A DNA stretch of 64,000 nucleotides from Actinopolymorpha cephalotaxi. GTDB taxonomy: Bacteria > Actinomycetota > Actinomycetes > Propionibacteriales > Actinopolymorphaceae. The notes under the pieces are model-generated. The model was not told the DNA's origin. It searched no databases and saw only the letters and a program-made list of their open reading frames with translations. Positions 1 to 64,000 of this stretch are shown one piece after another (within the stretch, counting starts at the first letter, position 1; the number at the start of each line of letters is the position of its first letter). The position numbers were made by a program, and so were the translations under genes. The stretch lies in assembly GCF_013408535.1 (NCBI RefSeq), contig NZ_JACBZA010000001.1:1364001-1428000 (forward strand), written 5' to 3'.

Positions 1-1224
1 CGCGACGCGGGCTACCAGGAGGTACGCAAGCTCGCCCTGGAACGCTTCCGCGAGGACGACGGGGTGGTCGGGGGCCTGGCGCCGCTCATGCGGCTGCGCG
101 CGACGTTGCTCCTGCGCGACCGGCTGGACGGTCTGCGCGAGATCGCCAGTCGGTGCGAGAAGGTGCGCGCCGAGCTCTCGGTCGAGGAGGTGGGCTGGCG
201 TGAGGGTGCGCTCCGGATCCGCGTGCGTGCCGTCCTCGTCCACTCCGACGGTCGTCCGGTCGTGGTCACCGAACGCGCCGGCAGGTACCACCTCGACGAC
301 GTGCTGACCGCCGGCCTGCCCACCCTGCCCGACGGGTGGGACGTCGGTGACCCGTGCCGGGACGTGCAGGGCGAACTCCGGGTCCTCCACCGGGACACCG
401 GCACGTGGTGGTTCGCACCCGAGCCCCTGCGCGGCTCGCTGGAGCGCGTCGAGCACGACGGTCCGCAGCCGCGCTACCAGGTGGTCGCCTCCGGTGAGTT
501 CTCCTTCGATCCGGACCGGCTGGCCGGCGGTGGGCCGCTTTCCGCCGGTCGGTGCGAGCTGTCGGTCTCGGTCCAGATCCTCGGCCTCGGGCGCTCGGTG
601 CCGGTCGCCCTTGACGGTAGCCCGCACTGGGAGCAGTCGCTGGTGCCCGCACTGGTCGGTCAACCCGCCAGGATCGTCGTACCCAGGCGGACGATTCCCA
701 CCGGCCGGCTGACCATCGAGGTGGGTGACCGTGACCAGGCGCTCGCCGTCGCCGTCGCCGCACTGGGCGTGGGTCCATCGCACCTCGGTGGGTCGCACCT
801 GCGGCTGTCGCTGCCGATACGCACCGGCCCGGGCGCGGGCGCGCACGAGGTCGAGGTGGTGGTCGGCCGGGCCGGCAGGGCGCGCACCCTGCCGGGCCGG
901 ATCGAGCCCGCGGGGGCGGCGGTGCTGGCGCTGGAGGACGTGCCCGCGCTGCCGGCGGGACGGCACCCGATCGCCCTGCGGACCGAATCCTCCGGCCGGC
1001 GGCCGGCCGTCCCGATCGGTGTGGCGGTCGTGCGCGAGGGCCGGATCGTGGCCGTGCACGGCGTCGGCCACCGCGCCCTGCCGCGGCGGCTGCTGGCCCG
1101 GGTGGCCGGGGACCGGCGGTTGCGCCGCCCGGTGTACCAGCTGGTGGGGAAACTGCCCGACGAGCAGGCGGAGCTGGCGAAGAAGGTGATCCGGCGGGTG
1201 GCCCGCTGGTCCCGCACCGGCTGA
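1..1224 (+). CDS. C-terminal part of a probable cell-wall polymer glycosyltransferase (5' end outside window)
   Basis: The reading frame is open from base 1, so the gene starts upstream and only its last 407 codons are here. The first residues (RDAGYQEVRKLALERF, then a Leu/Arg-rich helix) look like the end of a glycosyltransferase family 2 catalytic region with its helical linker. The remaining 330 residues are beta-rich with repeated GR/RV-type strands and resemble the C-terminal module of TarP/TarS-like teichoic-acid glycosyltransferases of actinobacteria. The catalytic GT-A domain is not in the window, so the enzyme assignment is inference from the tail. The protein ends with a basic stretch, which fits a peripheral membrane or cell-wall polymer enzyme. 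The following gene has its own ribosome binding site after a 306-base gap. Confidence 0.5.
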   Translation, partial: RDAGYQEVRKLALERFREDDGVVGGLAPLMRLRATLLLRDRLDGLREIASRCEKVRAELSVEEVGWREGALRIRVRAVLVHSDGRPVVVTERAGRYHLDDVLTAGLPTLPDGWDVGDPCRDVQGELRVLHRDTGTWWFAPEPLRGSLERVEHDGPQPRYQVVASGEFSFDPDRLAGGGPLSAGRCELSVSVQILGLGRSVPVALDGSPHWEQSLVPALVGQPARIVVPRRTIPTGRLTIEVGDRDQALAVAVAALGVGPSHLGGSHLRLSLPIRTGPGAGAHEVEVVVGRAGRARTLPGRIEPAGAAVLALEDVPALPAGRHPIALRTESSGRRPAVPIGVAVVREGRIVAVHGVGHRALPRRLLARVAGDRRLRRPVYQLVGKLPDEQAELAKKVIRRVARWSRTG

Positions 1225-1530
1225 CGCCGGGAACCTTTGTACGACCTTCTCGTACGACCCTTCTGTGCGACCTCCCGGGGACCTTGTGCCGCGACCTTTC
1301 GCACGACCGGAGTGCGCGGTCGGACCCGGACGCGAACGTCCTGCACGGGCACGTCCGCTCCGGCGAACGTCGGCGTGGGTCCGGGTCCTTGGTAGCGACT
1401 CGCGCACCCCGGTCGGGCCGGTCGGCCGAAGCCGAGGACAGGCAGCGGGCGCTGGTTACGCTCCCCTCATGACCGGCCACGTTCGGTGAGAACGAGCTCG
1501 CCGGGCGGGCACTTCGAGGAGGGGAACCCA
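1225..1530. other. Intergenic region with degenerate tandem repeats
   Basis: No convincing gene lies here. From about 1231 to 1309 a motif of roughly 13-18 bases ending in CGACC is repeated imperfectly about five times (for example TTGTACGACC, CTCGTACGACC, TGTGCGACC, GCCGCGACC, TCGCACGACC). The repeat begins directly after the stop codon of the upstream gene. The end of the region carries the ribosome binding site of the next gene (GAGGAGGGG near 1515). Confidence 0.5.
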
Positions 1531-2496
1531 ATGCGCACAGCCAGGAGGCTCTCCATCGTGGCGATGGGGGCACTGCTCGGGCTCGGCCTGGTCGGGACCG
1601 CGCAGGCGTCGACCAGCGTCTCCCCGCAGACGAGGGAGGACACCCTGTCCGCGATGCACGGGGAGGCGTTCGCGTACGCCTCCTACAACGCGTACGCGCA
1701 GGAGGCGGCCCGGACCGGCATCGACGCCCTCGCCAAGTTGTTCCGGAAGACCGCACACACCGAGCGGTACGACCACTTCGCCGCCGAGGCGCGCCTGATC
1801 CACTTCGTCCGCGGCAATGCCGACAACCTGCGGACGTCGATCGCGGGTGAGACCCGCGAGGCCACCGTCATCTATCCGTACTTCGCCTACCAGGCCGAGC
1901 AGGACCGATGCGAGCCGGCGGCAAAGCTGTTCCGGGAGCTGGCGGCCGACGAGGCGGTGCACGCCAAGCGGTTCCGCAGGGCGCTGTACGCCATCACCCA
2001 CCCGCACTCGGGTGTCGTGGTCCCGGTGGGTGAGTACTTCCGGCCCAAGCCGATCTTCGCCAGCCTGCCCGCGTGCAGGGGCCGGACCCGGGAGAACCTC
2101 CTGGCCACGATCCGCGGCGAGGCCTTCGCCAACGCCTCCTACACCTCCTACGCCGAGAAGGCCCGGCAGACAGGCCAGCCGCGGCTCGCCCGGCTGTGGG
2201 AGAACACCGCGAGCCAGGAGCTGGGGGAGCACTTCGCCGAGGCGGCCGAGCTGTACGGGCTGGTGCGCGACAACAAGGCCAACCTCCTGAAGTCGATGAA
2301 GGGTGAGCTGCACGAGGCGACGGTCATGTACCCGACGTACGCGCAGCGTGCGGAGCAGGCCGGTGACGACGAGGCGGCGGACCTGTTCTTCGAGATCGCC
2401 GTCGACGAGGCCCACCACGCGTGCGACTTCCTGCTGGCGTCGCTGGAGATCGTCGTCCCGTCGACGCCTTCCGACCACGCCGGCATGCGCAGCTAG
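1531..2496 (+). CDS. Secreted tandem ferritin-like (rubrerythrin-type) protein
   Basis: The 321-residue product starts at ATG 1531, behind GAGGAGGGG; an in-frame start 45 bases upstream has no ribosome binding site and would bury the signal peptide. Residues 1-27 are a Sec-type signal peptide with a probable cleavage after AQA. Two homologous ferritin-like four-helix domains follow (about 35-165 and 185-315). Both begin GEAFA and both end with a helix bearing a metal-ligand motif (DEAVHAKRF; DEAHHACDF), with further Glu residues in GETREATV and GELHEATV. These are the EXXH and Glu ligands of rubrerythrin-like di-iron sites. No rubredoxin domain is present. A peroxide-handling or iron-binding role outside the membrane is inference. 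An 11-bp hairpin follows the gene, so it is probably monocistronic. Confidence 0.75.
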   Translation: MRTARRLSIVAMGALLGLGLVGTAQASTSVSPQTREDTLSAMHGEAFAYASYNAYAQEAARTGIDALAKLFRKTAHTERYDHFAAEARLIHFVRGNADNLRTSIAGETREATVIYPYFAYQAEQDRCEPAAKLFRELAADEAVHAKRFRRALYAITHPHSGVVVPVGEYFRPKPIFASLPACRGRTRENLLATIRGEAFANASYTSYAEKARQTGQPRLARLWENTASQELGEHFAEAAELYGLVRDNKANLLKSMKGELHEATVMYPTYAQRAEQAGDDEAADLFFEIAVDEAHHACDFLLASLEIVVPSTPSDHAGMRS

Positions 2497-2530
2497 CCGT
2501 TGCTCGTCGGCGCTCGTGGGCGCCATGCTG

Positions 2531-2565
2531 GAAGGGCCCGGTCGCCTGGCGCGGCCGGGCCCTTC
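2531..2565 (+). terminator. Hairpin terminator after the ferritin-like gene
   Basis: A perfect 11-bp stem (GAAGGGCCCGG with its complement) closes a 13-base loop 34 bases after the stop codon. There is no T-run, as is usual in high-GC actinobacteria. Confidence 0.6.
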
Positions 2566-2626
2566 GCCGCCGCGGGGCCGGCGACCGCCCGCGGGTACGG
2601 CGCCGGGTGACGGTCATACTGGGCCG

Positions 2627-2821
2627 GTGCGACTGACGGAATTCTGGCAACGAATGGAACACCACCTCGGCTCGGGCTACGCGCGCTCGTGGGCGCGCGA
2701 CCAGGTCCTCGCGGAGCTGGACGGTCGCACTCCCCAGCAGGCGCTGGACTCCGGCGTCGACGCGAAGACCGTCTGGCGCGCGGTGTGGCAGGCGCTGGAG
2801 CTTCCCGCCTCGGAACGCTGA
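2627..2821 (+). CDS. DUF3046 family small protein
   Basis: The 64-residue protein starts at GTG 2627 (MRLTEFWQRMEHHLG). The pattern of an N-terminal RLTEFW followed by DQVLAELDGRTPQQAL and a VWRAVW helix is that of DUF3046, an actinobacterial family nearly always found just upstream of recA. Its biochemical role is unknown. It is small, soluble and helical, with no signal peptide. The position before recA and recX supports the call, but a separate SOS box lies between it and recA, so it is probably not part of the damage-inducible transcript. Confidence 0.8.
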   Translation: MRLTEFWQRMEHHLGSGYARSWARDQVLAELDGRTPQQALDSGVDAKTVWRAVWQALELPASER

Positions 2822-2888
2822 CCGCTGCCCGGCCGGTCGCAGAGCGAGCCCGGGGTTCGGGCGAGCCGACTCGGCGTGGCGCACCTCT

Positions 2889-2904
2889 TCGAACGCGTGT
2901 TCGT
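2889..2904. promoter_or_regulatory. SOS (LexA) box upstream of recA
   Basis: TCGAACGCGTGTTCGT matches the Gram-positive/actinobacterial SOS box TCGAAC-N4-GTTCGA at 11 of 12 defined positions. It lies 215 bases before the chosen recA start. A TAGAGT hexamer at 2915-2920 is a plausible -10 element immediately downstream, so LexA bound here would block that promoter. Confidence 0.85.
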
Positions 2905-2954
2905 CATATCGTCGTAGAGTGTCACTGGTGGGCCGCACTCGCCGCCGGCGGGTT

Positions 2955-2963
2955 TTGTCCACA
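2955..2963 (+). promoter_or_regulatory. DnaA-box-like 9-mer in the recA leader
   Basis: TTGTCCACA is identical to the DnaA box consensus of high-GC actinobacteria. A GCGTCCACA variant follows at about 2982. One perfect 9-mer is expected about every 130 kb by chance on either strand, so function is uncertain. Confidence 0.3.
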
Positions 2964-3118
2964 ATGCGGCTCACGGCCGTGGCGTCCACAGGTTTCACCG
3001 CCCGGATCCAGGTATGTCGGTGGTCACCTCTAACGTCTCGGGTGTGATGAACGAAAAGACCACGCAGAAGAAGTCCCGGGGCTCACGCCGAGCCCCCGAC
3101 CTGACCGGGATGGCGAGC

Positions 3119-4162
<1,044 letters not shown>

Positions 4163-4182
4163 CACCGAGGAGCAGACGACAG

Positions 4183-4794
4183 GTGAGGCAGAAGTCATCG
4201 AGGTCCTCGAAGTCGAGATCGAGGTCGCGGTCGGACGACGACCAGGAACCCGCCGCGACCGATCCCGAGCAGACAGCCCGCGCCATCGTCCTTCGCCAGC
4301 TCACCGGCCAACCCCGCTCGCGCGCCGAGCTGGAACAGGCGCTGCGACGTAAGGAAGTGCCCGAGGACGTCATCGAGTCCGTCCTCGGGCGGTTCACCGA
4401 CGTCGGTCTGATCGACGACGGGGCCTTCGCTCGGGCGTGGGTCGACTCCCGGCACACCGGGCGTGGGCTGGCCCGGCGGGCGCTTGCCCACGAACTGCGC
4501 CGCCGGGGGGTCGGTGACTCCGAGGTCGGCGAAGCGCTCGACCAGCTGTCCCCGGAGACGGAGCTGGAAACCGCCCGGTCTCTGGTGACCCGCAAGCTCG
4601 CCGCGACCCGGGGGCTCGACGGGCGCACCAGAGTCCGCCGGCTGGCCGCGATGCTGGCCCGCAAGGGCTACTCGCCGGGGCTCGCCGCGCGGGTCGTCCG
4701 GGAGGCACTGGAGGGGGAGTCCGACGAGGAACACCGCGCTGCCGTCGCCGAGTTCAGCGGTGCCGCCGACTCGATGGAGACCGCGGGTCCGTAG
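4183..4794 (+). CDS. recX: Regulatory protein RecX
   Basis: RecX binds RecA filaments and limits recombinase activity. The 203-residue product starts at GTG 4183, ten bases after GAGGAG. After a basic Ser/Arg-rich N-terminus (about 1-20) it has the three-repeat helical RecX fold: RAELEQALRRKEVPEDVIESVL, then DDGAFARAWVDSR (the most conserved RecX motif), then ARRLAAMLARKGYSP at the C-terminus. The gene is 20 bases after recA and has no promoter of its own in sight, so it is most likely co-transcribed and SOS-induced with recA. Such pairing is standard in actinobacteria. Confidence 0.93.
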   Translation: MRQKSSRSSKSRSRSRSDDDQEPAATDPEQTARAIVLRQLTGQPRSRAELEQALRRKEVPEDVIESVLGRFTDVGLIDDGAFARAWVDSRHTGRGLARRALAHELRRRGVGDSEVGEALDQLSPETELETARSLVTRKLAATRGLDGRTRVRRLAAMLARKGYSPGLAARVVREALEGESDEEHRAAVAEFSGAADSMETAGP

Positions 4795-4883
4795 GACTCG
4801 TCCCTAGGCGTACCCACGGCCTGAACCGGCCGGTGATCCGCCCGGGTCACCGCCGCCGCGAGGTCGGCGCTAGCGTGCGAGCC

Positions 4884-6080
4884 ATGGCGCTTCAGGTGCG
4901 GACCGCCCGCGACGACGACCGGCAGGCCCTTCACGACCTCAGTCAACTGGCGTTCGCGGCACGTCCGGCTCCCTACGACGACACGAACGACCGGGCCGCG
5001 AATCCTCTCGACCGCCGGCTGCTGGCCACCGAGGGCGAGCGGATCGTGGGACGGCTGGCGGTGTGGGAGCTCGGCCAGTGGTTCGGCGGACGCCGGGTGC
5101 CGATGGGTGGAGTGTCCGGCGTGGCCGTCGCGCCCGACGCCCGCGGCAGGGGAGTCGCGAGCACCCTCGTCCACGAGGCGATCCGGTCGATGCGCGACTG
5201 CGGCGAAGTGGTGTCCTCGCTCTATCCGATGAACCACACCCTCTACCGCCGCAACGGCTGGGAGGTCGCCGGCAGCTATCCCGAGCAGCGGATCGACCTG
5301 CGGGCACTCACCTCCCTCCCCAGACCCGACCGCGAGGTCGAGGTGCGGCCCACCACCGGGGCGGACCTGCCCGCGATCCGCGAACTCCACGAGGAGGTGT
5401 CGCGGGAGGAGCCGGGCAACCTGTCCCACGGCCCGGAGTTCGGCTTCCGCAGGCTCCTCGGCCATCCCGGAATCCAGGAGGGATACGTCGCGGAGACCGA
5501 TGGCCGGATCACCGGCCTGCTCGTCACCAGTCGTACGGACCCGGACGACAACCGCGGCTTCTACACCATCACCGTGCTCCAGTCGCTGGCCGCCGACCTG
5601 GCCAGTGAGCTCGCACTGCTGCGCGTTCTCGCCGCGCAGTACCCCGTGGCCGGCACGGTGACGTTGGTGACGCCGCCCCAGTCCGCGCTGCCGATGCTGG
5701 TCGGCGAACGCGATCTGCGCCCGGTCGACCGCGGCTGGTGCTGGATGACCCGGCTGGTGGACGCCGCCGGCGCGGTCGCTGCCCGCGGCTACGCCCCGGA
5801 CGTCACCGCCGAGGTTCATCTCCACCTCGACGACCCGATCGCCAGGTGGAACACCGGCCCGCACGTGCTGCGGGTCAAGGACGGCGCCGGCCGCCTCGAG
5901 CCCGGCGGACGAGGTGACGTACGCCTCGGCATCGGCCGGCTGGCCTCGCTCTACACCGGCTGGGCGTCCGCACACCGGCTCGCCCGGCTCGGACTGGTCG
6001 CCGGTGGGGAGGCAGCCGACCTCGCCGCGCTCGACCGGGTGTTCGCCGGCCGCCTGCCCTGGTCCCGCGACTTCTTCTAG
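4884..6080 (+). CDS. Eis-like GNAT acetyltransferase
   Basis: The 398-residue protein starts at ATG 4884 (MALQVRTARDDDRQALHDL). It has the layout of the Eis (enhanced intracellular survival) family: an N-terminal GNAT domain with the acetyl-CoA loop in VAVAPDARGRGVASTL (about 85-105), a YRRNGWEVAG segment, a second degenerate GNAT domain, and a C-terminal SCP2-like domain ending in a free carboxylate after RDFF, which serves as the general base in Eis. Eis enzymes acetylate amines, including lysines of aminoglycosides and peptides; the substrate here is unknown. The gene stands alone between recX and a strong inverted repeat that starts at its stop codon. Confidence 0.82.
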   Translation: MALQVRTARDDDRQALHDLSQLAFAARPAPYDDTNDRAANPLDRRLLATEGERIVGRLAVWELGQWFGGRRVPMGGVSGVAVAPDARGRGVASTLVHEAIRSMRDCGEVVSSLYPMNHTLYRRNGWEVAGSYPEQRIDLRALTSLPRPDREVEVRPTTGADLPAIRELHEEVSREEPGNLSHGPEFGFRRLLGHPGIQEGYVAETDGRITGLLVTSRTDPDDNRGFYTITVLQSLAADLASELALLRVLAAQYPVAGTVTLVTPPQSALPMLVGERDLRPVDRGWCWMTRLVDAAGAVAARGYAPDVTAEVHLHLDDPIARWNTGPHVLRVKDGAGRLEPGGRGDVRLGIGRLASLYTGWASAHRLARLGLVAGGEAADLAALDRVFAGRLPWSRDFF

Positions 6081-6129
6081 GGTGTTGCGAAGTGGGCCAC
6101 GAGTCAGGCGGTCACTTCGCGACACACCC
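6080..6129 (+). terminator. Long inverted repeat after the Eis-like gene
   Basis: GGGTGTTGCGAAGTG at the stop codon pairs with CACTTCGCGACACACCC at 6113-6129, with one two-base bulge and an 18-base loop. This probably terminates the acetyltransferase transcript. Confidence 0.6.
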
Positions 6130-6556
6130 TGGGACGACTTCGGGACGACCGGTTCTCGCCCGCCCCTGCACGGGCCGGACGGCCGCCCTTGTCCACCGTC
6201 CTTGACCGGCCCGGTACGGCGACTTAGCCTCCAGAGCAGGAAGAGATCACTCTGCGTCAGTCGTCGTCGCCGCCACTCGCATCCGCCGGACCGAGCCTCA
6301 CCTGCAACTTCCTCGAGACCACCGAGACCATCACCGTCGACCGGCTCGAAAGCCGGACCAGTGACAACTCCGCGTCACCGATTCTCGTGTCAGGTGAGGT
6401 CGGCCGGGGATGACGACCTGACCCGTCGGCTCCGGGGCCCGCGGCAAGGTCGCCGCCCGGCCGCCGGCCCGGCCGCGCGGACCGATCCCTTCCACGCCAG
6501 ACCTCCACCGGCGGGTTCCGCCCGAGGTGGCGGTCGGGGAAGGGAGAGCTGCCCTG
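6081..6556. other. 476-base non-coding region upstream of rny
   Basis: After the terminator no ORF in this stretch has family-like content. TTGACC at 6202-6207 and TAGCCT at 6225-6230, spaced by 17 bases, form a plausible vegetative promoter for RNase Y, which would leave a 5' leader of about 320 bases. I see no recognised riboswitch in that leader. Confidence 0.45.
6202..6230 (+). promoter_or_regulatory. Candidate sigma-70-type promoter for rny
   Basis: TTGACC, 17 bases, TAGCCT fits the actinobacterial housekeeping pattern (TTGACN with TANNNT). It is based on pattern only. Confidence 0.35.
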
Positions 6557-8074
6557 ATGTGGTCCCTCGTCCAGGTCGCCCTGCTGCTCGTCGGGCTCGC
6601 CGTCCTCGTGCTCCTCGGTGCCCTCCTCCGTCCCGCGTGGTCCTGGTGGGCCACCACCCGTGCCCAATCGGGAACGCAGCCGGGAATCCGGCCCGGAACG
6701 CAGCCGGGAACGCCGTCCGCCGTCGCCGCCGGTCCGGCGGCGACTCCACCGCCGGAGGAACTACGGGCCCGCTCCGACGACCTCGACCGCCGCGACCGCC
6801 GGCTCACCGAACGCGAGTCCAGGCTCGACCTGGCCGAACGCGAGCTGGAGGCCCGAGCCCGTACGGTGTCCGCTGCCGAGGAGTCCCTGACCGCTCGCCG
6901 GGCCGCGCTCACCGACCTGGAGACCGAGCGCCGGCTGGTACTGGAACGCACCGCCGGGCTGACCGCCGTCCAGGCCAGGGCCCAGCTGGTGAGCTCCATC
7001 GAGAACGAGGCCAAGCGCGAGGCGGCGCTGACGGTCCGCGACCTGGAGCGCCGGGCGCGCGACGAGGGCGACCGGCGTGCCCGGGCCATCATCACCACGG
7101 TCGTGCAGCGGCTGGCGACCGAACAGACCACCGAGGCGGTGGTGACGACGCTGCAGCTGCCCAGCGACGAGCTGAAGGGCCGCATCATCGGCCGGGACGG
7201 GCGCAACATCCGCGCCTTCGAGCAGATCACCGGCGTGAACGTGATCGTGGACGAGACCCCGGCATCGGTCATGCTGTCCTGCTTCGACCCGGTCCGCCGC
7301 GAGGTCGGGCGGATGACGCTGGAGCACCTCGTGCTCGACGGGCGGATTCATCCCCGCCGGATCGAGGAGCTGTACGTCCGAAGCCTCGGCGAGGTCGAGC
7401 AGACCTGCCTGCGGGCGGGGGAGGACGCGGTGGCGCAGACCGGGCTGACCGACCTGCACCCCGAGCTGGTCCGGCTGCTCGGCACGTTGCGCTTCCGTAC
7501 CTCGTACGGCCAGAACGTGCTGCGGCACCTGGTCGAGTCGGCGTCCATCGCGGCCATGCTGGCTGCCGAGCTCGGGCTGGACCCGGCCCTGGCCAGGCGC
7601 TGCGGGTTGCTGCACGACATCGGCAAGGCGCTCACCCACCAGGTCGAGGGCAGTCACGCCATCGTGGGCGCCGAGCTCGCCCGAACCCACGGGGAGAACC
7701 CGGAGGTGGTGCACGCGATCGAGGCCCACCACGACGAGGTGGAGCCGCGTACGGTCGAGGCGGTGCTGACCCAGGCCGCGGACGCGATCTCCGGCGGCCG
7801 GCCCGGTGCCCGCCGGGAGTCGCTCGCGGCGTACGTCCAGCGACTGGAGCGGCTGGAGGAGATCGCCCGGTCCTACCCCGGCGTGGCCTCCGTGCACGCC
7901 ATGCGGTCCGGGCGGGACGTCCGCGTCATGGTGGTCCCGACCGAGATCGACGACCTGCAGGCGCAGGTGCTCGCCCGGGACATCGCCAAGCGGGTGGAGA
8001 CCGAGCTGACCTACCCCGGGCAGATCCGGGTCACCGTGATCCGGGAGACCCGGGCCACCGAGACCGCGCTCTGA
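6557..8074 (+). CDS. rny: Ribonuclease Y
   Basis: RNase Y is a membrane-anchored endoribonuclease that initiates mRNA decay. The 505-residue product starts at ATG 6557 behind GAAGGGAGAG; a GTG at 6527 is a possible longer start. Residues 3-28 form the membrane anchor, followed by a Gly/Pro/Thr linker containing GTQPG-type repeats (about 37-55), a long charged coiled coil (65-190), a KH domain with GRIIGRDGRNIRAFE (about 205-222), and an HD domain with HDIGKALTHQ and IEAHHDEVEP (about 353-400) that carries the catalytic metal. The order TM, coiled coil, KH, HD is diagnostic. It converges with gluD. Confidence 0.95.
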   Translation: MWSLVQVALLLVGLAVLVLLGALLRPAWSWWATTRAQSGTQPGIRPGTQPGTPSAVAAGPAATPPPEELRARSDDLDRRDRRLTERESRLDLAERELEARARTVSAAEESLTARRAALTDLETERRLVLERTAGLTAVQARAQLVSSIENEAKREAALTVRDLERRARDEGDRRARAIITTVVQRLATEQTTEAVVTTLQLPSDELKGRIIGRDGRNIRAFEQITGVNVIVDETPASVMLSCFDPVRREVGRMTLEHLVLDGRIHPRRIEELYVRSLGEVEQTCLRAGEDAVAQTGLTDLHPELVRLLGTLRFRTSYGQNVLRHLVESASIAAMLAAELGLDPALARRCGLLHDIGKALTHQVEGSHAIVGAELARTHGENPEVVHAIEAHHDEVEPRTVEAVLTQAADAISGGRPGARRESLAAYVQRLERLEEIARSYPGVASVHAMRSGRDVRVMVVPTEIDDLQAQVLARDIAKRVETELTYPGQIRVTVIRETRATETAL

Positions 8075-8081
8075 CCGGCGA

Positions 8082-8107
8082 CCGGCCCGCCAGGCTCAGC
8101 GGGCCGG
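8082..8107. terminator. Hairpin between convergent rny and gluD
   Basis: CCGGCCCGC pairs perfectly with GCGGGCCGG across an 8-base loop, eight bases after the rny stop. It could serve both converging transcripts. Confidence 0.5.
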
Positions 8108-8154
8108 ACCGGGTTCAGCGACGACCGGGTTCAGCGACGACCAGGGTCAGCGCG
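8107..8154. repeat. 16-bp tandem repeat spanning the gluD stop codon
   Basis: GACCGGGTTCAGCGAC is present twice in tandem (8107-8122 and 8123-8138), and a degenerate third copy runs into the last codons of gluD. Confidence 0.7.
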
Positions 8155-9028
8155 TGGGGCCGGAGCCGTCGCCGGACACACCGCCGGACACGCCGCCGCT
8201 GGGATCGCCGGCCGGGGTGCTGGCCAGCGGGACGACGGCGCGTCCCCTCCGGCGCTGCCGCGCCTCCAGCCACTGCGCGATCCGGGACAGCGTGTAGTTG
8301 ATGACGATGTAGACCGCGGCCGCGATGGCGCCGGCCGCGATCGGGTTGTTGTAGCCGGAGATGACCTGCTTGGTGAACGACGCCAGCTCCTGGGAGCTGA
8401 TGATGTAGCCGAGCGCGGTGTCCTTCAGCGCCACCACGCACTGGCTGATGATGGCCGGGAGCATCGTGGTGATCGCCTGGGGTACGAGGATCAGCAGCAT
8501 CACGCTGCTCTTGCGCAGGCCGAGCGCGTACGCCGCCTCCGACTGCCCGCGCGGCACCGCCTTGATCCCGGCGCGGAACACCTCCGCGAGCACCGACCCG
8601 TTGTAGAGCATCAGGGCCAGCACCAGCGCCCAGAAGCGGCCCGTCACGTCGCCGAAGCCGAGGAACATGGCCAGGATCAGCAGCACCAGCGGGATGGCGC
8701 GGAAGAACTCGATCACCGCGATCGACGGCCAGCGCAGGATCGCGTGGTCGGACAGCCGCCCGGCCGCGAAGACCGCACCGAAGACCAGGGCCAGCACGAT
8801 GGCGACCGCGGCCGCGGTCAGCGTGGTGAGGATCGCCTCGCCGAGCCCGCGCAGGATGTCGGGGTCGGTGAACGGCTCGAACGCCTTGGGGGTGATCTGG
8901 TCGGCCGCCCACAGCTTCCACAGCACCAGCCCGAGCAGGGCGAGCAGGACGATCGAACCGATCACCCCGCCGATGCGGTGCCGGCGCCGGGCGACCGGGC
9001 CGGGTACGTCGAAGAGGACTGTACTCAT
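8147..9028 (-). CDS. gluD: Glutamate ABC transporter permease GluD
   Basis: This is the second permease of an amino-acid ABC importer. The 293-residue protein starts at ATG 9028, overlapping the gluC stop by four bases (ATGA). It has about six hydrophobic segments and the inner-membrane ABC permease signature region (AAYALGLRKSSVMLLILVPQA, cytoplasmic EAA loop). The C-terminus is a Gly/Ser/Pro-rich tail with SGGV-type repeats that other GluD proteins do not need. It is the last gene of the gluABCD operon. Confidence 0.88.
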   Translation of the reverse strand: MSTVLFDVPGPVARRRHRIGGVIGSIVLLALLGLVLWKLWAADQITPKAFEPFTDPDILRGLGEAILTTLTAAAVAIVLALVFGAVFAAGRLSDHAILRWPSIAVIEFFRAIPLVLLILAMFLGFGDVTGRFWALVLALMLYNGSVLAEVFRAGIKAVPRGQSEAAYALGLRKSSVMLLILVPQAITTMLPAIISQCVVALKDTALGYIISSQELASFTKQVISGYNNPIAAGAIAAAVYIVINYTLSRIAQWLEARQRRRGRAVVPLASTPAGDPSGGVSGGVSGDGSGPTR

Positions 9029-9672
9029 CGGGTCACCGTCCAACGTCGTTCGAGCAGGGAGGCGCCGCCGGCGATCAGGAAGACGATGATCATGTAGCCG
9101 AACGCGATGCCGGCGAACAGCCACCACAGGGCGGTCGGGAAGTCGCGTACCAGCGAGTCGAGCTGGTAGCTCGCCTCGGTGACGCCGAACACCTCGGCGA
9201 TCGCGGTGTTCTTGGTCAGGGCGATGAGGATGCTCGCCAGCGGCGGCACGACGGCACGGAACGCCTGCGGCAACACGATCAGCCGCAGGCTCTGCCCGAA
9301 CGTCATGCCGATGGCCCGGGCCGCTTCGGCCTGCCCGGCCTGGATGGCGTTGATGCCCGAACGCAGCGCCTCACATACGAACGCCGAGGTGTAGAGCGAG
9401 AGCGAGATGATCGCCCGGACGAAGAAGCTGTACTGCAGCCCGACCGCCGGCAGCCCGGTCACGATGATCAGGAAGACGATCAGCAGCGGGGTGTTGCGGA
9501 AGACCGTGACGTACGCCGTGCCCGCGCGCTGCAGCACCGGCACCGGGGAGACCCGCATCCCTGCCAGCAAAGTGCCGAGCAGGGTCGCGACGATCCCGGA
9601 GACGACGAGCAGCTGGACCGTGAGCCAGAAGCCGGAGATGATCTTCGGCAGGTTGTCGATCAGCACGTTCAC
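9025..9672 (-). CDS. gluC: Glutamate ABC transporter permease GluC
   Basis: The 215-residue permease starts at GTG 9672 (MNVLIDNLPKIISGFWLTVQ) behind GGAGAC; this matches the usual GluC length, while the longer frame adds an unlikely Pro-rich leader. The EAA-loop motif is EAARAIGMTFGQSLRLIVLPQA (about 127-148), and several membrane helices are obvious. GluC and GluD form the membrane channel. Translational coupling to gluD is shown by the ATGA overlap. Confidence 0.88.
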   Translation of the reverse strand: MNVLIDNLPKIISGFWLTVQLLVVSGIVATLLGTLLAGMRVSPVPVLQRAGTAYVTVFRNTPLLIVFLIIVTGLPAVGLQYSFFVRAIISLSLYTSAFVCEALRSGINAIQAGQAEAARAIGMTFGQSLRLIVLPQAFRAVVPPLASILIALTKNTAIAEVFGVTEASYQLDSLVRDFPTALWWLFAGIAFGYMIIVFLIAGGASLLERRWTVTR

Positions 9673-9775
9673 GTCGGGCTGGTCTCCCTTGGTTGGCGCC
9701 CGGAGAAGCGGACGGGTGGGCGACACAGGTCTGCCCGGCGCGGGCACTCGGGCCGCGCGCCGGGCAGACCGATGC

Positions 9776-10654
9776 TCACTGGCAGGAGGGGTCCGGCTTG
9801 GGCGCGGCCGGCGCCTTCACGTCGGTGGCCTTGCCGAGCGTGGCGTCGAACGCCTTCTTCCAGTCGCCGTCCGACACCGACTTGTTGATGCTGTCGGTGA
9901 GGTACTTGCACATTCCGGTGTCGCCCTTCTTGAAGCCGATCCCGTAACGCTCCTCGGTGAACGGCTTGCCAACCGTTACCAGGTCCTTGTCCTCGGCGGC
10001 GTAGCCCTGCAGGATCGCCTCGTCGGTGGTGACCGCGTCCACGGACTTGTTCTTCAGCTGGGTCACGCACTCGGAGTAGGAGCCGAACGGAGCCGGGTTG
10101 GCGCCGTACTTCTCCTCGACCTGCTTCAGCGACGTCGAGCCGGTGACCGAGCAGACCTTCTTGCCCTTCAGGTCGGCGCCGGACTTGATCGACTTGTCGT
10201 CCTTGCGGATCAGCAGGCCCTGGCCGGTGACGAAGTACGGGCCGGCCTGGCCGACGACCTGGCGACGCTCGGGCGTGATGGAGTACGACGCGAGCACGAG
10301 GTCGACGGTGCCCTTCTGCAGGAAGGGTTCGCGGTTCTTCGAGACGGTCTCGACCCACTCGATGTTCTTGGGCTCGATGCCCATGCCGCCGGCGATGATC
10401 TCGGCCATCGCCACGTCGAAGCCGGTGGGAGTGTCGGTGCCCGGCTTCTTGTAGCCGATGCCCGGCTGGTCGAACTTGATGCCGATCTTGATCTTCTTCG
10501 CCTTGGCGAACTTCTCCATCGACGAACCGGCGGGGAACTTCGGGTTCTCGGCGACCTTGACGTCCGTCTGGCCGCCGCCACTGCTTCCACAGGCGGTGAG
10601 GGCCAGCGCGGCTACCAGGCCGGCTCCGAGCAACCGCAGACTGCTCTTACGCAT
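9776..10654 (-). CDS. gluB: Glutamate-binding lipoprotein GluB
   Basis: This is the periplasm-side solute-binding lipoprotein of the transporter. The 292-residue precursor has a signal peptide with lipobox LTAC, giving a lipidated Cys22. The mature part has the family 3 solute-binding fold: [15 protein letters not shown] near the start, [11 protein letters not shown], then [23 protein letters not shown] (about 118-140), the conserved signature of polar amino-acid binding proteins. It sits between the ATPase and the permeases. The substrate glutamate is inferred from operon order and similarity to Corynebacterium GluB. Confidence 0.88.
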
Positions 10655-10748
10655 GACGTCCCTTTCTGATGGTGGCCCGCAACCCCAGCTTGCGTATGGT
10701 CCCGGCAGGTCCGGTGGGCGCGGCGTTCTGCGTGTGCGGGTTGGGCAT

Positions 10749-11531
10749 TCAGTGCTGGAGGATCTTGGAGAGGAAGTCCTTCGCCCGTGCCGACTGGGGG
10801 TTGTTGAAGAACTCCTCGGGTGTGCGCTCCTCGACGATCCGCCCGTCGGCCATGAACGCGACCCGGTCGGCCGCGCTGCGGGCGAAACCCATCTCGTGGG
10901 TGACGACGACCATCGTCATGCCGCCCTTGGCGAGGTCGACCATCACGTCGAGGACTTCCTTGATCATCTCCGGGTCGAGCGCGGACGTGGGCTCGTCGAA
11001 GAGGATGACCTTCGGCTCCATCGCCAGGGCGCGGGCGATCGCCACCCGCTGCTGCTGTCCGCCGGACAGTTGTGCGGGGTACTTCTCGGCCTGGTTGCCG
11101 ACGCCCACCCGGTCCAGGAGCGCCCGGGCCCTGGTCTCGGCCTCCGCCTTCGCGACCTTGCGGACCCGGATCGGGCCGAGGGTGACGTTGTCCAGCACGG
11201 TCTTGTGCTGGAAGAGGTTGAACGACTGGAACACCATGCCGACGTCGGCGCGAAGCTGGGCGAGCTTCTTGCCCTCCTCCGGCAGCGGCTGGCCGTCGAG
11301 CCGGATCTCTCCGGAGTCGATCGGCTCCAGGCGGTTGATCGTCCGGCACAGCGTCGACTTGCCCGACCCCGACGGCCCGATGATCACCACGACCTCACCG
11401 GCGTGCACGGTGAGGTTGATGTCCTGGAGCACGTGCAGGTCACCGAAGTGCTTGTCGACGTGCTCGATGGTGACCAGCGGGCGTGCGGAGGCCGCGCCGG
11501 GCGAGGGCGGTCGCTCGCTCGTGTCTGTCAT
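10749..11531 (-). CDS. gluA: Glutamate ABC transporter ATPase GluA
   Basis: The 260-residue ATPase starts at ATG 11531 ([12 protein letters not shown]). Walker [11 protein letters not shown]-loop FQSFNLF, ABC signature LSGGQQQR, Walker [14 protein letters not shown] and the switch His in VVTHEMG are all intact. It is the first gene of the gluABCD operon (gluA, gluB, gluC, gluD on the minus strand). It is divergent from miaB with about 295 bases between; no operator is obvious there. Confidence 0.92.
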
Positions 11532-11825
11532 GCGGGGAAGGTACCTTCCTTCGAGTTCTGGCGCGAGACCGCCCGCCGGTCTGTAGCCCGACTGGAACAT
11601 GACGATCATCAGTGGCCGCCCATGATCGTCCGCGGGCCCGCCGCCGGTGTCCTCCGGTGGCTCCGGCCGGGCCCCGACGCACCGGACGTAGTGGGCCTAA
11701 CGGCTGTTCGGCCGTCGAACCCGGGCAATTCGACAGCCGATCGCCGCGGGTCCGGAGCAGTACCGCCGGCGGGGGACGCCTGCCCCCGCGCCCGCGCGCA
11801 CGGTGCGCCGTACCCTTGGACGGTC

Positions 11826-13349
11826 ATGACGCACCGTATCGAATCCCCGGCACCCGACGCTGCCGTCGACGCCTCCGGCACGCGCACGTACGAGCTGCGC
11901 ACCTTCGGGTGCCAGATGAACGTCCACGACTCCGAGCGGTTGTCCGGACTGCTGGAGGACGCGGGGTACGTCCGCGCGGCCACCGGCGACCCGGCCGACG
12001 TCGTCGTCCTCAACACCTGTGCCGTACGCGAGAACGCCGACAACAAGCTGTACGGCAACCTCGGCCACCTCGCGCCGTCGAAGGCCGAACGCCCCGGCAT
12101 GCAGATCGCCGTCGGCGGCTGCCTGGCACAGAAGGACAAGGGCGAGATCGTCCGCCGGGCGCCGTGGGTCGACGTCGTGTTCGGCACCCACAACATCGGC
12201 TCGCTGCCGGCCCTGCTGGAGCGGTCGCGGGTGCTCGGCGAGGCGCAGGTGGAGATCAGGGACTACCTGGAGACGTTCCCGTCCACCCTGCCCTCGCGCC
12301 GGGAGTCCCAGCACGCCGCCTGGGTCGCGGTGAGCGTCGGCTGCAACAACACGTGCACGTTCTGCATCGTGCCGGCCCTGCGCGGCCGGGAGAAGGACCG
12401 GCGGCCCGGCGACATCCTCGCCGAGGTTCAGGCGCTGGTCGCCGAGGGTGTCCTCGAGGTCACCCTGCTCGGCCAGAACGTCAACGCCTACGGCGTGGAG
12501 TTCGGCGACCGGTTCGCGTTCGGCAAGCTGCTGCGCTCGTGCGGGGACATCGACGGCCTGGAGCGGGTGCGGTTCACCTCCCCGCACCCGCGCGACTTCA
12601 CCGACGACGTGATCGCCGCGATGGCGCAGACACCCAACGTCATGCACCAGTTGCACATGCCCCTGCAGTCGGGTTCGGACCGGGTGCTGAAGGCGATGCG
12701 GCGTTCCTACCGTCAGGCGCGCTACCTCGACATCGTGGCGAAGGTGCGGCAGGCGATGCCGGACGCCGCGATCACCACCGACATCATCGTCGGCTTCCCG
12801 GGCGAGACCGAGGAGGACTTCGAGGAGACGCTGCACGTCGTGCGGGAGGCGAGGTTCTCGGCGGCGTTCACGTTCCAGTACTCCAAGCGGCCGGGCACGC
12901 CCGCGGCGACGCTGCCCGACCAGGTGCCGAAGAAGGTCGTCCAGGCGCGGTACGAACGCCTGGTCGAGGTGGTCGAGGAGATCGCCTGGGCGGAGAACCG
13001 CGCGCTCGTCGGACGCCAGGTCGAGGTGCTCGTCTCCGAGGGCGAGGGCCGCAAGGACGCCGCCACGGACCGGATGAGCGGGCGCGCGCGGGACAACCGG
13101 CTGGTGCACTTCTCCGGCGGCCGTCCCGGTGGCGCCGCCCTGACCGGCGTACGCCCCGGTGACCTGGTGAAGGTCGAGGTGACCTACGCCGCGCCGCACC
13201 ACCTGGTCGCCGACGGCCCGTTGCTGGACGTCCGGCCCACCCGGGCCGGTGACCTGTGGTCGGCGCGGCAGTCGGGCGCCACCGGCGCCGCGGACCCGTC
13301 GGTTACTCCGTCCGGAGTGTTGCTGGGGATGCCGAGCGTCCGTCGCTGA
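11826..13349 (+). CDS. miaB: tRNA-2-methylthio-N6-dimethylallyladenosine synthase MiaB
   Basis: MiaB adds a methylthio group to isopentenyl-A37 of tRNAs. The 507-residue protein starts at ATG 11826. It has the N-terminal UPF0004 domain with cluster cysteines ([13 protein letters not shown] and [10 protein letters not shown]), the radical SAM motif GCNNTCTFC (about 172-180), the conserved TSPHPRDF and [16 protein letters not shown] segments, and a C-terminal TRAM-type region (about 395-470). The tail after about 470 is Ala/Gly-rich and not part of the family. MiaA, which makes its substrate, is 16 kb downstream. Confidence 0.95.
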
Positions 13350-13370
13350 CGCGGGCTTCCCGCCACCACC

Positions 13371-15431
13371 TCAGGGCGCGGGCGCGAGGTTGTCCGAGCG
13401 CACCTGCCAGCCGGTGCCGGGGAATCCGGGTGCCGGGCCCTCGGGGCCGCCGTCCCAGCCGGCCGCCATCATCGCCACGGCGTACAGCAGACCGCCGTTG
13501 CCGGGGAGGTACAGCGGCAGCGTCCCGGGACGCTGGAAGTTGTGGCCGTTGCCGAGGTAGTGGTTCTTCGGCGTGTCCAGCAGCAGCGCCTCCACGGCGA
13601 GGTCGGGTTCGCCGACCCGGCAGGCGGTCATCGCCAGCAGGGGGTAGTCCCAGCCCCATGTGTCCGACCACTCCCAGCGGTCGAGCACGTCGCGCAGCGT
13701 GGCCCGCATCCGGTCGGCGTCGGCCAGGCCCACGTCGGGCACGAATCCCAGCGCACCCACCATCGTCGGGTGCCCCTCGCGTTCGGTCACCGGGTGTTCG
13801 AGCTCGACGTAGCGGCCGTCGCGTTCGGGCAGCGGCCCGAGGTGCTTGGCCACCGCGTCCCACGCGGGTACGCGGGCCAGGCCGAGGCGTTCGCGCCACA
13901 CCTGTGCGGTCTGCAGTCCCCATCGCCAGTACGCCAGCTCGAACGCGGGGTTGCGGGCCTCCCGGCGCAGCGGGTATGCCTTCTCCTGCGCCGACGCCAC
14001 CGGCGGCCCGAGGTCGAAGCGTTCCCGCCGCGGATCCCAGGTGGCGTACGACGCCATGAACGCCGCCGACTCGAACACCAGCCGGGCGAACCGCTCGGCC
14101 GTACGCCGGGACGGCCGGCGCCGCCAGACCAGCTCGGCGAAGTAGATCGGGTGCGGCTGCTGCCACACCAGCAGGGCGCCGATGTCGCTCGGGCTCTCCC
14201 TCGCCTCCGGCCCGACCTGCTTGGGCCAGCGGGCGCCGGAGTAGCCCTGCAACCGGGCGGTCTCCTGGGCGGCGGCGAGGGCCCTGTCGTACCACCCGAG
14301 GCTGCGTTCGAGCAGCGCCGGATGGTTCCAGAGCGCGAAGTGGGCCGAGTGCCACCAGTGCATCTCCAGGTGGAACTTTCCCCGCCAGCTGTTGGTGACC
14401 AGGCCGGTCTCCTGCGGCGGGGTGGAGCCCGCGCAGTTGACGGCGGTGAGGTACTGCGACAGAACGACCCGGCGTTCGAGCTCCTCCGCCCGCGGGTCGG
14501 TGGAGCCGGACAGGTCGACGATCCCGCCGGTCGACCAGAACTCCGTCCAGGACACCTCGGCCGCGGCGAGTACGGCGGCCACCGTCGGGGCCTGCTCGAC
14601 CGGCGCGGGGGAGAAGCCGACGGTGAGCTCGAGGACGCCCACGCCGTCGGCGTGCACGACGAACTCGTGCGGGCCCAGCTGTTTCAGCGCCGCGCCGGCC
14701 GACCAGGCGAGCGCCACGTGGTGCACGTCGTCGTCGAGCACCCGGCGGATGTCGGCGCGGTTGCCGCGCACCTGCACCTCGGACAGATGGCTGGTGGGCG
14801 AGTCCCAGTCGCACGGCTCGCTCCAGTCGCCCACGGCGTACGGGAAGCGGGTGCCCACCGCGAGCTCGCCGCGGGCCAGCAACGGCGACTCGACGCGTAC
14901 GGCGAGCAGGTCGAGCTCGGGGTCGCAGACCGTCGTCACCTCCACCGGTGTGCCGTCCAGTTCGAACCGGCTCTCGATCCGGCCACGCCACAGGTCCAGC
15001 CGCTGGCTGATCGCGCCCAGCTCCGACAGCCGCAGCGGTTGCCCGTCCGGGCGCACGAACCCGATCCGGCCGAGGTCGATCCGGTGCGGGTTCTCCCGCA
15101 GCCACTGGCGGGCCAGCTTGGCGCGGGAGTGCGCCGACGGGTCGCCGAAGTCCGGGCCGGTGGTGGAGTACGGCACCGACCGGCCGGCCGCGGTGGAGTA
15201 GTCCTCGAAGGACTCCTCCAGCGCGTAGCTTTCCGGGTTGGGCGCGGTGTGCCAGGCCCACTGCGCCTGGGTGCCGAGGCGCATGCCGTCGGTGTGGAAC
15301 GAGGGGAACGTCTGCAGCCCGGTCACGTCGGCGGTGAAGGCGAACTCGCCGTTGCCGACGGTGAGCGGCTCCAGCGGGTCGGCGGAGGTCCGCCGGACGG
15401 TGTGGCGCGCGACGATGCGATAGCGGTCCAT
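13371..15431 (-). CDS. Six-hairpin glycosidase-like protein (GH65/GH95-type fold)
   Basis: The 686-residue protein has no signal peptide. Its start ATG 15431 overlaps the stop of the upstream oxidoreductase by one base (TGATG), so the two are coupled; an ATG six bases upstream is also possible. The N-terminus (ARHTVRRTSADPLEPLTVGNGEFAFTADVTGLQTF) is typical of beta-sandwich plus (alpha/alpha)6-barrel glycoside hydrolases, where a VGNGxF motif forms part of the -1 site. The C-terminal half is a Trp-rich helical barrel with WHSAHFALWNHP and GWDYPLLAMTA. I cannot assign a GH family or substrate with confidence. With the Gfo/Idh enzyme it probably handles an unusual sugar. Confidence 0.65.
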   Translation of the reverse strand: MDRYRIVARHTVRRTSADPLEPLTVGNGEFAFTADVTGLQTFPSFHTDGMRLGTQAQWAWHTAPNPESYALEESFEDYSTAAGRSVPYSTTGPDFGDPSAHSRAKLARQWLRENPHRIDLGRIGFVRPDGQPLRLSELGAISQRLDLWRGRIESRFELDGTPVEVTTVCDPELDLLAVRVESPLLARGELAVGTRFPYAVGDWSEPCDWDSPTSHLSEVQVRGNRADIRRVLDDDVHHVALAWSAGAALKQLGPHEFVVHADGVGVLELTVGFSPAPVEQAPTVAAVLAAAEVSWTEFWSTGGIVDLSGSTDPRAEELERRVVLSQYLTAVNCAGSTPPQETGLVTNSWRGKFHLEMHWWHSAHFALWNHPALLERSLGWYDRALAAAQETARLQGYSGARWPKQVGPEARESPSDIGALLVWQQPHPIYFAELVWRRRPSRRTAERFARLVFESAAFMASYATWDPRRERFDLGPPVASAQEKAYPLRREARNPAFELAYWRWGLQTAQVWRERLGLARVPAWDAVAKHLGPLPERDGRYVELEHPVTEREGHPTMVGALGFVPDVGLADADRMRATLRDVLDRWEWSDTWGWDYPLLAMTACRVGEPDLAVEALLLDTPKNHYLGNGHNFQRPGTLPLYLPGNGGLLYAVAMMAAGWDGGPEGPAPGFPGTGWQVRSDNLAPAP

Positions 15432-16834
15432 CAGCATGAGAAGGAAGTGAAGTCCCGGTAGTTCGCGAGAGAGAACGCGCGGGTGGGCGAGGCCCAGCCG
15501 GCGCCGGCCTCGGAGAACAGCAGCCCGTCGCGGGCGCAGCGCTCGATGAGGTCGTCGACGCCCACCAGGTGAACCCAGCGCTCGCCGTTCTCGTCATGGA
15601 CGGTGGTGCAGCGTGGCGAGACGGGGCCGGGTCTGCCTGCGGACTCGTACATGCCGTTGAGGGCGAGGACGAAGCCTCGGGTCATCCTAAGGGGGCACAG
15701 CAGCCGATCCTCGTAACCGCGGACGACATTGACCAGATTCGCGAGCAGATCGGGCGACCCGGCGTCACCCGGCGCACGGCCGGCGCGTGCGGTGTCGGCG
15801 GCCAGCGCCTCGACCGCCCGTACAGCCGCCGCCGGCGGCCGTACGGTCCGCGCGGAGTCCAGGGTGAGTTCTCCGGTCGTGTAGTACGCCCGGGCGGTGG
15901 CCCGGCTGCCTTTCACGAACACGTACGGCGGAACCTGCGCCGGTGCGCACAGCGTGACCGCCGCGACGACGGTGCGCCCCTCGGCGGTGTCGATGCGGAC
16001 ACTCGCGGTGTCGTCGCCGTCGATGCTGTCCCGGCAGCGGTACAGCTCCGCCCGCACCGTGGTCGGTGTGGCCGGGGCGTCGTCGTGGTCGCCGGCCACG
16101 ATCAGGGCGTTCATCAGGCCGTGCGCGAACGGGTTGGTGAGCGTGCCGTCCAGGACGTACCTGCCGTGGTGGACGAGCCGGCCGGCCCAGTCGGTGCGCG
16201 CGTAGTAGGAGTCGGCCCGCGACCAGCGGCCGACCAGGCCCACGTGCTCCACCTCGCCGAGCGCGCCGTCGCGGGCGAGCCGGGCCAGGGCGCGGACGAC
16301 CGGTGCCCGGGCGTTCTGGAAGCCCACCTGGCACAGCGGACCGGCGGAGTCCTGTGGGTCGCCGGAGTCGCCGGGGTCGGCAGAGTCGGTAGCGTCGCCG
16401 GAGCCCTGCCGGGCCAGCAACCGGTCGATGTCCTGCACGGTCACCACCGGCGGCTTCTCCACCAGGACCGACGCGCCGGCGGCGAACGCCTCCTCGATCA
16501 TCTGCGCGTGCAGCGGGATCGGCGTGCCGAGCACCACGATGTCGGGACGGCCGGCGGCCAGCAGGTCGGTGAGGGTGCGATGGCCGCGCGGGGGCGGGCC
16601 GGCGTACCCCCGGGCGGGGAGGTGCTCGGCGACCACGGTGGCGGCGTCCGGTGCGACGTCGGCGTACCCCGTCAGCCGCAGCAGCCCCTGCTCCTGCAGC
16701 CGGACGGCGTTGCGCAGGTGGGTGCGGCCGTAGCCGTTGACGCCGACCAGTCCGACGCGTGGGACCGGCCGGTGGCCGGCCGGCGACGTCCCCGGGGATG
16801 TGCCCGGTGATGTGCTCGGCGGGGTGGTGGTCAC
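15431..16834 (-). CDS. Gfo/Idh/MocA family oxidoreductase
   Basis: The 467-residue product starts at GTG 16834, seven bases after a perfect GGAGG. After a Thr/Ser/Pro leader with TSPG repeats (about 8-19) comes the Rossmann motif VGLVGVNGYGRTHLRNA (about 27-43), the sugar-dehydrogenase motif VLVEKPPVVT (EKP Lys, about 130-139) and a C-terminal alpha/beta domain. A Pro/Asp/Ser insertion of about 25 residues follows the EKP region. The family oxidises or epimerises sugars and inositols with NAD(P). It is the first gene of a two-gene operon with the six-hairpin protein. A perfect LacI-type palindrome lies 57 bases upstream. Confidence 0.8.
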   Translation of the reverse strand: MTTTPPSTSPGTSPGTSPAGHRPVPRVGLVGVNGYGRTHLRNAVRLQEQGLLRLTGYADVAPDAATVVAEHLPARGYAGPPPRGHRTLTDLLAAGRPDIVVLGTPIPLHAQMIEEAFAAGASVLVEKPPVVTVQDIDRLLARQGSGDATDSADPGDSGDPQDSAGPLCQVGFQNARAPVVRALARLARDGALGEVEHVGLVGRWSRADSYYARTDWAGRLVHHGRYVLDGTLTNPFAHGLMNALIVAGDHDDAPATPTTVRAELYRCRDSIDGDDTASVRIDTAEGRTVVAAVTLCAPAQVPPYVFVKGSRATARAYYTTGELTLDSARTVRPPAAAVRAVEALAADTARAGRAPGDAGSPDLLANLVNVVRGYEDRLLCPLRMTRGFVLALNGMYESAGRPGPVSPRCTTVHDENGERWVHLVGVDDLIERCARDGLLFSEAGAGWASPTRAFSLANYRDFTSFSC

Positions 16835-16890
16835 GTTGCCTCCTCGTACCGGCGTTCGAGGTGTGCGCACAGGTTCGGAAGCCATCGTAC

Positions 16891-16902
16891 GAAAGCGCTT
16901 TC
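16891..16902. promoter_or_regulatory. LacI-family operator candidate (oxidoreductase operon)
   Basis: GAAAGCGCTTTC is a perfect 12-bp palindrome with the central CG typical of LacI/GalR operators. It is 57 bases upstream of the Gfo/Idh start and downstream of the YbhN-like gene's stop. Confidence 0.6.
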
Positions 16903-16967
16903 CCGCCCGCGTTCGCAGCCGAGCCGTCCCTGGGCAGGAAGGCAGCAGCCGGATGACGGCGCGCCGG

Positions 16968-18200
16968 TCAGTGTTCGGCGGCGGATCGTCGCGGAGCCCG
17001 GCCCGCGTGGTCGGCGTGGTCGGCGTGGTCGGTGTCGTCCGGGTGGCCGGAACCGTCCACATCCTCGGCGTTCTCGGCTCCCTCCACGCCCTCGACGCTC
17101 TCGGCGTTCTCGGTACGGCGGCCGGCACCGGTCGAGGGCACCGTGAGCGCCGGCACCAGCCGCAGCCGCCCGCCCCTCGCGGGGGATCCGGACACCGACC
17201 GCAGCAGCCAGAACACCGCCCCGAGCGGCACCTCCAGTACGAACGTGAACATCGAGAACAACAGCACCGCGGCGGTGACCGGCCCGGCCGGCCCGCCCAG
17301 GTGGATCATCACCGCCGCTGTGCCGGCCTCGGCGATCCCGAACCCGCCGGGCGTGACCACCACGGTGGTGAGCAGTCGCCCGAGCGCGAACGCGGCGATG
17401 GCCTCGCCGACGCCGAGGTAGGCGCCGGTGGCCAGCAGACAGGCGCAGAACAACGCGGCCTGCAGCGCGAGGTAGGTGCTCATCCCGAGGGTCATCGGCA
17501 GCCACGAGGTCCGCAGCAGCCCCGAGGTCGTCACCCGCAGCCGGGCGAGTGCGGCGCTGGCCTGGTGGTCGGCGGGCCGGATCCGGCGGGGGAGCACGCG
17601 CAGCACCCGGTCGGCCGCCCGGCCCACGACCTCGGCGGCGCGGTCCCAGCGCAGCGCGACCACCAGCGCGGCGACCAGCCCGAACAGCCCGAGCGAGGCG
17701 GTTCCGACGGGGACGGCGAGCCAGGAGTCGGGGACGTGCCCGGCCGCCAGCAGCGCGAGCAGCCCCACCGCCGGCAGGAGGAACCGGGCCAGCACGTTGC
17801 AGATGCCGGAGGCCACCGTGGACACCGCGATCGCGTGGCTGCGGAACCCCCACGACCGGGCCATCGCGAAGTTGACCGCGACCCCGGCGGCCCCGCCGAA
17901 CGGCATCAGGTTGCTCACCGCGCTGCCGACGGCGTTCAGGGTCAGCGCCTGGCGGTGGTTGAGCCCGGGCAGCGAGGCGGTGAGCACCCAGGTGTACGCC
18001 CACAGGCCGAGGCCCCACAACGCGAACAGGCCGGCCACGACCCAGCCGTTCAGCCGGGCGAACTGCGCCCAGATGACACCCCAGTCGATGCCCACGAGGT
18101 AGGGCAGGGCAGCCACCAGTCCGACGGCGATCAGGATCGAGACCACCGACAGCGTGGTGCGTACCCACGGGCGGTGGAACGCCGACCCGGTCACCTTCAT
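16968..18200 (-). CDS. YbhN/UPF0104 (lysylphosphatidylglycerol-synthase-TM-like) membrane protein
   Basis: The 410-residue protein has about eight membrane helices, beginning after a short basic N-terminus. The signature LNAVGSAVSNLMPFGGAAG (about 88-106) and the late VTPGGFGIAEAGTAAVM motif are those of the flippase-like LPG_synthase_TM family. It lacks the soluble aminoacyl-transferase domain of MprF, so lysinylation is unlikely; transport of a lipid or lipid-linked sugar is the usual guess. The C-terminus is an Asp/His/Ala-rich tail with DHADHA repeats. Its ATG overlaps the stop of the PIG-L deacetylase gene by four bases, so the two are one operon. Confidence 0.8.
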   Translation of the reverse strand: MKVTGSAFHRPWVRTTLSVVSILIAVGLVAALPYLVGIDWGVIWAQFARLNGWVVAGLFALWGLGLWAYTWVLTASLPGLNHRQALTLNAVGSAVSNLMPFGGAAGVAVNFAMARSWGFRSHAIAVSTVASGICNVLARFLLPAVGLLALLAAGHVPDSWLAVPVGTASLGLFGLVAALVVALRWDRAAEVVGRAADRVLRVLPRRIRPADHQASAALARLRVTTSGLLRTSWLPMTLGMSTYLALQAALFCACLLATGAYLGVGEAIAAFALGRLLTTVVVTPGGFGIAEAGTAAVMIHLGGPAGPVTAAVLLFSMFTFVLEVPLGAVFWLLRSVSGSPARGGRLRLVPALTVPSTGAGRRTENAESVEGVEGAENAEDVDGSGHPDDTDHADHADHAGRAPRRSAAEH

Positions 18201-19084
18201 CGCGCGCCACCGGGGATGCGGAACGTGGGGAGGTCGGCGAGCGGATGCGTCAGCCGGGTGCCCGGCGCGAGGTCACGCCGGACGTACCACTCGGTGCCGA
18301 GCACCAGCCGGAACAACGGCCCGGGCAGCCGGCGCAGCGCCGCGACGGTACGCACGGAGTCGCCGCCGGTGGCCTGGGTCGCGTGCGCGGCCAGGCTCGC
18401 CCGCTTGGCCCGGGCGTACCGGCGTACGTCGATCCGGTGGGTGATCTCCGCCCGCGGCGCGAACGCGCGCTCGAAGGCGCTCACGTCGAACTCCGGCGGG
18501 AAGCGGTAGACCCGCCCGACCAGGCGCAGCGCGCGCAGCAGCAGTTCCCGGTCGACGGTCGCCTCCAGCACCGTCGGCGTGCCGGCGAGTTCGGCGGCCC
18601 GGGCGCCCACCTGGTGCACGCGCACGTGGTCGGGGTGGCCGTAGCCGCCGGCCGGGTCATAGGTCGTCACCAGGTCGGCGTGTTCCTCGGCCAGCACCGC
18701 GGCCAGCCGCCCGGCCGCCTCGTCGGCGTCGGCGCGGACGAAGGGCGGTGCCCACGTGGGTTCGGCCAGCCCGTCCAAACCCGAGTCGGCGTAGCCGAGG
18801 TGCTCCACCCGCGCGACGCCGAGTGCGGCCGCGGACGCGCGGAGTTCGGCGAGGCGCACGTCGCCGAGGCGCGGAGCGGCGACGCTGCTGCTTTCCGTGC
18901 CGACGCTCCCGCCGTCGGGCGTACCCGCGGTGATCGACTCCGGCGCGGCCAGCCCCTGGTCACCGGCCGTGGCGACCACCAGGACGACCCGGTGCCCCTC
19001 CGCCGCGAGCCGGGCCATGGTGCCCGAGGTGAACAGCGCCTCGTCGTCGGGATGAGCGTGGAAGAACACGCAGGTGCGGCCCAT
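18197..19084 (-). CDS. PIG-L family zinc deacetylase
   Basis: The 295-residue enzyme starts at ATG 19084. The zinc/catalytic motif AHPDDE is at residues 10-15 and the second metal motif GHPDHVRVH at about 152-160, which is the LmbE/PIG-L pattern. Members remove N-acetyl groups from GlcNAc-containing molecules such as GlcNAc-inositol (MshB), teicoplanin or glycolipid intermediates. The length and the FRIPGGAR tail do not match MshB closely, so I do not call it mycothiol synthesis. Operon partner of the YbhN-like protein and divergent from a GT4 glycosyltransferase, suggesting a glycoconjugate pathway. Confidence 0.85.
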   Translation of the reverse strand: MGRTCVFFHAHPDDEALFTSGTMARLAAEGHRVVLVVATAGDQGLAAPESITAGTPDGGSVGTESSSVAAPRLGDVRLAELRASAAALGVARVEHLGYADSGLDGLAEPTWAPPFVRADADEAAGRLAAVLAEEHADLVTTYDPAGGYGHPDHVRVHQVGARAAELAGTPTVLEATVDRELLLRALRLVGRVYRFPPEFDVSAFERAFAPRAEITHRIDVRRYARAKRASLAAHATQATGGDSVRTVAALRRLPGPLFRLVLGTEWYVRRDLAPGTRLTHPLADLPTFRIPGGAR

Positions 19085-19388
19085 CCCTCCACCCTCGCAC
19101 GAGCGGGTACGGAACCGCCGTGTCCTCAGGGACATCTCCGGGAATCCTCCAGTGGCGACGGAGCGGGCCAGTGCTGATACTCATGGACGGGTCGGATCGG
19201 CGCACAGGGCTGGACGACGTGGACGAAGTGGATGACGCAGACGACATGGCCGACGGGAAACGCGGGGCGGAAACGGCGCACGCCGGTGCGGGGCCCGTCA
19301 CGGTACACCCGCCGGCCCGGGTCCATGTCCGAGCCGGAACGAGGGTGGCCAGGATCGCCCTGACGAACGTCGACACGGGGGACGTGTG
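19085..19388. other. Divergent intergenic region, PIG-L / GT4
   Basis: This holds the promoters of two divergent genes. A plus-strand frame from 19120 to 19392 is open with GC-rich third positions, but it has no ribosome binding site, an Asp/Val-repeat composition and no family resemblance; I do not call it a gene. GGGGGA before 19389 serves the glycosyltransferase. Confidence 0.4.
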
Positions 19389-20621
19389 GTGAAAGTCGTA
19401 CACGTGAGTGACTGCTTCCTGCCTCGGCTCGGGGGGATCGAGATCCAGCTCGCCGAGCTGGCCCGGATGCAGCACCGCGCCGGCCACCGGGTCGAGGTGG
19501 TCACCGCCACGCCCGGCGGCGCCGGCGGGGACGCGGCCTGGGCGGCGGCCGCGGGGGACCGGTCCGGCAGCCCGGGCGTGCCGGTCCACCGCGTGGTGGC
19601 GCCGTTGCCGTGGGAGCTGCCGGTCCATCCGCGCACCGGGCGGCACGTCGGCCGGTTGTACGCCGACCTGCGCCCGGACGTCGTGCACGTGCACGTCGGC
19701 GCGGTCTCGCCCTTCGGCTGGGCGGCCGTACGCGCGGCGGCCCGCCGCCGGCTGCCCACCGTGGTGACCGTGCACAGCATGTGGGATCCCGCGACCTGCG
19801 CCATGTACCGCGCCCTGGACGCCGGCGCCGGCTGGACGGGCTGGCCCGCGGTGGCGTCCACGGTGAGCGAGGCGGCGGCGGCCCCGATCCGCCGGGTCGT
19901 CGGCGACCGGGTGCCGGTGCGGGTGGTCGCGAACGGCATCGACACCGCGCAGTGGCGGCCGGCCGGCCCGGGTACCCCGCCGGATCCGGGAGACCGAGGG
20001 GACCCGGGGGACTCGGCGGACTCGGGAGACTCGGGGCGGCGGCCCGGCGTGCACGTGGTCGCCGTCGGCCGGCTGGCCCCCCGCAAGCAGCCGTTGACGT
20101 TGCTGGCGATCCTGCGCGCCGCCCGGGCGGAGTTGGATGGGCTGGGCGGGCGGGTGCCGCTGTACGCCACCGTCGTCGGCGACGGGCCGGCACGTCCGCT
20201 GATGGACCGCTACCTCCGCCGGCACGCGATGACGGACTGGGTGGAGCTCGCCGGCCGGCTGGACCGCGACCGGGTGCGAGCGGTGCTGGGGTCGGCGGAC
20301 GTGTTCCTCGCCCCCGCGATCCGGGAGTCGTTCGGCATCGCCGCGCTGGAGGCGCGGCTGGCCGGCGTACCCGTCGTGGCGTACGACCGCGGCGGCGTGG
20401 CCGACTTCGTCGTCTCGGAGAAGGAGGGCCTGCTCGGCGGTTCGCCGGCCGAGCTCGCCGCCGCGGTGGCCCGGCTGGCCGGTGACGACACCCTGCGCGG
20501 CGCCATCGCGACGTACAACCGGTCGACGGAGCCGGTGCGCTGCACCTGGCCGGTGGTGCTGGCCGACTTCGACGAGCTGTACGCCCTCGCCCGGGACCGG
20601 GCAGGACGCTCAGGCCCTTAG
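19389..20621 (+). CDS. Glycosyltransferase family 4
   Basis: The 410-residue protein starts at GTG 19389 (MKVVHVSDCFLPRLGGIEIQ), six bases after GGGGGA; a GTG three bases earlier is equivalent. It has the GT-B fold: an N-terminal acceptor domain with FLPRLGGIEIQ and PDVVHVHVGAVSPFGW, and a C-terminal donor domain with VAVGRLAPRKQP, then the EX7E motif in PAIRESFGIAALEARLAGVPVVAYDRGG (about 315-342). Retaining transfer from an NDP-sugar is expected. A Gly/Asp/Ser/Pro-rich insertion (about 198-220, GDRGDPGDSADSGDSG) separates the domains. Sugar and acceptor are unknown; context is the PIG-L/YbhN pair. Confidence 0.85.
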   Translation: MKVVHVSDCFLPRLGGIEIQLAELARMQHRAGHRVEVVTATPGGAGGDAAWAAAAGDRSGSPGVPVHRVVAPLPWELPVHPRTGRHVGRLYADLRPDVVHVHVGAVSPFGWAAVRAAARRRLPTVVTVHSMWDPATCAMYRALDAGAGWTGWPAVASTVSEAAAAPIRRVVGDRVPVRVVANGIDTAQWRPAGPGTPPDPGDRGDPGDSADSGDSGRRPGVHVVAVGRLAPRKQPLTLLAILRAARAELDGLGGRVPLYATVVGDGPARPLMDRYLRRHAMTDWVELAGRLDRDRVRAVLGSADVFLAPAIRESFGIAALEARLAGVPVVAYDRGGVADFVVSEKEGLLGGSPAELAAAVARLAGDDTLRGAIATYNRSTEPVRCTWPVVLADFDELYALARDRAGRSGP

Positions 20622-20707
20622 GCCGGGTTCCCCACACGCTCGCGTTCCCGCACAATGGGGTCCCCACGAACGGCGGACCAGCAGGCGGAGCAGGCGGGAG
20701 GAACGCG

Positions 20708-21838
20708 ATGCGTACGACGTTGCGCGACGTCGCCCGGCTGGCCGGGGTGTCGCCGAAGACGGTCTCCAACGTCGTCAACGGCTACCTCCACGTCCGGGCG
20801 GAGACCCGCGTCCGGGTGGAGGAGGCGATCGTCACCCTCAACTACCGGCCCAACCTGTCCGCCCGCAACCTCCGCCGCGGCCGCACCGGGGTGATCGCGC
20901 TGGCCGTCCCCGAGCTGGACGTGCCGTACTTCGCCGAGCTGGCCCGCCACCTGGTCGCCGCCGCCGACGCGCACGGCTGGACGGTGCTGGTGGACCAGAC
21001 CGACGGCGTACGCGAACGCGAACGCCAGGTGATCGGCGGCATTCGCGACCAGCTCATCGACGGTCTGGTGCTCAGCCCGCTGGCCCTCACCGCGGCCGAC
21101 CTGGCCGAGCGGACCGACGCCACACCGATGGTGCTGCTGGGAGAGCGGATCCACCACGGGCCGGCCGACCACGTACTCATCGACAACGTGGCCGCCGCCC
21201 GGGAGGCCACCGCTCACCTGCTCGAGCTGGGCCGTACCCGCGTCGCGGCGATCGGCGCCCAGCGCAGCGCCGCCGGGGTGACGGCCCGGATGCGGCTGCG
21301 CGGCTACCGCGCGGCGCTGGCCGCCGGCGGGGTCGGCTACGACGAGCGGCTGGTCGCCTCGACGCCGCACTTCCACCGCGCGGACGGTGCCGCCGCGATG
21401 GCCGAGCTGCTGGATTCCGGCGCCCGGCCGGACGCGGTGTTCTGCTTCAGCGACCTGCTCGCCCTCGGTGCCCTGCGTACGCTCGCCGAGCGCGGCCTGC
21501 GGGTGCCCGACGACGTAGCGGTGATCGGGTTCGACGACATCGAGGACGGCCGGTTCAGTGTGCCGACGCTGTCCACCATCTCCCCGGACAAGCGCCGGAT
21601 CGCCGGGTGCGCGGTCGACCTGCTGCACCGGCAGCTGCTGACCGGCGCGGCCGGGCACGCCGACGCCGACGGCGGCCCGCAGGAGGTGTACGCCGACTAC
21701 CGCCTGATCGCGCGGGAGAGCACCGGCGCGTCCGTCCCGCCGGTTCCGTCGCTCCCGGCCGGGTTCTCGGCGTCGGTGTCGGTGTCGTCAGCGCCGTCGG
21801 TGTCGTCGGTCTCACCGGTCCCGCCGACCGCGCCCTGA
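20708..21838 (+). CDS. LacI family transcriptional regulator
   Basis: The 376-residue regulator starts at ATG 20708 behind GGGAGGAA. Residues 3-50 are the LacI HTH and hinge (TLRDVARLAGVSPKTVSNVVNG, then YRPNLSARNLRRGRTG). The ligand-binding domain (about 60-340) includes the conserved VIGFDDIEDGRFSVPTLSTI. The last 35 residues are a Ser/Val/Pro-rich tail with repeated SVSS and SVSP units. It lies just upstream of the GH38 mannosidase, whose promoter has a LacI-type palindrome, so it most likely represses that gene in response to a mannoside; it may also act at the palindrome at 16891. Confidence 0.92.
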   Translation: MRTTLRDVARLAGVSPKTVSNVVNGYLHVRAETRVRVEEAIVTLNYRPNLSARNLRRGRTGVIALAVPELDVPYFAELARHLVAAADAHGWTVLVDQTDGVRERERQVIGGIRDQLIDGLVLSPLALTAADLAERTDATPMVLLGERIHHGPADHVLIDNVAAAREATAHLLELGRTRVAAIGAQRSAAGVTARMRLRGYRAALAAGGVGYDERLVASTPHFHRADGAAAMAELLDSGARPDAVFCFSDLLALGALRTLAERGLRVPDDVAVIGFDDIEDGRFSVPTLSTISPDKRRIAGCAVDLLHRQLLTGAAGHADADGGPQEVYADYRLIARESTGASVPPVPSLPAGFSASVSVSSAPSVSSVSPVPPTAP

Positions 21839-21978
21839 ACCCCGCCGGTCCGACACGCTCCGTGGCCGTCGGGTCGCTGAAAGTTCGCCGAGGTTGCCGC
21901 CGGTGGACGCCGCGCGGCCGCTCGGCCCGGCTGGGCTAGCGTCTCTCCCCAGACATTCCTGGCCCGGCGGCCCGAATG

Positions 21979-21992
21979 TGGGAACGCTCCCA
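21979..21992. promoter_or_regulatory. CebR-like LacI operator upstream of alpha-mannosidase
   Basis: TGGGAACGCTCCCA differs at one base from the Streptomyces CebR operator TGGGAGCGCTCCCA. It is 45 bases upstream of the mannosidase start and 141 bases after the LacI gene's stop. Confidence 0.65.
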
Positions 21993-22036
21993 TATGTCGG
22001 CCCCGGGTGACCGTTCCCGGTTCCTTCGGAGGACCC

Positions 22037-25000
22037 ATGCACGATGACCAGAAGCTGGTGGAAGCCCGGCTGGAACGCGCTCTCCAGCAACGGCTCCGCC
22101 CCGCTCTGTACGGCGACACCGTTCCGCTCGACATCGAGGTGTGGCACGCCCCCGGTGAGCCGGTCCCGGTCACCGAAGCGTTCGCGGCCGACTTCAAGCC
22201 GGCCACCCTCGGCGACAAGTGGGGCCCGCCGTGGGGCACCAGCTGGTTCCGGCTGACCGCGCAGGTTCCGCAGGAGTGGGACGGCCTCCGGGTGGAGGCG
22301 GTCGTCGACCTCGGCTTCGGCGGCGGTCCCGGCTTCTCCGCCGAGGGGCTCGCCTACACCCCCGACGGCGAACCGATCAAGGGTCTCAACCCCGACAACA
22401 TCTACCTCCCGATCAGCGGGCTCGCGGCCGGTGGCGTCTCGCCGTCGGAGCATGCCAAGGCCAAGGGCGGTGCGGCGTTCCAGGTCTACCTCGAGGCGGC
22501 CGCCAACCCCGCGGTGATCCAGTCCGGCTTCCTGCCGACCGACCTGGGCGACAAGTCCACCGCCGGCACCGAGCCGATGTACGAGATCCGCCGGGCCGAG
22601 CTCGCGGTGTTCAACGCCGACGTCTACCACCTGCTGCGCGACATCGAGGTGCTGGCGCAGCTGATGCACGAGCTGCCCACCGACCTGCCGCGCCGCCCGG
22701 AGATCCTGCGCGCCCTCGAACGCGCGCTGGACGCCCTCGACTACGACGACATCGCGGGTTCGGCCGCGCTCGCCCGCGAGCAGCTCGCCCCGGTGCTGGC
22801 CAAGCCGGCGTACGCCAGCGCACACCAGATCTCCGCCGTCGGCCACGCGCACATCGACTCGGCCTGGCTGTGGCCGCTGCGTGAGACGGTGCGCAAGGTC
22901 GCCCGTACGGTCTCCAACGTCACCACGCTGGCCGCCGACCACCCCGACTTCAGGTTCGCGTTCTCCCAGTCCCAGCAGCACGCCTGGATGAAGGAGCACC
23001 ACCCGAAGGTCTGGGACCGGCTGAAGGCCGCGGTCGAGGCCGGCCAGATCATCCCCATCGGCGGGATGTGGGTCGAGTCCGACTCCAACATGCCCGGTGG
23101 CGAGGCGATGGCCCGCCAGTTCGTGCACGGCAAGAAGTTCTTCATGGACGAGTACGGCATCGAGACCGACACGGTCTGGCTGCCGGACTCCTTCGGCTAC
23201 TCCGCGGCGATGCCGCAGCTGGTGAAGCTCGCCGGCAACAAGTGGTTCCTGACCCAGAAGATCTCCTGGAACCAGACCAACAAGTTCCCGCACCACACGT
23301 TCTGGTGGGAGGGCATCGACGGCACGCGGGTGTTCACCCACTTCCCGCCGGCCGACACCTACAACGGCCAGCTCACCGGCGAGGAGCTCGCCCGCGCCCA
23401 GCGCAACTACCAGGACCAGGGCGGCGGCACCTGGTCGCTGCTGCCGTTCGGCCACGGCGACGGCGGCGGCGGCCCCACCCGGGAGATGCTCGGCCGGGCC
23501 GAGCGGCTGGCCGACCTGGAGGCCTCGCCGAAGGTGACCATCGAGCACCCGGCGGAGTTCTTCCAGCGCGCCCACGACGAGTACTCCAACGCGCCGGTGT
23601 GGGTCGGTGAGCTCTACCTCGAGCTGCACCGGGCCACGTTCACCTCCCAGGCCAAAACCAAGCAGGGCAACCGCCGCAGCGAGCACCTGCTGCGCGAGGC
23701 CGAGCTGTGGTCGGCGGCGGCGGCGGTGGCCGGCCGGGCGGACTACCCGTACGAGGACCTGGACCGGATCTGGAAGGGCGTCCTGCTCAACCAGTTCCAC
23801 GACATCCTGCCGGGCAGCTCGATCCACTGGGTGCACCGCGAGGCGGAGGAGACCTACGCCCGGCTGGGGGTCGAGCTGGAGGCGATCATCGAGCGCGCCC
23901 AGCGGGCGCTGGCCGGCGAGGGCGACGCCACCGTCGTCTTCAACGCCGCACCGCACGACCGGCTCGGCGTGCCCGCCATGGGCGCGGACGTGCGGGCCCC
24001 CTCGCACGCGCCGGAGGTGTCCGTACGCCGTGAGGGCGGCACCGTCGTCCTGGACAACGGCCTGGTCCGGGTGACCGTCGACGAGCGCGGCCTGCTCAGC
24101 TCCGTCGTGGAGCTGGAGTCCGGCCGGGAGGCGATCGCGCCGGGTGCGGCGGGCAACCTGCTGCAGCTGCACGTCGACACCCCGAACCTCTGGGACGCCT
24201 GGGACGTCGACCCCTTCTACCGCAACAAGGTGCGCGACCTCACCGACGTCGACTCGATCGAGGTCGTGTCGGAGTCGGGGACCGAGGCCGCGGTGGCCGT
24301 GACCCGTTCGTTCGGCGGCTCCACGATCCGCCAGACGATCCGGATCGGGGTCGGTGAGTGCCAGGTCAACGTCGACAACGAGATCGACTGGCACGAGAAG
24401 GAGAAGTTCCTCAAGGTCGCGTTCCCGCTGGACGTGCGGGCCGACCAGTCCGCGTCGGAGACGCAGTTCGGGCACGTGTTCCGGGCCACCCACACCAACA
24501 CCTCGTGGGAGAACGCGAAGTTCGAGATCTGCGCGCACCGGTGGATCCAGGTGGGTGAGCCGGGGTACGGCCACGCGGTGGTCAACAACTCCACGTACGG
24601 CCACGACGTGACCCGTGACGTCCGCGAGGAGGACGGCGGCACCACCACCACGGTGCGGCTGTCGCTGCTGCGGGCCCCGCGGGTGCCCGACCCGGTGACC
24701 GACCAGGGCGTGCACAACCTGTCGTACGCGCTGGTTCCCGGCGCCGGCATCGCCGAGGCGGTCGAGGAGGGCTACCGCATCAACCTCCCGGCGCGCACGG
24801 TGACCGGTGCCGAGGGTGTCGCCCCGCTGGTGCGGGTGGACAACCCGGCCGTGGTGGTCGAGGCGGTCAAGCTGGCCGAGGACCAGTCCGGCGACGTGGT
24901 CGTCCGGCTGTACGAGGCGCACGGTGGCCGCGCGGCCGCTCGGGTGTCCACGTCGTTCGGTGTCGCGTCGGTCACCGAGACCGACCTGCTCGAGCGTCCG

Positions 25001-25087
25001 CTGGCCGACCGCGAGGTCGCCGACGGTGCGGTCGAGGTGGCGCTGCGGCCGTTCCAGATCCTCACCCTGAGGTTCGCCCGCGCCTGA
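22037..25087 (+). CDS. GH38 alpha-mannosidase
   Basis: The 1016-residue enzyme starts at ATG 22037, five bases after GGAGG. The N-terminal region (1-250) precedes the GH38 catalytic domain, which shows GHAHIDSAWLWPLRET (about 268-283, zinc His/Asp), GGMWVESDSNMPGGEAM, and WLPDSFGYS (about 380-388), whose Asp should be the nucleophile. A helical middle domain and C-terminal beta domains follow (SRSFGGSTIRQTI, and ALRPFQILTLRFARA at the end). No signal peptide, so it acts on imported manno-oligosaccharides or mannosylated compounds. Regulation by the adjacent LacI protein is likely. A strong hairpin follows. Confidence 0.92.
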   Translation: MHDDQKLVEARLERALQQRLRPALYGDTVPLDIEVWHAPGEPVPVTEAFAADFKPATLGDKWGPPWGTSWFRLTAQVPQEWDGLRVEAVVDLGFGGGPGFSAEGLAYTPDGEPIKGLNPDNIYLPISGLAAGGVSPSEHAKAKGGAAFQVYLEAAANPAVIQSGFLPTDLGDKSTAGTEPMYEIRRAELAVFNADVYHLLRDIEVLAQLMHELPTDLPRRPEILRALERALDALDYDDIAGSAALAREQLAPVLAKPAYASAHQISAVGHAHIDSAWLWPLRETVRKVARTVSNVTTLAADHPDFRFAFSQSQQHAWMKEHHPKVWDRLKAAVEAGQIIPIGGMWVESDSNMPGGEAMARQFVHGKKFFMDEYGIETDTVWLPDSFGYSAAMPQLVKLAGNKWFLTQKISWNQTNKFPHHTFWWEGIDGTRVFTHFPPADTYNGQLTGEELARAQRNYQDQGGGTWSLLPFGHGDGGGGPTREMLGRAERLADLEASPKVTIEHPAEFFQRAHDEYSNAPVWVGELYLELHRATFTSQAKTKQGNRRSEHLLREAELWSAAAAVAGRADYPYEDLDRIWKGVLLNQFHDILPGSSIHWVHREAEETYARLGVELEAIIERAQRALAGEGDATVVFNAAPHDRLGVPAMGADVRAPSHAPEVSVRREGGTVVLDNGLVRVTVDERGLLSSVVELESGREAIAPGAAGNLLQLHVDTPNLWDAWDVDPFYRNKVRDLTDVDSIEVVSESGTEAAVAVTRSFGGSTIRQTIRIGVGECQVNVDNEIDWHEKEKFLKVAFPLDVRADQSASETQFGHVFRATHTNTSWENAKFEICAHRWIQVGEPGYGHAVVNNSTYGHDVTRDVREEDGGTTTTVRLSLLRAPRVPDPVTDQGVHNLSYALVPGAGIAEAVEEGYRINLPARTVTGAEGVAPLVRVDNPAVVVEAVKLAEDQSGDVVVRLYEAHGGRAAARVSTSFGVASVTETDLLERPLADREVADGAVEVALRPFQILTLRFARA

Positions 25088-25156
25088 TCGGGTGGTCGCG
25101 TGATCGCCTGGTCGCCGGTCGCGGCGAAAGGGCGGTACGACAGCAGAGCCGGTAGG

Positions 25157-25187
25157 TGGCCGGCCCGGGTTCGCCCGGGGCCGGCCA
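25157..25187 (+). terminator. UUCG-loop hairpin after alpha-mannosidase
   Basis: TGGCCGGCCCGGG and CCCGGGGCCGGCCA pair with a single bulged base around a TTCG tetraloop, 70 bases after the stop. It would be a very stable stem. Confidence 0.6.
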
Positions 25188-25231
25188 TCTCGCGTTTCCG
25201 GACCCTTCCGCGTTGTGACACAATCCCGCCC

Positions 25232-26053
25232 ATGAACGAGGCCGGCCGGGCGGCCGCCGAGCAGGTGGCGGAGGTGCTGCGTGCCCGGCTGCTCGACGGA
25301 GCGCTGCCCCCGGGCGCGCACCTGTCGGAGGAGCAGCTGGCCGCGGAGTTCGGCGCCGGCCGCTACACCGTGCGGGCGGCGCTGCGAACCCTCGCGACCG
25401 CCGGCCTGCTCACCCACGTACGCCATCGCGGCGCGTTCGTACCCGACCTCACCATCGACCGGGTGGACGAGCTGTTCGGCTACCGCGCCGTCATCGAGCT
25501 CGGGGCGCTCCGGCTCGCCCTCGCCGGCGGCCGCGACCTGGCGCCGGTGGAGTCCGCCGTCGCCGACCTGGAAGCCGTCGACCGGCCCAGTGATCAGCCC
25601 AGTGATCAGCCCCGTGATCAGCCCAGTGATCAGCCTCGTGATCGGCGTGGCGGCCCGCCCGCCGCCTGGCACGACGTCACCGCCGCCCACCGCGCCGTGC
25701 ACCACGCGCTGGTCGCCGCGGCCGGCAACCCCCGCCTGCTCACCGCGTACTCCGCCTGCGAGGACGAGCTGCAGTTCCTGCTCGCCTTCGCCCGGCCGGA
25801 GTTCACCCCCGGCCGCCTCGCCCGGCTGCACCAGGAGCTGCTGACCAACTTCGGCCGGGGCGTCGAGAAGGCCCAGCGTGCTCTCGCCGACGACCTGGAG
25901 GTCGGCCGGCAGGGCCTGGTCCGCGCGCTCGCCCTGCCCACCGACTCGCGGGCAGCCCCAGCAGCCGACTCACCAGCCGGTCCACCTGCTGCCTCACCTG
26001 CTGACCCGCCCCGACCGAAGAGTCCCGCCGGACAAGGGAGAACCCCCCGATGA
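25232..26053 (+). CDS. GntR/FadR-type regulator of the adjacent hydroxyacid dehydrogenase
   Basis: The 273-residue protein starts at ATG 25232. Residues 6-75 are the GntR winged helix ([46 protein letters not shown]). The C-terminal all-helical FCD domain (about 80-235) has metal-site-like residues in [21 protein letters not shown] low-complexity insertion of PSDQ/PRDQ units (about 119-138) comes from a 12-bp tandem repeat within this domain. The tail is Pro/Ala-rich. Its stop overlaps the start of the FMN enzyme (ATGA), so it is probably an LldR-like local regulator; no operator is evident. Confidence 0.85.
25586..25645 (+). repeat. Five 12-bp tandem repeats inside the GntR gene
   Basis: Units of CCCAGTGATCAG occur at 25586, 25598 and 25622, with variants at 25610 and 25634. 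They keep frame and encode P-S/R-D-Q. Each of the first four units contains the palindrome TGATCA. Confidence 0.9.
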
Positions 26054-27276
26054 CCACGCAACGCCGACTGCCCCGCTGGTCCGAGCTCCGTCCGCTGGTG
26101 CGTACCCGCCGGCCGGAGCTGGACGCCACCAAGCGGCGCCTGGACCGCGCTCTGACCATCGCCGACCTGCGGACGGCTGCCAGGCGGCGCACGCCGAAGG
26201 CGCCGTTCGACTACACCGACGGTGCGGCCGAGGGCGAGGTCACGCTCAACCGCGCACGGTCGTTGTTCCACCGGCTGCAGTTCAACCCGAGCATCCTGCG
26301 GGACGTGTCCAGGGTCGACCCGAGTACGACCATCCTGGGCCGGCCGTCGGCGTACCCCTTCGCGTTCGCGCCCACCGGCTTCACCCGGATGATGCAGCAC
26401 GAGGGCGAGCCCGCCGTGGCCCGCGTCGCCCAGCGCGCCGGCATCCCGTACGCGCTGTCGACCATGGGCACCACCTCGATCGAGGACGTCGCCGCGGCCG
26501 CGCCCGAGGCCGACAAGTGGTTCCAGCTGTACGTCTGGACCGACCGCGCCGCCGGCAAGGACCTGATGGACCGCTCGCTGGCCGCCGGCTACACCACGCT
26601 CGTGCTCACCGTCGACGTGCCGGTCGCGGGCGCCCGGCTGCGCGACGTACGCAACGGCATGACGATCCCGCCCAGCCTCACGCCGAAGACCATCCTCGAC
26701 ATGGGCATGCACCCGGCGTGGTGGCTGAACCTGCTCACCACCGAGCCGCTGACGTTCGCCTCCCTGTCGGACTGGCCGGGCACGGTGGCCGAGCTGATCA
26801 ACCACATGTTCGACCCCACGGTGACCTTCGACGACCTGGCCTGGATGCGGGAGGCGTGGCCCGGATCGCTGGTCGTCAAGGGCATCCAGAACGTCGACGA
26901 CGCCCGCAAGGTGGTCGACCTCGGCGTCGACGGCCTGGTGATCTCCAACCACGGCGGCCGTCAGCTGGACCGCGCACCGGTGCCGCTGCAGCTGCTGCCC
27001 CAGGTGGTGGACGTGGTGGGCGACCGGGCCGAGGTCTACATCGACACCGGCGTGATGACCGGCGCCGACATCGTGGCCGCCTGCGCGCTCGGCGCCCGCG
27101 CGGTGCTGGTCGGACGGGCGTACCTCTACGGCCTGATGGCCGGCGGCGAACGCGGCGTGCAGCGGGCCGTGGAGATCCTCGGCAGCGAGATCACCCGCAC
27201 CATGCAACTGCTCGGCGCCGCCGACGTCGGTGAGCTGCGGCCCGAGCACGTCACCCTGCCCGCGGTCCCGTTCTGA
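26050..27276 (+). CDS. FMN-dependent alpha-hydroxyacid dehydrogenase (LldD-like)
   Basis: The 408-residue enzyme oxidises an (S)-2-hydroxyacid, probably L-lactate, to the oxoacid. It has the TIM-barrel FMN family pattern: [18 protein letters not shown] (about 51-68), [41 protein letters not shown], the FMN Lys in SLVVKGIQ, the catalytic His/Arg motif [12 protein letters not shown] (about 298-309) and [13 protein letters not shown]. Close relatives include L-lactate dehydrogenase LldD and the mycofactocin-associated MftD; no other mycofactocin gene is near, so lactate or a related hydroxyacid is the better guess. Translation is coupled to the GntR regulator by a four-base overlap. Confidence 0.88.
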
Positions 27277-27516
27277 CCCGGTGACGTTCGCCCCAGGCCG
27301 GCCGGGGGAGTTCCGCACCGTCGGCGGACTTTCCGGGTCAGCCTGGGGATATCCCCCGTGCTTCCCGGGGGGCTTCGGTGCAGGATGGACGGAGGGCCGG
27401 CGGGGACCACTCTCCCCGTCCGCACTCGTGCCGCGGCCCACGGTCTGCGACCATGGCCGACCTGCGGTCCGCCCTGTGATCTGCTCTGTGGGCCGACCCG
27501 ACGGAAGGTGGATGCG

Positions 27517-28089
27517 ATGTACGACGACGCGACCTGGTTCCCGGTCTGCGCCGGACTGAGCGCCTTGGGTGTGGTCGCGGCGTTCTTCGCGTTCCGCCGC
27601 CGGGGCGCGGCCGCCGGCATCCGGCTGTTCGGCTGGGCCGTGCTGCCGATGGCGATCTACCTCACCGGCATGGTCCGGCTGCTCTGGACCGTCGGCGCGG
27701 CGCTGGTCAAGTGGGTGAGCGGGTTCGTGTTCAGTCCGTACGTCTGGTCCGGGCTCGCGTTGTTCGGTGTCGCGGCGATCTGCCTGCCGGTGGCCGCGGC
27801 CATGCGCCGGCGCCAGGCCGCCCGAGCGGGCGAGGTCGAGACCGGCCGTGCCTCGACGGGCACGCGCGCGGGTTCGGGCGCCGTCGGTTCGAGCGCCGCC
27901 GGTACCGCCGGTACTGCCGGGAGCGGCCGGACGGGCACAGCGAAGGATGCCGGCAAGCCCAAGCAGGTGGAGCAGGGCAAGGGGCCGGCCAAGCGGCAGG
28001 GCACCAAGGGGGGCAAGGGGAAGGAAGAGGACCCGCTCGCGGAGTTCGAGGACATCGACGAGATCCTCAAGCGCCGCGGCATCAGCTGA
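27517..28089 (+). CDS. Small actinobacterial membrane protein with basic tail
   Basis: The 190-residue protein starts at ATG 27517 behind GGAAGGTGG. Three hydrophobic segments are clear (about 8-26, 36-58, 70-95), followed by a Gly/Ala/Thr-rich linker with TAGTAG repeats, a Lys-rich stretch (GKGPAKRQGTKGGKGKEE) and a conserved acidic C-terminus DPLAEFEDIDEILKRRGIS. I recognise this end as common in actinobacterial proteins next to miaA, but the function is unknown. The dioxygenase-like gene follows directly. Confidence 0.7.
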   Translation: MYDDATWFPVCAGLSALGVVAAFFAFRRRGAAAGIRLFGWAVLPMAIYLTGMVRLLWTVGAALVKWVSGFVFSPYVWSGLALFGVAAICLPVAAAMRRRQAARAGEVETGRASTGTRAGSGAVGSSAAGTAGTAGSGRTGTAKDAGKPKQVEQGKGPAKRQGTKGGKGKEEDPLAEFEDIDEILKRRGIS

Positions 28090-28144
28090 CGTGGGGCGCC
28101 CGGTCCACCACATCCCGGCCAACGCCGTGCCCGATCTGCCTGAG

Positions 28145-28969
28145 GTGGTCGGCGCCGCCGTGTGCCCCCACCCGCCGCTGCTGGTCCCGGAACTCGCCGG
28201 CGCGAACGCCGACGAGCTTGCCGGCGTGCGGTCGGCCGCCCGATCCGCGGTACGCCAACTGCTCGCCGCCGGCCCGGACCTGGTGGTCTGTGTGGGTGCC
28301 GCGCCGGCCGCGGACACCGTGCTCACCTGGGGAACCACCGCGACCGGATCGCTCGCCCCGTACGGCGTCGACGTACGGGTAGGCGCTTCCAGCGCCGCCG
28401 GCGGCGCGGAACGGCCCGGTGAGGAGGCGAAGCCGGAGCTGCCGCTCGCGCACACCGTCGGCGCCTGGTTGCTGGACAGCTGCGGATACACGGGGGAGCG
28501 CCGCTACGTCGGCGTACCCGACTGCTACGACTCGGCCGGAGCCGCGGACCTCGGCGCCACCCTCGCCGCCACCACCACCCGTACAAGCACCTCGACAAGC
28601 ACCACCCGCACCGCCACCCGCAGCACCACCACCGGCACCGGGCGGACGGGCCGCGTCGGCCTGCTGGTGATGGGCGACGGCTCCGCGCGCCGCGACCAGC
28701 ACGCCCCCGGAGCCGCCGACCCGCGCGCACCGAAGCTGGACGCGCTGGTGGCCACCTCGCTGGGAACAGGTGACCTCGACGGACTCCGGGGGCTTCGACC
28801 CGACCTGGCGCGTGAGCTGCTGGTTGCCGGCCGGGCGGCCTGGCAGGTGCTGGCGGGTGCGGCGGACGCCGCGGTGACGGCCGGCCGCCGGCTCGAACCC
28901 CGACTTCTGGCGGACGAGGCTCCCTGTGGGGTCGGCTACTTCGTCGCGTACTGGCGACTGCTGGACTGA
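28145..28969 (+). CDS. Class III extradiol dioxygenase-like protein
   Basis: The 274-residue protein begins at GTG 28145 (MVGAAVCPHPPLLVPELAG); GTG codons at 28091 and 28127 are alternatives, and the first lies one base after the preceding stop. The CPHPPLLVPE motif near the start and YVGVPDCYD resemble the LigB/DODA fold, where the first His binds iron. A Thr/Arg/Ser low-complexity insertion (about 140-165) breaks the domain. Orthologues sit next to miaA in many actinobacteria, but I know of no assigned substrate. Downstream of the insertion GLLVMGDGSARRD and LVAGRAAWQVLAGA are conserved-looking. Confidence 0.65.
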   Translation: MVGAAVCPHPPLLVPELAGANADELAGVRSAARSAVRQLLAAGPDLVVCVGAAPAADTVLTWGTTATGSLAPYGVDVRVGASSAAGGAERPGEEAKPELPLAHTVGAWLLDSCGYTGERRYVGVPDCYDSAGAADLGATLAATTTRTSTSTSTTRTATRSTTTGTGRTGRVGLLVMGDGSARRDQHAPGAADPRAPKLDALVATSLGTGDLDGLRGLRPDLARELLVAGRAAWQVLAGAADAAVTAGRRLEPRLLADEAPCGVGYFVAYWRLLD

Positions 28970-29134
28970 CGGCCCGGGACGCCGGTGGCCCGGGTGCTCG
29001 CGAGCGGTCCCCGAAGTGGTGGACTTGGGTTCCCCGGCCGGTGGGTCCGGTGGTGGTCCGGGGTGGTGCTCGCTGGTGCGAGTTCTACCCGAGGCGAACC
29101 GGCCGCACACCACGCCGTCAGCGTGCCGTGCCCA

Positions 29135-29192
29135 CCGGAGAAGCCCGCCGGAGAAGCCGTGCTGTCCGGAGAAGCCGTGCCGTCCGGAGAAG
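29135..29192 (+). repeat. Four CCGGAGAAG repeats before miaA
   Basis: CCGGAGAAG occurs at 29135, 29148, 29166 and 29184 (spacings 13, 18 and 18). The last copy merges with the miaA ribosome binding site, so the repeat multiplies a Shine-Dalgarno-like GGAGAAG. Confidence 0.75.
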
Positions 29193-29204
29193 GAGAGCGA
29201 ACGC

Positions 29205-30167
29205 GTGACCAGGCCCTCGGTGCTCGCCGTCGTCGGACCGACCGCGGCCGGCAAGTCCGACCTCGCCGTCGCGCTCGCGCAGCGGCTGCACGGTGAGGTG
29301 GTCAACGCCGACTCGATGCAGGTCTACCGCGGGATGGACATCGGCACCGCCAAGCTGCCGCTCGCCGAGCGGGCCGGCGTACCCCACCACGTGGTGGACG
29401 TCCTCGACATCGGTGAGACCGCGACCGTGGCGGAGTTCCAGCGGCGGGCCCGGTCGGCCATCGCCGACTGCCACGACCGCGGTGTGCTGCCCGTCGTGGT
29501 GGGCGGATCGGCGTTGTACATCCGGGCCATCCTGGACAGGTTCGAGTTCCCCGGCACCGATCCGGCGATCCGGGCCCGGCTGGAGGACGAGCTCGCGCGG
29601 GTCGGCGCCGAACACCTGCATGCCCGGCTGGCCGAAGTCGACCCGGCCGCGGCCGCGGGGATCCTGCCCACGAACACCCGGCGGATCGTGCGCGCGCTGG
29701 AGGTGGTCGAGCTCACCGGGCGGCCGTTCACCGCCAGCCTGCCCGCCTACGAGTACGCCTTCCCGCACGTGTGTCAAGTTGGCCTTGACGTGCACCGGGA
29801 CGTGCTGGACGAACGCATCCGCGAGCGGGTGGACCGGATGTGGGCCGCCGGTTTCGTCGCGGAGGTACGCCGGCTGGACGCGGCCGGGTTGCGTACCGGC
29901 CTGACCGCCGCCCGGGCGCTCGGCTACTCCCAGGTGCTGGCGTACCTCGCCGGTGAGTGCACCGAAGAGGAGGCGAAGGAGTCGACAGTACGCGCGACCC
30001 GGCGGTTCGCGCGCCGGCAGGACTCGTGGTTCCGTCGCGACCCGCGGATCCACTGGCTGCCGTACGACGCGCCGGATCTGGTCAATCGTGCTGCCGATCA
30101 TGCCGTCGGCCGGGCCGGTGGCCCCGCTGCCGGCAGCGCTGCCGACGACTGCTCCGACCTGGGCTGA
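29205..30167 (+). CDS. miaA: tRNA dimethylallyltransferase MiaA
   Basis: MiaA transfers an isopentenyl group to A37 of tRNAs reading UNN codons, giving the substrate of MiaB. The 320-residue protein starts at GTG 29205 behind AAGGAGAG. P-loop GPTAAGKS is at 11-18, then NADSMQVYRGMDIGTAK (about 34-50), PHHVVDVLD, VVGGSALYIRA, and NTRRIVRALEV. The C-terminal QDSWFRRDPRIHWL is typical. The tail after about 295 is Ala/Gly-rich. Upstream lie the dioxygenase-like gene and an unusual repeated ribosome-binding-site motif. Confidence 0.95.
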   Translation: MTRPSVLAVVGPTAAGKSDLAVALAQRLHGEVVNADSMQVYRGMDIGTAKLPLAERAGVPHHVVDVLDIGETATVAEFQRRARSAIADCHDRGVLPVVVGGSALYIRAILDRFEFPGTDPAIRARLEDELARVGAEHLHARLAEVDPAAAAGILPTNTRRIVRALEVVELTGRPFTASLPAYEYAFPHVCQVGLDVHRDVLDERIRERVDRMWAAGFVAEVRRLDAAGLRTGLTAARALGYSQVLAYLAGECTEEEAKESTVRATRRFARRQDSWFRRDPRIHWLPYDAPDLVNRAADHAVGRAGGPAAGSAADDCSDLG

Positions 30168-30338
30168 CGCCCTGCCGGCACGGCTGGTGTGACAGCCTCG
30201 GACGAGGCGGCCGTCACGGCGGCGGATGTGCGAGTCTCGCGATCTTTGGCATGATCAACCACCTTCGCCACCGTGGTTCGGTGCCGACCGTTCGCATGGA
30301 CGGTCCGGGGCGCCGAGTCGCCGAGAAGGGAGCAGTCG

Positions 30339-32189
30339 ATGCGTCGATCCGTCGTCGTCACCGCGGTGGGGGCGCTCGTCGCCACCGCGGCGCTGGGGCC
30401 GGTCGCGGCCGCCGATCCGCCGCGTGGTCACCAGCCGAGGAACGAACCGGCCAAGACGCCGGTTGCCCGTGGTTACGGCGGTGGTGTCGCGACCGTCGAC
30501 CCGGACGCGACGCGGGCGGGCATCGACGTCCTCCGCCGGGGCGGCAACGCGGTCGACGCCGCTGTCGCCGCGGCCGCCACCCTCGGCGTCACCGAACCCT
30601 TCTCCGCGGGTCTCGGCGGCGGTGGATTCTTCGTCTTCTACGACGCGAAGTCGGGCAAGGTGCACACCATCGACGGCCGCGAGACCGCGCCGGCAAGTGC
30701 CACCGACAAGCTGTTCGTCGACCCGGAGACGGGCAAGCCGTTGTCGTTCCAGGACGCCCGGGTGAGCGGCCTGTCGGTCGGGGTGCCGGGCACGCCCGCG
30801 ACGTGGGACCGCGCCCTGGACAAGTGGGGCACCTGGTCGCTGCGGCAGGCGCTGGCGCCGGCCACGAGGGTGGCCTCGCGGGGGTTCGTGGTCGACGGCA
30901 CGTTCCGCTCCCAGATCCAGGAGAACGCCGACGTCTTCGACGACTTCACCTCCACCCGGAAGCTCTACCTCCCCGACGGCGCGCCGCCCGTGGTCGGCTC
31001 GGTGTTCCGCAACCGCGACCTCGCGCACACCTACCGCATGCTGGCCCACGAGGGCATGAAGCCGTTGTACGACGGTGAGCTCGGCGCCGACATCGCGCGG
31101 ACCGTGCAGCACCCGCCGGTCACCGCCGACGCCGACCGGGTCGTGCGTCCCGGCGCCATGACCACCGGCGACCTGGCCGCCTACGACGCGCCCCTGCGCG
31201 CACCGACCAAGGTCGGCTACCGCGGCATGGACGTGTTCGGCATGGGCCCGCCGTCCTCGGGCGGCTCGACCGTCGGTGAGGCGCTGAACATCATCGAGGC
31301 CGCGAACCCCGGCCACCAGGACAAGGTGGGAGTGCTGCACACCTACCTCGAGGCGTCCGCGCTCGCCTTCGCCGACCGCAACCGCTACGTCGGCGACCGC
31401 GACCAGGTCGACGTGCCGCTGCCGGCGCTGCTGTCCCAGGGCTTCGCCGACGAGCGCGCCTGCGAGATCAGGCCCGACGCCGTACTGAAGAAGCCGGTCG
31501 CACCGGGCGTGCCCGACGGCGAATACGCCGCGGGCTGCGGCGCGAAGGCCGCGGTGGCGCCGGCCGACCAGCACGAGGGGCCGTCCACAACCCACCTCAC
31601 CGCGTCCGACCGGTGGGGCAACGTCGTGTCGTACACGCTCACCATCGAGCAGACCGGCGGCTCGGGCATGGTCGTGCCCGGTCGCGGCTTCCTGCTGAAC
31701 AACGAGCTGACCGACTTCAACTTCGAGCCCACCCAGGGCGACGCGCCCGACCCCAACCTGCCCGGCCCGGGCAAGCGCCCCCGCTCGTCGATGTCGCCCA
31801 CCATCGTGATCGAGAACGGGCAGCCGGTACTCGCGCTGGGCAGCCCGGGCGGCGCGACGATCATCACCACCGTCCTGCAGACCCTGGTCAACCGCTACGA
31901 GCTGGGGATGAGCCTGCCGGACGCGGTGGCCGCACCGCGCGCGTCGTCACGAAACACCGCACTCGAGGCCGAACCGGCATTCCTCGCCTCCGCGGAGGGG
32001 AAGGCCCTGACCGCCAAGGGGCACACGTTCAAGTCCGTGCCGGAGATCGGCGCCGAGACGGCCCTGCAGTTCGGGCAGCGGGGCGCGGTCGAGGCTGTGG
32101 CCGAGCCCACCCGCCGCGGCGGCGGCTCGGCGATGGTCGTCCTGCCCACGGGCGGACACCACCACGGACACGTTCCGGCGCCACGGTGA
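30339..32189 (+). CDS. ggt: Gamma-glutamyltransferase
   Basis: The 616-residue precursor starts at ATG 30339 after AAGGGAG and has a signal peptide (about 1-30), so it acts outside the cell. Gamma-glutamyltransferases cleave glutathione and other gamma-glutamyl compounds and self-process at a Thr. The motif PSTTHLTASDRWGN (415-428) places that Thr nucleophile at residue 417; GGNAVDAAVA and GGGGFFVFY mark the large subunit, and GSGM plus GRGFLLNNELTDF the small one, ending in SPTIVIENGQPVLALGSPGG. A strong 14-bp hairpin follows, so it is monocistronic. Actinobacteria usually make mycothiol rather than glutathione, so the natural substrate is uncertain. Confidence 0.93.
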   Translation: MRRSVVVTAVGALVATAALGPVAAADPPRGHQPRNEPAKTPVARGYGGGVATVDPDATRAGIDVLRRGGNAVDAAVAAAATLGVTEPFSAGLGGGGFFVFYDAKSGKVHTIDGRETAPASATDKLFVDPETGKPLSFQDARVSGLSVGVPGTPATWDRALDKWGTWSLRQALAPATRVASRGFVVDGTFRSQIQENADVFDDFTSTRKLYLPDGAPPVVGSVFRNRDLAHTYRMLAHEGMKPLYDGELGADIARTVQHPPVTADADRVVRPGAMTTGDLAAYDAPLRAPTKVGYRGMDVFGMGPPSSGGSTVGEALNIIEAANPGHQDKVGVLHTYLEASALAFADRNRYVGDRDQVDVPLPALLSQGFADERACEIRPDAVLKKPVAPGVPDGEYAAGCGAKAAVAPADQHEGPSTTHLTASDRWGNVVSYTLTIEQTGGSGMVVPGRGFLLNNELTDFNFEPTQGDAPDPNLPGPGKRPRSSMSPTIVIENGQPVLALGSPGGATIITTVLQTLVNRYELGMSLPDAVAAPRASSRNTALEAEPAFLASAEGKALTAKGHTFKSVPEIGAETALQFGQRGAVEAVAEPTRRGGGSAMVVLPTGGHHHGHVPAPR

Positions 32190-32221
32190 CCCGGACGACC
32201 CCGTAGCCTGGGACCGACGTA

Positions 32222-32260
32222 CGTCTGCCCGGCCCGCCGAGGGGTTGGGCCGGGCAGACG
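32222..32260 (+). terminator. Perfect 14-bp hairpin after ggt
   Basis: CGTCTGCCCGGCCC pairs fully with GGGCCGGGCAGACG around an 11-base loop, 32 bases after the ggt stop. Confidence 0.75.
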
Positions 32261-32325
32261 GCAGGCGCAGTCGGTACGCCGTCACAGGCGCACAGTCACA
32301 GGTGCAGAGGAAGGAACGTCCGCGG

Positions 32326-33180
32326 GTGAGCACGTCCACGGTGGCCTGGGTCAAGGGGCACGGCACGGAGAACGACTTCCTGCTCGTCCTCGACCCCGAC
32401 GGCACCCTCCACCCCGACCTGGACGCCGCGGCGATCCGTCAGCTGTGTGACCGGCGGCGCGGGGTCGGCGCCGACGGTGTCCTGCGGGTCGTGCGCACCG
32501 ACGCGATCGAGGACGGCCGGGCCTTCGCCGGCACGGCCGACTGGTTCATGGACTTCCGCAACGCCGACGGCTCGGTGGGCGAGATGTGCGGGAACGGCGT
32601 CCGCGTGTTCGCCCACTTCCTGCGCACCCGCGGCCTGGTCGACGGCGCCGGCGAGGTGCCGGTCGCGACCAGGGCCGGCCTGCGGCCGGTCCGGTTCGAG
32701 GCCGACGGACAGCTCACGGTCGGGATGGGTGTGCCCGGCTTCCCCGAGTCCACCGGCCTGGTGATGTCGGCCGGCGGGCGTACGTGGGACGCGGTGGCGG
32801 TCGACATGGGCAACCCGCACGCGGTGGCGATGGTCGACGACCTCGCCGACCCGGGCGCCCTGCTGGACCCGCCGGTGTGGACCCCGGCCGAGGTGTTCCC
32901 CAAGGGAGTGAACGCGGAGTTCGCCGTACGCCTGGGCGACCGGCACGCGGCGATGCGCGTGCACGAACGCGGCGTGGGCGAGACCCGATCCTGCGGCACC
33001 GGTGCGTGTGCGGTGGCGGCAAGCATGGCCCGTGCTGACGGCGTGACCGCCCCCGCCTCGTACCGCGTGGACGTTCCCGGCGGTACTCTCTCGATCGCTC
33101 TGCTTCCCGACGGCTCGGTGGAGATGACCGGCCCGGCCGTTCTCACTGCCCGCGGCGAGCTGGACCTCGCGCTCGGCTGA
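32326..33180 (+). CDS. dapF: Diaminopimelate epimerase DapF
   Basis: DapF converts LL- to meso-diaminopimelate for lysine and peptidoglycan. The 284-residue protein starts at GTG 32326 behind GAGGAAGGAA. The two catalytic cysteines are in EMCGNGVRV (Cys88) and SCGTGAC (Cys223), within the two pseudo-symmetric halves. GHGTENDFLLV at the start and VDMGNPHAV are conserved substrate-binding motifs. A 14-bp hairpin upstream separates it from ggt. Position between miaA and hflX is the normal actinobacterial order. Confidence 0.95.
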   Translation: MSTSTVAWVKGHGTENDFLLVLDPDGTLHPDLDAAAIRQLCDRRRGVGADGVLRVVRTDAIEDGRAFAGTADWFMDFRNADGSVGEMCGNGVRVFAHFLRTRGLVDGAGEVPVATRAGLRPVRFEADGQLTVGMGVPGFPESTGLVMSAGGRTWDAVAVDMGNPHAVAMVDDLADPGALLDPPVWTPAEVFPKGVNAEFAVRLGDRHAAMRVHERGVGETRSCGTGACAVAASMARADGVTAPASYRVDVPGGTLSIALLPDGSVEMTGPAVLTARGELDLALG

Positions 33181-33398
33181 GCGGTGCCACCGGAGTGGCC
33201 CGCCCCCGATCGATGCCGGAACGGCCGCCCGAGTTCCTGCCCGAGTGCAGGGTTTCGGCAGCGGCCCTGAGTGCCGGCGCCAGGGTCGGCCTGGGTCATC
33301 CCCTGAGTATCCGCGGGCTTCTTCTCCTCCCGAAGACGGAGTCGACGCCCGACCTGTGACTCAGGCGGTGTGTCGGTGGTCCGGGATACGGTCGGGGC

Positions 33399-33563
33399 AT
33401 GGACACCACCAGCCCCCCAGACGGCGAGGACCTGCTGCGTGCGCAGCGGCGTCGGGCCGTCCTGCGGCAGGTGCGGGCCCGCCAGGCGTCTGCCTTCGCC
33501 CGGAGGTCCGCGATCGCCCGGACGGCCGTCCTCCTCCGCTCCGCCAGCTACCACGAACGCTGA
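33399..33563 (+). CDS. Small basic protein, 54 residues
   Basis: An ATG at 33399 opens 54 codons (MDTTSPPDGEDLLRAQRRRA to SASYHER) with GC-rich third positions throughout. The product has an acidic start and a long Arg/Ala amphipathic helix (about 14-45). The stop codon lies inside the left arm of a terminator hairpin, as expected for the end of a real gene. I do not recognise the family, and there is no strong ribosome binding site. Confidence 0.4.
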   Translation: MDTTSPPDGEDLLRAQRRRAVLRQVRARQASAFARRSAIARTAVLLRSASYHER

Positions 33564-33592
33564 GGAAGAGCTCCGCGGCTTCTTCCCCAGCG
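33558..33592. terminator. Bidirectional hairpin between convergent genes
   Basis: CGCTGAGGAAGAGC pairs with GCTTCTTCCCCAGCG with few mismatches. It contains the stop codon of the 54-codon ORF and faces the end of the enolase-superfamily gene. Confidence 0.6.
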
Positions 33593-33638
33593 TTCGGTCG
33601 TCAGTGGCCGGTCACGGTTTCGGCCGTGAGTTCGGCCG

Positions 33639-34955
33639 TCACGGACGCTGCACGGTGCCGTCGGGCAGCCGGGTCCGCGTCCAGGCGTCCCTGACCAGCG
33701 GCTCCACCGGCGGGAACTTCGCCGCGAGCTCCTCGTCCAGGTCGACGCCGAGCCCCGGTGTGTCGCTCGGCCACAGGTGACCGTCCCGCACCTGCGGGCA
33801 ACCGGGGAACACCTCCGCCGCGGTCTCACTGAACACGTGCTGTTCCTGGATGCCGAAGTTCGGCGCGGCGAGGTCGAGGGCGAGGTTGGCCGCGTGCCCC
33901 ACGGGGGAGACGTCGCCCGGTCCGTGCCAGGCCGTCCGGATCCCGAACAGCTCCGCGGCGTTGGCGAGGCGCCAGGCCGGCGTCAGCCCGCCGATCGCGG
34001 AGATGTGGCAGCGCACGAAGTCGATCAGCCGGTCCCGTACCAACGGCACGTACTCCGCCGGATTGGTGAACAACTCACCGATCGCCAGGGGCGTGGCGGC
34101 CTGGGCGCGCACCGTCGGCAGCCAGCCGAGGTCCTCCGGCGCCAGCAGGTCCTCCAGGAAGAACAACCCGTACGGCTCCAGCGCCTTGGCGAGCCGGACC
34201 GCCTGCGTCGGGTTCAGCCGTTCGTGCACGTCGTGCAGCAGGTGGACGCTCTCGCCCAGCTTGTCGCGCAGGTGGGCGAACAGCTCCGGTACGACCCGCA
34301 GGTAGGAGTCCGGATCCCAGGCGTCCGGCACCAGTGCGGCCCTGGTCGATCCGGTGCCCGAGCCGACCGGTCCGCGGTCGGGAGCGCCGGGCGCCCCGGA
34401 CACGCCGTAGGTGAGCGCGCCGGGCACCGCGACCTGGCAGCGGACGTACCTGTAGCCGTCCTCCGCGAACGCATGTACGCCGTCCTCCACCTCCTCCGCG
34501 TCCCGGCCCGAGGCGTGCCCGTAGACGGGAACGGCGCTGCGGCACCGGCCGCCCAGCAGCTGCCAGACGGGCAGCCCGGCCTGCTTGCCCTTCAGGTCCC
34601 ACAGCGCCATGTCGACGCCGGACAGCGCGTTGTTGAGGACCGGGCCCGACCGCCAGTACGAACTCAGGAACAGCGAGTTGGCGATGTCGGTGACGTCGGC
34701 GGGATCGCGGCCGACCAGCTGGGGAGCGAGGTAGGAGTCGACCGCTTCGGCGACCGCGCGGGCACGCTGGGTGAACGTCGCGCAGCCCAGGCCGTAGAGC
34801 CCGGGGTCGGAGGTCTCGATCTTCACCACGACGAGGGTGATGTTCTCCGGGGCGGTGAGAATGGTCCGAACCCTGGTGATCCGAGTTCCCCCGCTTCCGG
34901 GGGCCTGCCAGGGCGGGGCGGCGAGGGGTTCGGGGCTGTGCTCGGGCGAGGTCAC
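33639..34955 (-). CDS. Mannonate dehydratase-like enolase superfamily protein (ManD/RspA)
   Basis: The 438-residue enzyme starts at GTG 34955 behind GGAAGGAAG. It has the capping domain and barrel of the enolase superfamily with ManD residues in place: Tyr145 in YGHASG, metal ligands Asp242 (HDVHERL), Glu268 (FLEDLL) and Glu294 (IGELF), and the His244 base. The C-terminus (APNFGIQEQH, PGLGVDLDEELAAKFP, RLPDGTVQRP) is typical. ManD enzymes dehydrate D-mannonate or D-gluconate to 2-keto-3-deoxygluconate, though many RspA-like members have very low activity. No other uronate gene is adjacent. Confidence 0.85.
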   Translation of the reverse strand: MTSPEHSPEPLAAPPWQAPGSGGTRITRVRTILTAPENITLVVVKIETSDPGLYGLGCATFTQRARAVAEAVDSYLAPQLVGRDPADVTDIANSLFLSSYWRSGPVLNNALSGVDMALWDLKGKQAGLPVWQLLGGRCRSAVPVYGHASGRDAEEVEDGVHAFAEDGYRYVRCQVAVPGALTYGVSGAPGAPDRGPVGSGTGSTRAALVPDAWDPDSYLRVVPELFAHLRDKLGESVHLLHDVHERLNPTQAVRLAKALEPYGLFFLEDLLAPEDLGWLPTVRAQAATPLAIGELFTNPAEYVPLVRDRLIDFVRCHISAIGGLTPAWRLANAAELFGIRTAWHGPGDVSPVGHAANLALDLAAPNFGIQEQHVFSETAAEVFPGCPQVRDGHLWPSDTPGLGVDLDEELAAKFPPVEPLVRDAWTRTRLPDGTVQRP

Positions 34956-35284
34956 CAGGCTTCCTTCCGGTTCGTTCCGTTCGCACTGTCGGCGACGGTC
35001 GGCGAACTGCCGGTAGTGTCTGCGATGTCCGCGACCTGTCCGGCGGTGTCTCGTCCGGACTCTAGGGAGCACGTCCGCGTCGGTGCCACCGAAGCGGCCC
35101 GGGTCGGCCCGGTTGGGCTGGTTTCGGTCACCTCGCGCTGGAGCAGCTGGGCGTGGACTTCTCGATCCGGGCGGATCCGTGAGACCGGAATCGACACAGC
35201 CGCGACATATCCGGATGCACGACGGCCTACGAGGTGCCACGATTGGGGAAGCTACGGCCGACCCGTGGCGTTGACTGGAGTTGT
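34956..35284. other. Divergent intergenic region, ManD-like / hflX
   Basis: This 329-base stretch holds both promoters. I see no convincing operator palindrome, no ORF with family content and no hairpin. GGAG four bases before ATG 35285 is the presumed hflX ribosome binding site. Confidence 0.4.
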
Positions 35285-36799
35285 ATGACACTACGACGCG
35301 AAGATCACACCGACGCCGACCGTCCGGCCATGACGTCATCGACGGCACAGACGGCACCGGCGGACGACTCGGCAGACGACGCCGAACTGCGCCTCACCGT
35401 GGTCGACCGGGAGTTCCCGGTGGACGACCCCGCGACAGGCGACATGGACCTGGCAGACCGGCAGGCCCTCCGGCGGGTGGCCGGATTCTCCACCCAGCTC
35501 ACCGACATCACCGAGGTCGAGTACCGCCGCCTCCAGCTGGAGCGCGTGGTCCTCGTCGGGGTGTGGACCGGTGGCAGCATCGCCGACGCGGAAAACTCCC
35601 TGCTCGAGCTGAAGCTCCTGTCGGAGACGGCGGGCGCGGAGGTGCTGGAAGGGCTGATCCAGCGGCGCAGCCGACCCGACCAGGCGACCTACATCGGGCG
35701 CGGAAAGGTCGAGGAGCTGCGCGAGGAGGTGATCGCCACCGGCGCGGACACCGTGATCTGCGACGGTGAGCTGAGCCCCGCCCAGCTGCGCAACCTGGAG
35801 GAGCGGGTCAAGGTCAAGGTCATCGACCGCACCGCGCTGATCCTCGACATCTTCGCCCAGCACGCGAAGAGCCGTGAGGGCAAGGCGCAGGTCGAGCTGG
35901 CCCAGCTGTCCTACTTCCTTCCCCGCCTGCGTGGCTGGGGTGGCAACCTCTCCCGCCAGGCCGGTGGTCGTGCCGGCGGCGCCAGCGGCGGTGTCGGTGT
36001 ACGCGGTCCCGGTGAGACGAAGATCGAGCTCGACCGGCGCCGTATCCGCACCCGGATGGCCAAGCTCCGGCGCGACATCGAGGGCATGAAGACCGGCCGC
36101 AGCACCAAGCGGCAGCAGCGGCGCCGCAACGCCGTACCCTCCGTCGCGATCGCCGGTTACACCAACGCCGGCAAGTCCTCGCTGCTCAACCGGCTCACCG
36201 GTGCTGGCGTACTGGTCGAGGACGCGTTGTTCGCCACGCTGGACCCGACGACCCGGCGGGCCACCTCGCCCGACGGGCGGTTGTTCACCCTGACCGACAC
36301 GGTCGGCTTCGTCCGGCACCTGCCGCACCAGCTGGTGGAGGCGTTCCGGTCGACGCTGGAGGAGGTCGCCGAGTCCGACCTCGTCGTGCACGTCGTGGAC
36401 GGGGCGCACGCCGACCCCGAGGGCCAGATCAGCGCCGTACGCGAGGTGCTGGCGGAGGCCGGGGCGGGTGATCTGCCGGAGATCGTGGCGATCAACAAGG
36501 CCGACCTGGCCGACCCGATCGAGCTGGCCAGGTTGCAGACGCTGGTGCCTCGGTCCGTGGTGGTCTCCGCCCGTACCGGGGCGGGCGTGCCCGAGCTGCT
36601 GGACATGATCGGTGCCGCGCTGCCCCATCCGGAGGTCGAGGTGAGTGCGCTCGTCCCCTACGCCCGAGGTGACCTGGTGGCGAAGGTGCACGAGCACGGC
36701 GAGGTGATCGAGGTCGAGCACACCGCCGACGGCACCCGGTTGCGCGCCCGGGTCGACCCGGGACTGGCGGCGTCTCTGGACGGCTTCGCCACCGCCTGA
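35285..36799 (+). CDS. hflX: Ribosome-associated GTPase HflX
   Basis: HflX splits stalled or hibernating 70S ribosomes. From ATG 35285 it is 504 residues; ATG 35330 would be 15 residues shorter. The N-terminal HflX domain has GVWTGGSIADAENSLLELKLL (about 83-103), TYIGRGKVEELR and DGELSPAQLRNLEER; a coiled-coil linker with RGPGETKIELDRRRIRTR follows; the G domain shows GYTNAGKSSLLN (G1), DTVGF (G3) and NKAD (G4). The Gly-rich GGRAGGASGGVGVRGPGE segment before the coiled coil is normal. It converges with the rhomboid gene six bases away. Confidence 0.95.
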   Translation: MTLRREDHTDADRPAMTSSTAQTAPADDSADDAELRLTVVDREFPVDDPATGDMDLADRQALRRVAGFSTQLTDITEVEYRRLQLERVVLVGVWTGGSIADAENSLLELKLLSETAGAEVLEGLIQRRSRPDQATYIGRGKVEELREEVIATGADTVICDGELSPAQLRNLEERVKVKVIDRTALILDIFAQHAKSREGKAQVELAQLSYFLPRLRGWGGNLSRQAGGRAGGASGGVGVRGPGETKIELDRRRIRTRMAKLRRDIEGMKTGRSTKRQQRRRNAVPSVAIAGYTNAGKSSLLNRLTGAGVLVEDALFATLDPTTRRATSPDGRLFTLTDTVGFVRHLPHQLVEAFRSTLEEVAESDLVVHVVDGAHADPEGQISAVREVLAEAGAGDLPEIVAINKADLADPIELARLQTLVPRSVVVSARTGAGVPELLDMIGAALPHPEVEVSALVPYARGDLVAKVHEHGEVIEVEHTADGTRLRARVDPGLAASLDGFATA

Positions 36800-36805
36800 C
36801 TCTCC

Positions 36806-37438
36806 TCAGCCGCGGTAGCTCGCGACGGTCGGCGGCCCACGCCGGCCGTCGCTGAGCAGGCCGGCGGTGAGCACACCGCCGATGGCGCCGAAGAGATGCC
36901 CCTGCCAGGAGATGCCGGCCTGGGGCAGCAGGCCGCCCAGCAACGCACCGCCCCACACCAGGATGACCACGAGGCCGATCAGCAGCTGCCCGAGGCTGCG
37001 GCTGAACACGCCGCGGGCGATGAGGTAGGACGCGTAGCCGAACACCACCCCGCTCGCGCCGATCGTCACCGAGCCCGGCGGCGACGTCAGCCAGGTCCCC
37101 AAGCCGCTGACCAGCGCGATCAGGCCGGTGACCAGAAGGAGCCGGGCGGCGCCGGCGACCGCGATGATCGCTCCCAGCATCAGCAGCGGGATGGTGTTGG
37201 AGATCAGGTGGCCGAAGCCCGCGTGCAGGAACGGTGCGAACGCGATGCCGAGCAGCCCCTCCGACTCGCGCGCCTGGATGCCGTAGGCGTCCAGGTGATG
37301 GCCGAGCAGCAGGTCGGCGATCTCGCTCACCCACATCAGGGCGATCAGCCCGATGAGCGCCTTCAGACCCGTGACACCAGGGTCGGGCGTCCGACCGGAT
37401 CCGCGCCGGTCGGACCACCGGGAGGTCTCGAAGGCCAT
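36806..37438 (-). CDS. Rhomboid family intramembrane serine protease
   Basis: The 210-residue protein starts at ATG 37438 behind GGTGGGGA. Six membrane helices are predicted by eye. The catalytic Ser is Ser129 in GASGVVFGY and the His is His181 in GHLFGAIGG; the HAGFGHLISN loop (about 72-81) supplies the oxyanion His/Asn. Both dyad residues are present, so it should be active. It cleaves membrane proteins within or near helices; the substrate is unknown. It converges with hflX. Confidence 0.9.
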   Translation of the reverse strand: MAFETSRWSDRRGSGRTPDPGVTGLKALIGLIALMWVSEIADLLLGHHLDAYGIQARESEGLLGIAFAPFLHAGFGHLISNTIPLLMLGAIIAVAGAARLLLVTGLIALVSGLGTWLTSPPGSVTIGASGVVFGYASYLIARGVFSRSLGQLLIGLVVILVWGGALLGGLLPQAGISWQGHLFGAIGGVLTAGLLSDGRRGPPTVASYRG

Positions 37439-37605
37439 ATCCCCACCATGCCTGATCGCCGCAAGGGCGCCAGGTGGACGTCCCTGATTCTCAGCAGCTT
37501 CTCATCCCCGCGCCCCGCCTGCATGCCCGCGCGTCCAGCGGTATCCCTGTGATCCGGTCGGACACTAGGATCAGCCGGGTTTCGCGGAACGCACGGGGGA
37601 GTCGA

Positions 37606-38385
37606 ATGATCGTCGTGGGCGTCGTCGTCCTGGTCGTCGGGATCGTGTGCGCGTACTTCGCGCGAGCCGCGCGGGCCAGGCAGCACGCCATGATCACCAC
37701 CGAGACGCTGAGCGCACAGGAGCTGGGTGCCCTGCAGCAGGCCGCCGTGCAGGCCGCCGGTCCGGGCGTCTTCCGCCACCGGGTCGAGGTGACCGGGCAG
37801 CTGTGCGCCGGTGAGGCCGGGCCGCTGAAGTCCGAGCTCGCGAACGTCGACTGCGTGTGGCACCGGCACGTGGTGACCAGGAAGTACTGGGAGACCCGGC
37901 GGGACAGCAAGGGGGGCACCCGGCGGGTCACCCGTACCGAGGTCATGTCCAAGCACTCCTCCGGCCAGTCCTTCCTCGTGCGGGACCCGAGCGGGGTGGT
38001 CACCGTGTACCCGGCCGACGTCCTGGTCGACGGAGCACAGAAGGTGCTCGACCGCTTCGAGCGGGACACCGGCGGGAACGAGACGGCCACCCTCCAACTC
38101 GGGAAGTTCCGCATGAGCATCCCGACCGGTGACTCGGGCACCGACGGATATCAGTACGAGGAGTGGGTCCTGCGCCCGGGCCGCCTGGTCTACGTTCTCG
38201 GCGAGGCCAACGACGAGAGCGGCGAGCTCGCGGTCACCGACCCCTCGATCGTCAGTACGCGGACCGAGGCCGAGCTGCTCGCCAGGTCGCACTCCCGGCA
38301 ACGGGCGTTCACGATCGCGGCGCTGGTCGCGGCGGCAGGCGGGGTCGTGTCGATCGTGGTCGGCCTGGTCCAGACGCTCGGCTAG
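37606..38385 (+). CDS. GIDE-domain membrane protein
   Basis: The 259-residue protein starts at ATG 37606, behind GGGGGAG. It has a membrane helix at 2-20, a soluble domain, and a second helix at the C-terminus (about 237-258). The soluble part (GVFRHRVEVTGQLCAGEAGPLKSELANVDCVWHRHVV and YEEWVLRPGRLVYVLGEA) matches the GIDE/MULAN domain, the intermembrane-space part of a mitochondrial E3 ligase that also occurs in bacteria and archaea without a RING domain. No RING finger is present here. Its role in bacteria is unknown; an envelope sensor or scaffold is a guess. Confidence 0.75.
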   Translation: MIVVGVVVLVVGIVCAYFARAARARQHAMITTETLSAQELGALQQAAVQAAGPGVFRHRVEVTGQLCAGEAGPLKSELANVDCVWHRHVVTRKYWETRRDSKGGTRRVTRTEVMSKHSSGQSFLVRDPSGVVTVYPADVLVDGAQKVLDRFERDTGGNETATLQLGKFRMSIPTGDSGTDGYQYEEWVLRPGRLVYVLGEANDESGELAVTDPSIVSTRTEAELLARSHSRQRAFTIAALVAAAGGVVSIVVGLVQTLG

Positions 38386-38462
38386 GGCCTGTCCCAGGCC
38401 CAGGTTGCCGGTCGGGTAACCGGCCGACCCCGGCTGCCGGGTTGCGTGTGCCGCGGCCCCTG

Positions 38463-40391
38463 TCAGGACTCCGTGCGCCCGCCGAGGTGCTCGGCCAGGA
38501 AGCGCTCGGCCGTGGCGTAGTAGATCTCGCGGTTCTCCGGCCGGGCGAGGCCATGCCCCTCGTCGGGGAACAGGAGGTACTCGTGCGGAAGCCCCTTCGC
38601 CTTCAGCGCCTCCACGATCTGCTCGGCCTCGGCCTGCTTCACCCGCGGGTCGTTGGCGCCCTGCGCGACCAGGACCGGGATGGCGATGTCGTCGACGCGG
38701 GACAGCGGGGAGCGTTCCCAGAGCATGTCCTTCTCGGTCTCCGGGTCACCCACCTTGGCGTACATCATCGCCACCAGCGGTTTCCAGTACGGCGGGATGG
38801 AGCTGAGTAGGGTGAGCAGGTTGGACGGCCCGCACAGGTCGACCGCGCAGCGGAACGCCTCCGGGGTGAACGCCGCGCCGGCAAGTGCGGCGTAGCCGCC
38901 GTAGGAGCCGCCCATGATGCCCACCCGGTCGCGGTCGACGAGGCCCTGGCCCACGAGGTGCTCGACGGCGTCCAGCAGGTCGGTGTGCATCGACCGGCCC
39001 CACTGCTTGTCACCGGCGTTGCCGAACGCCTTGCCGTAGCCGGTGGAGCCCCGGTAGTTGATCTCCACGCTGACGTAGCCGCGGTTGGCCAGCCACTGCG
39101 CCTCGGCGTTGTAGCCCCAGCTGTCGCGGGCCCACGGCCCGCCGTGGACGTTGAGCAGCGCCGGAAGGTCGCGGTGGGGGACCTCGGGTGGGAACGTCAG
39201 GTAGCCGTGGATCTCCAGCCCGTCCCGGGCGGTGAACGCGAACGGCTCCATCGGGGCCAGCGGGTAGCCGGCGAGGTCCGGCTTGTGGGAGAACAGGAAC
39301 TTCAGGCTCTTCGTCGGCCGGTCGTACAGGTAGTAGCGCACCGGGCCGTCGGAGGGCATCAACGACACCAGCCAGGTGCGTTCGGTGCGTTCGGAGCGGG
39401 TGATCCCGAGCTCGCCGTCCAGCCCCAGCGCGGAGCGCACCTCTTCCACCGCCTGGCCGAAGTCCTTGTCGATGTACTCCCAGACCTCGCGGTCCTTGTC
39501 GAAGATCACCGCCTGCGGCGCCCTGGTCCGCGGGTCGAACTCGACCCCGCCGACGTCGTAGGCGTCGTCGCCGGCGAGCACCTTCTGCGTGCTGCCCCCC
39601 GCCGACTGTCCGTTCCCTTGCCCGTCGCCCTGTCCGTCGCCCTGTCCGTCGCCCTGCACAGCCTCCCGCTCGGCCGCGGCCAGGTCGACCTCGACCAGCC
39701 GGGCGGCGTTGACCCCCACCGACGACACGAGGTAGAGAGTGCGGCCGTCGCGGGAGAAGCCCAGCGGGCTGGTGGTGTTGCTGTCCTCGGCGGACACTTC
39801 CAGCCAGGGGTGGAAGTCGCTGGCCTCGTCCGTGAGGTAGTAGATCGCGCCGCCGTCCTCGGTGACCGAGGCCGCGCCACGTACCTCCAGATCGGTGTCG
39901 GCCAGCCAGCCCACGAAGCCGGGGTTCTCGATCCGCTTGTGCAGCTCGCCGCTTTCCAGGTCGAGCTCGTAGACGTCGTGCAGTTCGGGCCGGTCCTTGT
40001 TGATGCCGAGCAGCATCGTCGTCGGATGCCAGCGGTTGTGGCCGAGCACCCGGACCTGGACGTTGTCGTACGGCGTGACGCACCGCTCGCGGCCGTCGGT
40101 GAGGTCGAGCAGGTGCAGCCGCCAGTTCTCGTCGCCGTCGGCGTCCTGGAGGTAGAACAAGGTCCGGTCGTCGTGGCAGAAGCCGAAGACCCGGATGCCC
40201 TGGCCGCGGTCGTGGGTGAGCGGCGTCGCCTCCTGCGGACGGTCGACCGGGCCGACCCAGACGTTCAGTACGCCGTCCTCGGGAGCGAGGAAGCCGAGCA
40301 GCGTGCCGTCGGGGGAGACCGTGGGGCTCGCGTAGGTCGGGTTCCCGAACAGGACCGCGCGGGGGATGAGCGGTACGGCGTCGTAGGTCAT
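38463..40391 (-). CDS. S9 family prolyl-oligopeptidase-like peptidase
   Basis: The 642-residue protein starts at ATG 40391. The N-terminal two thirds form a beta-propeller (TVSPDGTLLGFLAPEDGVLNVWVG and similar blades); the C-terminal alpha/beta hydrolase has Ser496 in GGSYGGYAAL, the Asp loop QGANDPRV and the His in EGHGLARPEN. It has no signal peptide. A linker in the propeller contains three GDGQ units and one GNGQ unit from a 12-bp repeat (about 39607-39657). Enzymes of this type are acylaminoacyl- or dipeptidyl-peptidases. It is convergent with the GIDE gene and divergent from dinG. Confidence 0.9.
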   Translation of the reverse strand: MTYDAVPLIPRAVLFGNPTYASPTVSPDGTLLGFLAPEDGVLNVWVGPVDRPQEATPLTHDRGQGIRVFGFCHDDRTLFYLQDADGDENWRLHLLDLTDGRERCVTPYDNVQVRVLGHNRWHPTTMLLGINKDRPELHDVYELDLESGELHKRIENPGFVGWLADTDLEVRGAASVTEDGGAIYYLTDEASDFHPWLEVSAEDSNTTSPLGFSRDGRTLYLVSSVGVNAARLVEVDLAAAEREAVQGDGQGDGQGDGQGNGQSAGGSTQKVLAGDDAYDVGGVEFDPRTRAPQAVIFDKDREVWEYIDKDFGQAVEEVRSALGLDGELGITRSERTERTWLVSLMPSDGPVRYYLYDRPTKSLKFLFSHKPDLAGYPLAPMEPFAFTARDGLEIHGYLTFPPEVPHRDLPALLNVHGGPWARDSWGYNAEAQWLANRGYVSVEINYRGSTGYGKAFGNAGDKQWGRSMHTDLLDAVEHLVGQGLVDRDRVGIMGGSYGGYAALAGAAFTPEAFRCAVDLCGPSNLLTLLSSIPPYWKPLVAMMYAKVGDPETEKDMLWERSPLSRVDDIAIPVLVAQGANDPRVKQAEAEQIVEALKAKGLPHEYLLFPDEGHGLARPENREIYYATAERFLAEHLGGRTES

Positions 40392-40445
40392 GCTGCGATC
40401 CCACCACATCCTGGGGACATCCGGCAGACCGGTAGGCGCGTGCCC

Positions 40446-40500
40446 GGGCCGTGGCATTGTGGGCCGGGCGGCGACATGTTGGGCCGGACGGTGGCATGTC
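40446..40500. repeat. 20-bp direct repeats between S9 peptidase and dinG
   Basis: GGGCCGGGCGGCGACATGTT (40461-40480) is followed by GGGCCGGACGGTGGCATGTC (40481-40500), with a shortened copy before (40446-40460). They lie in the divergent promoter region. Confidence 0.7.
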
Positions 40501-40565
40501 GGGCCTGGTCCCGGCCGTGCGGTGCCGTCGGTTCGGTCCGGACCATGCCGGTATAGCCTCGCGGG

Positions 40566-42683
40566 ATGGCCGACGCAGCGCGGGGTTCCGCCGACCAGCA
40601 ACGTCCCGACCACCGCGTGCGAGAGTTGCTCCACGACGCCGTCGACGCGCTCGCCGGCATGGAGCGTCCCGGCCAGCTGGTGATGGCCGATGCGGTCGCC
40701 CGGGCGATCTCCACCGGCGAGCACCTGGTGGTTCAGGCGGGTACCGGCACCGGGAAGTCCCTCGCCTACCTCATACCGGCGTTCCTGAACCCCGGGGGCG
40801 GCAGGCGTCCCGTCGTGGTGGCCACCGCCACTCTCGCATTGCAGTCCCAGCTGGTCGGGCGCGACCTTCCGCAGCTCGCGGAGGCGATCGAGAAGCGGCT
40901 CGAACGCCATCCGTCGTACGCCATCCTCAAGGGACGTCACAACTACGCCTGCCTGCACCGCGTCCGCGACGGTGTGCCCGACGAGCAGGGCGCACTGCTG
41001 GAACGCGTGCCGAGCGGTCCGCTCGGCCGGCAGGTGCTGGAGCTTCGGTCGTGGGCGGCGAAGCAGGCGCAGACCGGCGGCGACGGGGACCGGGACGCCG
41101 CGCCCACCCACCAGGACCGCGCCTGGGCACAGGTCGCGGTGTCCTCCCGGGAGTGCCTGGGCGCGCAGCGGTGCCCGTACGGCGCCGAGTGCTTCGCCGA
41201 GCGCGCCCGTGAGCGCGCTCACGGGGCCGACGTCATCGTCACCAACCACGCGCTCCTCGCGATCGACGCGCTGGAGAACATCTCGGTGCTGCCGGACTAC
41301 GACGTGGTGATCATCGACGAGGCGCACGAACTCGCGGCCCGGGTGACCGGGACCGCCTCGGCCGAGCTCTCCCCGGGCATGATCGAACGCGCTGCCCGGC
41401 GGGCGACGCCGTTCTGTGAGGGCGGTGAGGCCGATCCGCTGGAGGACGCGGGGGAGGCGCTGCGCTCGGCGCTGGCGTCCGCCCCGCTGGGCAGGGTGGA
41501 GACCCCCAGCTCCGAGCTCACCGCCGCGGTCGCGCTGGTCCGTGACTCCGCGCGCGCGGCCTGGTCGGCCTTTCCCAGCGAGAAGAAGGACTCCGACGCC
41601 GAGTCGGGTCGCCGGCAGGCGCGTTCCTACGTCGAGCAGATCCGCGACGTCGCCGAGCGCGTCAGCGGGTTGTCGCCGTACGACGTGGTGTGGGTGGCCG
41701 AACGTGAGCGGGGTGGTCCGGAGCTACGGGTCGCGCCGCTGTCGGTGGCGGGGCTGCTGCGGGAGAAGTTGCTCTCCGAGCGGACCTGCGTCCTCACCTC
41801 GGCGACGCTGAAGCTGGGCGGGGACTTCGACTCCGCCGCCCGGTCGGTGGGTCTGCGTCCGGTCGACCGGATCCCGGACGGTGAGGACGGGGCCGGCCGG
41901 AAGGGACGTGGCGGGAGTGAGACGGGCGGGGAGCCGGCGACCGATCGGACCGGCGACCAGGACGGCGGATCGGCGAGCGAGGGCGGCAAGGACATCGTTG
42001 AGCCGCTGCCATGGCGGGGTCTGGATGTCGGTTCGCCGTTCGACTACGAGCGGCAGGCGATCCTCTACGTCGCCCGCAGGTTGGCTCCACCCGGCCGGGG
42101 CGGGATCTCCCCGCGGGTCCTGGACGAGGTGAGCGAGCTGGTCGAGGCGGCCGGCGGCGCGACGTTGGGGTTGTTCTCGTCCCGCCGGGCGGCGGAGGAG
42201 GCGGCCGCGGCGGTGCGGGACCGGCTGGGAGTCGAGGTGCTCTGTCAGGGCGAGGGGCAGCTGAGTGAGCTGCACCGGAGGTTCGCGGCCGAGCCGGACA
42301 CGTCGTTGTTCGGGACGCTGTCGCTGTGGCAGGGCCTCGATGTGCCGGGTGACGCCTGTCAGCTCGTGATCATCGACAGGATTCCGTTCCCGCGCCCGGA
42401 CGACCCGCTGACCTCGGCGCGTCAGCGCGCGGTCGACGAGGCGGGAGGAAACGGCTTCATGTCCGTGGCCGCCACTCACGCCGCACTCCTGCTCGCGCAG
42501 GGGGTCGGCCGGCTCATCCGCAGGTCGACCGACCGTGGCGTGGTGGCGGTGCTCGACCCGCGGCTGGTCACCGCGCGATACGGCAACTACCTGCGCGCGT
42601 CGCTGCCGCCGATGTGGTTCACCGGAGACCGCGACGTCGCGCTCGGTGCGCTGCGCCGACTGCGGTCGGCCCGCGAGGAGTGA
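40566..42683 (+). CDS. dinG: DinG/XPD-type ATP-dependent DNA helicase
   Basis: The 705-residue superfamily 2 helicase starts at ATG 40566. Walker A is GTGTGKS (59-65); the DEAH box is in VVIIDEAHELAARV; motif VI is in QGVGRLIRRSTDRG near the C-terminus. Four cysteines between motifs I and II (NYACLHRV; ECLGAQRCPYGAECF) form the Fe-S cluster of XPD/DinG helicases. A Gly/Glu/Asp-rich insertion (about 440-478) is not conserved. DinG resolves R-loops and damaged forks. Unlike E. coli dinG, no SOS box is visible upstream. Confidence 0.9.
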   Translation: MADAARGSADQQRPDHRVRELLHDAVDALAGMERPGQLVMADAVARAISTGEHLVVQAGTGTGKSLAYLIPAFLNPGGGRRPVVVATATLALQSQLVGRDLPQLAEAIEKRLERHPSYAILKGRHNYACLHRVRDGVPDEQGALLERVPSGPLGRQVLELRSWAAKQAQTGGDGDRDAAPTHQDRAWAQVAVSSRECLGAQRCPYGAECFAERARERAHGADVIVTNHALLAIDALENISVLPDYDVVIIDEAHELAARVTGTASAELSPGMIERAARRATPFCEGGEADPLEDAGEALRSALASAPLGRVETPSSELTAAVALVRDSARAAWSAFPSEKKDSDAESGRRQARSYVEQIRDVAERVSGLSPYDVVWVAERERGGPELRVAPLSVAGLLREKLLSERTCVLTSATLKLGGDFDSAARSVGLRPVDRIPDGEDGAGRKGRGGSETGGEPATDRTGDQDGGSASEGGKDIVEPLPWRGLDVGSPFDYERQAILYVARRLAPPGRGGISPRVLDEVSELVEAAGGATLGLFSSRRAAEEAAAAVRDRLGVEVLCQGEGQLSELHRRFAAEPDTSLFGTLSLWQGLDVPGDACQLVIIDRIPFPRPDDPLTSARQRAVDEAGGNGFMSVAATHAALLLAQGVGRLIRRSTDRGVVAVLDPRLVTARYGNYLRASLPPMWFTGDRDVALGALRRLRSAREE

Positions 42684-42737
42684 GACAGCGGCCGGGCCGG
42701 ATGGGTGTCGACCTGGTGTCGCCGAGTCACGGCCCGG

Positions 42738-43604
42738 TCAGGGACGGTGGACGCACACCGCGACAGGTGTCTGCTGCCGGCCCTGGCCGAACGGGTTGTC
42801 GCGGAAGAGTTCGGCGAAGAACTCGATCGGCCGGCTGGTGTCGTGTCCCAGGACGTCCCGCCCCAGGTCGTTGGAGTCGATCACCACGGTGCCGCCGAGC
42901 GTGCCGGCCGGACCGGACGGGAGCACCTTGCGAAGCGTCGCGGTGATCTCGGCGGCCATCTTGTCGGGGGCCTTCGGCGGCAGCTTCGCGGAGACGTTCG
43001 ACGGGAACGCGGAGTAGGGCGTGGGCCCGTCGATCGCGTTGACCCGGTGACCGGCGACCCGGTAGAACCAGCCTCGCCGGCCCAGCGCCTTGCCCACGAC
43101 GCTCGCCCCGGCCGCGACCACGATGCGTGGCAGGCCGGCCTCCTTGATGGCCAGCTGCATGGTCCACGGGCTGCCGAGTCCGATGCCGTGCGGTGTGCGC
43201 TGCACCCACTTCGACAGCACCCGGGCCGCCGGGGTCGGGTTGATCTCCCAGGTGAAGTAGGACCGGCCCTGGGAGATCGCCACGATCTTCTCGCTCACCA
43301 CGACGTACCACGGCTCGTCGAAGGCGCCCTCGAACCTGCTGTCGTCCTCGGCCAGCCGGACCGTCTTGACGACGTAGTCGCTGAGCTTGTCCGCCACCGG
43401 GTCACCTCGACCGAACAGAGCGGTCTGGATCGGGACGCGTGCCCATCGCGTCCCGTCCACCTCGATGGTGAGACTCTTCCCGGCATTGGGGTCCAGCGGC
43501 TCCTTCGGCGGGGGTCCGGGCCGTCCGGATTCCGCGACACTCGCGTTGACGGGTGCCTGATTGGATCCGGTCGTGGTGCCGGTCTCCGCCGCTGGGTCGG
43601 ACAT
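42738..43604 (-). CDS. CofE-like coenzyme F420:L-glutamate ligase domain protein
   Basis: The 288-residue protein starts at ATG 43604, behind GGGAGCG. After a Pro-rich N-terminus (about 1-50) the rest resembles the F420-0:gamma-glutamyl ligase fold: RWARVPIQTALFGRGDPVADKL, PWYVVVSEKIVAISQGRS, PTPAARVLSKWVQRTPHGIGLGSPWTMQLAI, and GTVVIDSNDLGRDVLGHD. In F420 synthesis CofE/FbiB adds glutamates to the deazaflavin tail. It lacks the C-terminal nitroreductase domain of FbiB, and fbiA/fbiC are not near, so the true substrate is open. It sits between dinG and lexA. Confidence 0.65.
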   Translation of the reverse strand: MSDPAAETGTTTGSNQAPVNASVAESGRPGPPPKEPLDPNAGKSLTIEVDGTRWARVPIQTALFGRGDPVADKLSDYVVKTVRLAEDDSRFEGAFDEPWYVVVSEKIVAISQGRSYFTWEINPTPAARVLSKWVQRTPHGIGLGSPWTMQLAIKEAGLPRIVVAAGASVVGKALGRRGWFYRVAGHRVNAIDGPTPYSAFPSNVSAKLPPKAPDKMAAEITATLRKVLPSGPAGTLGGTVVIDSNDLGRDVLGHDTSRPIEFFAELFRDNPFGQGRQQTPVAVCVHRP

Positions 43605-43647
43605 GTCGCTCCCGGTGATAACTCCTGTGACGAGCGTCGCAGCCTGC

Positions 43648-44385
43648 TCAGACCCGACGTAGGACCGCGACGACCTTACCGAGGATGACGGCGTCGTCTC
43701 CAGGGATGGGCTCGTACGCGGGATTGTGCGGCACCAGCCACACCTTTCCGTCACGGGGCCGATACGTCTTGACGGTCGCCTCGCCGTCGATCATCGCCGA
43801 GACGATCTCGCCCGACTCCGCCTCGGGCTGCTGACGGACGACCACCCAGTCGCCGTCGCAGATGGCCGCCTCCACCATGGAGTCACCCCGGACGCGAAGC
43901 AGGAAGAGCTCACCCTCGCCGACGAGCTGGCGCGGCAGCGGCATGATCTCCTCGACCGACTGCTCGGCCAGGATCGGGCCACCGGCCGCGATCCGGCCCA
44001 CCACGGGCACGAATGCCGGCGCCGGGCGGTCCTCACCGCTGTCGGTCTCGTCGTAGGCCGGCACCCCCGACAGGGACGCCCGCCGGGTGGACGCGGACGG
44101 TGCGAGCACCTCGAGCGCCCGGGGCCGGTTGGGGTCGCGGCGGATGAAGCCCTTGCTCTCCAGGACTCTGAGCTGGTGTGCCACCGACGAGGAGGACGTG
44201 AGGCCCACCAGCTCACCGATCTCACGCATCGCCGGGGGATATCCGCGGGTCTCCACCGAATCTCGGATGACTTCGAGGATGCGTCGCTGGCGTGGAGTGA
44301 GTCCGGTCGCGTCGGGCGGCCCGTCGGGCAGCTCCCGGACGTTCGCCGTAGGGGACTCCGTCGCCGTGTTTTTCCGCTTGGGCAT
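43648..44385 (-). CDS. lexA: LexA repressor
   Basis: LexA is the SOS repressor. The 245-residue protein starts at ATG 44385. Residues 30-90 are the winged helix ([40 protein letters not shown]). The self-cleavage site is Ala134-Gly135 in [10 protein letters not shown]; the catalytic dyad is Ser169 (RGDSMVEAA) and Lys206 (ATVKTYRP). All are intact. The upstream region carries three clear SOS boxes shared with the divergent LysM gene, so lexA is autoregulated. Confidence 0.97.
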
Positions 44386-44466
44386 AGCGGCTGTCTCCTT
44401 CCACAGATGTCGGGCCGCGACTCTGCCGGCCCTCGGAAGTGAGCCTAGAGCCTGGTCAGAGCACTT

Positions 44467-44482
44467 TCAAACATCTGTTCGA
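44467..44482. promoter_or_regulatory. SOS box 1 of the lexA/LysM region
   Basis: TCAAACATCTGTTCGA matches TCGAAC-N4-GTTCGA at 11 of 12 positions. Its centre is about 90 bases upstream of the lexA start. Confidence 0.75.
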
Positions 44483-44547
44483 CGCGTGTCGCGATTGATT
44501 TACCGGAGTCCCGAAATGCCGGGTAACGGAGCTTCCGGGCGTCTGCG

Positions 44548-44563
44548 TCGAACGTGTTTTCGA
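44548..44563. promoter_or_regulatory. SOS box 2 of the lexA/LysM region
   Basis: TCGAACGTGTTTTCGA matches the SOS consensus at 11 of 12 positions. It lies midway, 81 bases from box 1. Confidence 0.75.
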
Positions 44564-44616
44564 GCGAACTCTGGTGCTTGTCGGTGGGCTGGTGTAGAAA
44601 TCCATCAGTAAGAAGG

Positions 44617-44632
44617 TCGAACAGTCGTTCGA
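44617..44632. promoter_or_regulatory. SOS box 3 of the lexA/LysM region (perfect)
   Basis: TCGAACAGTCGTTCGA is a perfect match to TCGAAC-N4-GTTCGA. It lies about 120 bases upstream of the LysM gene start. Confidence 0.9.
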
Positions 44633-44715
44633 GCGCCGAAGCGGAAGTGGTGGCGCGGATGTGTGCAGCGGAAGCCGCCGCCGGCGGCGTGGTGGACGGC
44701 GAAGGCGTGACAGAA

Positions 44716-44731
44716 GTGAATCGGTGTTCGT
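44716..44731. promoter_or_regulatory. Weak fourth SOS-like box near the LysM ribosome binding site
   Basis: GAATCGGTGTTC within this interval differs at one base from the core GAAC-N4-GTTC, but the outer bases are off. It is 14 bases before the LysM start codon, so bound LexA would block elongation rather than initiation. Confidence 0.35.
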
Positions 44732-44744
44732 GGGAGGTCGGACG

Positions 44745-45440
44745 ATGAGCAACAGCGCGTCGGTGGTCTATCTCGAGGACTTCGTGTCCCGTCGGGCCGG
44801 CGGTGCTCCGGACCGCGGCCAAAGGCACCTCAGCCCGGTCGCGCCGCCGGTGGGCCCGGGCGACGTCCGGTCCCGCGACGCCCGGCCGCGAGAGTTTCGG
44901 CCGCGAGAGCTCCGACCGCGCGGCGTCCGTCCGTTCCTGCGGGTGCCGCACGAGGAGACGGAGGCGGCCGCCCGAGTGGAGGCGCCGTGCACGGCTCGGG
45001 GCGGTGCGAGCGAGGTGGCGCCCGGGCGGGTGCGCCCCGCACCGGGGGCTCGTCGACGCCCCCCGCGACCGCGGGGCGTGCGGTCGTGCGTGCTTCCGGC
45101 CGCCCGCGGGCGGTCCGACCCGTCGACTCTCCGCCTGACCAGGCGTGGCCGGCTGGTGCTGACCACGCTGACGGCCATGGCGACGCTGGCGCTCGTCGGC
45201 GTTCTCGGGCTTCTGGCGCAGGGTGCGTTCGGCGCCGCGGCCCGTGGTGCCGCTGACTCGACGGCCACGACCACGATCACGGTGGAGCCGGGGGAGACGA
45301 TGTGGGGGATCGCCACCCAGCTCACCCCCGGTGCCGACCCGCGGGCGACGGTGGACGAGATCGCCCGGCTCAACGACGTGTCCCGCGCAGGTGACCTGCG
45401 CGTCGGCCAGCGGCTGGTCGTCCCCGTCCAGGCGCGCTGA
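44745..45440 (+). CDS. LysM membrane protein, probable SOS division inhibitor (YneA/DivS/Rv2719c type)
   Basis: The 231-residue protein starts at ATG 44745 behind GGGAGG. It has an unusually long Arg/Pro-rich N-terminal cytoplasmic part (1-135) containing the repeats RPREF, RPREL and RPRGV (about 48-64), one membrane helix (about 137-160), and an extracytoplasmic LysM domain (177-228, TVEPGETMWGIATQLT to LRVGQRLVVPV) that binds peptidoglycan. Divergence from lexA and a perfect SOS box match YneA, DivS and Rv2719c, which block septation after DNA damage. Function is inferred from architecture and position. Confidence 0.8.
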   Translation: MSNSASVVYLEDFVSRRAGGAPDRGQRHLSPVAPPVGPGDVRSRDARPREFRPRELRPRGVRPFLRVPHEETEAAARVEAPCTARGGASEVAPGRVRPAPGARRRPPRPRGVRSCVLPAARGRSDPSTLRLTRRGRLVLTTLTAMATLALVGVLGLLAQGAFGAAARGAADSTATTTITVEPGETMWGIATQLTPGADPRATVDEIARLNDVSRAGDLRVGQRLVVPVQAR

Positions 45441-45763
45441 ACCTGCCTGCCCCAACCCCACCGCGCGAACTCTGTGTGCGGCGGGACCCGCATGCGCGCC
45501 TGGATCCCCGTGTGCGCCTGTTATGCCGTGTGCGTCGGTATCCCCGCGCGCGTCGGTACGTCCATGCGTCCCGCCGGTACGTACGTCGTGCGCCCTCCGG
45601 CGGCCGGCCGCCATGCCTCGCATTCGCGACATCTCCGGGCCGACACGCCGAGCCGGGAGCTTGTATTCGAATCGCGCCGGGAGCCTGACCTGCAAGGACG
45701 CCGAGACGTGTGTGCGGCGACACGCGGAGCGCCTTGCATGCCCGGCGGGAGCGACGTAGCGTA

Positions 45764-45811
45764 CCCCTAGATGTGGTAGTTACAGACCTGTAAGTCATCC
45801 ACAGGTTGTGA
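45764..45811. promoter_or_regulatory. Candidate pair of NrdR boxes
   Basis: CCCCTAGATGTGGTAG (45764-45779) and CATCCACAGGTTGTGA (45796-45811) each match the published NrdR consensus ACACWATATATWGTGT at about 8-9 of 16 positions. The 32-base offset equals about three helical turns, as in known paired sites. The match is weak individually; position and spacing support it. Confidence 0.4.
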
Positions 45812-45860
45812 TTCGCAAGGCACAGGTTCTCCCCAGGTCATCCACAGGTTCGTCCCCAGG
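45800..45860 (+). repeat. CACAGGTT direct repeats upstream of nrdR
   Basis: CACAGGTT starts at 45800, 45821 and 45843 (spacing 21 and 22 bases). Copies 1 and 3 share TCATCCACAGGTT; copies 2 and 3 share the extension TCCCCAGG. They resemble half DnaA boxes (TCATCCACA). Confidence 0.7.
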
Positions 45861-45937
45861 GGAGACGGTGCCGGCGAGGGTCGGACGAAGATCGGCCGGG
45901 CGTCGTGCCCGCCGGCGGCGAGGGGAGTCACGAGGCG

Positions 45938-46432
45938 ATGCACTGCCCGTTCTGCCGGCATCCTGACAGTCGGGTGGTCGACAGCCGCACCGCCGACGAC
46001 GGCGCCGCCATCCGGCGCCGGCGCCAGTGCCTGGACTGCGAGCGCCGGTTCACCACCGTCGAGCAGGTCACGCTCGCCGTGGTCAAGCGCAGCGCCGTCA
46101 CCGAGCCGTTCAGCCGCGAGAAGGTCATCACCGGGGTACGCAAGGCGTGCAAGGGTCGGCCCGTCACCGAGGACTCCCTCGCGCAGTTGGCGCAGCGGGT
46201 GGAGGAGGCGATCCGGTCCACCGGTTCGGCGGAGATCCCCTCCCACGAGGTGGGGCTCGCCATTCTCGGTCCGCTCCGGGAGTTGGACGAGGTGGCCTAC
46301 ATGCGCTTCGCCAGCGTCTACCGCAGCTTCGACACCCTGGCCGACTTCGAGACCGAGATCGCGGTGCTACGCGCCGAGCACGACGAGACGGTGCCCGAGC
46401 CACGCCCGGGCGGGCAACCCACCAGGCCCTAG
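45938..46432 (+). CDS. nrdR: Transcriptional repressor NrdR
   Basis: NrdR represses ribonucleotide reductase genes in response to ATP/dATP. The 164-residue protein starts at ATG 45938 ([17 protein letters not shown]). The zinc ribbon uses Cys3, Cys6, Cys31 and Cys34; the ATP-cone domain (about 45-135) has [20 protein letters not shown] and a C-terminal [16 protein letters not shown]. It is 219 bases upstream of nrdJ. The two genes are the normal actinobacterial nrdRJ operon. Candidate boxes upstream suggest autoregulation. Confidence 0.96.
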
Positions 46433-46651
46433 ACAAGCGGCCCTTGACAACGACAAGCCGCTCTTGACGAGCGGCCGGACACCGGCCGCGGGCCCCGGAC
46501 GCACCCGGGCCCCGTGGTCGCCCACGACGTAGCCAACACGAAGCAGGACCCGAAAGAAGTCCACGACCTGCCCGGGCGGACGAGGGGAAGCCGCCCACCC
46601 GGGCCACGAAGCTGGTCGGCGCAGACGACCAGCAGGACAAGGAGAACCAGC

Positions 46652-49498
46652 ATGACGGAGACGGTCAGCAGTCCCAGCACTCGCGGGGGCGCGAAGGGTC
46701 GCGCGGCGAAGGGACTGAAGGTCAACCGGATCTTCACCACCCCCGGCACCCATCCGTACGACGAGGTGACCTGGGAGCGCCGGGACGTCGTTCAGCAGAA
46801 CTGGAAGACCGGCGAGACCGTCTTCGAACAGCGCGGTGTGGAGTACCCCGACTTCTGGTCGGTCAACGCGTCCACCATCGTCACCACGAAGTACTTCCGT
46901 GGGGCCGTCGGCACCCCCGAGCGCGAGTGGAGCCTGAAGCAGCTCATCGACCGGGTGGTGAAGACCTACCGCGCGGCCGGTGAGGAGCACGGCTACTTCG
47001 CCACTCCGGGCGACGCCGAGGTGTTCGAGCACGAGCTGGTCTGGATGCTGCTGCACCAGTACTTCAGCTTCAACAGCCCGGTGTGGTTCAACGTCGGCAC
47101 GCCCTCGCCCCAGCAGGTCTCGGCGTGCTTCATCCTCGCCGTCGACGATTCGATGGACTCCATCCTGAACTGGTACAAGGAGGAGGGGCTGATCTTCAAG
47201 GGCGGCTCCGGCGCGGGCGTCAACCTCTCCCGCATCCGGGCCAGCCGGGAGCTGCTCTCCTCCGGTGGCACCGCCTCCGGTCCGGTGTCGTTCATGCGTG
47301 GCGCCGACGCGTCCGCCGGCACGATCAAGTCCGGTGGTGCCACCCGCCGGGCGGCGAAGATGGTCATCCTCGACGTGGACCACCCCGACGTCGAGGAGTT
47401 CATCGAGACAAAGGCGCGCGAGGAGAACAAGATCCGCGCGCTGCGCGACGCCGGGTTCGACATGGACCTCGGCGGCGCCGACATCCACTCCGTGCAGTAC
47501 CAGAACGCCAACAACTCGGTGCGGGTCTCCGACGAGTTCATGCGCGCGGTGGAGGGCGGCACGTCGTTCGGCCTGCGCGGCCGGCAGGACGGCGAGGTGA
47601 TCGACGAGGTCGACGCGAAGAAGCTGTTCCGCCGGATCTCCGAGGCCGCGTGGGGCTGCGCCGACCCCGGTCTGCAGTACGACGACACCATCAACGACTG
47701 GCACACCTGCCCCGAGACGGGGCGGATCACCGCGTCCAACCCGTGCTCGGAGTACATGCACCTGGACAACTCCTCGTGCAACCTCGCCTCGCTCAACCTG
47801 CTGAAGTTCCTGCGGGACGACGGGCAGTTCGACGTGCAGAACTTCGCCAAGGCCGTCGAGCTGGTCATCACCGCGATGGACATCTCGATCTGCTTCGCCG
47901 ACTTCCCCACCGAGGCGATCGGGCAGACGACCCGCGACTACCGCCAGCTCGGCATCGGCTACGCCAACCTCGGCGCGCTGCTGATGGCCACCGGCCACGG
48001 CTACGACTCCGACGGCGGCCGGGCGATGGCGGCCGCGATCTCCTCGCTGATGACCGGCACCGCCTACAAGCGTTCGGCCGAGCTGGCCGGCATCGTCGGC
48101 CCGTACGCCGGTTACGCCCGCAACGCGGTGCCGCACCAGCGGGTGATCCGCAAGCATGCCGCGGCCAACGACGCCGTGCGCTCGGTCGGCGAGCTCGACC
48201 GGTCGGTCCTGTCCGCTGCCGGGCAGGCCTGGCAGGGCGCGCTGGAGGCCGGCGGCAAGCACGGCTACCGCAACGCCCAGGCCTCGGTGATCGCGCCCAC
48301 CGGCACCATCGGCCTGGCGATGGACTGCGACACCACCGGCATCGAGCCCGACCTCGCGCTGGTCAAGTTCAAGAAGCTGGTCGGCGGCGGGTCGATGCAG
48401 ATCGTCAACAACACCGTTCCGCGCGCGCTGGCGAGCCTCGGCTACCAGCAGGAGCAGGTCGAGGCGATCGTCGAGTACATCGCCGAGCACGGCCACGTCA
48501 TCGACGCACCGGGCCTGAAGCCCGAGCACTACGAGGTGTTCGACTGCGCGATGGGCACCAGGGCGATCCGCCCGATGGGCCACGTCAACATGATGGCCGC
48601 GGTGCAGCCGTTCGTGTCCGGGGCGATCTCCAAGACGGTCAACATGCCGGAGACGGCGAGCGTCGAGGAAGTCGAGGAGATCTACTTCCAGGGCTGGAAG
48701 CTGGGTCTGAAGGCCCTCGCGATCTACCGCGACAACTGCAAGGTCGGCCAGCCGCTGTCCGACGCCCGGGCCAAGAAGGCCGAGGCGAAGAAGGAGGAGA
48801 CCTCTCCCCAGGTGGTGGTGGAGTACCGGCCCACCCGCAGGCGGCTGCCGAAGTCGCGGCCGTCGCGCACCACGTCGTTCACCGTGGGCGGTGCCGAGGG
48901 CTACATGACCGCCGGCTCCTACCCCGACGACGGGCTGGGCGAGGTGTTCCTGAAGCTCGGCAAGCAGGGGTCGACCCTGGCCGGGGTGATGGACGCGTTC
49001 TCGATCGCGATCTCGATCGCACTGCAGTACGGCGTTCCGCTGGAGACGTTCGTCCAGAAGTTCACCAACCTGCGGTTCGAGCCGGCCGGGATGACCGACG
49101 ACCCCGACGTCCGGATGGCGCAGTCGATGATGGACTACATCTTCCGGCGGCTGGCCCTGGACTACCTGCCGTTCGAGAACCGCTCGGCACTCGGGATCTA
49201 CTCCGCGGACGAGCGCCAGCGCCAGCTCGAGACGGGGTCCTACGAGCCGGCCGAGGTGCCCTCCGACACCGGTGACGCATCCTCGCTCCGCCAGGTGGAG
49301 GAGGCAGCTGAGGCCGCGGTGTCCGCCCCTGCCGCCAAGCCGGCACCGGTCGAGGCACACACCTCGACGGAGCTGCTGGAGGCGATCCAGGGCACGACCG
49401 CCGACGCGCCGCTGTGCTTCACCTGCGGTACGAAGATGCGCCCGGCCGGGAGCTGCTTCGTCTGCGAGGGCTGCGGCAGCACCAGCGGCTGCAGCTGA
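46652..49498 (+). CDS. nrdJ: Adenosylcobalamin-dependent ribonucleotide reductase (class II)
   Basis: NrdJ reduces ribonucleotides for DNA synthesis using B12. The 948-residue protein starts at ATG 46652 behind AAGGAGAA. The family landmarks are FSFNSPVWFNVG, QQVSACFILAVDDSMDSI, GGSGAGVNLSRIR, NPCSEYMHLDNSSCNLASLN (about 362-381, containing the Asn-Cys-Glu radical site), PTGTIGLAMDCDTTGIEP and the C-terminal zinc/thiol region CFTCGTKM, CFVCEGCG. No ATP-cone at the N-terminus and no intein. A 19-bp hairpin ends the operon. nrdR lies upstream. Confidence 0.97.
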   Translation: MTETVSSPSTRGGAKGRAAKGLKVNRIFTTPGTHPYDEVTWERRDVVQQNWKTGETVFEQRGVEYPDFWSVNASTIVTTKYFRGAVGTPEREWSLKQLIDRVVKTYRAAGEEHGYFATPGDAEVFEHELVWMLLHQYFSFNSPVWFNVGTPSPQQVSACFILAVDDSMDSILNWYKEEGLIFKGGSGAGVNLSRIRASRELLSSGGTASGPVSFMRGADASAGTIKSGGATRRAAKMVILDVDHPDVEEFIETKAREENKIRALRDAGFDMDLGGADIHSVQYQNANNSVRVSDEFMRAVEGGTSFGLRGRQDGEVIDEVDAKKLFRRISEAAWGCADPGLQYDDTINDWHTCPETGRITASNPCSEYMHLDNSSCNLASLNLLKFLRDDGQFDVQNFAKAVELVITAMDISICFADFPTEAIGQTTRDYRQLGIGYANLGALLMATGHGYDSDGGRAMAAAISSLMTGTAYKRSAELAGIVGPYAGYARNAVPHQRVIRKHAAANDAVRSVGELDRSVLSAAGQAWQGALEAGGKHGYRNAQASVIAPTGTIGLAMDCDTTGIEPDLALVKFKKLVGGGSMQIVNNTVPRALASLGYQQEQVEAIVEYIAEHGHVIDAPGLKPEHYEVFDCAMGTRAIRPMGHVNMMAAVQPFVSGAISKTVNMPETASVEEVEEIYFQGWKLGLKALAIYRDNCKVGQPLSDARAKKAEAKKEETSPQVVVEYRPTRRRLPKSRPSRTTSFTVGGAEGYMTAGSYPDDGLGEVFLKLGKQGSTLAGVMDAFSIAISIALQYGVPLETFVQKFTNLRFEPAGMTDDPDVRMAQSMMDYIFRRLALDYLPFENRSALGIYSADERQRQLETGSYEPAEVPSDTGDASSLRQVEEAAEAAVSAPAAKPAPVEAHTSTELLEAIQGTTADAPLCFTCGTKMRPAGSCFVCEGCGSTSGCS

Positions 49499-49522
49499 GT
49501 CCGCGTACCACCCGTCGGTAGC

Positions 49523-49564
49523 ACCGGCTGTCCCCCGAAACTCCGGTTTCGGGGGACAGCCGGT
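49523..49564 (+). terminator. Near-ideal 19-bp terminator after nrdJ
   Basis: ACCGGCTGTCCCCCGAAAC pairs perfectly with its complement around a TCCG tetraloop, 25 bases after the stop. This is the strongest hairpin in the window. Confidence 0.9.
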
Positions 49565-49599
49565 TGCGGGTACATCCGGGCCGTGGTCAGGTGGTCGAC

Positions 49600-49995
49600 A
49601 TGGGAACCCGCCAGGCCAGCACCACCGTCTACGCCGACCCCGACGTGGTGTTCGACTATCTCTCCGACGTCTCGCACCTGCCGCGGTACTTCCACTCGAT
49701 GACCCGCGCGCAGGCCGAGGGCGGCAACAAGGTCGAGGTGGAGGCGGACCTCGACGGCAAGGAAGTGACCGGTGAGGCCTGGCTGGAGGCCGACCGCGAC
49801 CAGCGCACGCTGCGCTGGGGAAGCCCCGGCCCCAGCGACTACCACGGCGAGCTCAGCGTCGCCGAGGCCGACAACCGGACCAGCGTCGTCACTGTCACCC
49901 TGCACACCGAGCGCACCGACGACCCGGCGATCGACGCCGGGCTGGCCGAGACGTTGAGCAACATCGCCACCGAGGTGCGCGCGCAGGAGAAGTGA
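49600..49995 (+). CDS. SRPBCC family protein
   Basis: The 131-residue protein starts at ATG 49600. The N-terminal STTVYADPDVVFDYLSDVSHLPRYF and the pattern of beta strands followed by a C-terminal helix (IDAGLAETLSNIATEV) are those of the START/SRPBCC hydrophobic-cavity fold (polyketide cyclase-like). Ligand unknown. It is small, soluble and has no catalytic motif that I can point to. A separate protein with its own ribosome binding site follows after 125 bases. Confidence 0.7.
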   Translation: MGTRQASTTVYADPDVVFDYLSDVSHLPRYFHSMTRAQAEGGNKVEVEADLDGKEVTGEAWLEADRDQRTLRWGSPGPSDYHGELSVAEADNRTSVVTVTLHTERTDDPAIDAGLAETLSNIATEVRAQEK

Positions 49996-50120
49996 CGAGT
50001 ACGGCAACCAGGTTCACCGCGGCACTGACGCACGGTGCCCCAGAGCGCGGCGACCCAGAGCACGGCGACCGACGAGTACCGCGACCCGCAGGTACGGCGA
50101 CACACGAGGAGGCGGCGACG

Positions 50121-50795
50121 ATGCGCGTCGTACTGGCTGGTGCCCACGGAAAGATCGGGATTCGGCTCGGGACCCTGCTGGCGCGGCGCCGGGACGAGGT
50201 GGTGGGGATCATCCGCAACCCCGACCACGCCACCGAGCTGGAGGCCGCGGGCATTCAGCCGGCCGTCCTCGACCTCGAGCACGCCGACGCCGACGAGGTG
50301 TCGGACCTCCTGGCCGACTCCGACGCCGCGATCTTCAGCGCGGGCGCCGGGCCCGGCAGCGGGGTCGCCCGCAAGGACACCGTCGACCGGGGCGCGGCGG
50401 TCCTGCTCGCCGCCGCGGCCGAGCAGGCCAGGGTGCGGCGGCTCCTCCAGGTCTCGTCCATGGGAGTGGAGTCCGTCCGTGGCGGGGTCACCCCCGAGGG
50501 CGTGGACGAGGTGTTCGTCGCCTATCTGCGGGCCAAACTCGCCGCCGAGGAGGACCTGCGCCAGCGCGACCTGGACTGGACGATCCTGCGTCCCGGCGGC
50601 CTCACCGACGACCCGGGCACCGGCCGGGTCCGGCTCGCGCCTCGGGTCGACCGCGGGTCGGTCAGCCGCGACGACGTGGCCACCGTCCTCGCCGCGTTGC
50701 TGGACACTCCGGCGACCGCCGGGATGGTCCTCGAACTCGTCGGTGGCGAGGAATCGATCGAGGCCGCGGTGGCCAGGGTGGCCCGGGAAGGCTGA
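50121..50795 (+). CDS. NAD(P)-binding Rossmann protein (atypical SDR)
   Basis: The 224-residue protein starts at ATG 50121 behind GAGGAGG. The cofactor loop is GAHGKIG near residues 7-13, followed by VVGIIRNPDH; the NAD(P)-binding fold resembles YwnB/YhfK-type SDRs of the NAD(P)H-binding (NmrA-like) group. The region QVSSMGVES and the YLRAKLAAEEDLR Tyr-x3-Lys pair (about 133-136) preserve an SDR-like active site; WTILRPGGLTDDPGTG is typical. Substrate unknown. A repeat of GGCTGAACCCG-type units begins at its stop. Confidence 0.8.
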   Translation: MRVVLAGAHGKIGIRLGTLLARRRDEVVGIIRNPDHATELEAAGIQPAVLDLEHADADEVSDLLADSDAAIFSAGAGPGSGVARKDTVDRGAAVLLAAAAEQARVRRLLQVSSMGVESVRGGVTPEGVDEVFVAYLRAKLAAEEDLRQRDLDWTILRPGGLTDDPGTGRVRLAPRVDRGSVSRDDVATVLAALLDTPATAGMVLELVGGEESIEAAVARVAREG

Positions 50796-51145
50796 ACCCG
50801 AGAGGCTGGACCCGGGAAAGCCGACGCCGTCCCCGGAAGGTCGCTCCGGATGTCCGATGTCCGGCCCGGTAAACGCTGTGTGAAATGTTCCGGCCCTCCA
50901 CGCCTGACCGGCCCGGTTGTGATGTGAGTCACTTCGGCGCCGTGGAATGCTCGGGGTATCGATGTCGCTGAGGCACGATGTGGGCAGCGTCGCCCGGCCG
51001 ATCCGCCTCGCCTTCCAACACCTGCGCTGATCGTCCCGTCGTCGACCACGCCCCGCGCTCCTTTCGGATGGCGTGCCGTGACCCGGCGCTCGGCCTGCGT
51101 ACACCCGCTCGCCCGTACCACCAACGAACTGCTTCGGAGTCCACT
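50796..51145. other. 350-base region before the Bcr/CflA gene
   Basis: It begins with degenerate 15-base repeats of the preceding gene's stop region (about 50785-50850). No ORF is supported. A CRP-like palindrome lies at 50918-50933. GGAG near 51136 is the next ribosome binding site. Confidence 0.45.
50918..50933. promoter_or_regulatory. CRP/GlxR-type operator candidate
   Basis: TGTGATGTGAGTCACT matches TGTGA-N6-TCACA at 9 of 10 defined positions. It is 213 bases upstream of the exporter start. Confidence 0.5.
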
Positions 51146-52453
51146 GTGCGTACCTCCGCCGGCAATGCCGGCGTGCCCCGGATGCCTCTGCTGGTCCTGC
51201 TCCTCGGCTCGATCACCGCGATCGGCCCGATGTCGATCGACCTGTACCTCCCCGCGTTCCCAGAGCTCGCCCGCTCGCTACACACCACCGAGCCGCTGGT
51301 GCAGCTCACTCTCACCGCGTGCCTGGTGGGCCTGGCGGTCGGCCAGGCGCTGATCGGCCCGCTGTCCGACGCGATCGGCCGCCGCCGCCCGTTGCTGGTC
51401 GGCATGGCGGGGTACGCCGTCGCCTCGGTGCTCTGCGCGCTCGCGCCCACGGTGGAGGCGCTGGCCGCCGGCCGCTTCCTGCAGGGGCTGGCCGGCTCCG
51501 CCGGAGCGGTACTCGCCCAGGCCCTGGTACGCGACCTCGTGGACGGCCCGATGGTCGCCAGCATCCTGAGCCGGCTGCTGCTGGTGATGGGGGTGGCGCC
51601 CGTGATCGCGCCGACCCTGGGCGGCCAGCTGCTCGGCCTCACCGGCTGGCGCGGGCTGTTCTGGCTGCTCGCGGCGTTCGGGCTGGTGATGACCGGTGTC
51701 GTCGCGGTCTTCGTCCGGGAGACGCTGACCGCCGAACGCCGCCGGACGGGTGGGGTCGTGGGCACGCTGCGCACCTACCGCATGCTGGTGCGCGACCGGC
51801 GCTACGTGGGGTACGCCGGGATGTCGGCGTTCGGCTTCCTCGCCATCTTCGGCTACGTCTCCGGCTCGCCGTTCGCCTACCAGGTGGTGCACGGGGTGTC
51901 CCCGCAGACGTACGGCCTGCTGTTCGGCATGAACTCCGTCGGCCTGGTCGCCGCCAGCCAGTGGAACGCGCGCCTCGTGCTGCGGGTCCCGCCGTTCCAG
52001 ATCCTGCGGCGGGCGCTGTGGCTCAGCGTCACCGCGGCGGTGGCCCTGGTGTTCACCGCCACGACCGGCGCGTTCGGGCTGGCGGGGCTGGCGGTGCCGC
52101 TGTTCGCGCTGATGACGAGCATCGGCCTGGTGCTGCCGAACGCCGGCGCGCTGGCGCTGAACCGGCACCCGGAGTCGGCGGGCACGGCCGCGGCCATGGT
52201 CGGGATGACGCAGTTCATGGTGGGCGCAGCCGCCGGCCCGTTCATCGGCTCGCTCGGCTCGCACACGGCCGTCCCGATGGCCGGGGTGATCGCGGCCGGA
52301 GTGCTCGGCGTCCTCGCGATCGCGCTCGTTCTCGCGCCGTCGGAGCCCCGCACCCGCGGGTCCGGCGGGGCACGCACCGACGGTGCGACGGTCGTGGACG
52401 AGGGGATCGCCACGACGGTGGAGCGCGAGCAGGCGGCGCCGCTCCCGCACTGA
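51146..52453 (+). CDS. Bcr/CflA family MFS drug:proton exporter
   Basis: The 435-residue protein starts at GTG 51146 behind GGAG. It has 12 membrane helices. The Bcr/CflA signature is present: MSIDLYLPAFPELA in TM1, GQALIGPLSDAIGRRRPLL (motif A) in loop 2-3, GAVLAQALVRDL and APTLGGQLL after TM5. Such proteins export antibiotics such as bicyclomycin or chloramphenicol, or sulfonamides; the natural substrate is unknown. The C-terminal 35 residues are hydrophilic. A CRP-like site lies upstream. Confidence 0.85.
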   Translation: MRTSAGNAGVPRMPLLVLLLGSITAIGPMSIDLYLPAFPELARSLHTTEPLVQLTLTACLVGLAVGQALIGPLSDAIGRRRPLLVGMAGYAVASVLCALAPTVEALAAGRFLQGLAGSAGAVLAQALVRDLVDGPMVASILSRLLLVMGVAPVIAPTLGGQLLGLTGWRGLFWLLAAFGLVMTGVVAVFVRETLTAERRRTGGVVGTLRTYRMLVRDRRYVGYAGMSAFGFLAIFGYVSGSPFAYQVVHGVSPQTYGLLFGMNSVGLVAASQWNARLVLRVPPFQILRRALWLSVTAAVALVFTATTGAFGLAGLAVPLFALMTSIGLVLPNAGALALNRHPESAGTAAAMVGMTQFMVGAAAGPFIGSLGSHTAVPMAGVIAAGVLGVLAIALVLAPSEPRTRGSGGARTDGATVVDEGIATTVEREQAAPLPH

Positions 52454-52482
52454 CAGGCCCCGCCTGCGGGCAGACTGGGTAC

Positions 52483-53550
52483 GTGGTCATCCGGCGCTGG
52501 GTCCTGCACGTCGACCTCGACCAGTTCATCGCCGCCGTCGAGGTGCTCCGCCGCCCCGAGCTCGCCGGCCGGCCGGTGGTGGTCGGGGGTTCCGGCGACC
52601 CGACCCAGCGTGGGGTGGTGGCCACCGCGTCGTACGAGGCCCGCGAGTTCGGGGTGCGGTCGGGGATGCCGCTGTGGACCGCCGCCAAGCGGTGCCCGGA
52701 CGCGGTGTTCCTGGCCGCCGATCATCCGGTCTACGAAGAGGCGTCGGCGCGGGTGATGGACACCCTGCGGGAGTTCCCCGCCGTGGTCGAGGTGATGGGC
52801 TGGGACGAGGCGTTCCTGGAGGTGCACACCGACGACCCCGAGTCGCTGGCCCACGACATCCGGCACGCGGTGCGGGAACGGACCCGGCTGAACTGCTCGG
52901 TCGGCATCGGGGACAACAAGCTCCGCGCGAAGCTGGCCACCGGTTTCGGCAAGCCCGCCGGGGTGTTCCGGCTCACCGAGGACAACTGGTGGACGGTGAT
53001 GGGCGACCTGCGCACCGACGCGCTGTGGGGGATCGGGACGAAGACCGCCCGCAAGCTCGCCGACCTCGGGATCGACAGCGTGCGCGGGCTCGCGGCCGCG
53101 GACCCGCACCTGCTCGCGGACCGGCTGGGCCCGACGATGGGCCCGTGGTACCGCCGGCTCGCCCGTGGCGCGGACACCTCCCCGGTGGTCGGCACGCCGT
53201 ACGTCCCGCGCTCACGCAGCCGGGAGACGACGTTCCAGGAGAACCTCACCGACTGGACCGCCGTTCGGGCGCAGGTCGTCCTGCTCGCCGCCCGGGTGGC
53301 CGAGGACGTACGGGCGGAGGGCCGGCCGGCGGCGCGGGTGGGGATCAAGGTGCGCTTCGCGCCGTTCGTGACGCTGACCCGCAGCGTGCGGCTGCCCGCA
53401 CCGACCAGTGACCCGGCCGCGATCGAGGCGGGCGCGCTGGCGGCGCTGGAGAAGTTCTCCGCACAGGAGCGAACGGACCGGCACGGCGGCGACCGGGCGG
53501 TCCGGCTGCTGGGGGTGCGCGCGGAGTTCGCCGAGCAGGCGGAGACCTGA
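52483..53550 (+). CDS. dinB: Y-family DNA polymerase IV (DinB-like)
   Basis: This translesion polymerase is 355 residues from GTG 52483 (MVIRRWVLHVDLDQFIAAVE). The first catalytic Asp is in HVDLDQF and the second acidic pair is Asp108-Glu109 in GWDEAFLEV, an actinobacterial variant of the usual SIDEAF. The thumb helix-hairpin-helix (LWGIGTKTARKLADLGI) and little finger (RETTFQENL, RLLGVRAEF) are present. It lacks an obvious C-terminal beta-clamp peptide. No SOS box is seen upstream, so damage induction is not supported. Confidence 0.88.
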   Translation: MVIRRWVLHVDLDQFIAAVEVLRRPELAGRPVVVGGSGDPTQRGVVATASYEAREFGVRSGMPLWTAAKRCPDAVFLAADHPVYEEASARVMDTLREFPAVVEVMGWDEAFLEVHTDDPESLAHDIRHAVRERTRLNCSVGIGDNKLRAKLATGFGKPAGVFRLTEDNWWTVMGDLRTDALWGIGTKTARKLADLGIDSVRGLAAADPHLLADRLGPTMGPWYRRLARGADTSPVVGTPYVPRSRSRETTFQENLTDWTAVRAQVVLLAARVAEDVRAEGRPAARVGIKVRFAPFVTLTRSVRLPAPTSDPAAIEAGALAALEKFSAQERTDRHGGDRAVRLLGVRAEFAEQAET

Positions 53551-53580
53551 CGGGGCGGCGACGGGGCGGTGGTCCCCGGG

Positions 53581-54405
53581 TCACACCGGCAGGAGATACC
53601 TGCGTTCGCGACCGTACGCCGAGAAGCCGGCCCGGCGCAGGATGGGACCCGACGTCGCCACCCGGCCCTTCACCAGGCCCAGGGTCGCGCCGTGGTCGCG
53701 GGCGATGGCCAGCCTGGTCAGCAGAACGGCGCGGTAGGCGCCGCCGCCGCGCAACGCGGGACGGGTCGCGGCACCCCACAACCTGGCCACCCCGCCGGCG
53801 AGGGTGCAGCCGCCCATGGAGGCGGGCTCGTTTCCGGCGTACGCCACCACCCGGAACTCCTCGCGCTCACCGATCGGCCGCGCGCACTCGGCGAGTTCGC
53901 GGTCCAGTTGCTCCGCCGGGGGCGGCTCTCCCCCCCACACCTCCCGCGACACCAGGTGCGCGTCGGCCAGGGTCTGGGCGTCGTCCACGGGCACGCACCG
54001 GACGTCGACCGCGCCGACGTCGGGGAGCGGGCCGGTCAGGTCGTACGCGAGGACGTCCACGGTTTCACTGAGCGCCGCACCCGCGGTGCGCAACCAGGGT
54101 TCGAGGTCCGCGGGGCGGCTCGCGGCGGACAGCCACCAGCTCACCTGGTCCCGGCCCCACCGGCGTACCTGACCGGCGACCTCCTGGACGAGCGCGTCCG
54201 CGGGACGCTCGGACCGGCACCAGGCGACCTGGGTGCCGGAGGAGAACCATTCCGGGTAGGCGATCAGGTGGTAGTCGTCGGTACGTACCTCCGAGGCGCC
54301 GTCGGGCACCCAGACCCAGTCCGCCGCGGCGGCCAGGATCCGGTCCCGGGTCCACTCACCCGCGAGGTCGCTCGCGGACGCCGGTGCGCCGGCGCCGGCC
54401 TTCAT
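53581..54405 (-). CDS. GNAT family acetyltransferase
   Basis: The 274-residue protein starts at ATG 54405, overlapping the stop of the proline-rich protein's gene (ATGA). The acetyl-CoA-binding C-terminal part has RLWGAATRPALRGGGAYRAVLLTRLAIARDHG (about 215-246) and ends RRAGFSAYGRERRYLLPV, a common GNAT end. The N-terminal half (about 1-140) resembles a second, degenerate GNAT-like domain. The target is unknown. Confidence 0.7.
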   Translation of the reverse strand: MKAGAGAPASASDLAGEWTRDRILAAAADWVWVPDGASEVRTDDYHLIAYPEWFSSGTQVAWCRSERPADALVQEVAGQVRRWGRDQVSWWLSAASRPADLEPWLRTAGAALSETVDVLAYDLTGPLPDVGAVDVRCVPVDDAQTLADAHLVSREVWGGEPPPAEQLDRELAECARPIGEREEFRVVAYAGNEPASMGGCTLAGGVARLWGAATRPALRGGGAYRAVLLTRLAIARDHGATLGLVKGRVATSGPILRRAGFSAYGRERRYLLPV

Positions 54406-55256
54406 GAGGCGTGGCCCCGGCCGCGGCCGCCGGCGGCGGAGCCCGGAACCGACGGCGGGGTGGGCGTCGCGGACGGGGTGGGCTCCGGTGTGGGGGTGGC
54501 GGGAGCAGGCGTGGTGGGTGCCGGCGTGGTGGGTGCCGGGGTGGCCGGGGTCGCCGGCCGGGTGGTGCGGAGGGTTTCCACGGGGTGCTCGAAGCGGGGA
54601 CGCCGGTGCGGGCGGTCCCGGCCCGGATCCCGGCCGTCGCCAAGGCGGTCCGGGCGCCCGTCGGCATCGTGGCCGGGCCGGGTGCGCGGGCCGGGCGCGT
54701 GGGGCGGCCGCTCTCCGGGTGCGTCCGTGCCCGGGCCGTCCAGCGCGTCGGGCGGAGGCGTCGCGTTCGGGGACGCCGGCCGCTCGTCCGCTCCGCCGGG
54801 ACGCCCTCCCTGCGAGGCCGGCGACCGCGGTTTCGAGGTCGGCGGCGGCGACTCCACGTCCGGCGGTGAGACGGTGTAGGGCGCGGGGTCTCGCCGGGAG
54901 ACGTCGACCTCGGCGCTGGGAGCGGCGGGACCGACACCTTCCCGACGTGCCCGCGCCGGGCGCTCGGCGGCCGGGTCACCCGCGTCCTCGGTGTTGGTGG
55001 TGAACGTCGTCGCGGGCTCGGGCTCGGGCGCGGAGAAGGCCTGGACGTAGCCGACCACGCTGCCCAGACCGGCGACGACCCCGACCGCGACGAGCATCTG
55101 GCGGCGTCGGCAGGCCGAGCGCGACGGCGACTCCTCTACCCACACCTGCCAGCCGTAGGGCGGTGGGCCCCACGCGGGGTCCGGCTTCCAGTGGGGAGGC
55201 GGAGTCCAGCCTGACGGGACCGGCCAGTTGGGCGGCGCGTTGAACCGTGCGGGCAT
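54402..55256 (-). CDS. Membrane protein with aromatic N-terminal motif and proline-rich tail
   Basis: The 284-residue protein starts at ATG 55256 behind GGAGGAG. The N-terminus (NAPPNWPVPSGWTPPPHW, PAWGPPPYGWQVW) is an actinobacterial DUF2510-like Trp/Pro repeat found in cytoplasmic tails of membrane proteins. One membrane helix follows (about 54-72), then about 210 residues of extracytoplasmic Pro/Thr/Ala/Arg-rich sequence with TTPAP and TPTPEP repeats. Probably an envelope protein; I see no enzyme domain. It shares an operon with the GNAT protein. Confidence 0.6.
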   Translation of the reverse strand: MPARFNAPPNWPVPSGWTPPPHWKPDPAWGPPPYGWQVWVEESPSRSACRRRQMLVAVGVVAGLGSVVGYVQAFSAPEPEPATTFTTNTEDAGDPAAERPARARREGVGPAAPSAEVDVSRRDPAPYTVSPPDVESPPPTSKPRSPASQGGRPGGADERPASPNATPPPDALDGPGTDAPGERPPHAPGPRTRPGHDADGRPDRLGDGRDPGRDRPHRRPRFEHPVETLRTTRPATPATPAPTTPAPTTPAPATPTPEPTPSATPTPPSVPGSAAGGRGRGHAS

Positions 55257-55365
55257 GACGTACTCCTCCGACCAAACCGATCGCGAGCATAAGGCCTCGC
55301 GCGGTCGGCCGCAGGTCATCGGTCACATGATGGATACCCGGCTCGGATCTCCCGGCGTACGGAGC

Positions 55366-55812
55366 TCACGCCACCAACGCGGGCAGGAACCCGATCCGCT
55401 TGTTACCGGCGCACATCCAGCCCTGGTCGGTCAACAGGACCAGCGTCCCGTCCAGCACCGGCAGCCGGTGTTCGGCCTCCCGCCAGCCGTCGAACCACCG
55501 CTGGTCCTCGCTGGTGACGACCAGCGGACCCCGGCGTACGACGACGGTCAGGAAGGTATGTCGCGGCTGGCCGAGGATCAGCCGCGGCCCGAACAACCGC
55601 TCCGCCGCCCGCTGGATCAGGACGCCGCAGTGGCGGGCCTGCTCCGGCGCCTGGGCGGCGTCGTAGAGAACGGTCGTGTCGAGCAGGTGCTGGATGGTGC
55701 TGGGGTGCTCGAGGAGCCCGATGATGACCATGCCGGGCCGCAGCTGGTGACGCCGGGCGATCCCGGCGAGAGCCGCGGCCGGATCGCGAAGGTCCGACCT
55801 GGAAGTGGCCAT
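55366..55812 (-). CDS. Conserved hypothetical protein, 148 residues
   Basis: The protein starts at ATG 55812 with only a weak ribosome binding site. The sequence (RHQLRPGMVIIGLLEHPSTI, HCGVLIQRAAERLFGPRL, PRHTFLTVVVRRG, LVVTSEDQRWFDGWREA) is a well-ordered alpha/beta mix, unlike the low-complexity shadows. I do not recognise a family. Third-codon GC is high and even. It lies downstream of the UTRA regulator on the same strand, 58 bases away, so the two may be co-transcribed. Confidence 0.6.
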   Translation of the reverse strand: MATSRSDLRDPAAALAGIARRHQLRPGMVIIGLLEHPSTIQHLLDTTVLYDAAQAPEQARHCGVLIQRAAERLFGPRLILGQPRHTFLTVVVRRGPLVVTSEDQRWFDGWREAEHRLPVLDGTLVLLTDQGWMCAGNKRIGFLPALVA

Positions 55813-55870
55813 ACCTGATAGTGCGCCATTTTCGCCACCTGAGTGAGTTGTTTTCCACAGGTGGATCCCC

Positions 55871-56722
55871 TCATGTTGCTTTCTGTCGTACGTCTCGGCC
55901 GTTGCCGTTCCCGCCGCCGTTCCCGCTGCCGTTCCCGTCCGCCGGGTCTCCGTGGTGGCCGGCGCCGCGCCTCGCCCGGGCCAGGACGTCGTACCTGTCG
56001 CCGCGGTAGAGAGAGCGTTCGGCCTCCAGCACCCGGCCGCCGCCGTCCCGGGTCACCGCCTCGATCAGCAGGCAGGGCTGGTCGAGGGCGACCTCCAGGA
56101 GTTCGGCGTCGTGCGCCTCCGGCAGCACCGCGAGGATGCGGGCCTCGCTGGTCGCGGGTCGTACACCGAAGCGTTCCTCCAGCGTGTCGAACAACGAGTG
56201 CCGCTCCCACGCGAGCTCGTCCAGGCCCGGAAACCTGGCCAGGGACACGTCCGTACTCTCCCGCGCCATCGGATCCCCGTCGGCGGTGCGCAGGCGTACG
56301 AGGTGCAGCACGGGTGAGCCCGGCTCGACCTCCAGCCGCGTCGCCAGCCGGGGGCCGGCAGGCTCCACCGACGAGGACAGCACCCGGGAGCCGGGGGACA
56401 GGCCGCGGGCCCGCATGTCCCTGCTGAACGACGTGAGCAGGTCGGTGTGCGCGGGACGGGGTTCGGCGACGACGGTCCCGTGCCCATGTCGCCGGAAGAG
56501 GACACCGTCGGTGACCAGTCGTTGGATTTCCTGGCGTACGGTCGTTCGGGAGATCTCGAAGTGGTCGGCGAGGACGCGTTCGGACGGCAGCAGCGCGCCT
56601 GGCGGCAAGCGTCCGGCCAGGTCCTCCAGTATCTTGCGCAACTGGTGGCCCTTGGGTCGGCCGGCCGACAGGGCGCCGGTCGTCAGCGTGCTCGGGTCGA
56701 TCTCGTGACGGGTCCGCGACAT
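55871..56722 (-). CDS. GntR/HutC-type regulator with UTRA domain
   Basis: The 283-residue protein starts at ATG 56722 (MSRTRHEIDPSTLTTGALSA). The winged helix (about 28-90) has LPPGALLPSERVLADHFEISRTTVRQEIQRLVTDGVLFRRHG; the UTRA ligand domain (about 105-255) has HLVRLRTADGDPMARESTDV and AERSLYRGDRYDVLARA. Ligands of this class are often phosphosugars or amino sugars. The tail is Gly/Asn-rich (GNGSGNGGGNGNG). It is divergent from a 505-residue unknown; an inverted repeat in between is the likely operator. Confidence 0.85.
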   Translation of the reverse strand: MSRTRHEIDPSTLTTGALSAGRPKGHQLRKILEDLAGRLPPGALLPSERVLADHFEISRTTVRQEIQRLVTDGVLFRRHGHGTVVAEPRPAHTDLLTSFSRDMRARGLSPGSRVLSSSVEPAGPRLATRLEVEPGSPVLHLVRLRTADGDPMARESTDVSLARFPGLDELAWERHSLFDTLEERFGVRPATSEARILAVLPEAHDAELLEVALDQPCLLIEAVTRDGGGRVLEAERSLYRGDRYDVLARARRGAGHHGDPADGNGSGNGGGNGNGRDVRQKAT

Positions 56723-56790
56723 GGTCCAGTATCGACTGCGTCGACCTGGAACTCGCCCGAGATCGTCTCGTCCTCGATCGGCGCCTTGTG

Positions 56791-56815
56791 TGATCCTGGA
56801 GACGCCAGTGATCAC
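56791..56815. promoter_or_regulatory. Inverted repeat between GntR regulator and unknown gene
   Basis: TGATCCTGG and CCAGTGATCA flank a 5-base centre (one base missing in the left arm); GTGATCAC (56808-56815) is itself a perfect palindrome. It is 23 bases before the unknown gene's start. Confidence 0.5.
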
Positions 56816-56837
56816 CAGCTGGAGAGGATGTTGCCGG

Positions 56838-58355
56838 ATGGGTCGCCACGACATGCTGCTGGCGCGGATGCCCGAGGAACTCGTCGACGACGCCCGCAAC
56901 GTCGTCGACCTCCTGGTGGGCGACCTCCGGGACTTCAGCGAGGTCGGCCAGATCGAGATCCAGCGCTTCCTCTGGATCCTGCTGCCGGTCACCTGGGGGA
57001 TGCCGTCGCAGGAGTGGCCGCGGGTCGCGGAGGCGTCCGCCCAACTGCTGGAGCTCGCCAGCCGGCCCACCCTCGCCGGGCTCGCCCGCTCGCCGGAGAC
57101 CGCGGAGGTGTTCGGTGCGTACGCCCGCTCGCGCGAGGAGGGAATCGAGGCGGCCAACGCCGCGATCGAACGCACCGGCACCAACCCACCCGACACCGAA
57201 CTGCTCACCTGGCGCCGGAGCGTCAGCAGCGCCGAGGCAAGCGCCTACGACGAACTGCAGCGGGTGCTGGAGACGGCGATCATCGCCGGGGAGTACGAAC
57301 CCGGCCGGCCTGGCTGGCGGCGCAAGCAGCAGGCGCTGACCGAACGCTGGCTCACCACGCCGTCGCGGTACTTCCACAACGAGCGCCCCCTCGACGTCAT
57401 CCACAAGGACCGCCGGGAGACCTGGATCGACGCGGGTCCGCAGATCCGCGGCCGCGTCCTCGGCCTGGTCGAGCCGCTGATCCACCGCCCGGTGACGGTG
57501 CCCTCCGCCGAGCCCGAGCCGCTGGTGTGGCTGCTCGCCCGGATCGGCGACGGCGTGCGGCTCACCCAGCGCGGCTACCTACCGCCGGAGATCGCCCGCG
57601 AGGCCGACGAGCTGTTCGGCTGGAAGCCGGCGCCCGGCCGGGTGACCCGTGAGCTGGACCTCCCGCAGCTGCGGGACCTGCACGTTCTGGTCCGCCATCA
57701 CAAGCTGGTCGCGAAGCGGCAGGGGATGCTCCGCCTGTCGGCGCGGGGGCGGGCCGCACTGGAGGAGCCGGTCAAGCTGTGGGAGCTCGCGGCACGGGCC
57801 TGGCTCGGCGACTCGCCGTACGACCAGGCGGTGAACGAGGTCGCGGCGGCGATGCTGCTGACCAAGCCGACGTACTGGGTGCAGATGGCGGCGGCCGCCC
57901 ACGAGATGGTGTCGCCGATGTTCCGCACGCCCGAGGGCGAGCCGGTCCACTGGCGGCTGACCCAGGCGGCGATCTGGATCTGGCTGCGGCGCGGGGCGAT
58001 GTTCGGTTTCGTGACGTACGACCCGGAGGGCTGGGGAGGCGAGCTGGACGAGGACGTCACCGAGGACGAGATCTGCCCGGACTGCGGGGGGACCGTCCAG
58101 AGCGGATCCGAGGCCGATGACGCCGATGGCGCCGACGCCTGTGACGCCGATGACCGCGATCACGCCGGTGCTGGTGACGCCGGCGGCTTCGAGGTGACCG
58201 CACGCCCCGTCGGGGCCGGCGACGCGGCGGAGATCGCCGCGGGCCGGCTGCCCCTCGTGGTCGCCGCGTACAAGGGCGTTCACCTGTTGAGCGACACCGG
58301 GCGGTCGGCGGCGGTGACGGCGCTCCGGCTGCGCGCCAACGACCCGCACGACTGA
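56838..58355 (+). CDS. Protein of unknown function, 505 residues
   Basis: ATG 56838 follows GGAGAGG by ten bases. The product has no signal peptide or membrane helix. It is mainly helical up to about 410: ELVDDARNVVDLLVGDLRDFSEVGQIE, a Trp-rich segment, then a winged-helix-like part (LRDLHVLVRHHKLVAKRQGMLRLSARGRAALEEP, about 275-308). A CPDCGG half zinc site is at about 414-419, followed by an Asp/Ala/Gly linker of DADDADG-type repeats, and a compact C-terminal domain (VTARPVGAGDAAEIAAGRLPLVVAAYKGVHL). I do not recognise the family. It is likely controlled by the divergent GntR regulator. Confidence 0.75.
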   Translation: MGRHDMLLARMPEELVDDARNVVDLLVGDLRDFSEVGQIEIQRFLWILLPVTWGMPSQEWPRVAEASAQLLELASRPTLAGLARSPETAEVFGAYARSREEGIEAANAAIERTGTNPPDTELLTWRRSVSSAEASAYDELQRVLETAIIAGEYEPGRPGWRRKQQALTERWLTTPSRYFHNERPLDVIHKDRRETWIDAGPQIRGRVLGLVEPLIHRPVTVPSAEPEPLVWLLARIGDGVRLTQRGYLPPEIAREADELFGWKPAPGRVTRELDLPQLRDLHVLVRHHKLVAKRQGMLRLSARGRAALEEPVKLWELAARAWLGDSPYDQAVNEVAAAMLLTKPTYWVQMAAAAHEMVSPMFRTPEGEPVHWRLTQAAIWIWLRRGAMFGFVTYDPEGWGGELDEDVTEDEICPDCGGTVQSGSEADDADGADACDADDRDHAGAGDAGGFEVTARPVGAGDAAEIAAGRLPLVVAAYKGVHLLSDTGRSAAVTALRLRANDPHD

Positions 58356-58417
58356 CCGACCCGCACGACGGACCGTACGACTGACCAGCCCGTACGACCG
58401 ACCGGTCCGTACGGCTG
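58341..58417. repeat. Degenerate 15-17-bp repeats straddling a stop codon
   Basis: CCCGCACGACTGACCG-like units recur about five times, starting in the last codons of the 505-residue gene and running to the end of the convergent hydrolase gene. Confidence 0.7.
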
Positions 58418-58424
58418 GGCGACG

Positions 58425-59216
58425 TCAGTCCTCCCGGGGCGGGCACACCTCGTCGGCGAAGCTCGTCACCGCCCGCAGCCACTGCTCGGGAACGTCGCGG
58501 TGCAGGTGGTGGCCGCCGGGCAGCACGACGAACCGATCGGCGGGAACGCACCGCTCCGCGGCCAGCCGGTCCAGCCCGCGCAACGTGCTCAGCCGGCCGG
58601 TTCCGGACGGGTGGGGTTCGTCGGGAGCGACGAGGAACAACGCGGGGACGCGCAGAGTGCCGACCAGGGCGGGCAGGTCCCACGGGCGCGGCAGGCGCAG
58701 ACCGGCCAGGAGCTGCTCGGCGTCGGTGGCGGCGATCGCCTCGGTCGCGTGTGAGATGTCCTCCGGACGCCACTGCGGATGGTTGCCGCGGAGTTGGAGT
58801 TCGAGGTGTTCGAGGTCCGAACGCGCGACCGTGGTCGCCGCGACGACCGCCTCGACCAGGGCGCTGCGGTCCTCCTCCCGGGAGCTGAGCGGCTCCTCCA
58901 GAACGACGGCCTGGGCGAGGTCGACGAACCGGTTCGCCAAGGCCAGGGCGACGACCGCGCCCAGGCCGTGGCCCGCGATGACGTCGACCCGGCCGGGCAG
59001 GCGTTCGGCGACGCCCTGCACGAGGGTCGGCAGGTCCAGCGGGTGCCCGTCGTGCGGTCTGTCGCCGTGGCCGGGCAGGTCGACCGTACTCACCTGCCAT
59101 CCCTGGTCGGCCAGCGCGGGGCCCGCCCACCACCACGTGGAGGACTGGGACAGCTCGCCGTGTACCAACAGAATCCGGCCGCGCACAGGTCCGGGGCGCT
59201 CCCACCGAATGGTCAT
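58425..59216 (-). CDS. Alpha/beta hydrolase-fold protein lacking the nucleophile
   Basis: The 263-residue protein starts at ATG 59216 (MTIRWERPGPVRGRILLVHGE). The fold is clear: LVHGELSQSSTWWW oxyanion loop, DLPGHGDRP, nucleophile elbow AGHGLGAVVALALANRF (about 82-98), the acid region FLVAPDE and the His in LPGGHHLHRD. In the elbow the usual GHSLG Ser is Gly84, verified from the codon GGC. It is therefore probably not a serine hydrolase; a lyase, cofactor-free oxygenase or non-catalytic role is possible. An alternative start is 59252. Confidence 0.8.
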   Translation of the reverse strand: MTIRWERPGPVRGRILLVHGELSQSSTWWWAGPALADQGWQVSTVDLPGHGDRPHDGHPLDLPTLVQGVAERLPGRVDVIAGHGLGAVVALALANRFVDLAQAVVLEEPLSSREEDRSALVEAVVAATTVARSDLEHLELQLRGNHPQWRPEDISHATEAIAATDAEQLLAGLRLPRPWDLPALVGTLRVPALFLVAPDEPHPSGTGRLSTLRGLDRLAAERCVPADRFVVLPGGHHLHRDVPEQWLRAVTSFADEVCPPRED

Positions 59217-59432
59217 GCCGCATATGTAAGCGGACCGGCGATCTTTCGCCACGTCTTCCCCACCCGACCACCGCTTTTGGCCACTGGCAGGAACGGCGCC
59301 GGGACGCGGAGACGCGGCATCCCCCTATCTTGACGGGGGAGCGATCGACGTCGGCGGGCCAGCGCCCGGTCCGGCCCGGTCGAGGACCGCCGGCGGCCGG
59401 GTGCCGCCGGCCACCGAGCGAAGGAGGCGTCC

Positions 59433-60716
59433 GTGCGGTCGCGGACCTACCGTCAACGAGACCTTGCGTGCACCGAGTACTTCCTCGACGTACCCCTCGA
59501 CCACGCCCGACCCGGCGGCGAGCGGATCGAGGTCTACGCGCGCGAGGTGGTGGACGCGGCCAAGGCCGACGCCGACCTGCCGCGGCTGGTCTACCTGCAG
59601 GGTGGGCCCGGTGGCAAGGGTCACCGCCCGACCAGCCGGAGCGGTTGGCTCGACCGGGCCCTGCGTGACTACCGCGTGGTCCTCCTCGACCAGCGCGGGA
59701 CCGGCCTGTCCACCCCGGCCAACCGGCAGACCCTGCCGCGACGCGGCGACGCCCGGGCCCAGGCGGACTACCTCACCCACTTCCGCGCCGACTCGATCGT
59801 CGCCGACGCCGAACTCCTGCGCCGCGAGCTCCAGGCAGACCAGCCGTGGAGCGCGCTCGGCCAGAGTTACGGCGGCTTCTGCGCCCTCACCTACCTCTCC
59901 TTCGCGCCGGAGGGACTCAGGGAGGTGTTCGTCACCGGTGGGCTGCCGCCCCTGCGCGCCGGCGCGGACGAGGTGTACGCGCTCACCTACGAGCGCACGG
60001 CGGAGAAGAACGCACGGTACTTCGGCCGCCATCCCGGTGATCGCGACCTGTGTGCACGGATCGTGGAACACCTGCGCCACAACGAGGTTCACCTGCCGAC
60101 GGGTGAACGCCTCACCGCCCGGCGGTTCCAGACGGCGGGCATGGGGCTGGGCATGCGGGGCAACTTCGACGGCCTGCACTACCTGCTGGAGGAGGCGTTC
60201 GTCGACGGGGTGGACGGGCCGGAGTTGTCCGACACGTTCCTGGCCGGCGTCGCGGGCGGGGTGAGTTTCGCGACCAACCCGTTGTACGCGGTGGTGCACG
60301 AGTCCATCTACTGCCAGGGCGAGGCCTCGGACTGGTCGGCCGAACGCCTGTACGCGCAGCGCCCGGAGTTCGCCCTCGGGCCGGACACGCCGTTCCTGTT
60401 CACCGGCGAGATGATCTACCCGTTCGTCTTCGACGTCGACCCCGCGCTGATGCCGCTGCGGGAGGCCGCGGACCTGCTGGCGGCCAAGGACGACTGGACT
60501 GCGCTGTACGACCCGGATCGCCTTGCCCGCAACGAGGTTCCGACGTACGCCGCGGTCTACTACGAGGACATGTACGTCGCTCGCGAACACTCGCTGGCGA
60601 CCGCGAACGCCGTCGCCCGACTCACCCCGTGGATCACCAACGAGCACGAGCACGACGGTCTGCGGCTGGGGGGTGTATTCGGGCGGCTGCTCGACCTCGC
60701 GCGCGAGACGCCCTGA
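59433..60716 (+). CDS. Proline iminopeptidase-like alpha/beta hydrolase (S33)
   Basis: The 427-residue protein starts at GTG 59433 behind AAGGAGG. Motifs of the proline iminopeptidase group are LVYLQGGPGGKG (oxyanion HGGPG-like), VVLLDQRGTGLSTP and the nucleophile GQSYGGFCAL (about 142-151, with Ser144). Late HEHDGLR supplies the His. Long helical cap insertions are typical of S33 enzymes. No signal peptide. It cleaves N-terminal Pro or similar residues from small peptides; specificity not visible. Confidence 0.87.
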   Translation: MRSRTYRQRDLACTEYFLDVPLDHARPGGERIEVYAREVVDAAKADADLPRLVYLQGGPGGKGHRPTSRSGWLDRALRDYRVVLLDQRGTGLSTPANRQTLPRRGDARAQADYLTHFRADSIVADAELLRRELQADQPWSALGQSYGGFCALTYLSFAPEGLREVFVTGGLPPLRAGADEVYALTYERTAEKNARYFGRHPGDRDLCARIVEHLRHNEVHLPTGERLTARRFQTAGMGLGMRGNFDGLHYLLEEAFVDGVDGPELSDTFLAGVAGGVSFATNPLYAVVHESIYCQGEASDWSAERLYAQRPEFALGPDTPFLFTGEMIYPFVFDVDPALMPLREAADLLAAKDDWTALYDPDRLARNEVPTYAAVYYEDMYVAREHSLATANAVARLTPWITNEHEHDGLRLGGVFGRLLDLARETP

Positions 60717-60735
60717 CCGACTGCGTGCCAGGTTC

Positions 60736-60774
60736 TTGTCCACAGGTGGCGGATCGGCTTTCCCTTGTGGACGA
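60736..60774. promoter_or_regulatory. Inverted DnaA-box-like pair before the HNH gene
   Basis: TTGTCCACA (60736-60744) is a perfect actinobacterial DnaA box and TGTGGACGA (60766-60774) is an eight-of-nine match in the opposite direction. They lie 40-75 bases upstream of the HNH gene start. Confidence 0.35.
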
Positions 60775-60811
60775 CGAGTTAGAGGTCGGTGGCAGCCGGT
60801 AGAGTTCGAAC

Positions 60812-63262
60812 ATGCATTCGACGACGCAGGACCTTCCCGGCAGCGGCGGCCATGGCACCGTCGCCCGGTTGAAGGCTGCGGTCGGTATGTTCCGCGCCGG
60901 ACTCGACGACGCCCTGTCCACCCCCACCACCTACGTCGACGCCCGCGCCCTCGGTGACCTGATCGGCGAACTGACCGTGGAGGAGTCCCGGTTCGACGCG
61001 CTGAAGCTCGGGTGGGTACGTCAGGCCGAGGCCTGCGACATCGGCAAGACCACCGGTGCGGCGACCACGGCGGCGTGGCTGCGCACCACGCAGCGGATGG
61101 GCACGAAGGACTCCTACGCCACCGTCAACCTGGCCCGCGACCTGGACCGCACCATCACCCTGACGGCCCGCGCCATGGCACGCGGGGAGGTCTCCTTTCG
61201 GCACGCCCAGGTGATCGCCGCCGCGATCACCGACCTGCCCAAGTGGATCAGTCTCGAACAACGGGTGAAGGCTGAGGAGTATCTGATCGACGAAGCCAGG
61301 CGGCGTAATCCCGACGACGTGCGGGTGTTGGGGCGGGCGCTGCTGCAGTACCTCGCACCCGAGGAGTGGGAGAGACGGCTCGGTAAGGAACTCGGCGACG
61401 AGGAACAGGCCGCGCAGTGTGCACGGTCCCTGAAATACATCCCGAACGGCATCCCCGGGTCGGAGACAGTGGTGATCAAGTTACCGGTGCTGGAGATGGA
61501 ACAACTCCGCAAGATCATCGAGATGCTCATCGCCCGCGACAACGCCCAAGCACCCGATGACCGGCCGCTGGACCAGCGGCGTGGGGACGCGTTCGCCGAA
61601 CTCGTCGCCGCGATGGCCGAGTGGGAAGCCTCCCCCAACCGCGGACGTGGCAGAGACTGCGTCACCGTGCTGATCCACCTGCAGCAACTCGTGAACGGCA
61701 TCGGGTTCGGCACCATCGACGACCTCAACCCCGTCCGCCCCATGCCCTGCGGATGCCAAACCCCCGACGCCAAACGCCAAGCCCAGCGCCAGGCCACCAA
61801 GCGCAAGGCCCGCAAGCCCAGCAAGAACGCCGACGGCACCGAGGACAGCAAGCCCGCGAAAGCCGCGCCCAGCACCGGCGCGGCCGGCAAGCCCAAGAAC
61901 GCTGCGCCCAGCACCGGCGAACCCAGCACCGGCGAACCCAGGAACGCCGAGCCCGGCGAGAACGCCAATGACCTCAGGCTGGAACCCCGTCCGGGCCAAG
62001 GAGTCACCGAACCCGACGACACGAGCGGCCCCACCGCCGAGCTTGCTGACGCCGGCGAGACCGGTGACCTCGGCGACGCCGGTGAGCCGGATATGACAAG
62101 TGACCCCGTCCAGTCCGGCGACCCGGCCGATGCCGGTGACCTGGACGCGACGAGCGGCCCCGGCGAAACCGCCGAGCCTGCCGACCTCGACGACCCGGAC
62201 GTGAACAGCGACCCCGTCCAGCCCAACAGCCAGGCCGGTACCGGCGACCCGGTGGCGGCTCCGGTCGGCGCGGAGACCACAGCGACCGCCTCGAAAGGTC
62301 AACCAGGCAATGAGAAACCACCACCCGGTCAGCCGGACCCGCCGGCCGGGGTCGCGGAGCGAATACCCGCACCGCGAGAACCCGGCCAGCCCCCACAACC
62401 GAACACCGCCACCGGTACCGGCCCCGAAACTGAGCCGGGACCCCGATGGGATCCGCAACCCGAACCAGCCACCGGGGATACGGAAACATATACCGGACCC
62501 GAGGACGACAACCTCGGGACCGAAGACGAGGACGCCGAACCCGAAGAGGGCGCGGCGGAGCCCGAGGCTGCCCTCGGCCCCGACGACACGAGCGCCCCAC
62601 ACGACCGCGACAACCCCTACGACCGCGACAACCCCTACGACCGCGACAACCCCTACGACCGCGACAACCCCTACGACCGCGACAACCCCTACGACCGCGA
62701 CAACCCCTACGACCGCGACAACCCCTACGACCGCGACAACCCCTACGACCGCGACAACCCCTACGACCGCGACAACCCCTACGACCGCGACGACCCCGAC
62801 GGCTACATCGACTCCCGCGACGGGTGTCAGAAGTGTGGTGGTGGCGGGTCGGCCCGCATCGCCGGCCTACGTGGGGAGCCGCTCTCCGTCGCCACGATCC
62901 GGAGGCTGGCGTGCGACGCGAACATCATCCCCGTCGTACTCGGCGGCAACGGAGAGGTCCTCGACGTCGGCATGGCTGACAGGTTCTTCACCGAAGCCCA
63001 ACGCCGAGCCATCGCCGTCCGCGACGGATCCCACTGCCACTTCCCCGAATGCCAGGTCCCCGAACGCCGCTGCATCGCTCATCACATGACCGCCTGGGAC
63101 GACCTCGGACCCACCGATCTCGCGAACGGGGTGCTGTTGTGCCGGACGCACCACACCTTCGTTCACCACAAAGGCTGGACCGTGCGGATGGGTGCCCACG
63201 GCCACCCTGAGTACATCCCGCCCGAGTGGGTGGACCTGCACCAGAACGTACTCCGGCCATGA
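60812..63262 (+). CDS. DUF222/HNH endonuclease-type protein with repeat linker
   Basis: The 816-residue protein starts at ATG 60812. Residues 15-310 are the helical DUF222 (13E12-repeat) domain, with SFRHAQVIAAAITDLP and CVTVLIHLQQLV. A linker of about 290 residues (315-665) is low-complexity, Pro/Asp/Glu/Thr-rich, with GAPSTGEP units and then ten identical DRDNPY units (598-657). The C-terminal HNH domain is RDGSHCHFPECQVPERRCIAHHMTAWDDLG and LLCRTHHTFVHHKGW (about 735-795), with complete Cys and His ligands. DUF222-HNH genes are multi-copy in actinobacteria and of unknown role; nuclease activity is inferred. Confidence 0.85.
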   Translation: MHSTTQDLPGSGGHGTVARLKAAVGMFRAGLDDALSTPTTYVDARALGDLIGELTVEESRFDALKLGWVRQAEACDIGKTTGAATTAAWLRTTQRMGTKDSYATVNLARDLDRTITLTARAMARGEVSFRHAQVIAAAITDLPKWISLEQRVKAEEYLIDEARRRNPDDVRVLGRALLQYLAPEEWERRLGKELGDEEQAAQCARSLKYIPNGIPGSETVVIKLPVLEMEQLRKIIEMLIARDNAQAPDDRPLDQRRGDAFAELVAAMAEWEASPNRGRGRDCVTVLIHLQQLVNGIGFGTIDDLNPVRPMPCGCQTPDAKRQAQRQATKRKARKPSKNADGTEDSKPAKAAPSTGAAGKPKNAAPSTGEPSTGEPRNAEPGENANDLRLEPRPGQGVTEPDDTSGPTAELADAGETGDLGDAGEPDMTSDPVQSGDPADAGDLDATSGPGETAEPADLDDPDVNSDPVQPNSQAGTGDPVAAPVGAETTATASKGQPGNEKPPPGQPDPPAGVAERIPAPREPGQPPQPNTATGTGPETEPGPRWDPQPEPATGDTETYTGPEDDNLGTEDEDAEPEEGAAEPEAALGPDDTSAPHDRDNPYDRDNPYDRDNPYDRDNPYDRDNPYDRDNPYDRDNPYDRDNPYDRDNPYDRDNPYDRDDPDGYIDSRDGCQKCGGGGSARIAGLRGEPLSVATIRRLACDANIIPVVLGGNGEVLDVGMADRFFTEAQRRAIAVRDGSHCHFPECQVPERRCIAHHMTAWDDLGPTDLANGVLLCRTHHTFVHHKGWTVRMGAHGHPEYIPPEWVDLHQNVLRP
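62603..62800 (+). repeat. Ten identical 18-bp tandem repeats plus one degenerate unit
   Basis: GACCGCGACAACCCCTAC is repeated ten times without a single change (62603-62782), then once degenerately (62783-62800). The frame is kept and each unit encodes DRDNPY. Confidence 0.97.
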
Positions 63263-63359
63263 CAGGAGAGTCAGCGGTGACCCGAACCCCTGCGGTGTAA
63301 GCGGATCTGTGGGTCGGCTGTCGTGGACGGCCAGTACAACCACGGGTCCCGTCGCTGGC

Positions 63360-64000
63360 TCAGCCGGTCAGGTCGTACCGCGGCGTGGTGGACAACAGGT
63401 GGGACGCATCCTCGCCGGGGACGAGTTCGGCCGGCTCGGAGCCGCGGCCGAACAACCGCGCGCCGTTGACGCCGCCGAGGCGGGCCACCGCCCCGTCGAC
63501 CCGCAGCCAGGCGCCTTCCCGGAGTCCCAGCACCGGCACGTCGTTCTCCTCCAGGAACTCCAGGATCCGCTCCTCCCGCGTCTCGCCCATGTGGGTGCTC
63601 GCCGGAGCTGGGTCGAGGTAGTGGGGGTTGATCTGGAACGGAACGAACCCGAACGTCTCGAAGGACGGCGGCGAGACGATCGGCATGTCGTTGGTCGTAC
63701 GAAGCGTCGGAGCGGCCATGTTGCTGCCCGCACTCGCACCCAGGTACCGCAGTTCGCCGGCACGCACCCGGTCACCGATCGTCTCCAGCAGCCCGGTCGC
63801 GTACAACGCCTTCAACAGCCGGAAGGAGTTGCCGCCGCCGACGAAGACGGCCTCGGCTCGGGCCGCCTCCTGTCTCGGGTCGGCCACGGTGTGCACCCCG
63901 ACGACGGTGATCCCGCGGGCCGCGAGGGCCGCGGCCATGACCGCCGTGTAACCGTCATGGTCCGACGACGCGTACGGCACGAACGTCAACCGGCGGTTGG
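63360..64000 (-). CDS. PepE-type dipeptidase (peptidase S51), 5' end outside window
   Basis: The frame is open to base 64000, so about 20 N-terminal residues are missing. What remains is NRRLTFVPYASSDHDGYTAV onward. The nucleophile is in YLGASAGSNMAAPTL (Ser in GASAGS), FVGGGNSFRLL is the substrate loop, and the His in INPHYLDPAP completes the site. S51 PepE enzymes cleave Asp-X dipeptides and are cytoplasmic. No terminator is visible in the 98 bases between this gene and the HNH gene. Confidence 0.87.
   Translation of the reverse strand, partial: NRRLTFVPYASSDHDGYTAVMAAALAARGITVVGVHTVADPRQEAARAEAVFVGGGNSFRLLKALYATGLLETIGDRVRAGELRYLGASAGSNMAAPTLRTTNDMPIVSPPSFETFGFVPFQINPHYLDPAPASTHMGETREERILEFLEENDVPVLGLREGAWLRVDGAVARLGGVNGARLFGRGSEPAELVPGEDASHLLSTTPRYDLTG

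Follow-up and report, generated by a model that had tools for sequence, protein, structure and literature searches.

Three LexA boxes and a PafBC-type promoter between lexA and a divergent LysM protein gene of Actinopolymorpha cephalotaxi: a predicted division of operators between two genes

The region between lexA and a divergently transcribed LysM protein gene in Actinopolymorpha cephalotaxi carries three strong LexA boxes, which raises the question of which box serves which gene and whether the boxes act in a graded manner. In the 64,000-nucleotide stretch of DNA analyzed here (the window), lexA is located at positions 43648-44385 on the minus strand and the LysM protein gene, encoding 231 amino acids, at positions 44745-45440 on the plus strand. 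Both gene assignments of the initial annotation were confirmed by profile searches. The lexA product contains the LexA HTH domain and the S24 peptidase domain (Pfam PF01726 and PF00717) and scored 243 bits against NCBIfam TIGR00498 (cut-off, 111), and the LysM protein matched PF01476. The latter protein, which is ChiZ/DivS/YneA-like, consists of an Arg/Pro-rich N-terminus (of 135 residues, 29 are Arg and 19 are Pro), a single hydrophobic segment (residues about 137-162), and a C-terminal LysM domain, as judged by hydropathy and composition; its score against the YneA equivalog profile NF010723 was 32.4 bits, below the curated cut-off of 60. A ribosome-binding site, GGAGG, is found at positions 44733-44737, and the next gene on the 3' side is nrdR (positions 45941-46432, plus strand; PF22811, PF03477, and TIGR00244), which is followed by a B12-dependent ribonucleotide reductase gene. 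We consider it likely, with a probability of roughly 0.85, that this locus represents, in Actinopolymorpha, an old actinobacterial arrangement for the control of lexA and of a divergent gene for a LysM-type division inhibitor, in which operator D would mediate autorepression of lexA, and operators C and A would bracket a PafBC-type promoter and give the LysM gene a dual input.

All three boxes were assigned to the minus strand. Box 1 (operator D) lies at positions 44467-44482 (TCAAACATCTGTTCGA; minus-strand reading, TCGAACAGATGTTTGA), box 2 (operator C) at positions 44548-44563 (TCGAACGTGTTTTCGA; minus-strand reading, TCGAAAACACGTTCGA), and box 3 (operator A) at positions 44617-44632 (TCGAACAGTCGTTCGA, a perfect TCGAACGACTGTTCGA). 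They are predicted to be the lexA operator, the upstream operator of the LysM promoter, and the LysM operator, respectively, box 3 being situated immediately 3' of the predicted LysM start site. Box 3 matches all 12 defined positions and each of the others deviates at one, with spacings of 81 bp between boxes 1 and 2 and 69 bp between boxes 2 and 3, exactly as initially annotated. In 2000 dinucleotide shuffles of the 359 bp between lexA and the LysM gene (positions 44386-44744), only 0.005 sites with no more than one mismatch were expected (0.0005 with none and 0.0045 with one), compared with the three found. A scan of the forward strand of the genome, a single contig of 6,858,585 bp, gave 72 sites deviating at one position or none, 9 of them perfect, versus 17 for a reversed control pattern. 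Boxes 1 to 3 are thus real LexA-box palindromes. They are very probably functional and, as predicted from their sequences, would be bound by LexA. Chance palindromes of GC-rich intergenic DNA would account for a weak fourth site at position 44716, described below; as an account of boxes 1 to 3, this explanation is close to negligible in view of the shuffled expectation and of the retention of all three boxes in every family genome compared. A chance array was ruled out both by these shuffles and by those performed across the class.

The fourth site (GTGAATCGGTGTTCGT), initially annotated as a weak LexA box, mismatches 4 of the 12 defined positions. Sites with four mismatches were expected 1.36 times per shuffle, and two were seen. 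This site is retained in the three closest relatives (G003, G004, and G005), the leader of which is mostly conserved. No site with four or fewer mismatches was found in G002, G006, and G007 within the 130 nucleotides adjoining box 3. Three weak sites occur near box 3 in G001, all at places other than the counterpart of position 44716. A fourth LexA box was consequently rejected: the site is at chance level, lacks a counterpart at that place in four of the seven relatives, and looks like a chance occurrence.

The lexA/LysM control regions of eight family genomes, including that of the window, were aligned; six of these belong to Actinopolymorpha. Boxes A, C, and D were present in the same order in all eight, and the loss of the extra boxes in all relatives, which the initial annotation had named as a refutation, was not seen. 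Invariant positions of the alignment amounted to 34 of the 36 defined ones in the boxes, 11 of 15 in the PafBC-type promoter, and 29 of 290 elsewhere. Among the six Actinopolymorpha genomes the respective values were 36 of 36, 15 of 15, and 59 of 290. Because four of these six are close to one another (97-100% LexA identity), a fairer comparison is that of the five distant members, which gave 34 of 36, 11 of 15, and 30 of 290. The spacing between A and C was 67-70 bp in all eight genomes; that between C and D was 81 bp in the window, 59 bp in G001, 66 bp in G007, and 38 bp in G006. Box C carries one mismatch in seven of the eight genomes. The remaining one, G007, has perfect A and C boxes and a D box with two mismatches. 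The divergent gene encodes a LysM domain in seven of the eight. The divergent ORF of G007 (L254, positions 2133-2567, minus strand) has the same start (MSSAPVIYLEDY versus MSNSASVVYLEDF), a basic N-terminus, and a hydrophobic segment, and stops after 144 amino acids; a LysM domain was found neither in this ORF nor in the surrounding stretch examined.

In order to place the array in a wider context, boxes with up to two mismatches were counted within 520 bp in a class sample comprising 90 of the 141 class genomes in which LexA was matched, 89 of which had sufficient upstream DNA. At least three boxes were found in 67 of the 89 genomes (56 of 73 when counted by genus) and at least two in 82; when only one mismatch was allowed, 36 of the 89 still had at least three. 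The mean number of boxes per locus was 2.87, compared with 0.033 in shuffled sequences, of which 0.02% contained three or more. The premise of the initial annotation, in which one or two boxes were taken as the norm, thus fails for this class: three or more LexA boxes are the commoner state among the class genomes examined, and the array of the window is not exceptional. In the commonest plan, two boxes (A and B) abut each other at a distance of 16 bp, and a box ending in GTTTG follows 52-54 bp from B and 68-70 bp from A. An abutting pair was present in 63 of the 89 class loci, and 50 of them (42 of 73 genera) had a GTTTG box 50-56 bp further on.

A GTTTG-ended box was found in 85 of the 90 class loci and was the box nearest to lexA in 76 of those 85. 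In 69 of the 85, TANNNT occurs 16-18 bp on from the TTG of this box, a count made without a shuffled control. The corresponding feature of the window is box D, which ends on the minus strand in TTTGA rather than TTCGA; that T creates the hexamer TTGAAA (positions 44465-44470, minus strand), which overlaps box 1 and is the predicted -35 element of lexA on the basis of sequence and the family alignment. A predicted -10 element, TAGGCT (positions 44442-44447, minus strand), follows after a 17-bp spacer. The combination is a good candidate for the lexA promoter. The -10 element is invariant at five of six positions in the genus and three of six in the family, and the counterpart of the -35 element in G007 is TTGGAC. 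The single mismatch of box 1 thus supplies the TTGA of the predicted -35 element, which suggests that it is a feature built in by the promoter and not a tuned weakness. In addition, a heptamer, CGACACG (positions 44485-44491, minus strand), just upstream of operator D and outside both the LexA box and the -35 element, is invariant in all eight family sequences and is also visible in many class loci.

On the LysM side, the sequence TTGTCGGTG-N8-TAGAAA lies between boxes C and A (positions 44578-44600, plus strand). It matches the motif of RecA-independent damage promoters, tTGTCRgtg-8-TannnT, as quoted in PMC5656591, except for the final T of TannnT. TTGTCRGTG-N8-TA has 20 exact sites in the genome, including this one, and the PafBC motif with at most one mismatch occurs at 161 genome sites versus 36 for a reversed control. 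Homologues of both PafBC subunits are encoded in the genome, with tatC positioned after their genes: the PafC homologue matched PafC in the PDB (2.5e-61) and Pfam HTH_PafC (2.4e-37), and the PafB homologue matched chain X of 9fnd (1.8e-61), an entry that also holds PafC, and the PafBC structure 6sj9 (4.6e-44). With this predicted promoter placed between boxes 2 and 3, the LysM gene probably responds to more than LexA release alone. Among the 79 class loci having a GTTTG box plus another box, a PafBC-like motif directed toward the LysM gene was found in 40, versus 0.7 expected from mononucleotide shuffles. A recognizable motif was missing from the other 39, and a PafBC motif throughout the class is accordingly not supported.

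The assignment of the boxes to the two genes was examined using 185 loci for which 900 bp or more of upstream DNA was available. In 121 loci, extra boxes accompanied a divergent LysM ORF, and 40 loci had neither; these are not independent cases, since the LysM profile itself was derived from them and Streptomyces accounts for 34 of the 40 lacking both. In 14 loci, including L083, in which the LysM gene is inverted, and that of G007, extra boxes were present but no divergent LysM ORF was detected. The converse, a LysM gene without a counted extra box, was found in 10: the split loci L090, L093, and L128, six loci without a GTTTG box, and L212, which has the lexA box alone. Boxes of the six went uncounted because the counting rule needed a GTTTG box; five of them hold at least one box with no more than one mismatch, and L215 has only one weak box.

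The rearranged loci separate the boxes physically. The extra boxes are about 0.7-1.0 kb from the GTTTG box in L090 and L093 and about 2 kb from it in L128, in each case beside the LysM gene, with the GTTTG box by lexA. In L083, the boxes of the LysM gene are inverted along with it, and the GTTTG box remains by lexA. Over these four loci, the distance of the extra boxes from the GTTTG box ranges from 0.6 to 2.1 kb. The same split of boxes was observed in L073, where the LysM gene was not found within the stretch examined. These natural rearrangements suggest that boxes of the box-1 type belong to lexA, and boxes like 2 and 3 to the LysM gene. The placement of three sites within 166 bp and the constant A-C spacing in the family would also suit joint action of A, C, and D on both genes, through cooperation of LexA dimers or a 166-bp loop, with stepwise release. 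We regard joint action as improbable, because the C-D spacing drifts among family members (81, 59, 66, and 38 bp), the two sets of boxes lie up to 2.1 kb apart in relatives, and the lexA transcript of Mycobacterium tuberculosis is described in the available part of PMC8151990 as uninfluenced by the other boxes.

The window departs from the class plan in two respects. Its A-C distance of 69 bp is the usual distance from A to the lexA box, and C thus occupies the old place of the lexA box, with D positioned 81 bp further on. In addition, the site abutting A, where box B is expected, has 7 or 8 of 12 mismatches in seven family members (7 of 12 in the window). The eighth, G006, has all four boxes, with distances of 16 bp (A-B), 53 bp (B-C), and 38 bp (C-D) and one mismatch in B. 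G002 keeps CCGCACGCCTGACGA at this place, which we read as a remnant of B. Judging from the eroded site, the ancestral box B is lost in Actinopolymorpha. With two LexA loci left out (L085 and L099), 197 of 199 were anchored, and the four-box form was found in 11 of them, including loci of Nocardioides (L079, L084, L087, and L103) and Pimelobacter (L082). Kribbella-type loci, in which the lexA box is about 120-150 bp from the pair, do not fit this form. We also noted in L066, L079, L082, and L103 a further two-mismatch site, beginning with TAG and containing the half-site GTTCGA, 19 bp from B; it is possibly an added operator or promoter element.

That C lies as far from A (69 bp) as the lexA box most often does in the class (68-70 bp), and that it has one mismatch in seven of eight family genomes, could mean that C is a remnant of an older, shared lexA operator with little function, and that only D and A matter, for lexA and the LysM gene, respectively. 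This is improbable, as all 36 defined box positions are invariant in the six Actinopolymorpha genomes, C is perfect in G007, and in the rearranged loci the LysM gene is accompanied by a box at the place of C. A functional C, belonging to the LysM gene, is the reading that we prefer. The single lexA operator found 50-56 bp from an abutting pair in 50 of 89 class genomes could act on both genes. For this family and part of its order, as represented by the 11 four-box loci, the lexA operator and promoter would lie further off, and C would be LysM-only. We tentatively propose, at less than even odds, a modular switch with two inputs whose history is still legible. In this view, a shared lexA operator was split, a LysM-only C took the old position, LexA sites came to bracket the PafBC promoter, and the division block would need both LexA loss and PafBC activation. 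The splitting of a shared operator into gene-specific ones would make this locus a testable case of two DNA-damage pathways that share a division checkpoint.

The predicted mechanism is as follows. LexA bound at D would cover the predicted -35 element of lexA and thereby bring about autorepression. The LysM promoter would be bracketed by LexA, because A lies downstream of the PafBC motif, some 10-25 bp beyond the predicted LysM start site, and C lies just upstream of the motif. Upon DNA damage, RecA-driven cleavage of LexA would free both promoters, and PafBC activated by single-stranded DNA would drive the LysM gene. PafBC is reported in the accessible text of PMC11804915 to be activated by single-stranded DNA and to insert between promoter DNA and sigma domain 4. 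The division block would then need, or be boosted by, both LexA loss and PafBC activation.

This scheme bears on the proposal of the initial annotation that LexA silences lexA and the LysM gene to different degrees. The proposal holds insofar as conserved boxes lie on two divergent predicted promoters, so that LexA could silence the two genes through different sites. Mismatches as a measure of graded strength are not supported: the mismatch of box 1 is the TTGA of the -35 element, and the GTTTG end is shared by 85 of 90 class loci. In M. tuberculosis, a lexA box with one mismatch was bound by LexA at 0.98 nM and a perfect dnaE2 box at 2.16 nM, according to the portion of PMC8607333 available, which indicates that one mismatch there need not mean weak binding. 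Graded release as such may still occur, given that S. venezuelae LexA is reported to bind its targets with distinct affinities, interpreted in the available part of PMC9380542 as a graded response.

Other candidate LexA and PafBC sites were noticed in this genome. Upstream of recA (positions about 3047-4162 of the window) there are a one-mismatch LexA box, TCGAACGCGTGTTCGT, at positions 2889-2904 and, 125 bp on from it, a PafBC-like motif, ATGTCGGTGGTCACCTCTA, at positions 3014-3032, a pair resembling the P2/P1 pair described for mycobacterial recA. The start codon of an ORF for a DUF222 protein (positions 60812-63262), which has nine YDRDNP units (positions 62618-62779), lies inside a LexA box, TCGAACATGCATTCGA, directly after the PafBC-like GGTCGGTGGCAGCCGGTA (positions 60785-60821). 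This box occurs at no fewer than four places in the genome (60637, 895809, 1424806, and 3591197), and three of these adjoin a TGTCGGTGGCAGCC-type motif, among the matches listed. Two perfect LexA boxes (L009 and L010; G000:C1:5882248 and 5883603) are about 1.36 kb apart; the second is upstream of an ORF of the IMS family (Y-family polymerase), and the ORF after the first had no Pfam match. We presume these to belong to an imuA/imuB-like SOS operon.

The arrangement in the window belongs to a known kind, since a similar layout has been reported for the lexA region of M. tuberculosis. In the available part of PMC8151990, four clustered boxes are described there, one of which is used by lexA; the neighboring operon, named Rv2019c-Rv2017c in the text and rv2719c in a supplement legend, is regulated by the other three and by a PafBC motif directed away from lexA. 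Multiple SOS boxes at this place were mentioned earlier, upstream of lexA, in the title of Dullaghan et al. 2002, which that paper cites. The likeness to M. tuberculosis lexA/Rv2719c (chiZ) thus extends to the clustering of the boxes and to the allotment of one box to lexA and of the rest, with a PafBC motif, to the neighbor. The window has lexA with HTH and S24 domains, a divergent LysM gene, a lexA box and LysM-side boxes as assigned by sequence and co-segregation, a PafBC motif toward the LysM gene that lacks the last T of TannnT, and PafBC genes. It differs in having three boxes instead of four, the box abutting A being eroded in Actinopolymorpha (7 of 12 mismatches in the window).

The layout of the LysM protein, with its N-terminus rich in Arg and Pro by composition, one hydrophobic segment, and a LysM domain, also matches that of ChiZ, in which a disordered N-terminus and one membrane helix precede a C-terminal LysM domain. 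Overexpression of ChiZ blocks division in mycobacteria, and its N-terminal region together with the membrane helix is enough to cause filamentation, as stated in the part of PMC7355643 at hand. The LysM-less form of G007 would fit this property. Corynebacterium glutamicum divS and Bacillus subtilis yneA both adjoin lexA. These genes encode damage-induced suppressors of cell division, YneA being a membrane LysM protein, according to the available text of PMC3989709. Unlike DivS and YneA, the protein of the window has a long Arg/Pro-rich N-terminus as in ChiZ, and it falls below the YneA cut-off.

Streptomyces loci differ from the window in that neither a divergent LysM ORF nor a further strong box was found in them; a single additional two-mismatch site is present in L129 and another in L134. 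Their box TCGAACGTGTGTTTGG contains the S. venezuelae table entry TCGAACGTGTGTTT, and S. venezuelae LexA binds both lexA sites in surface plasmon resonance, as given in the part of PMC9380542 available. At mycobacterial recA, a LexA-dependent promoter and a PafBC-dependent one (P1) act on one gene in the account available from PMC5656591, and in the window this combination is predicted on the LysM gene. A literature search returned no paper on lexA in Actinopolymorpha, and no description of a class-wide layout was found in the accessible portions of papers on PafBC, SOS boxes, and lexA promoters in Actinobacteria; older papers were thinly covered in both cases. To the M. tuberculosis arrangement, the present comparison adds a common lexA box embedded in the predicted promoter, a gene-by-gene assignment of boxes suggested by rearranged relatives, and the apparent loss of box B in Actinopolymorpha.
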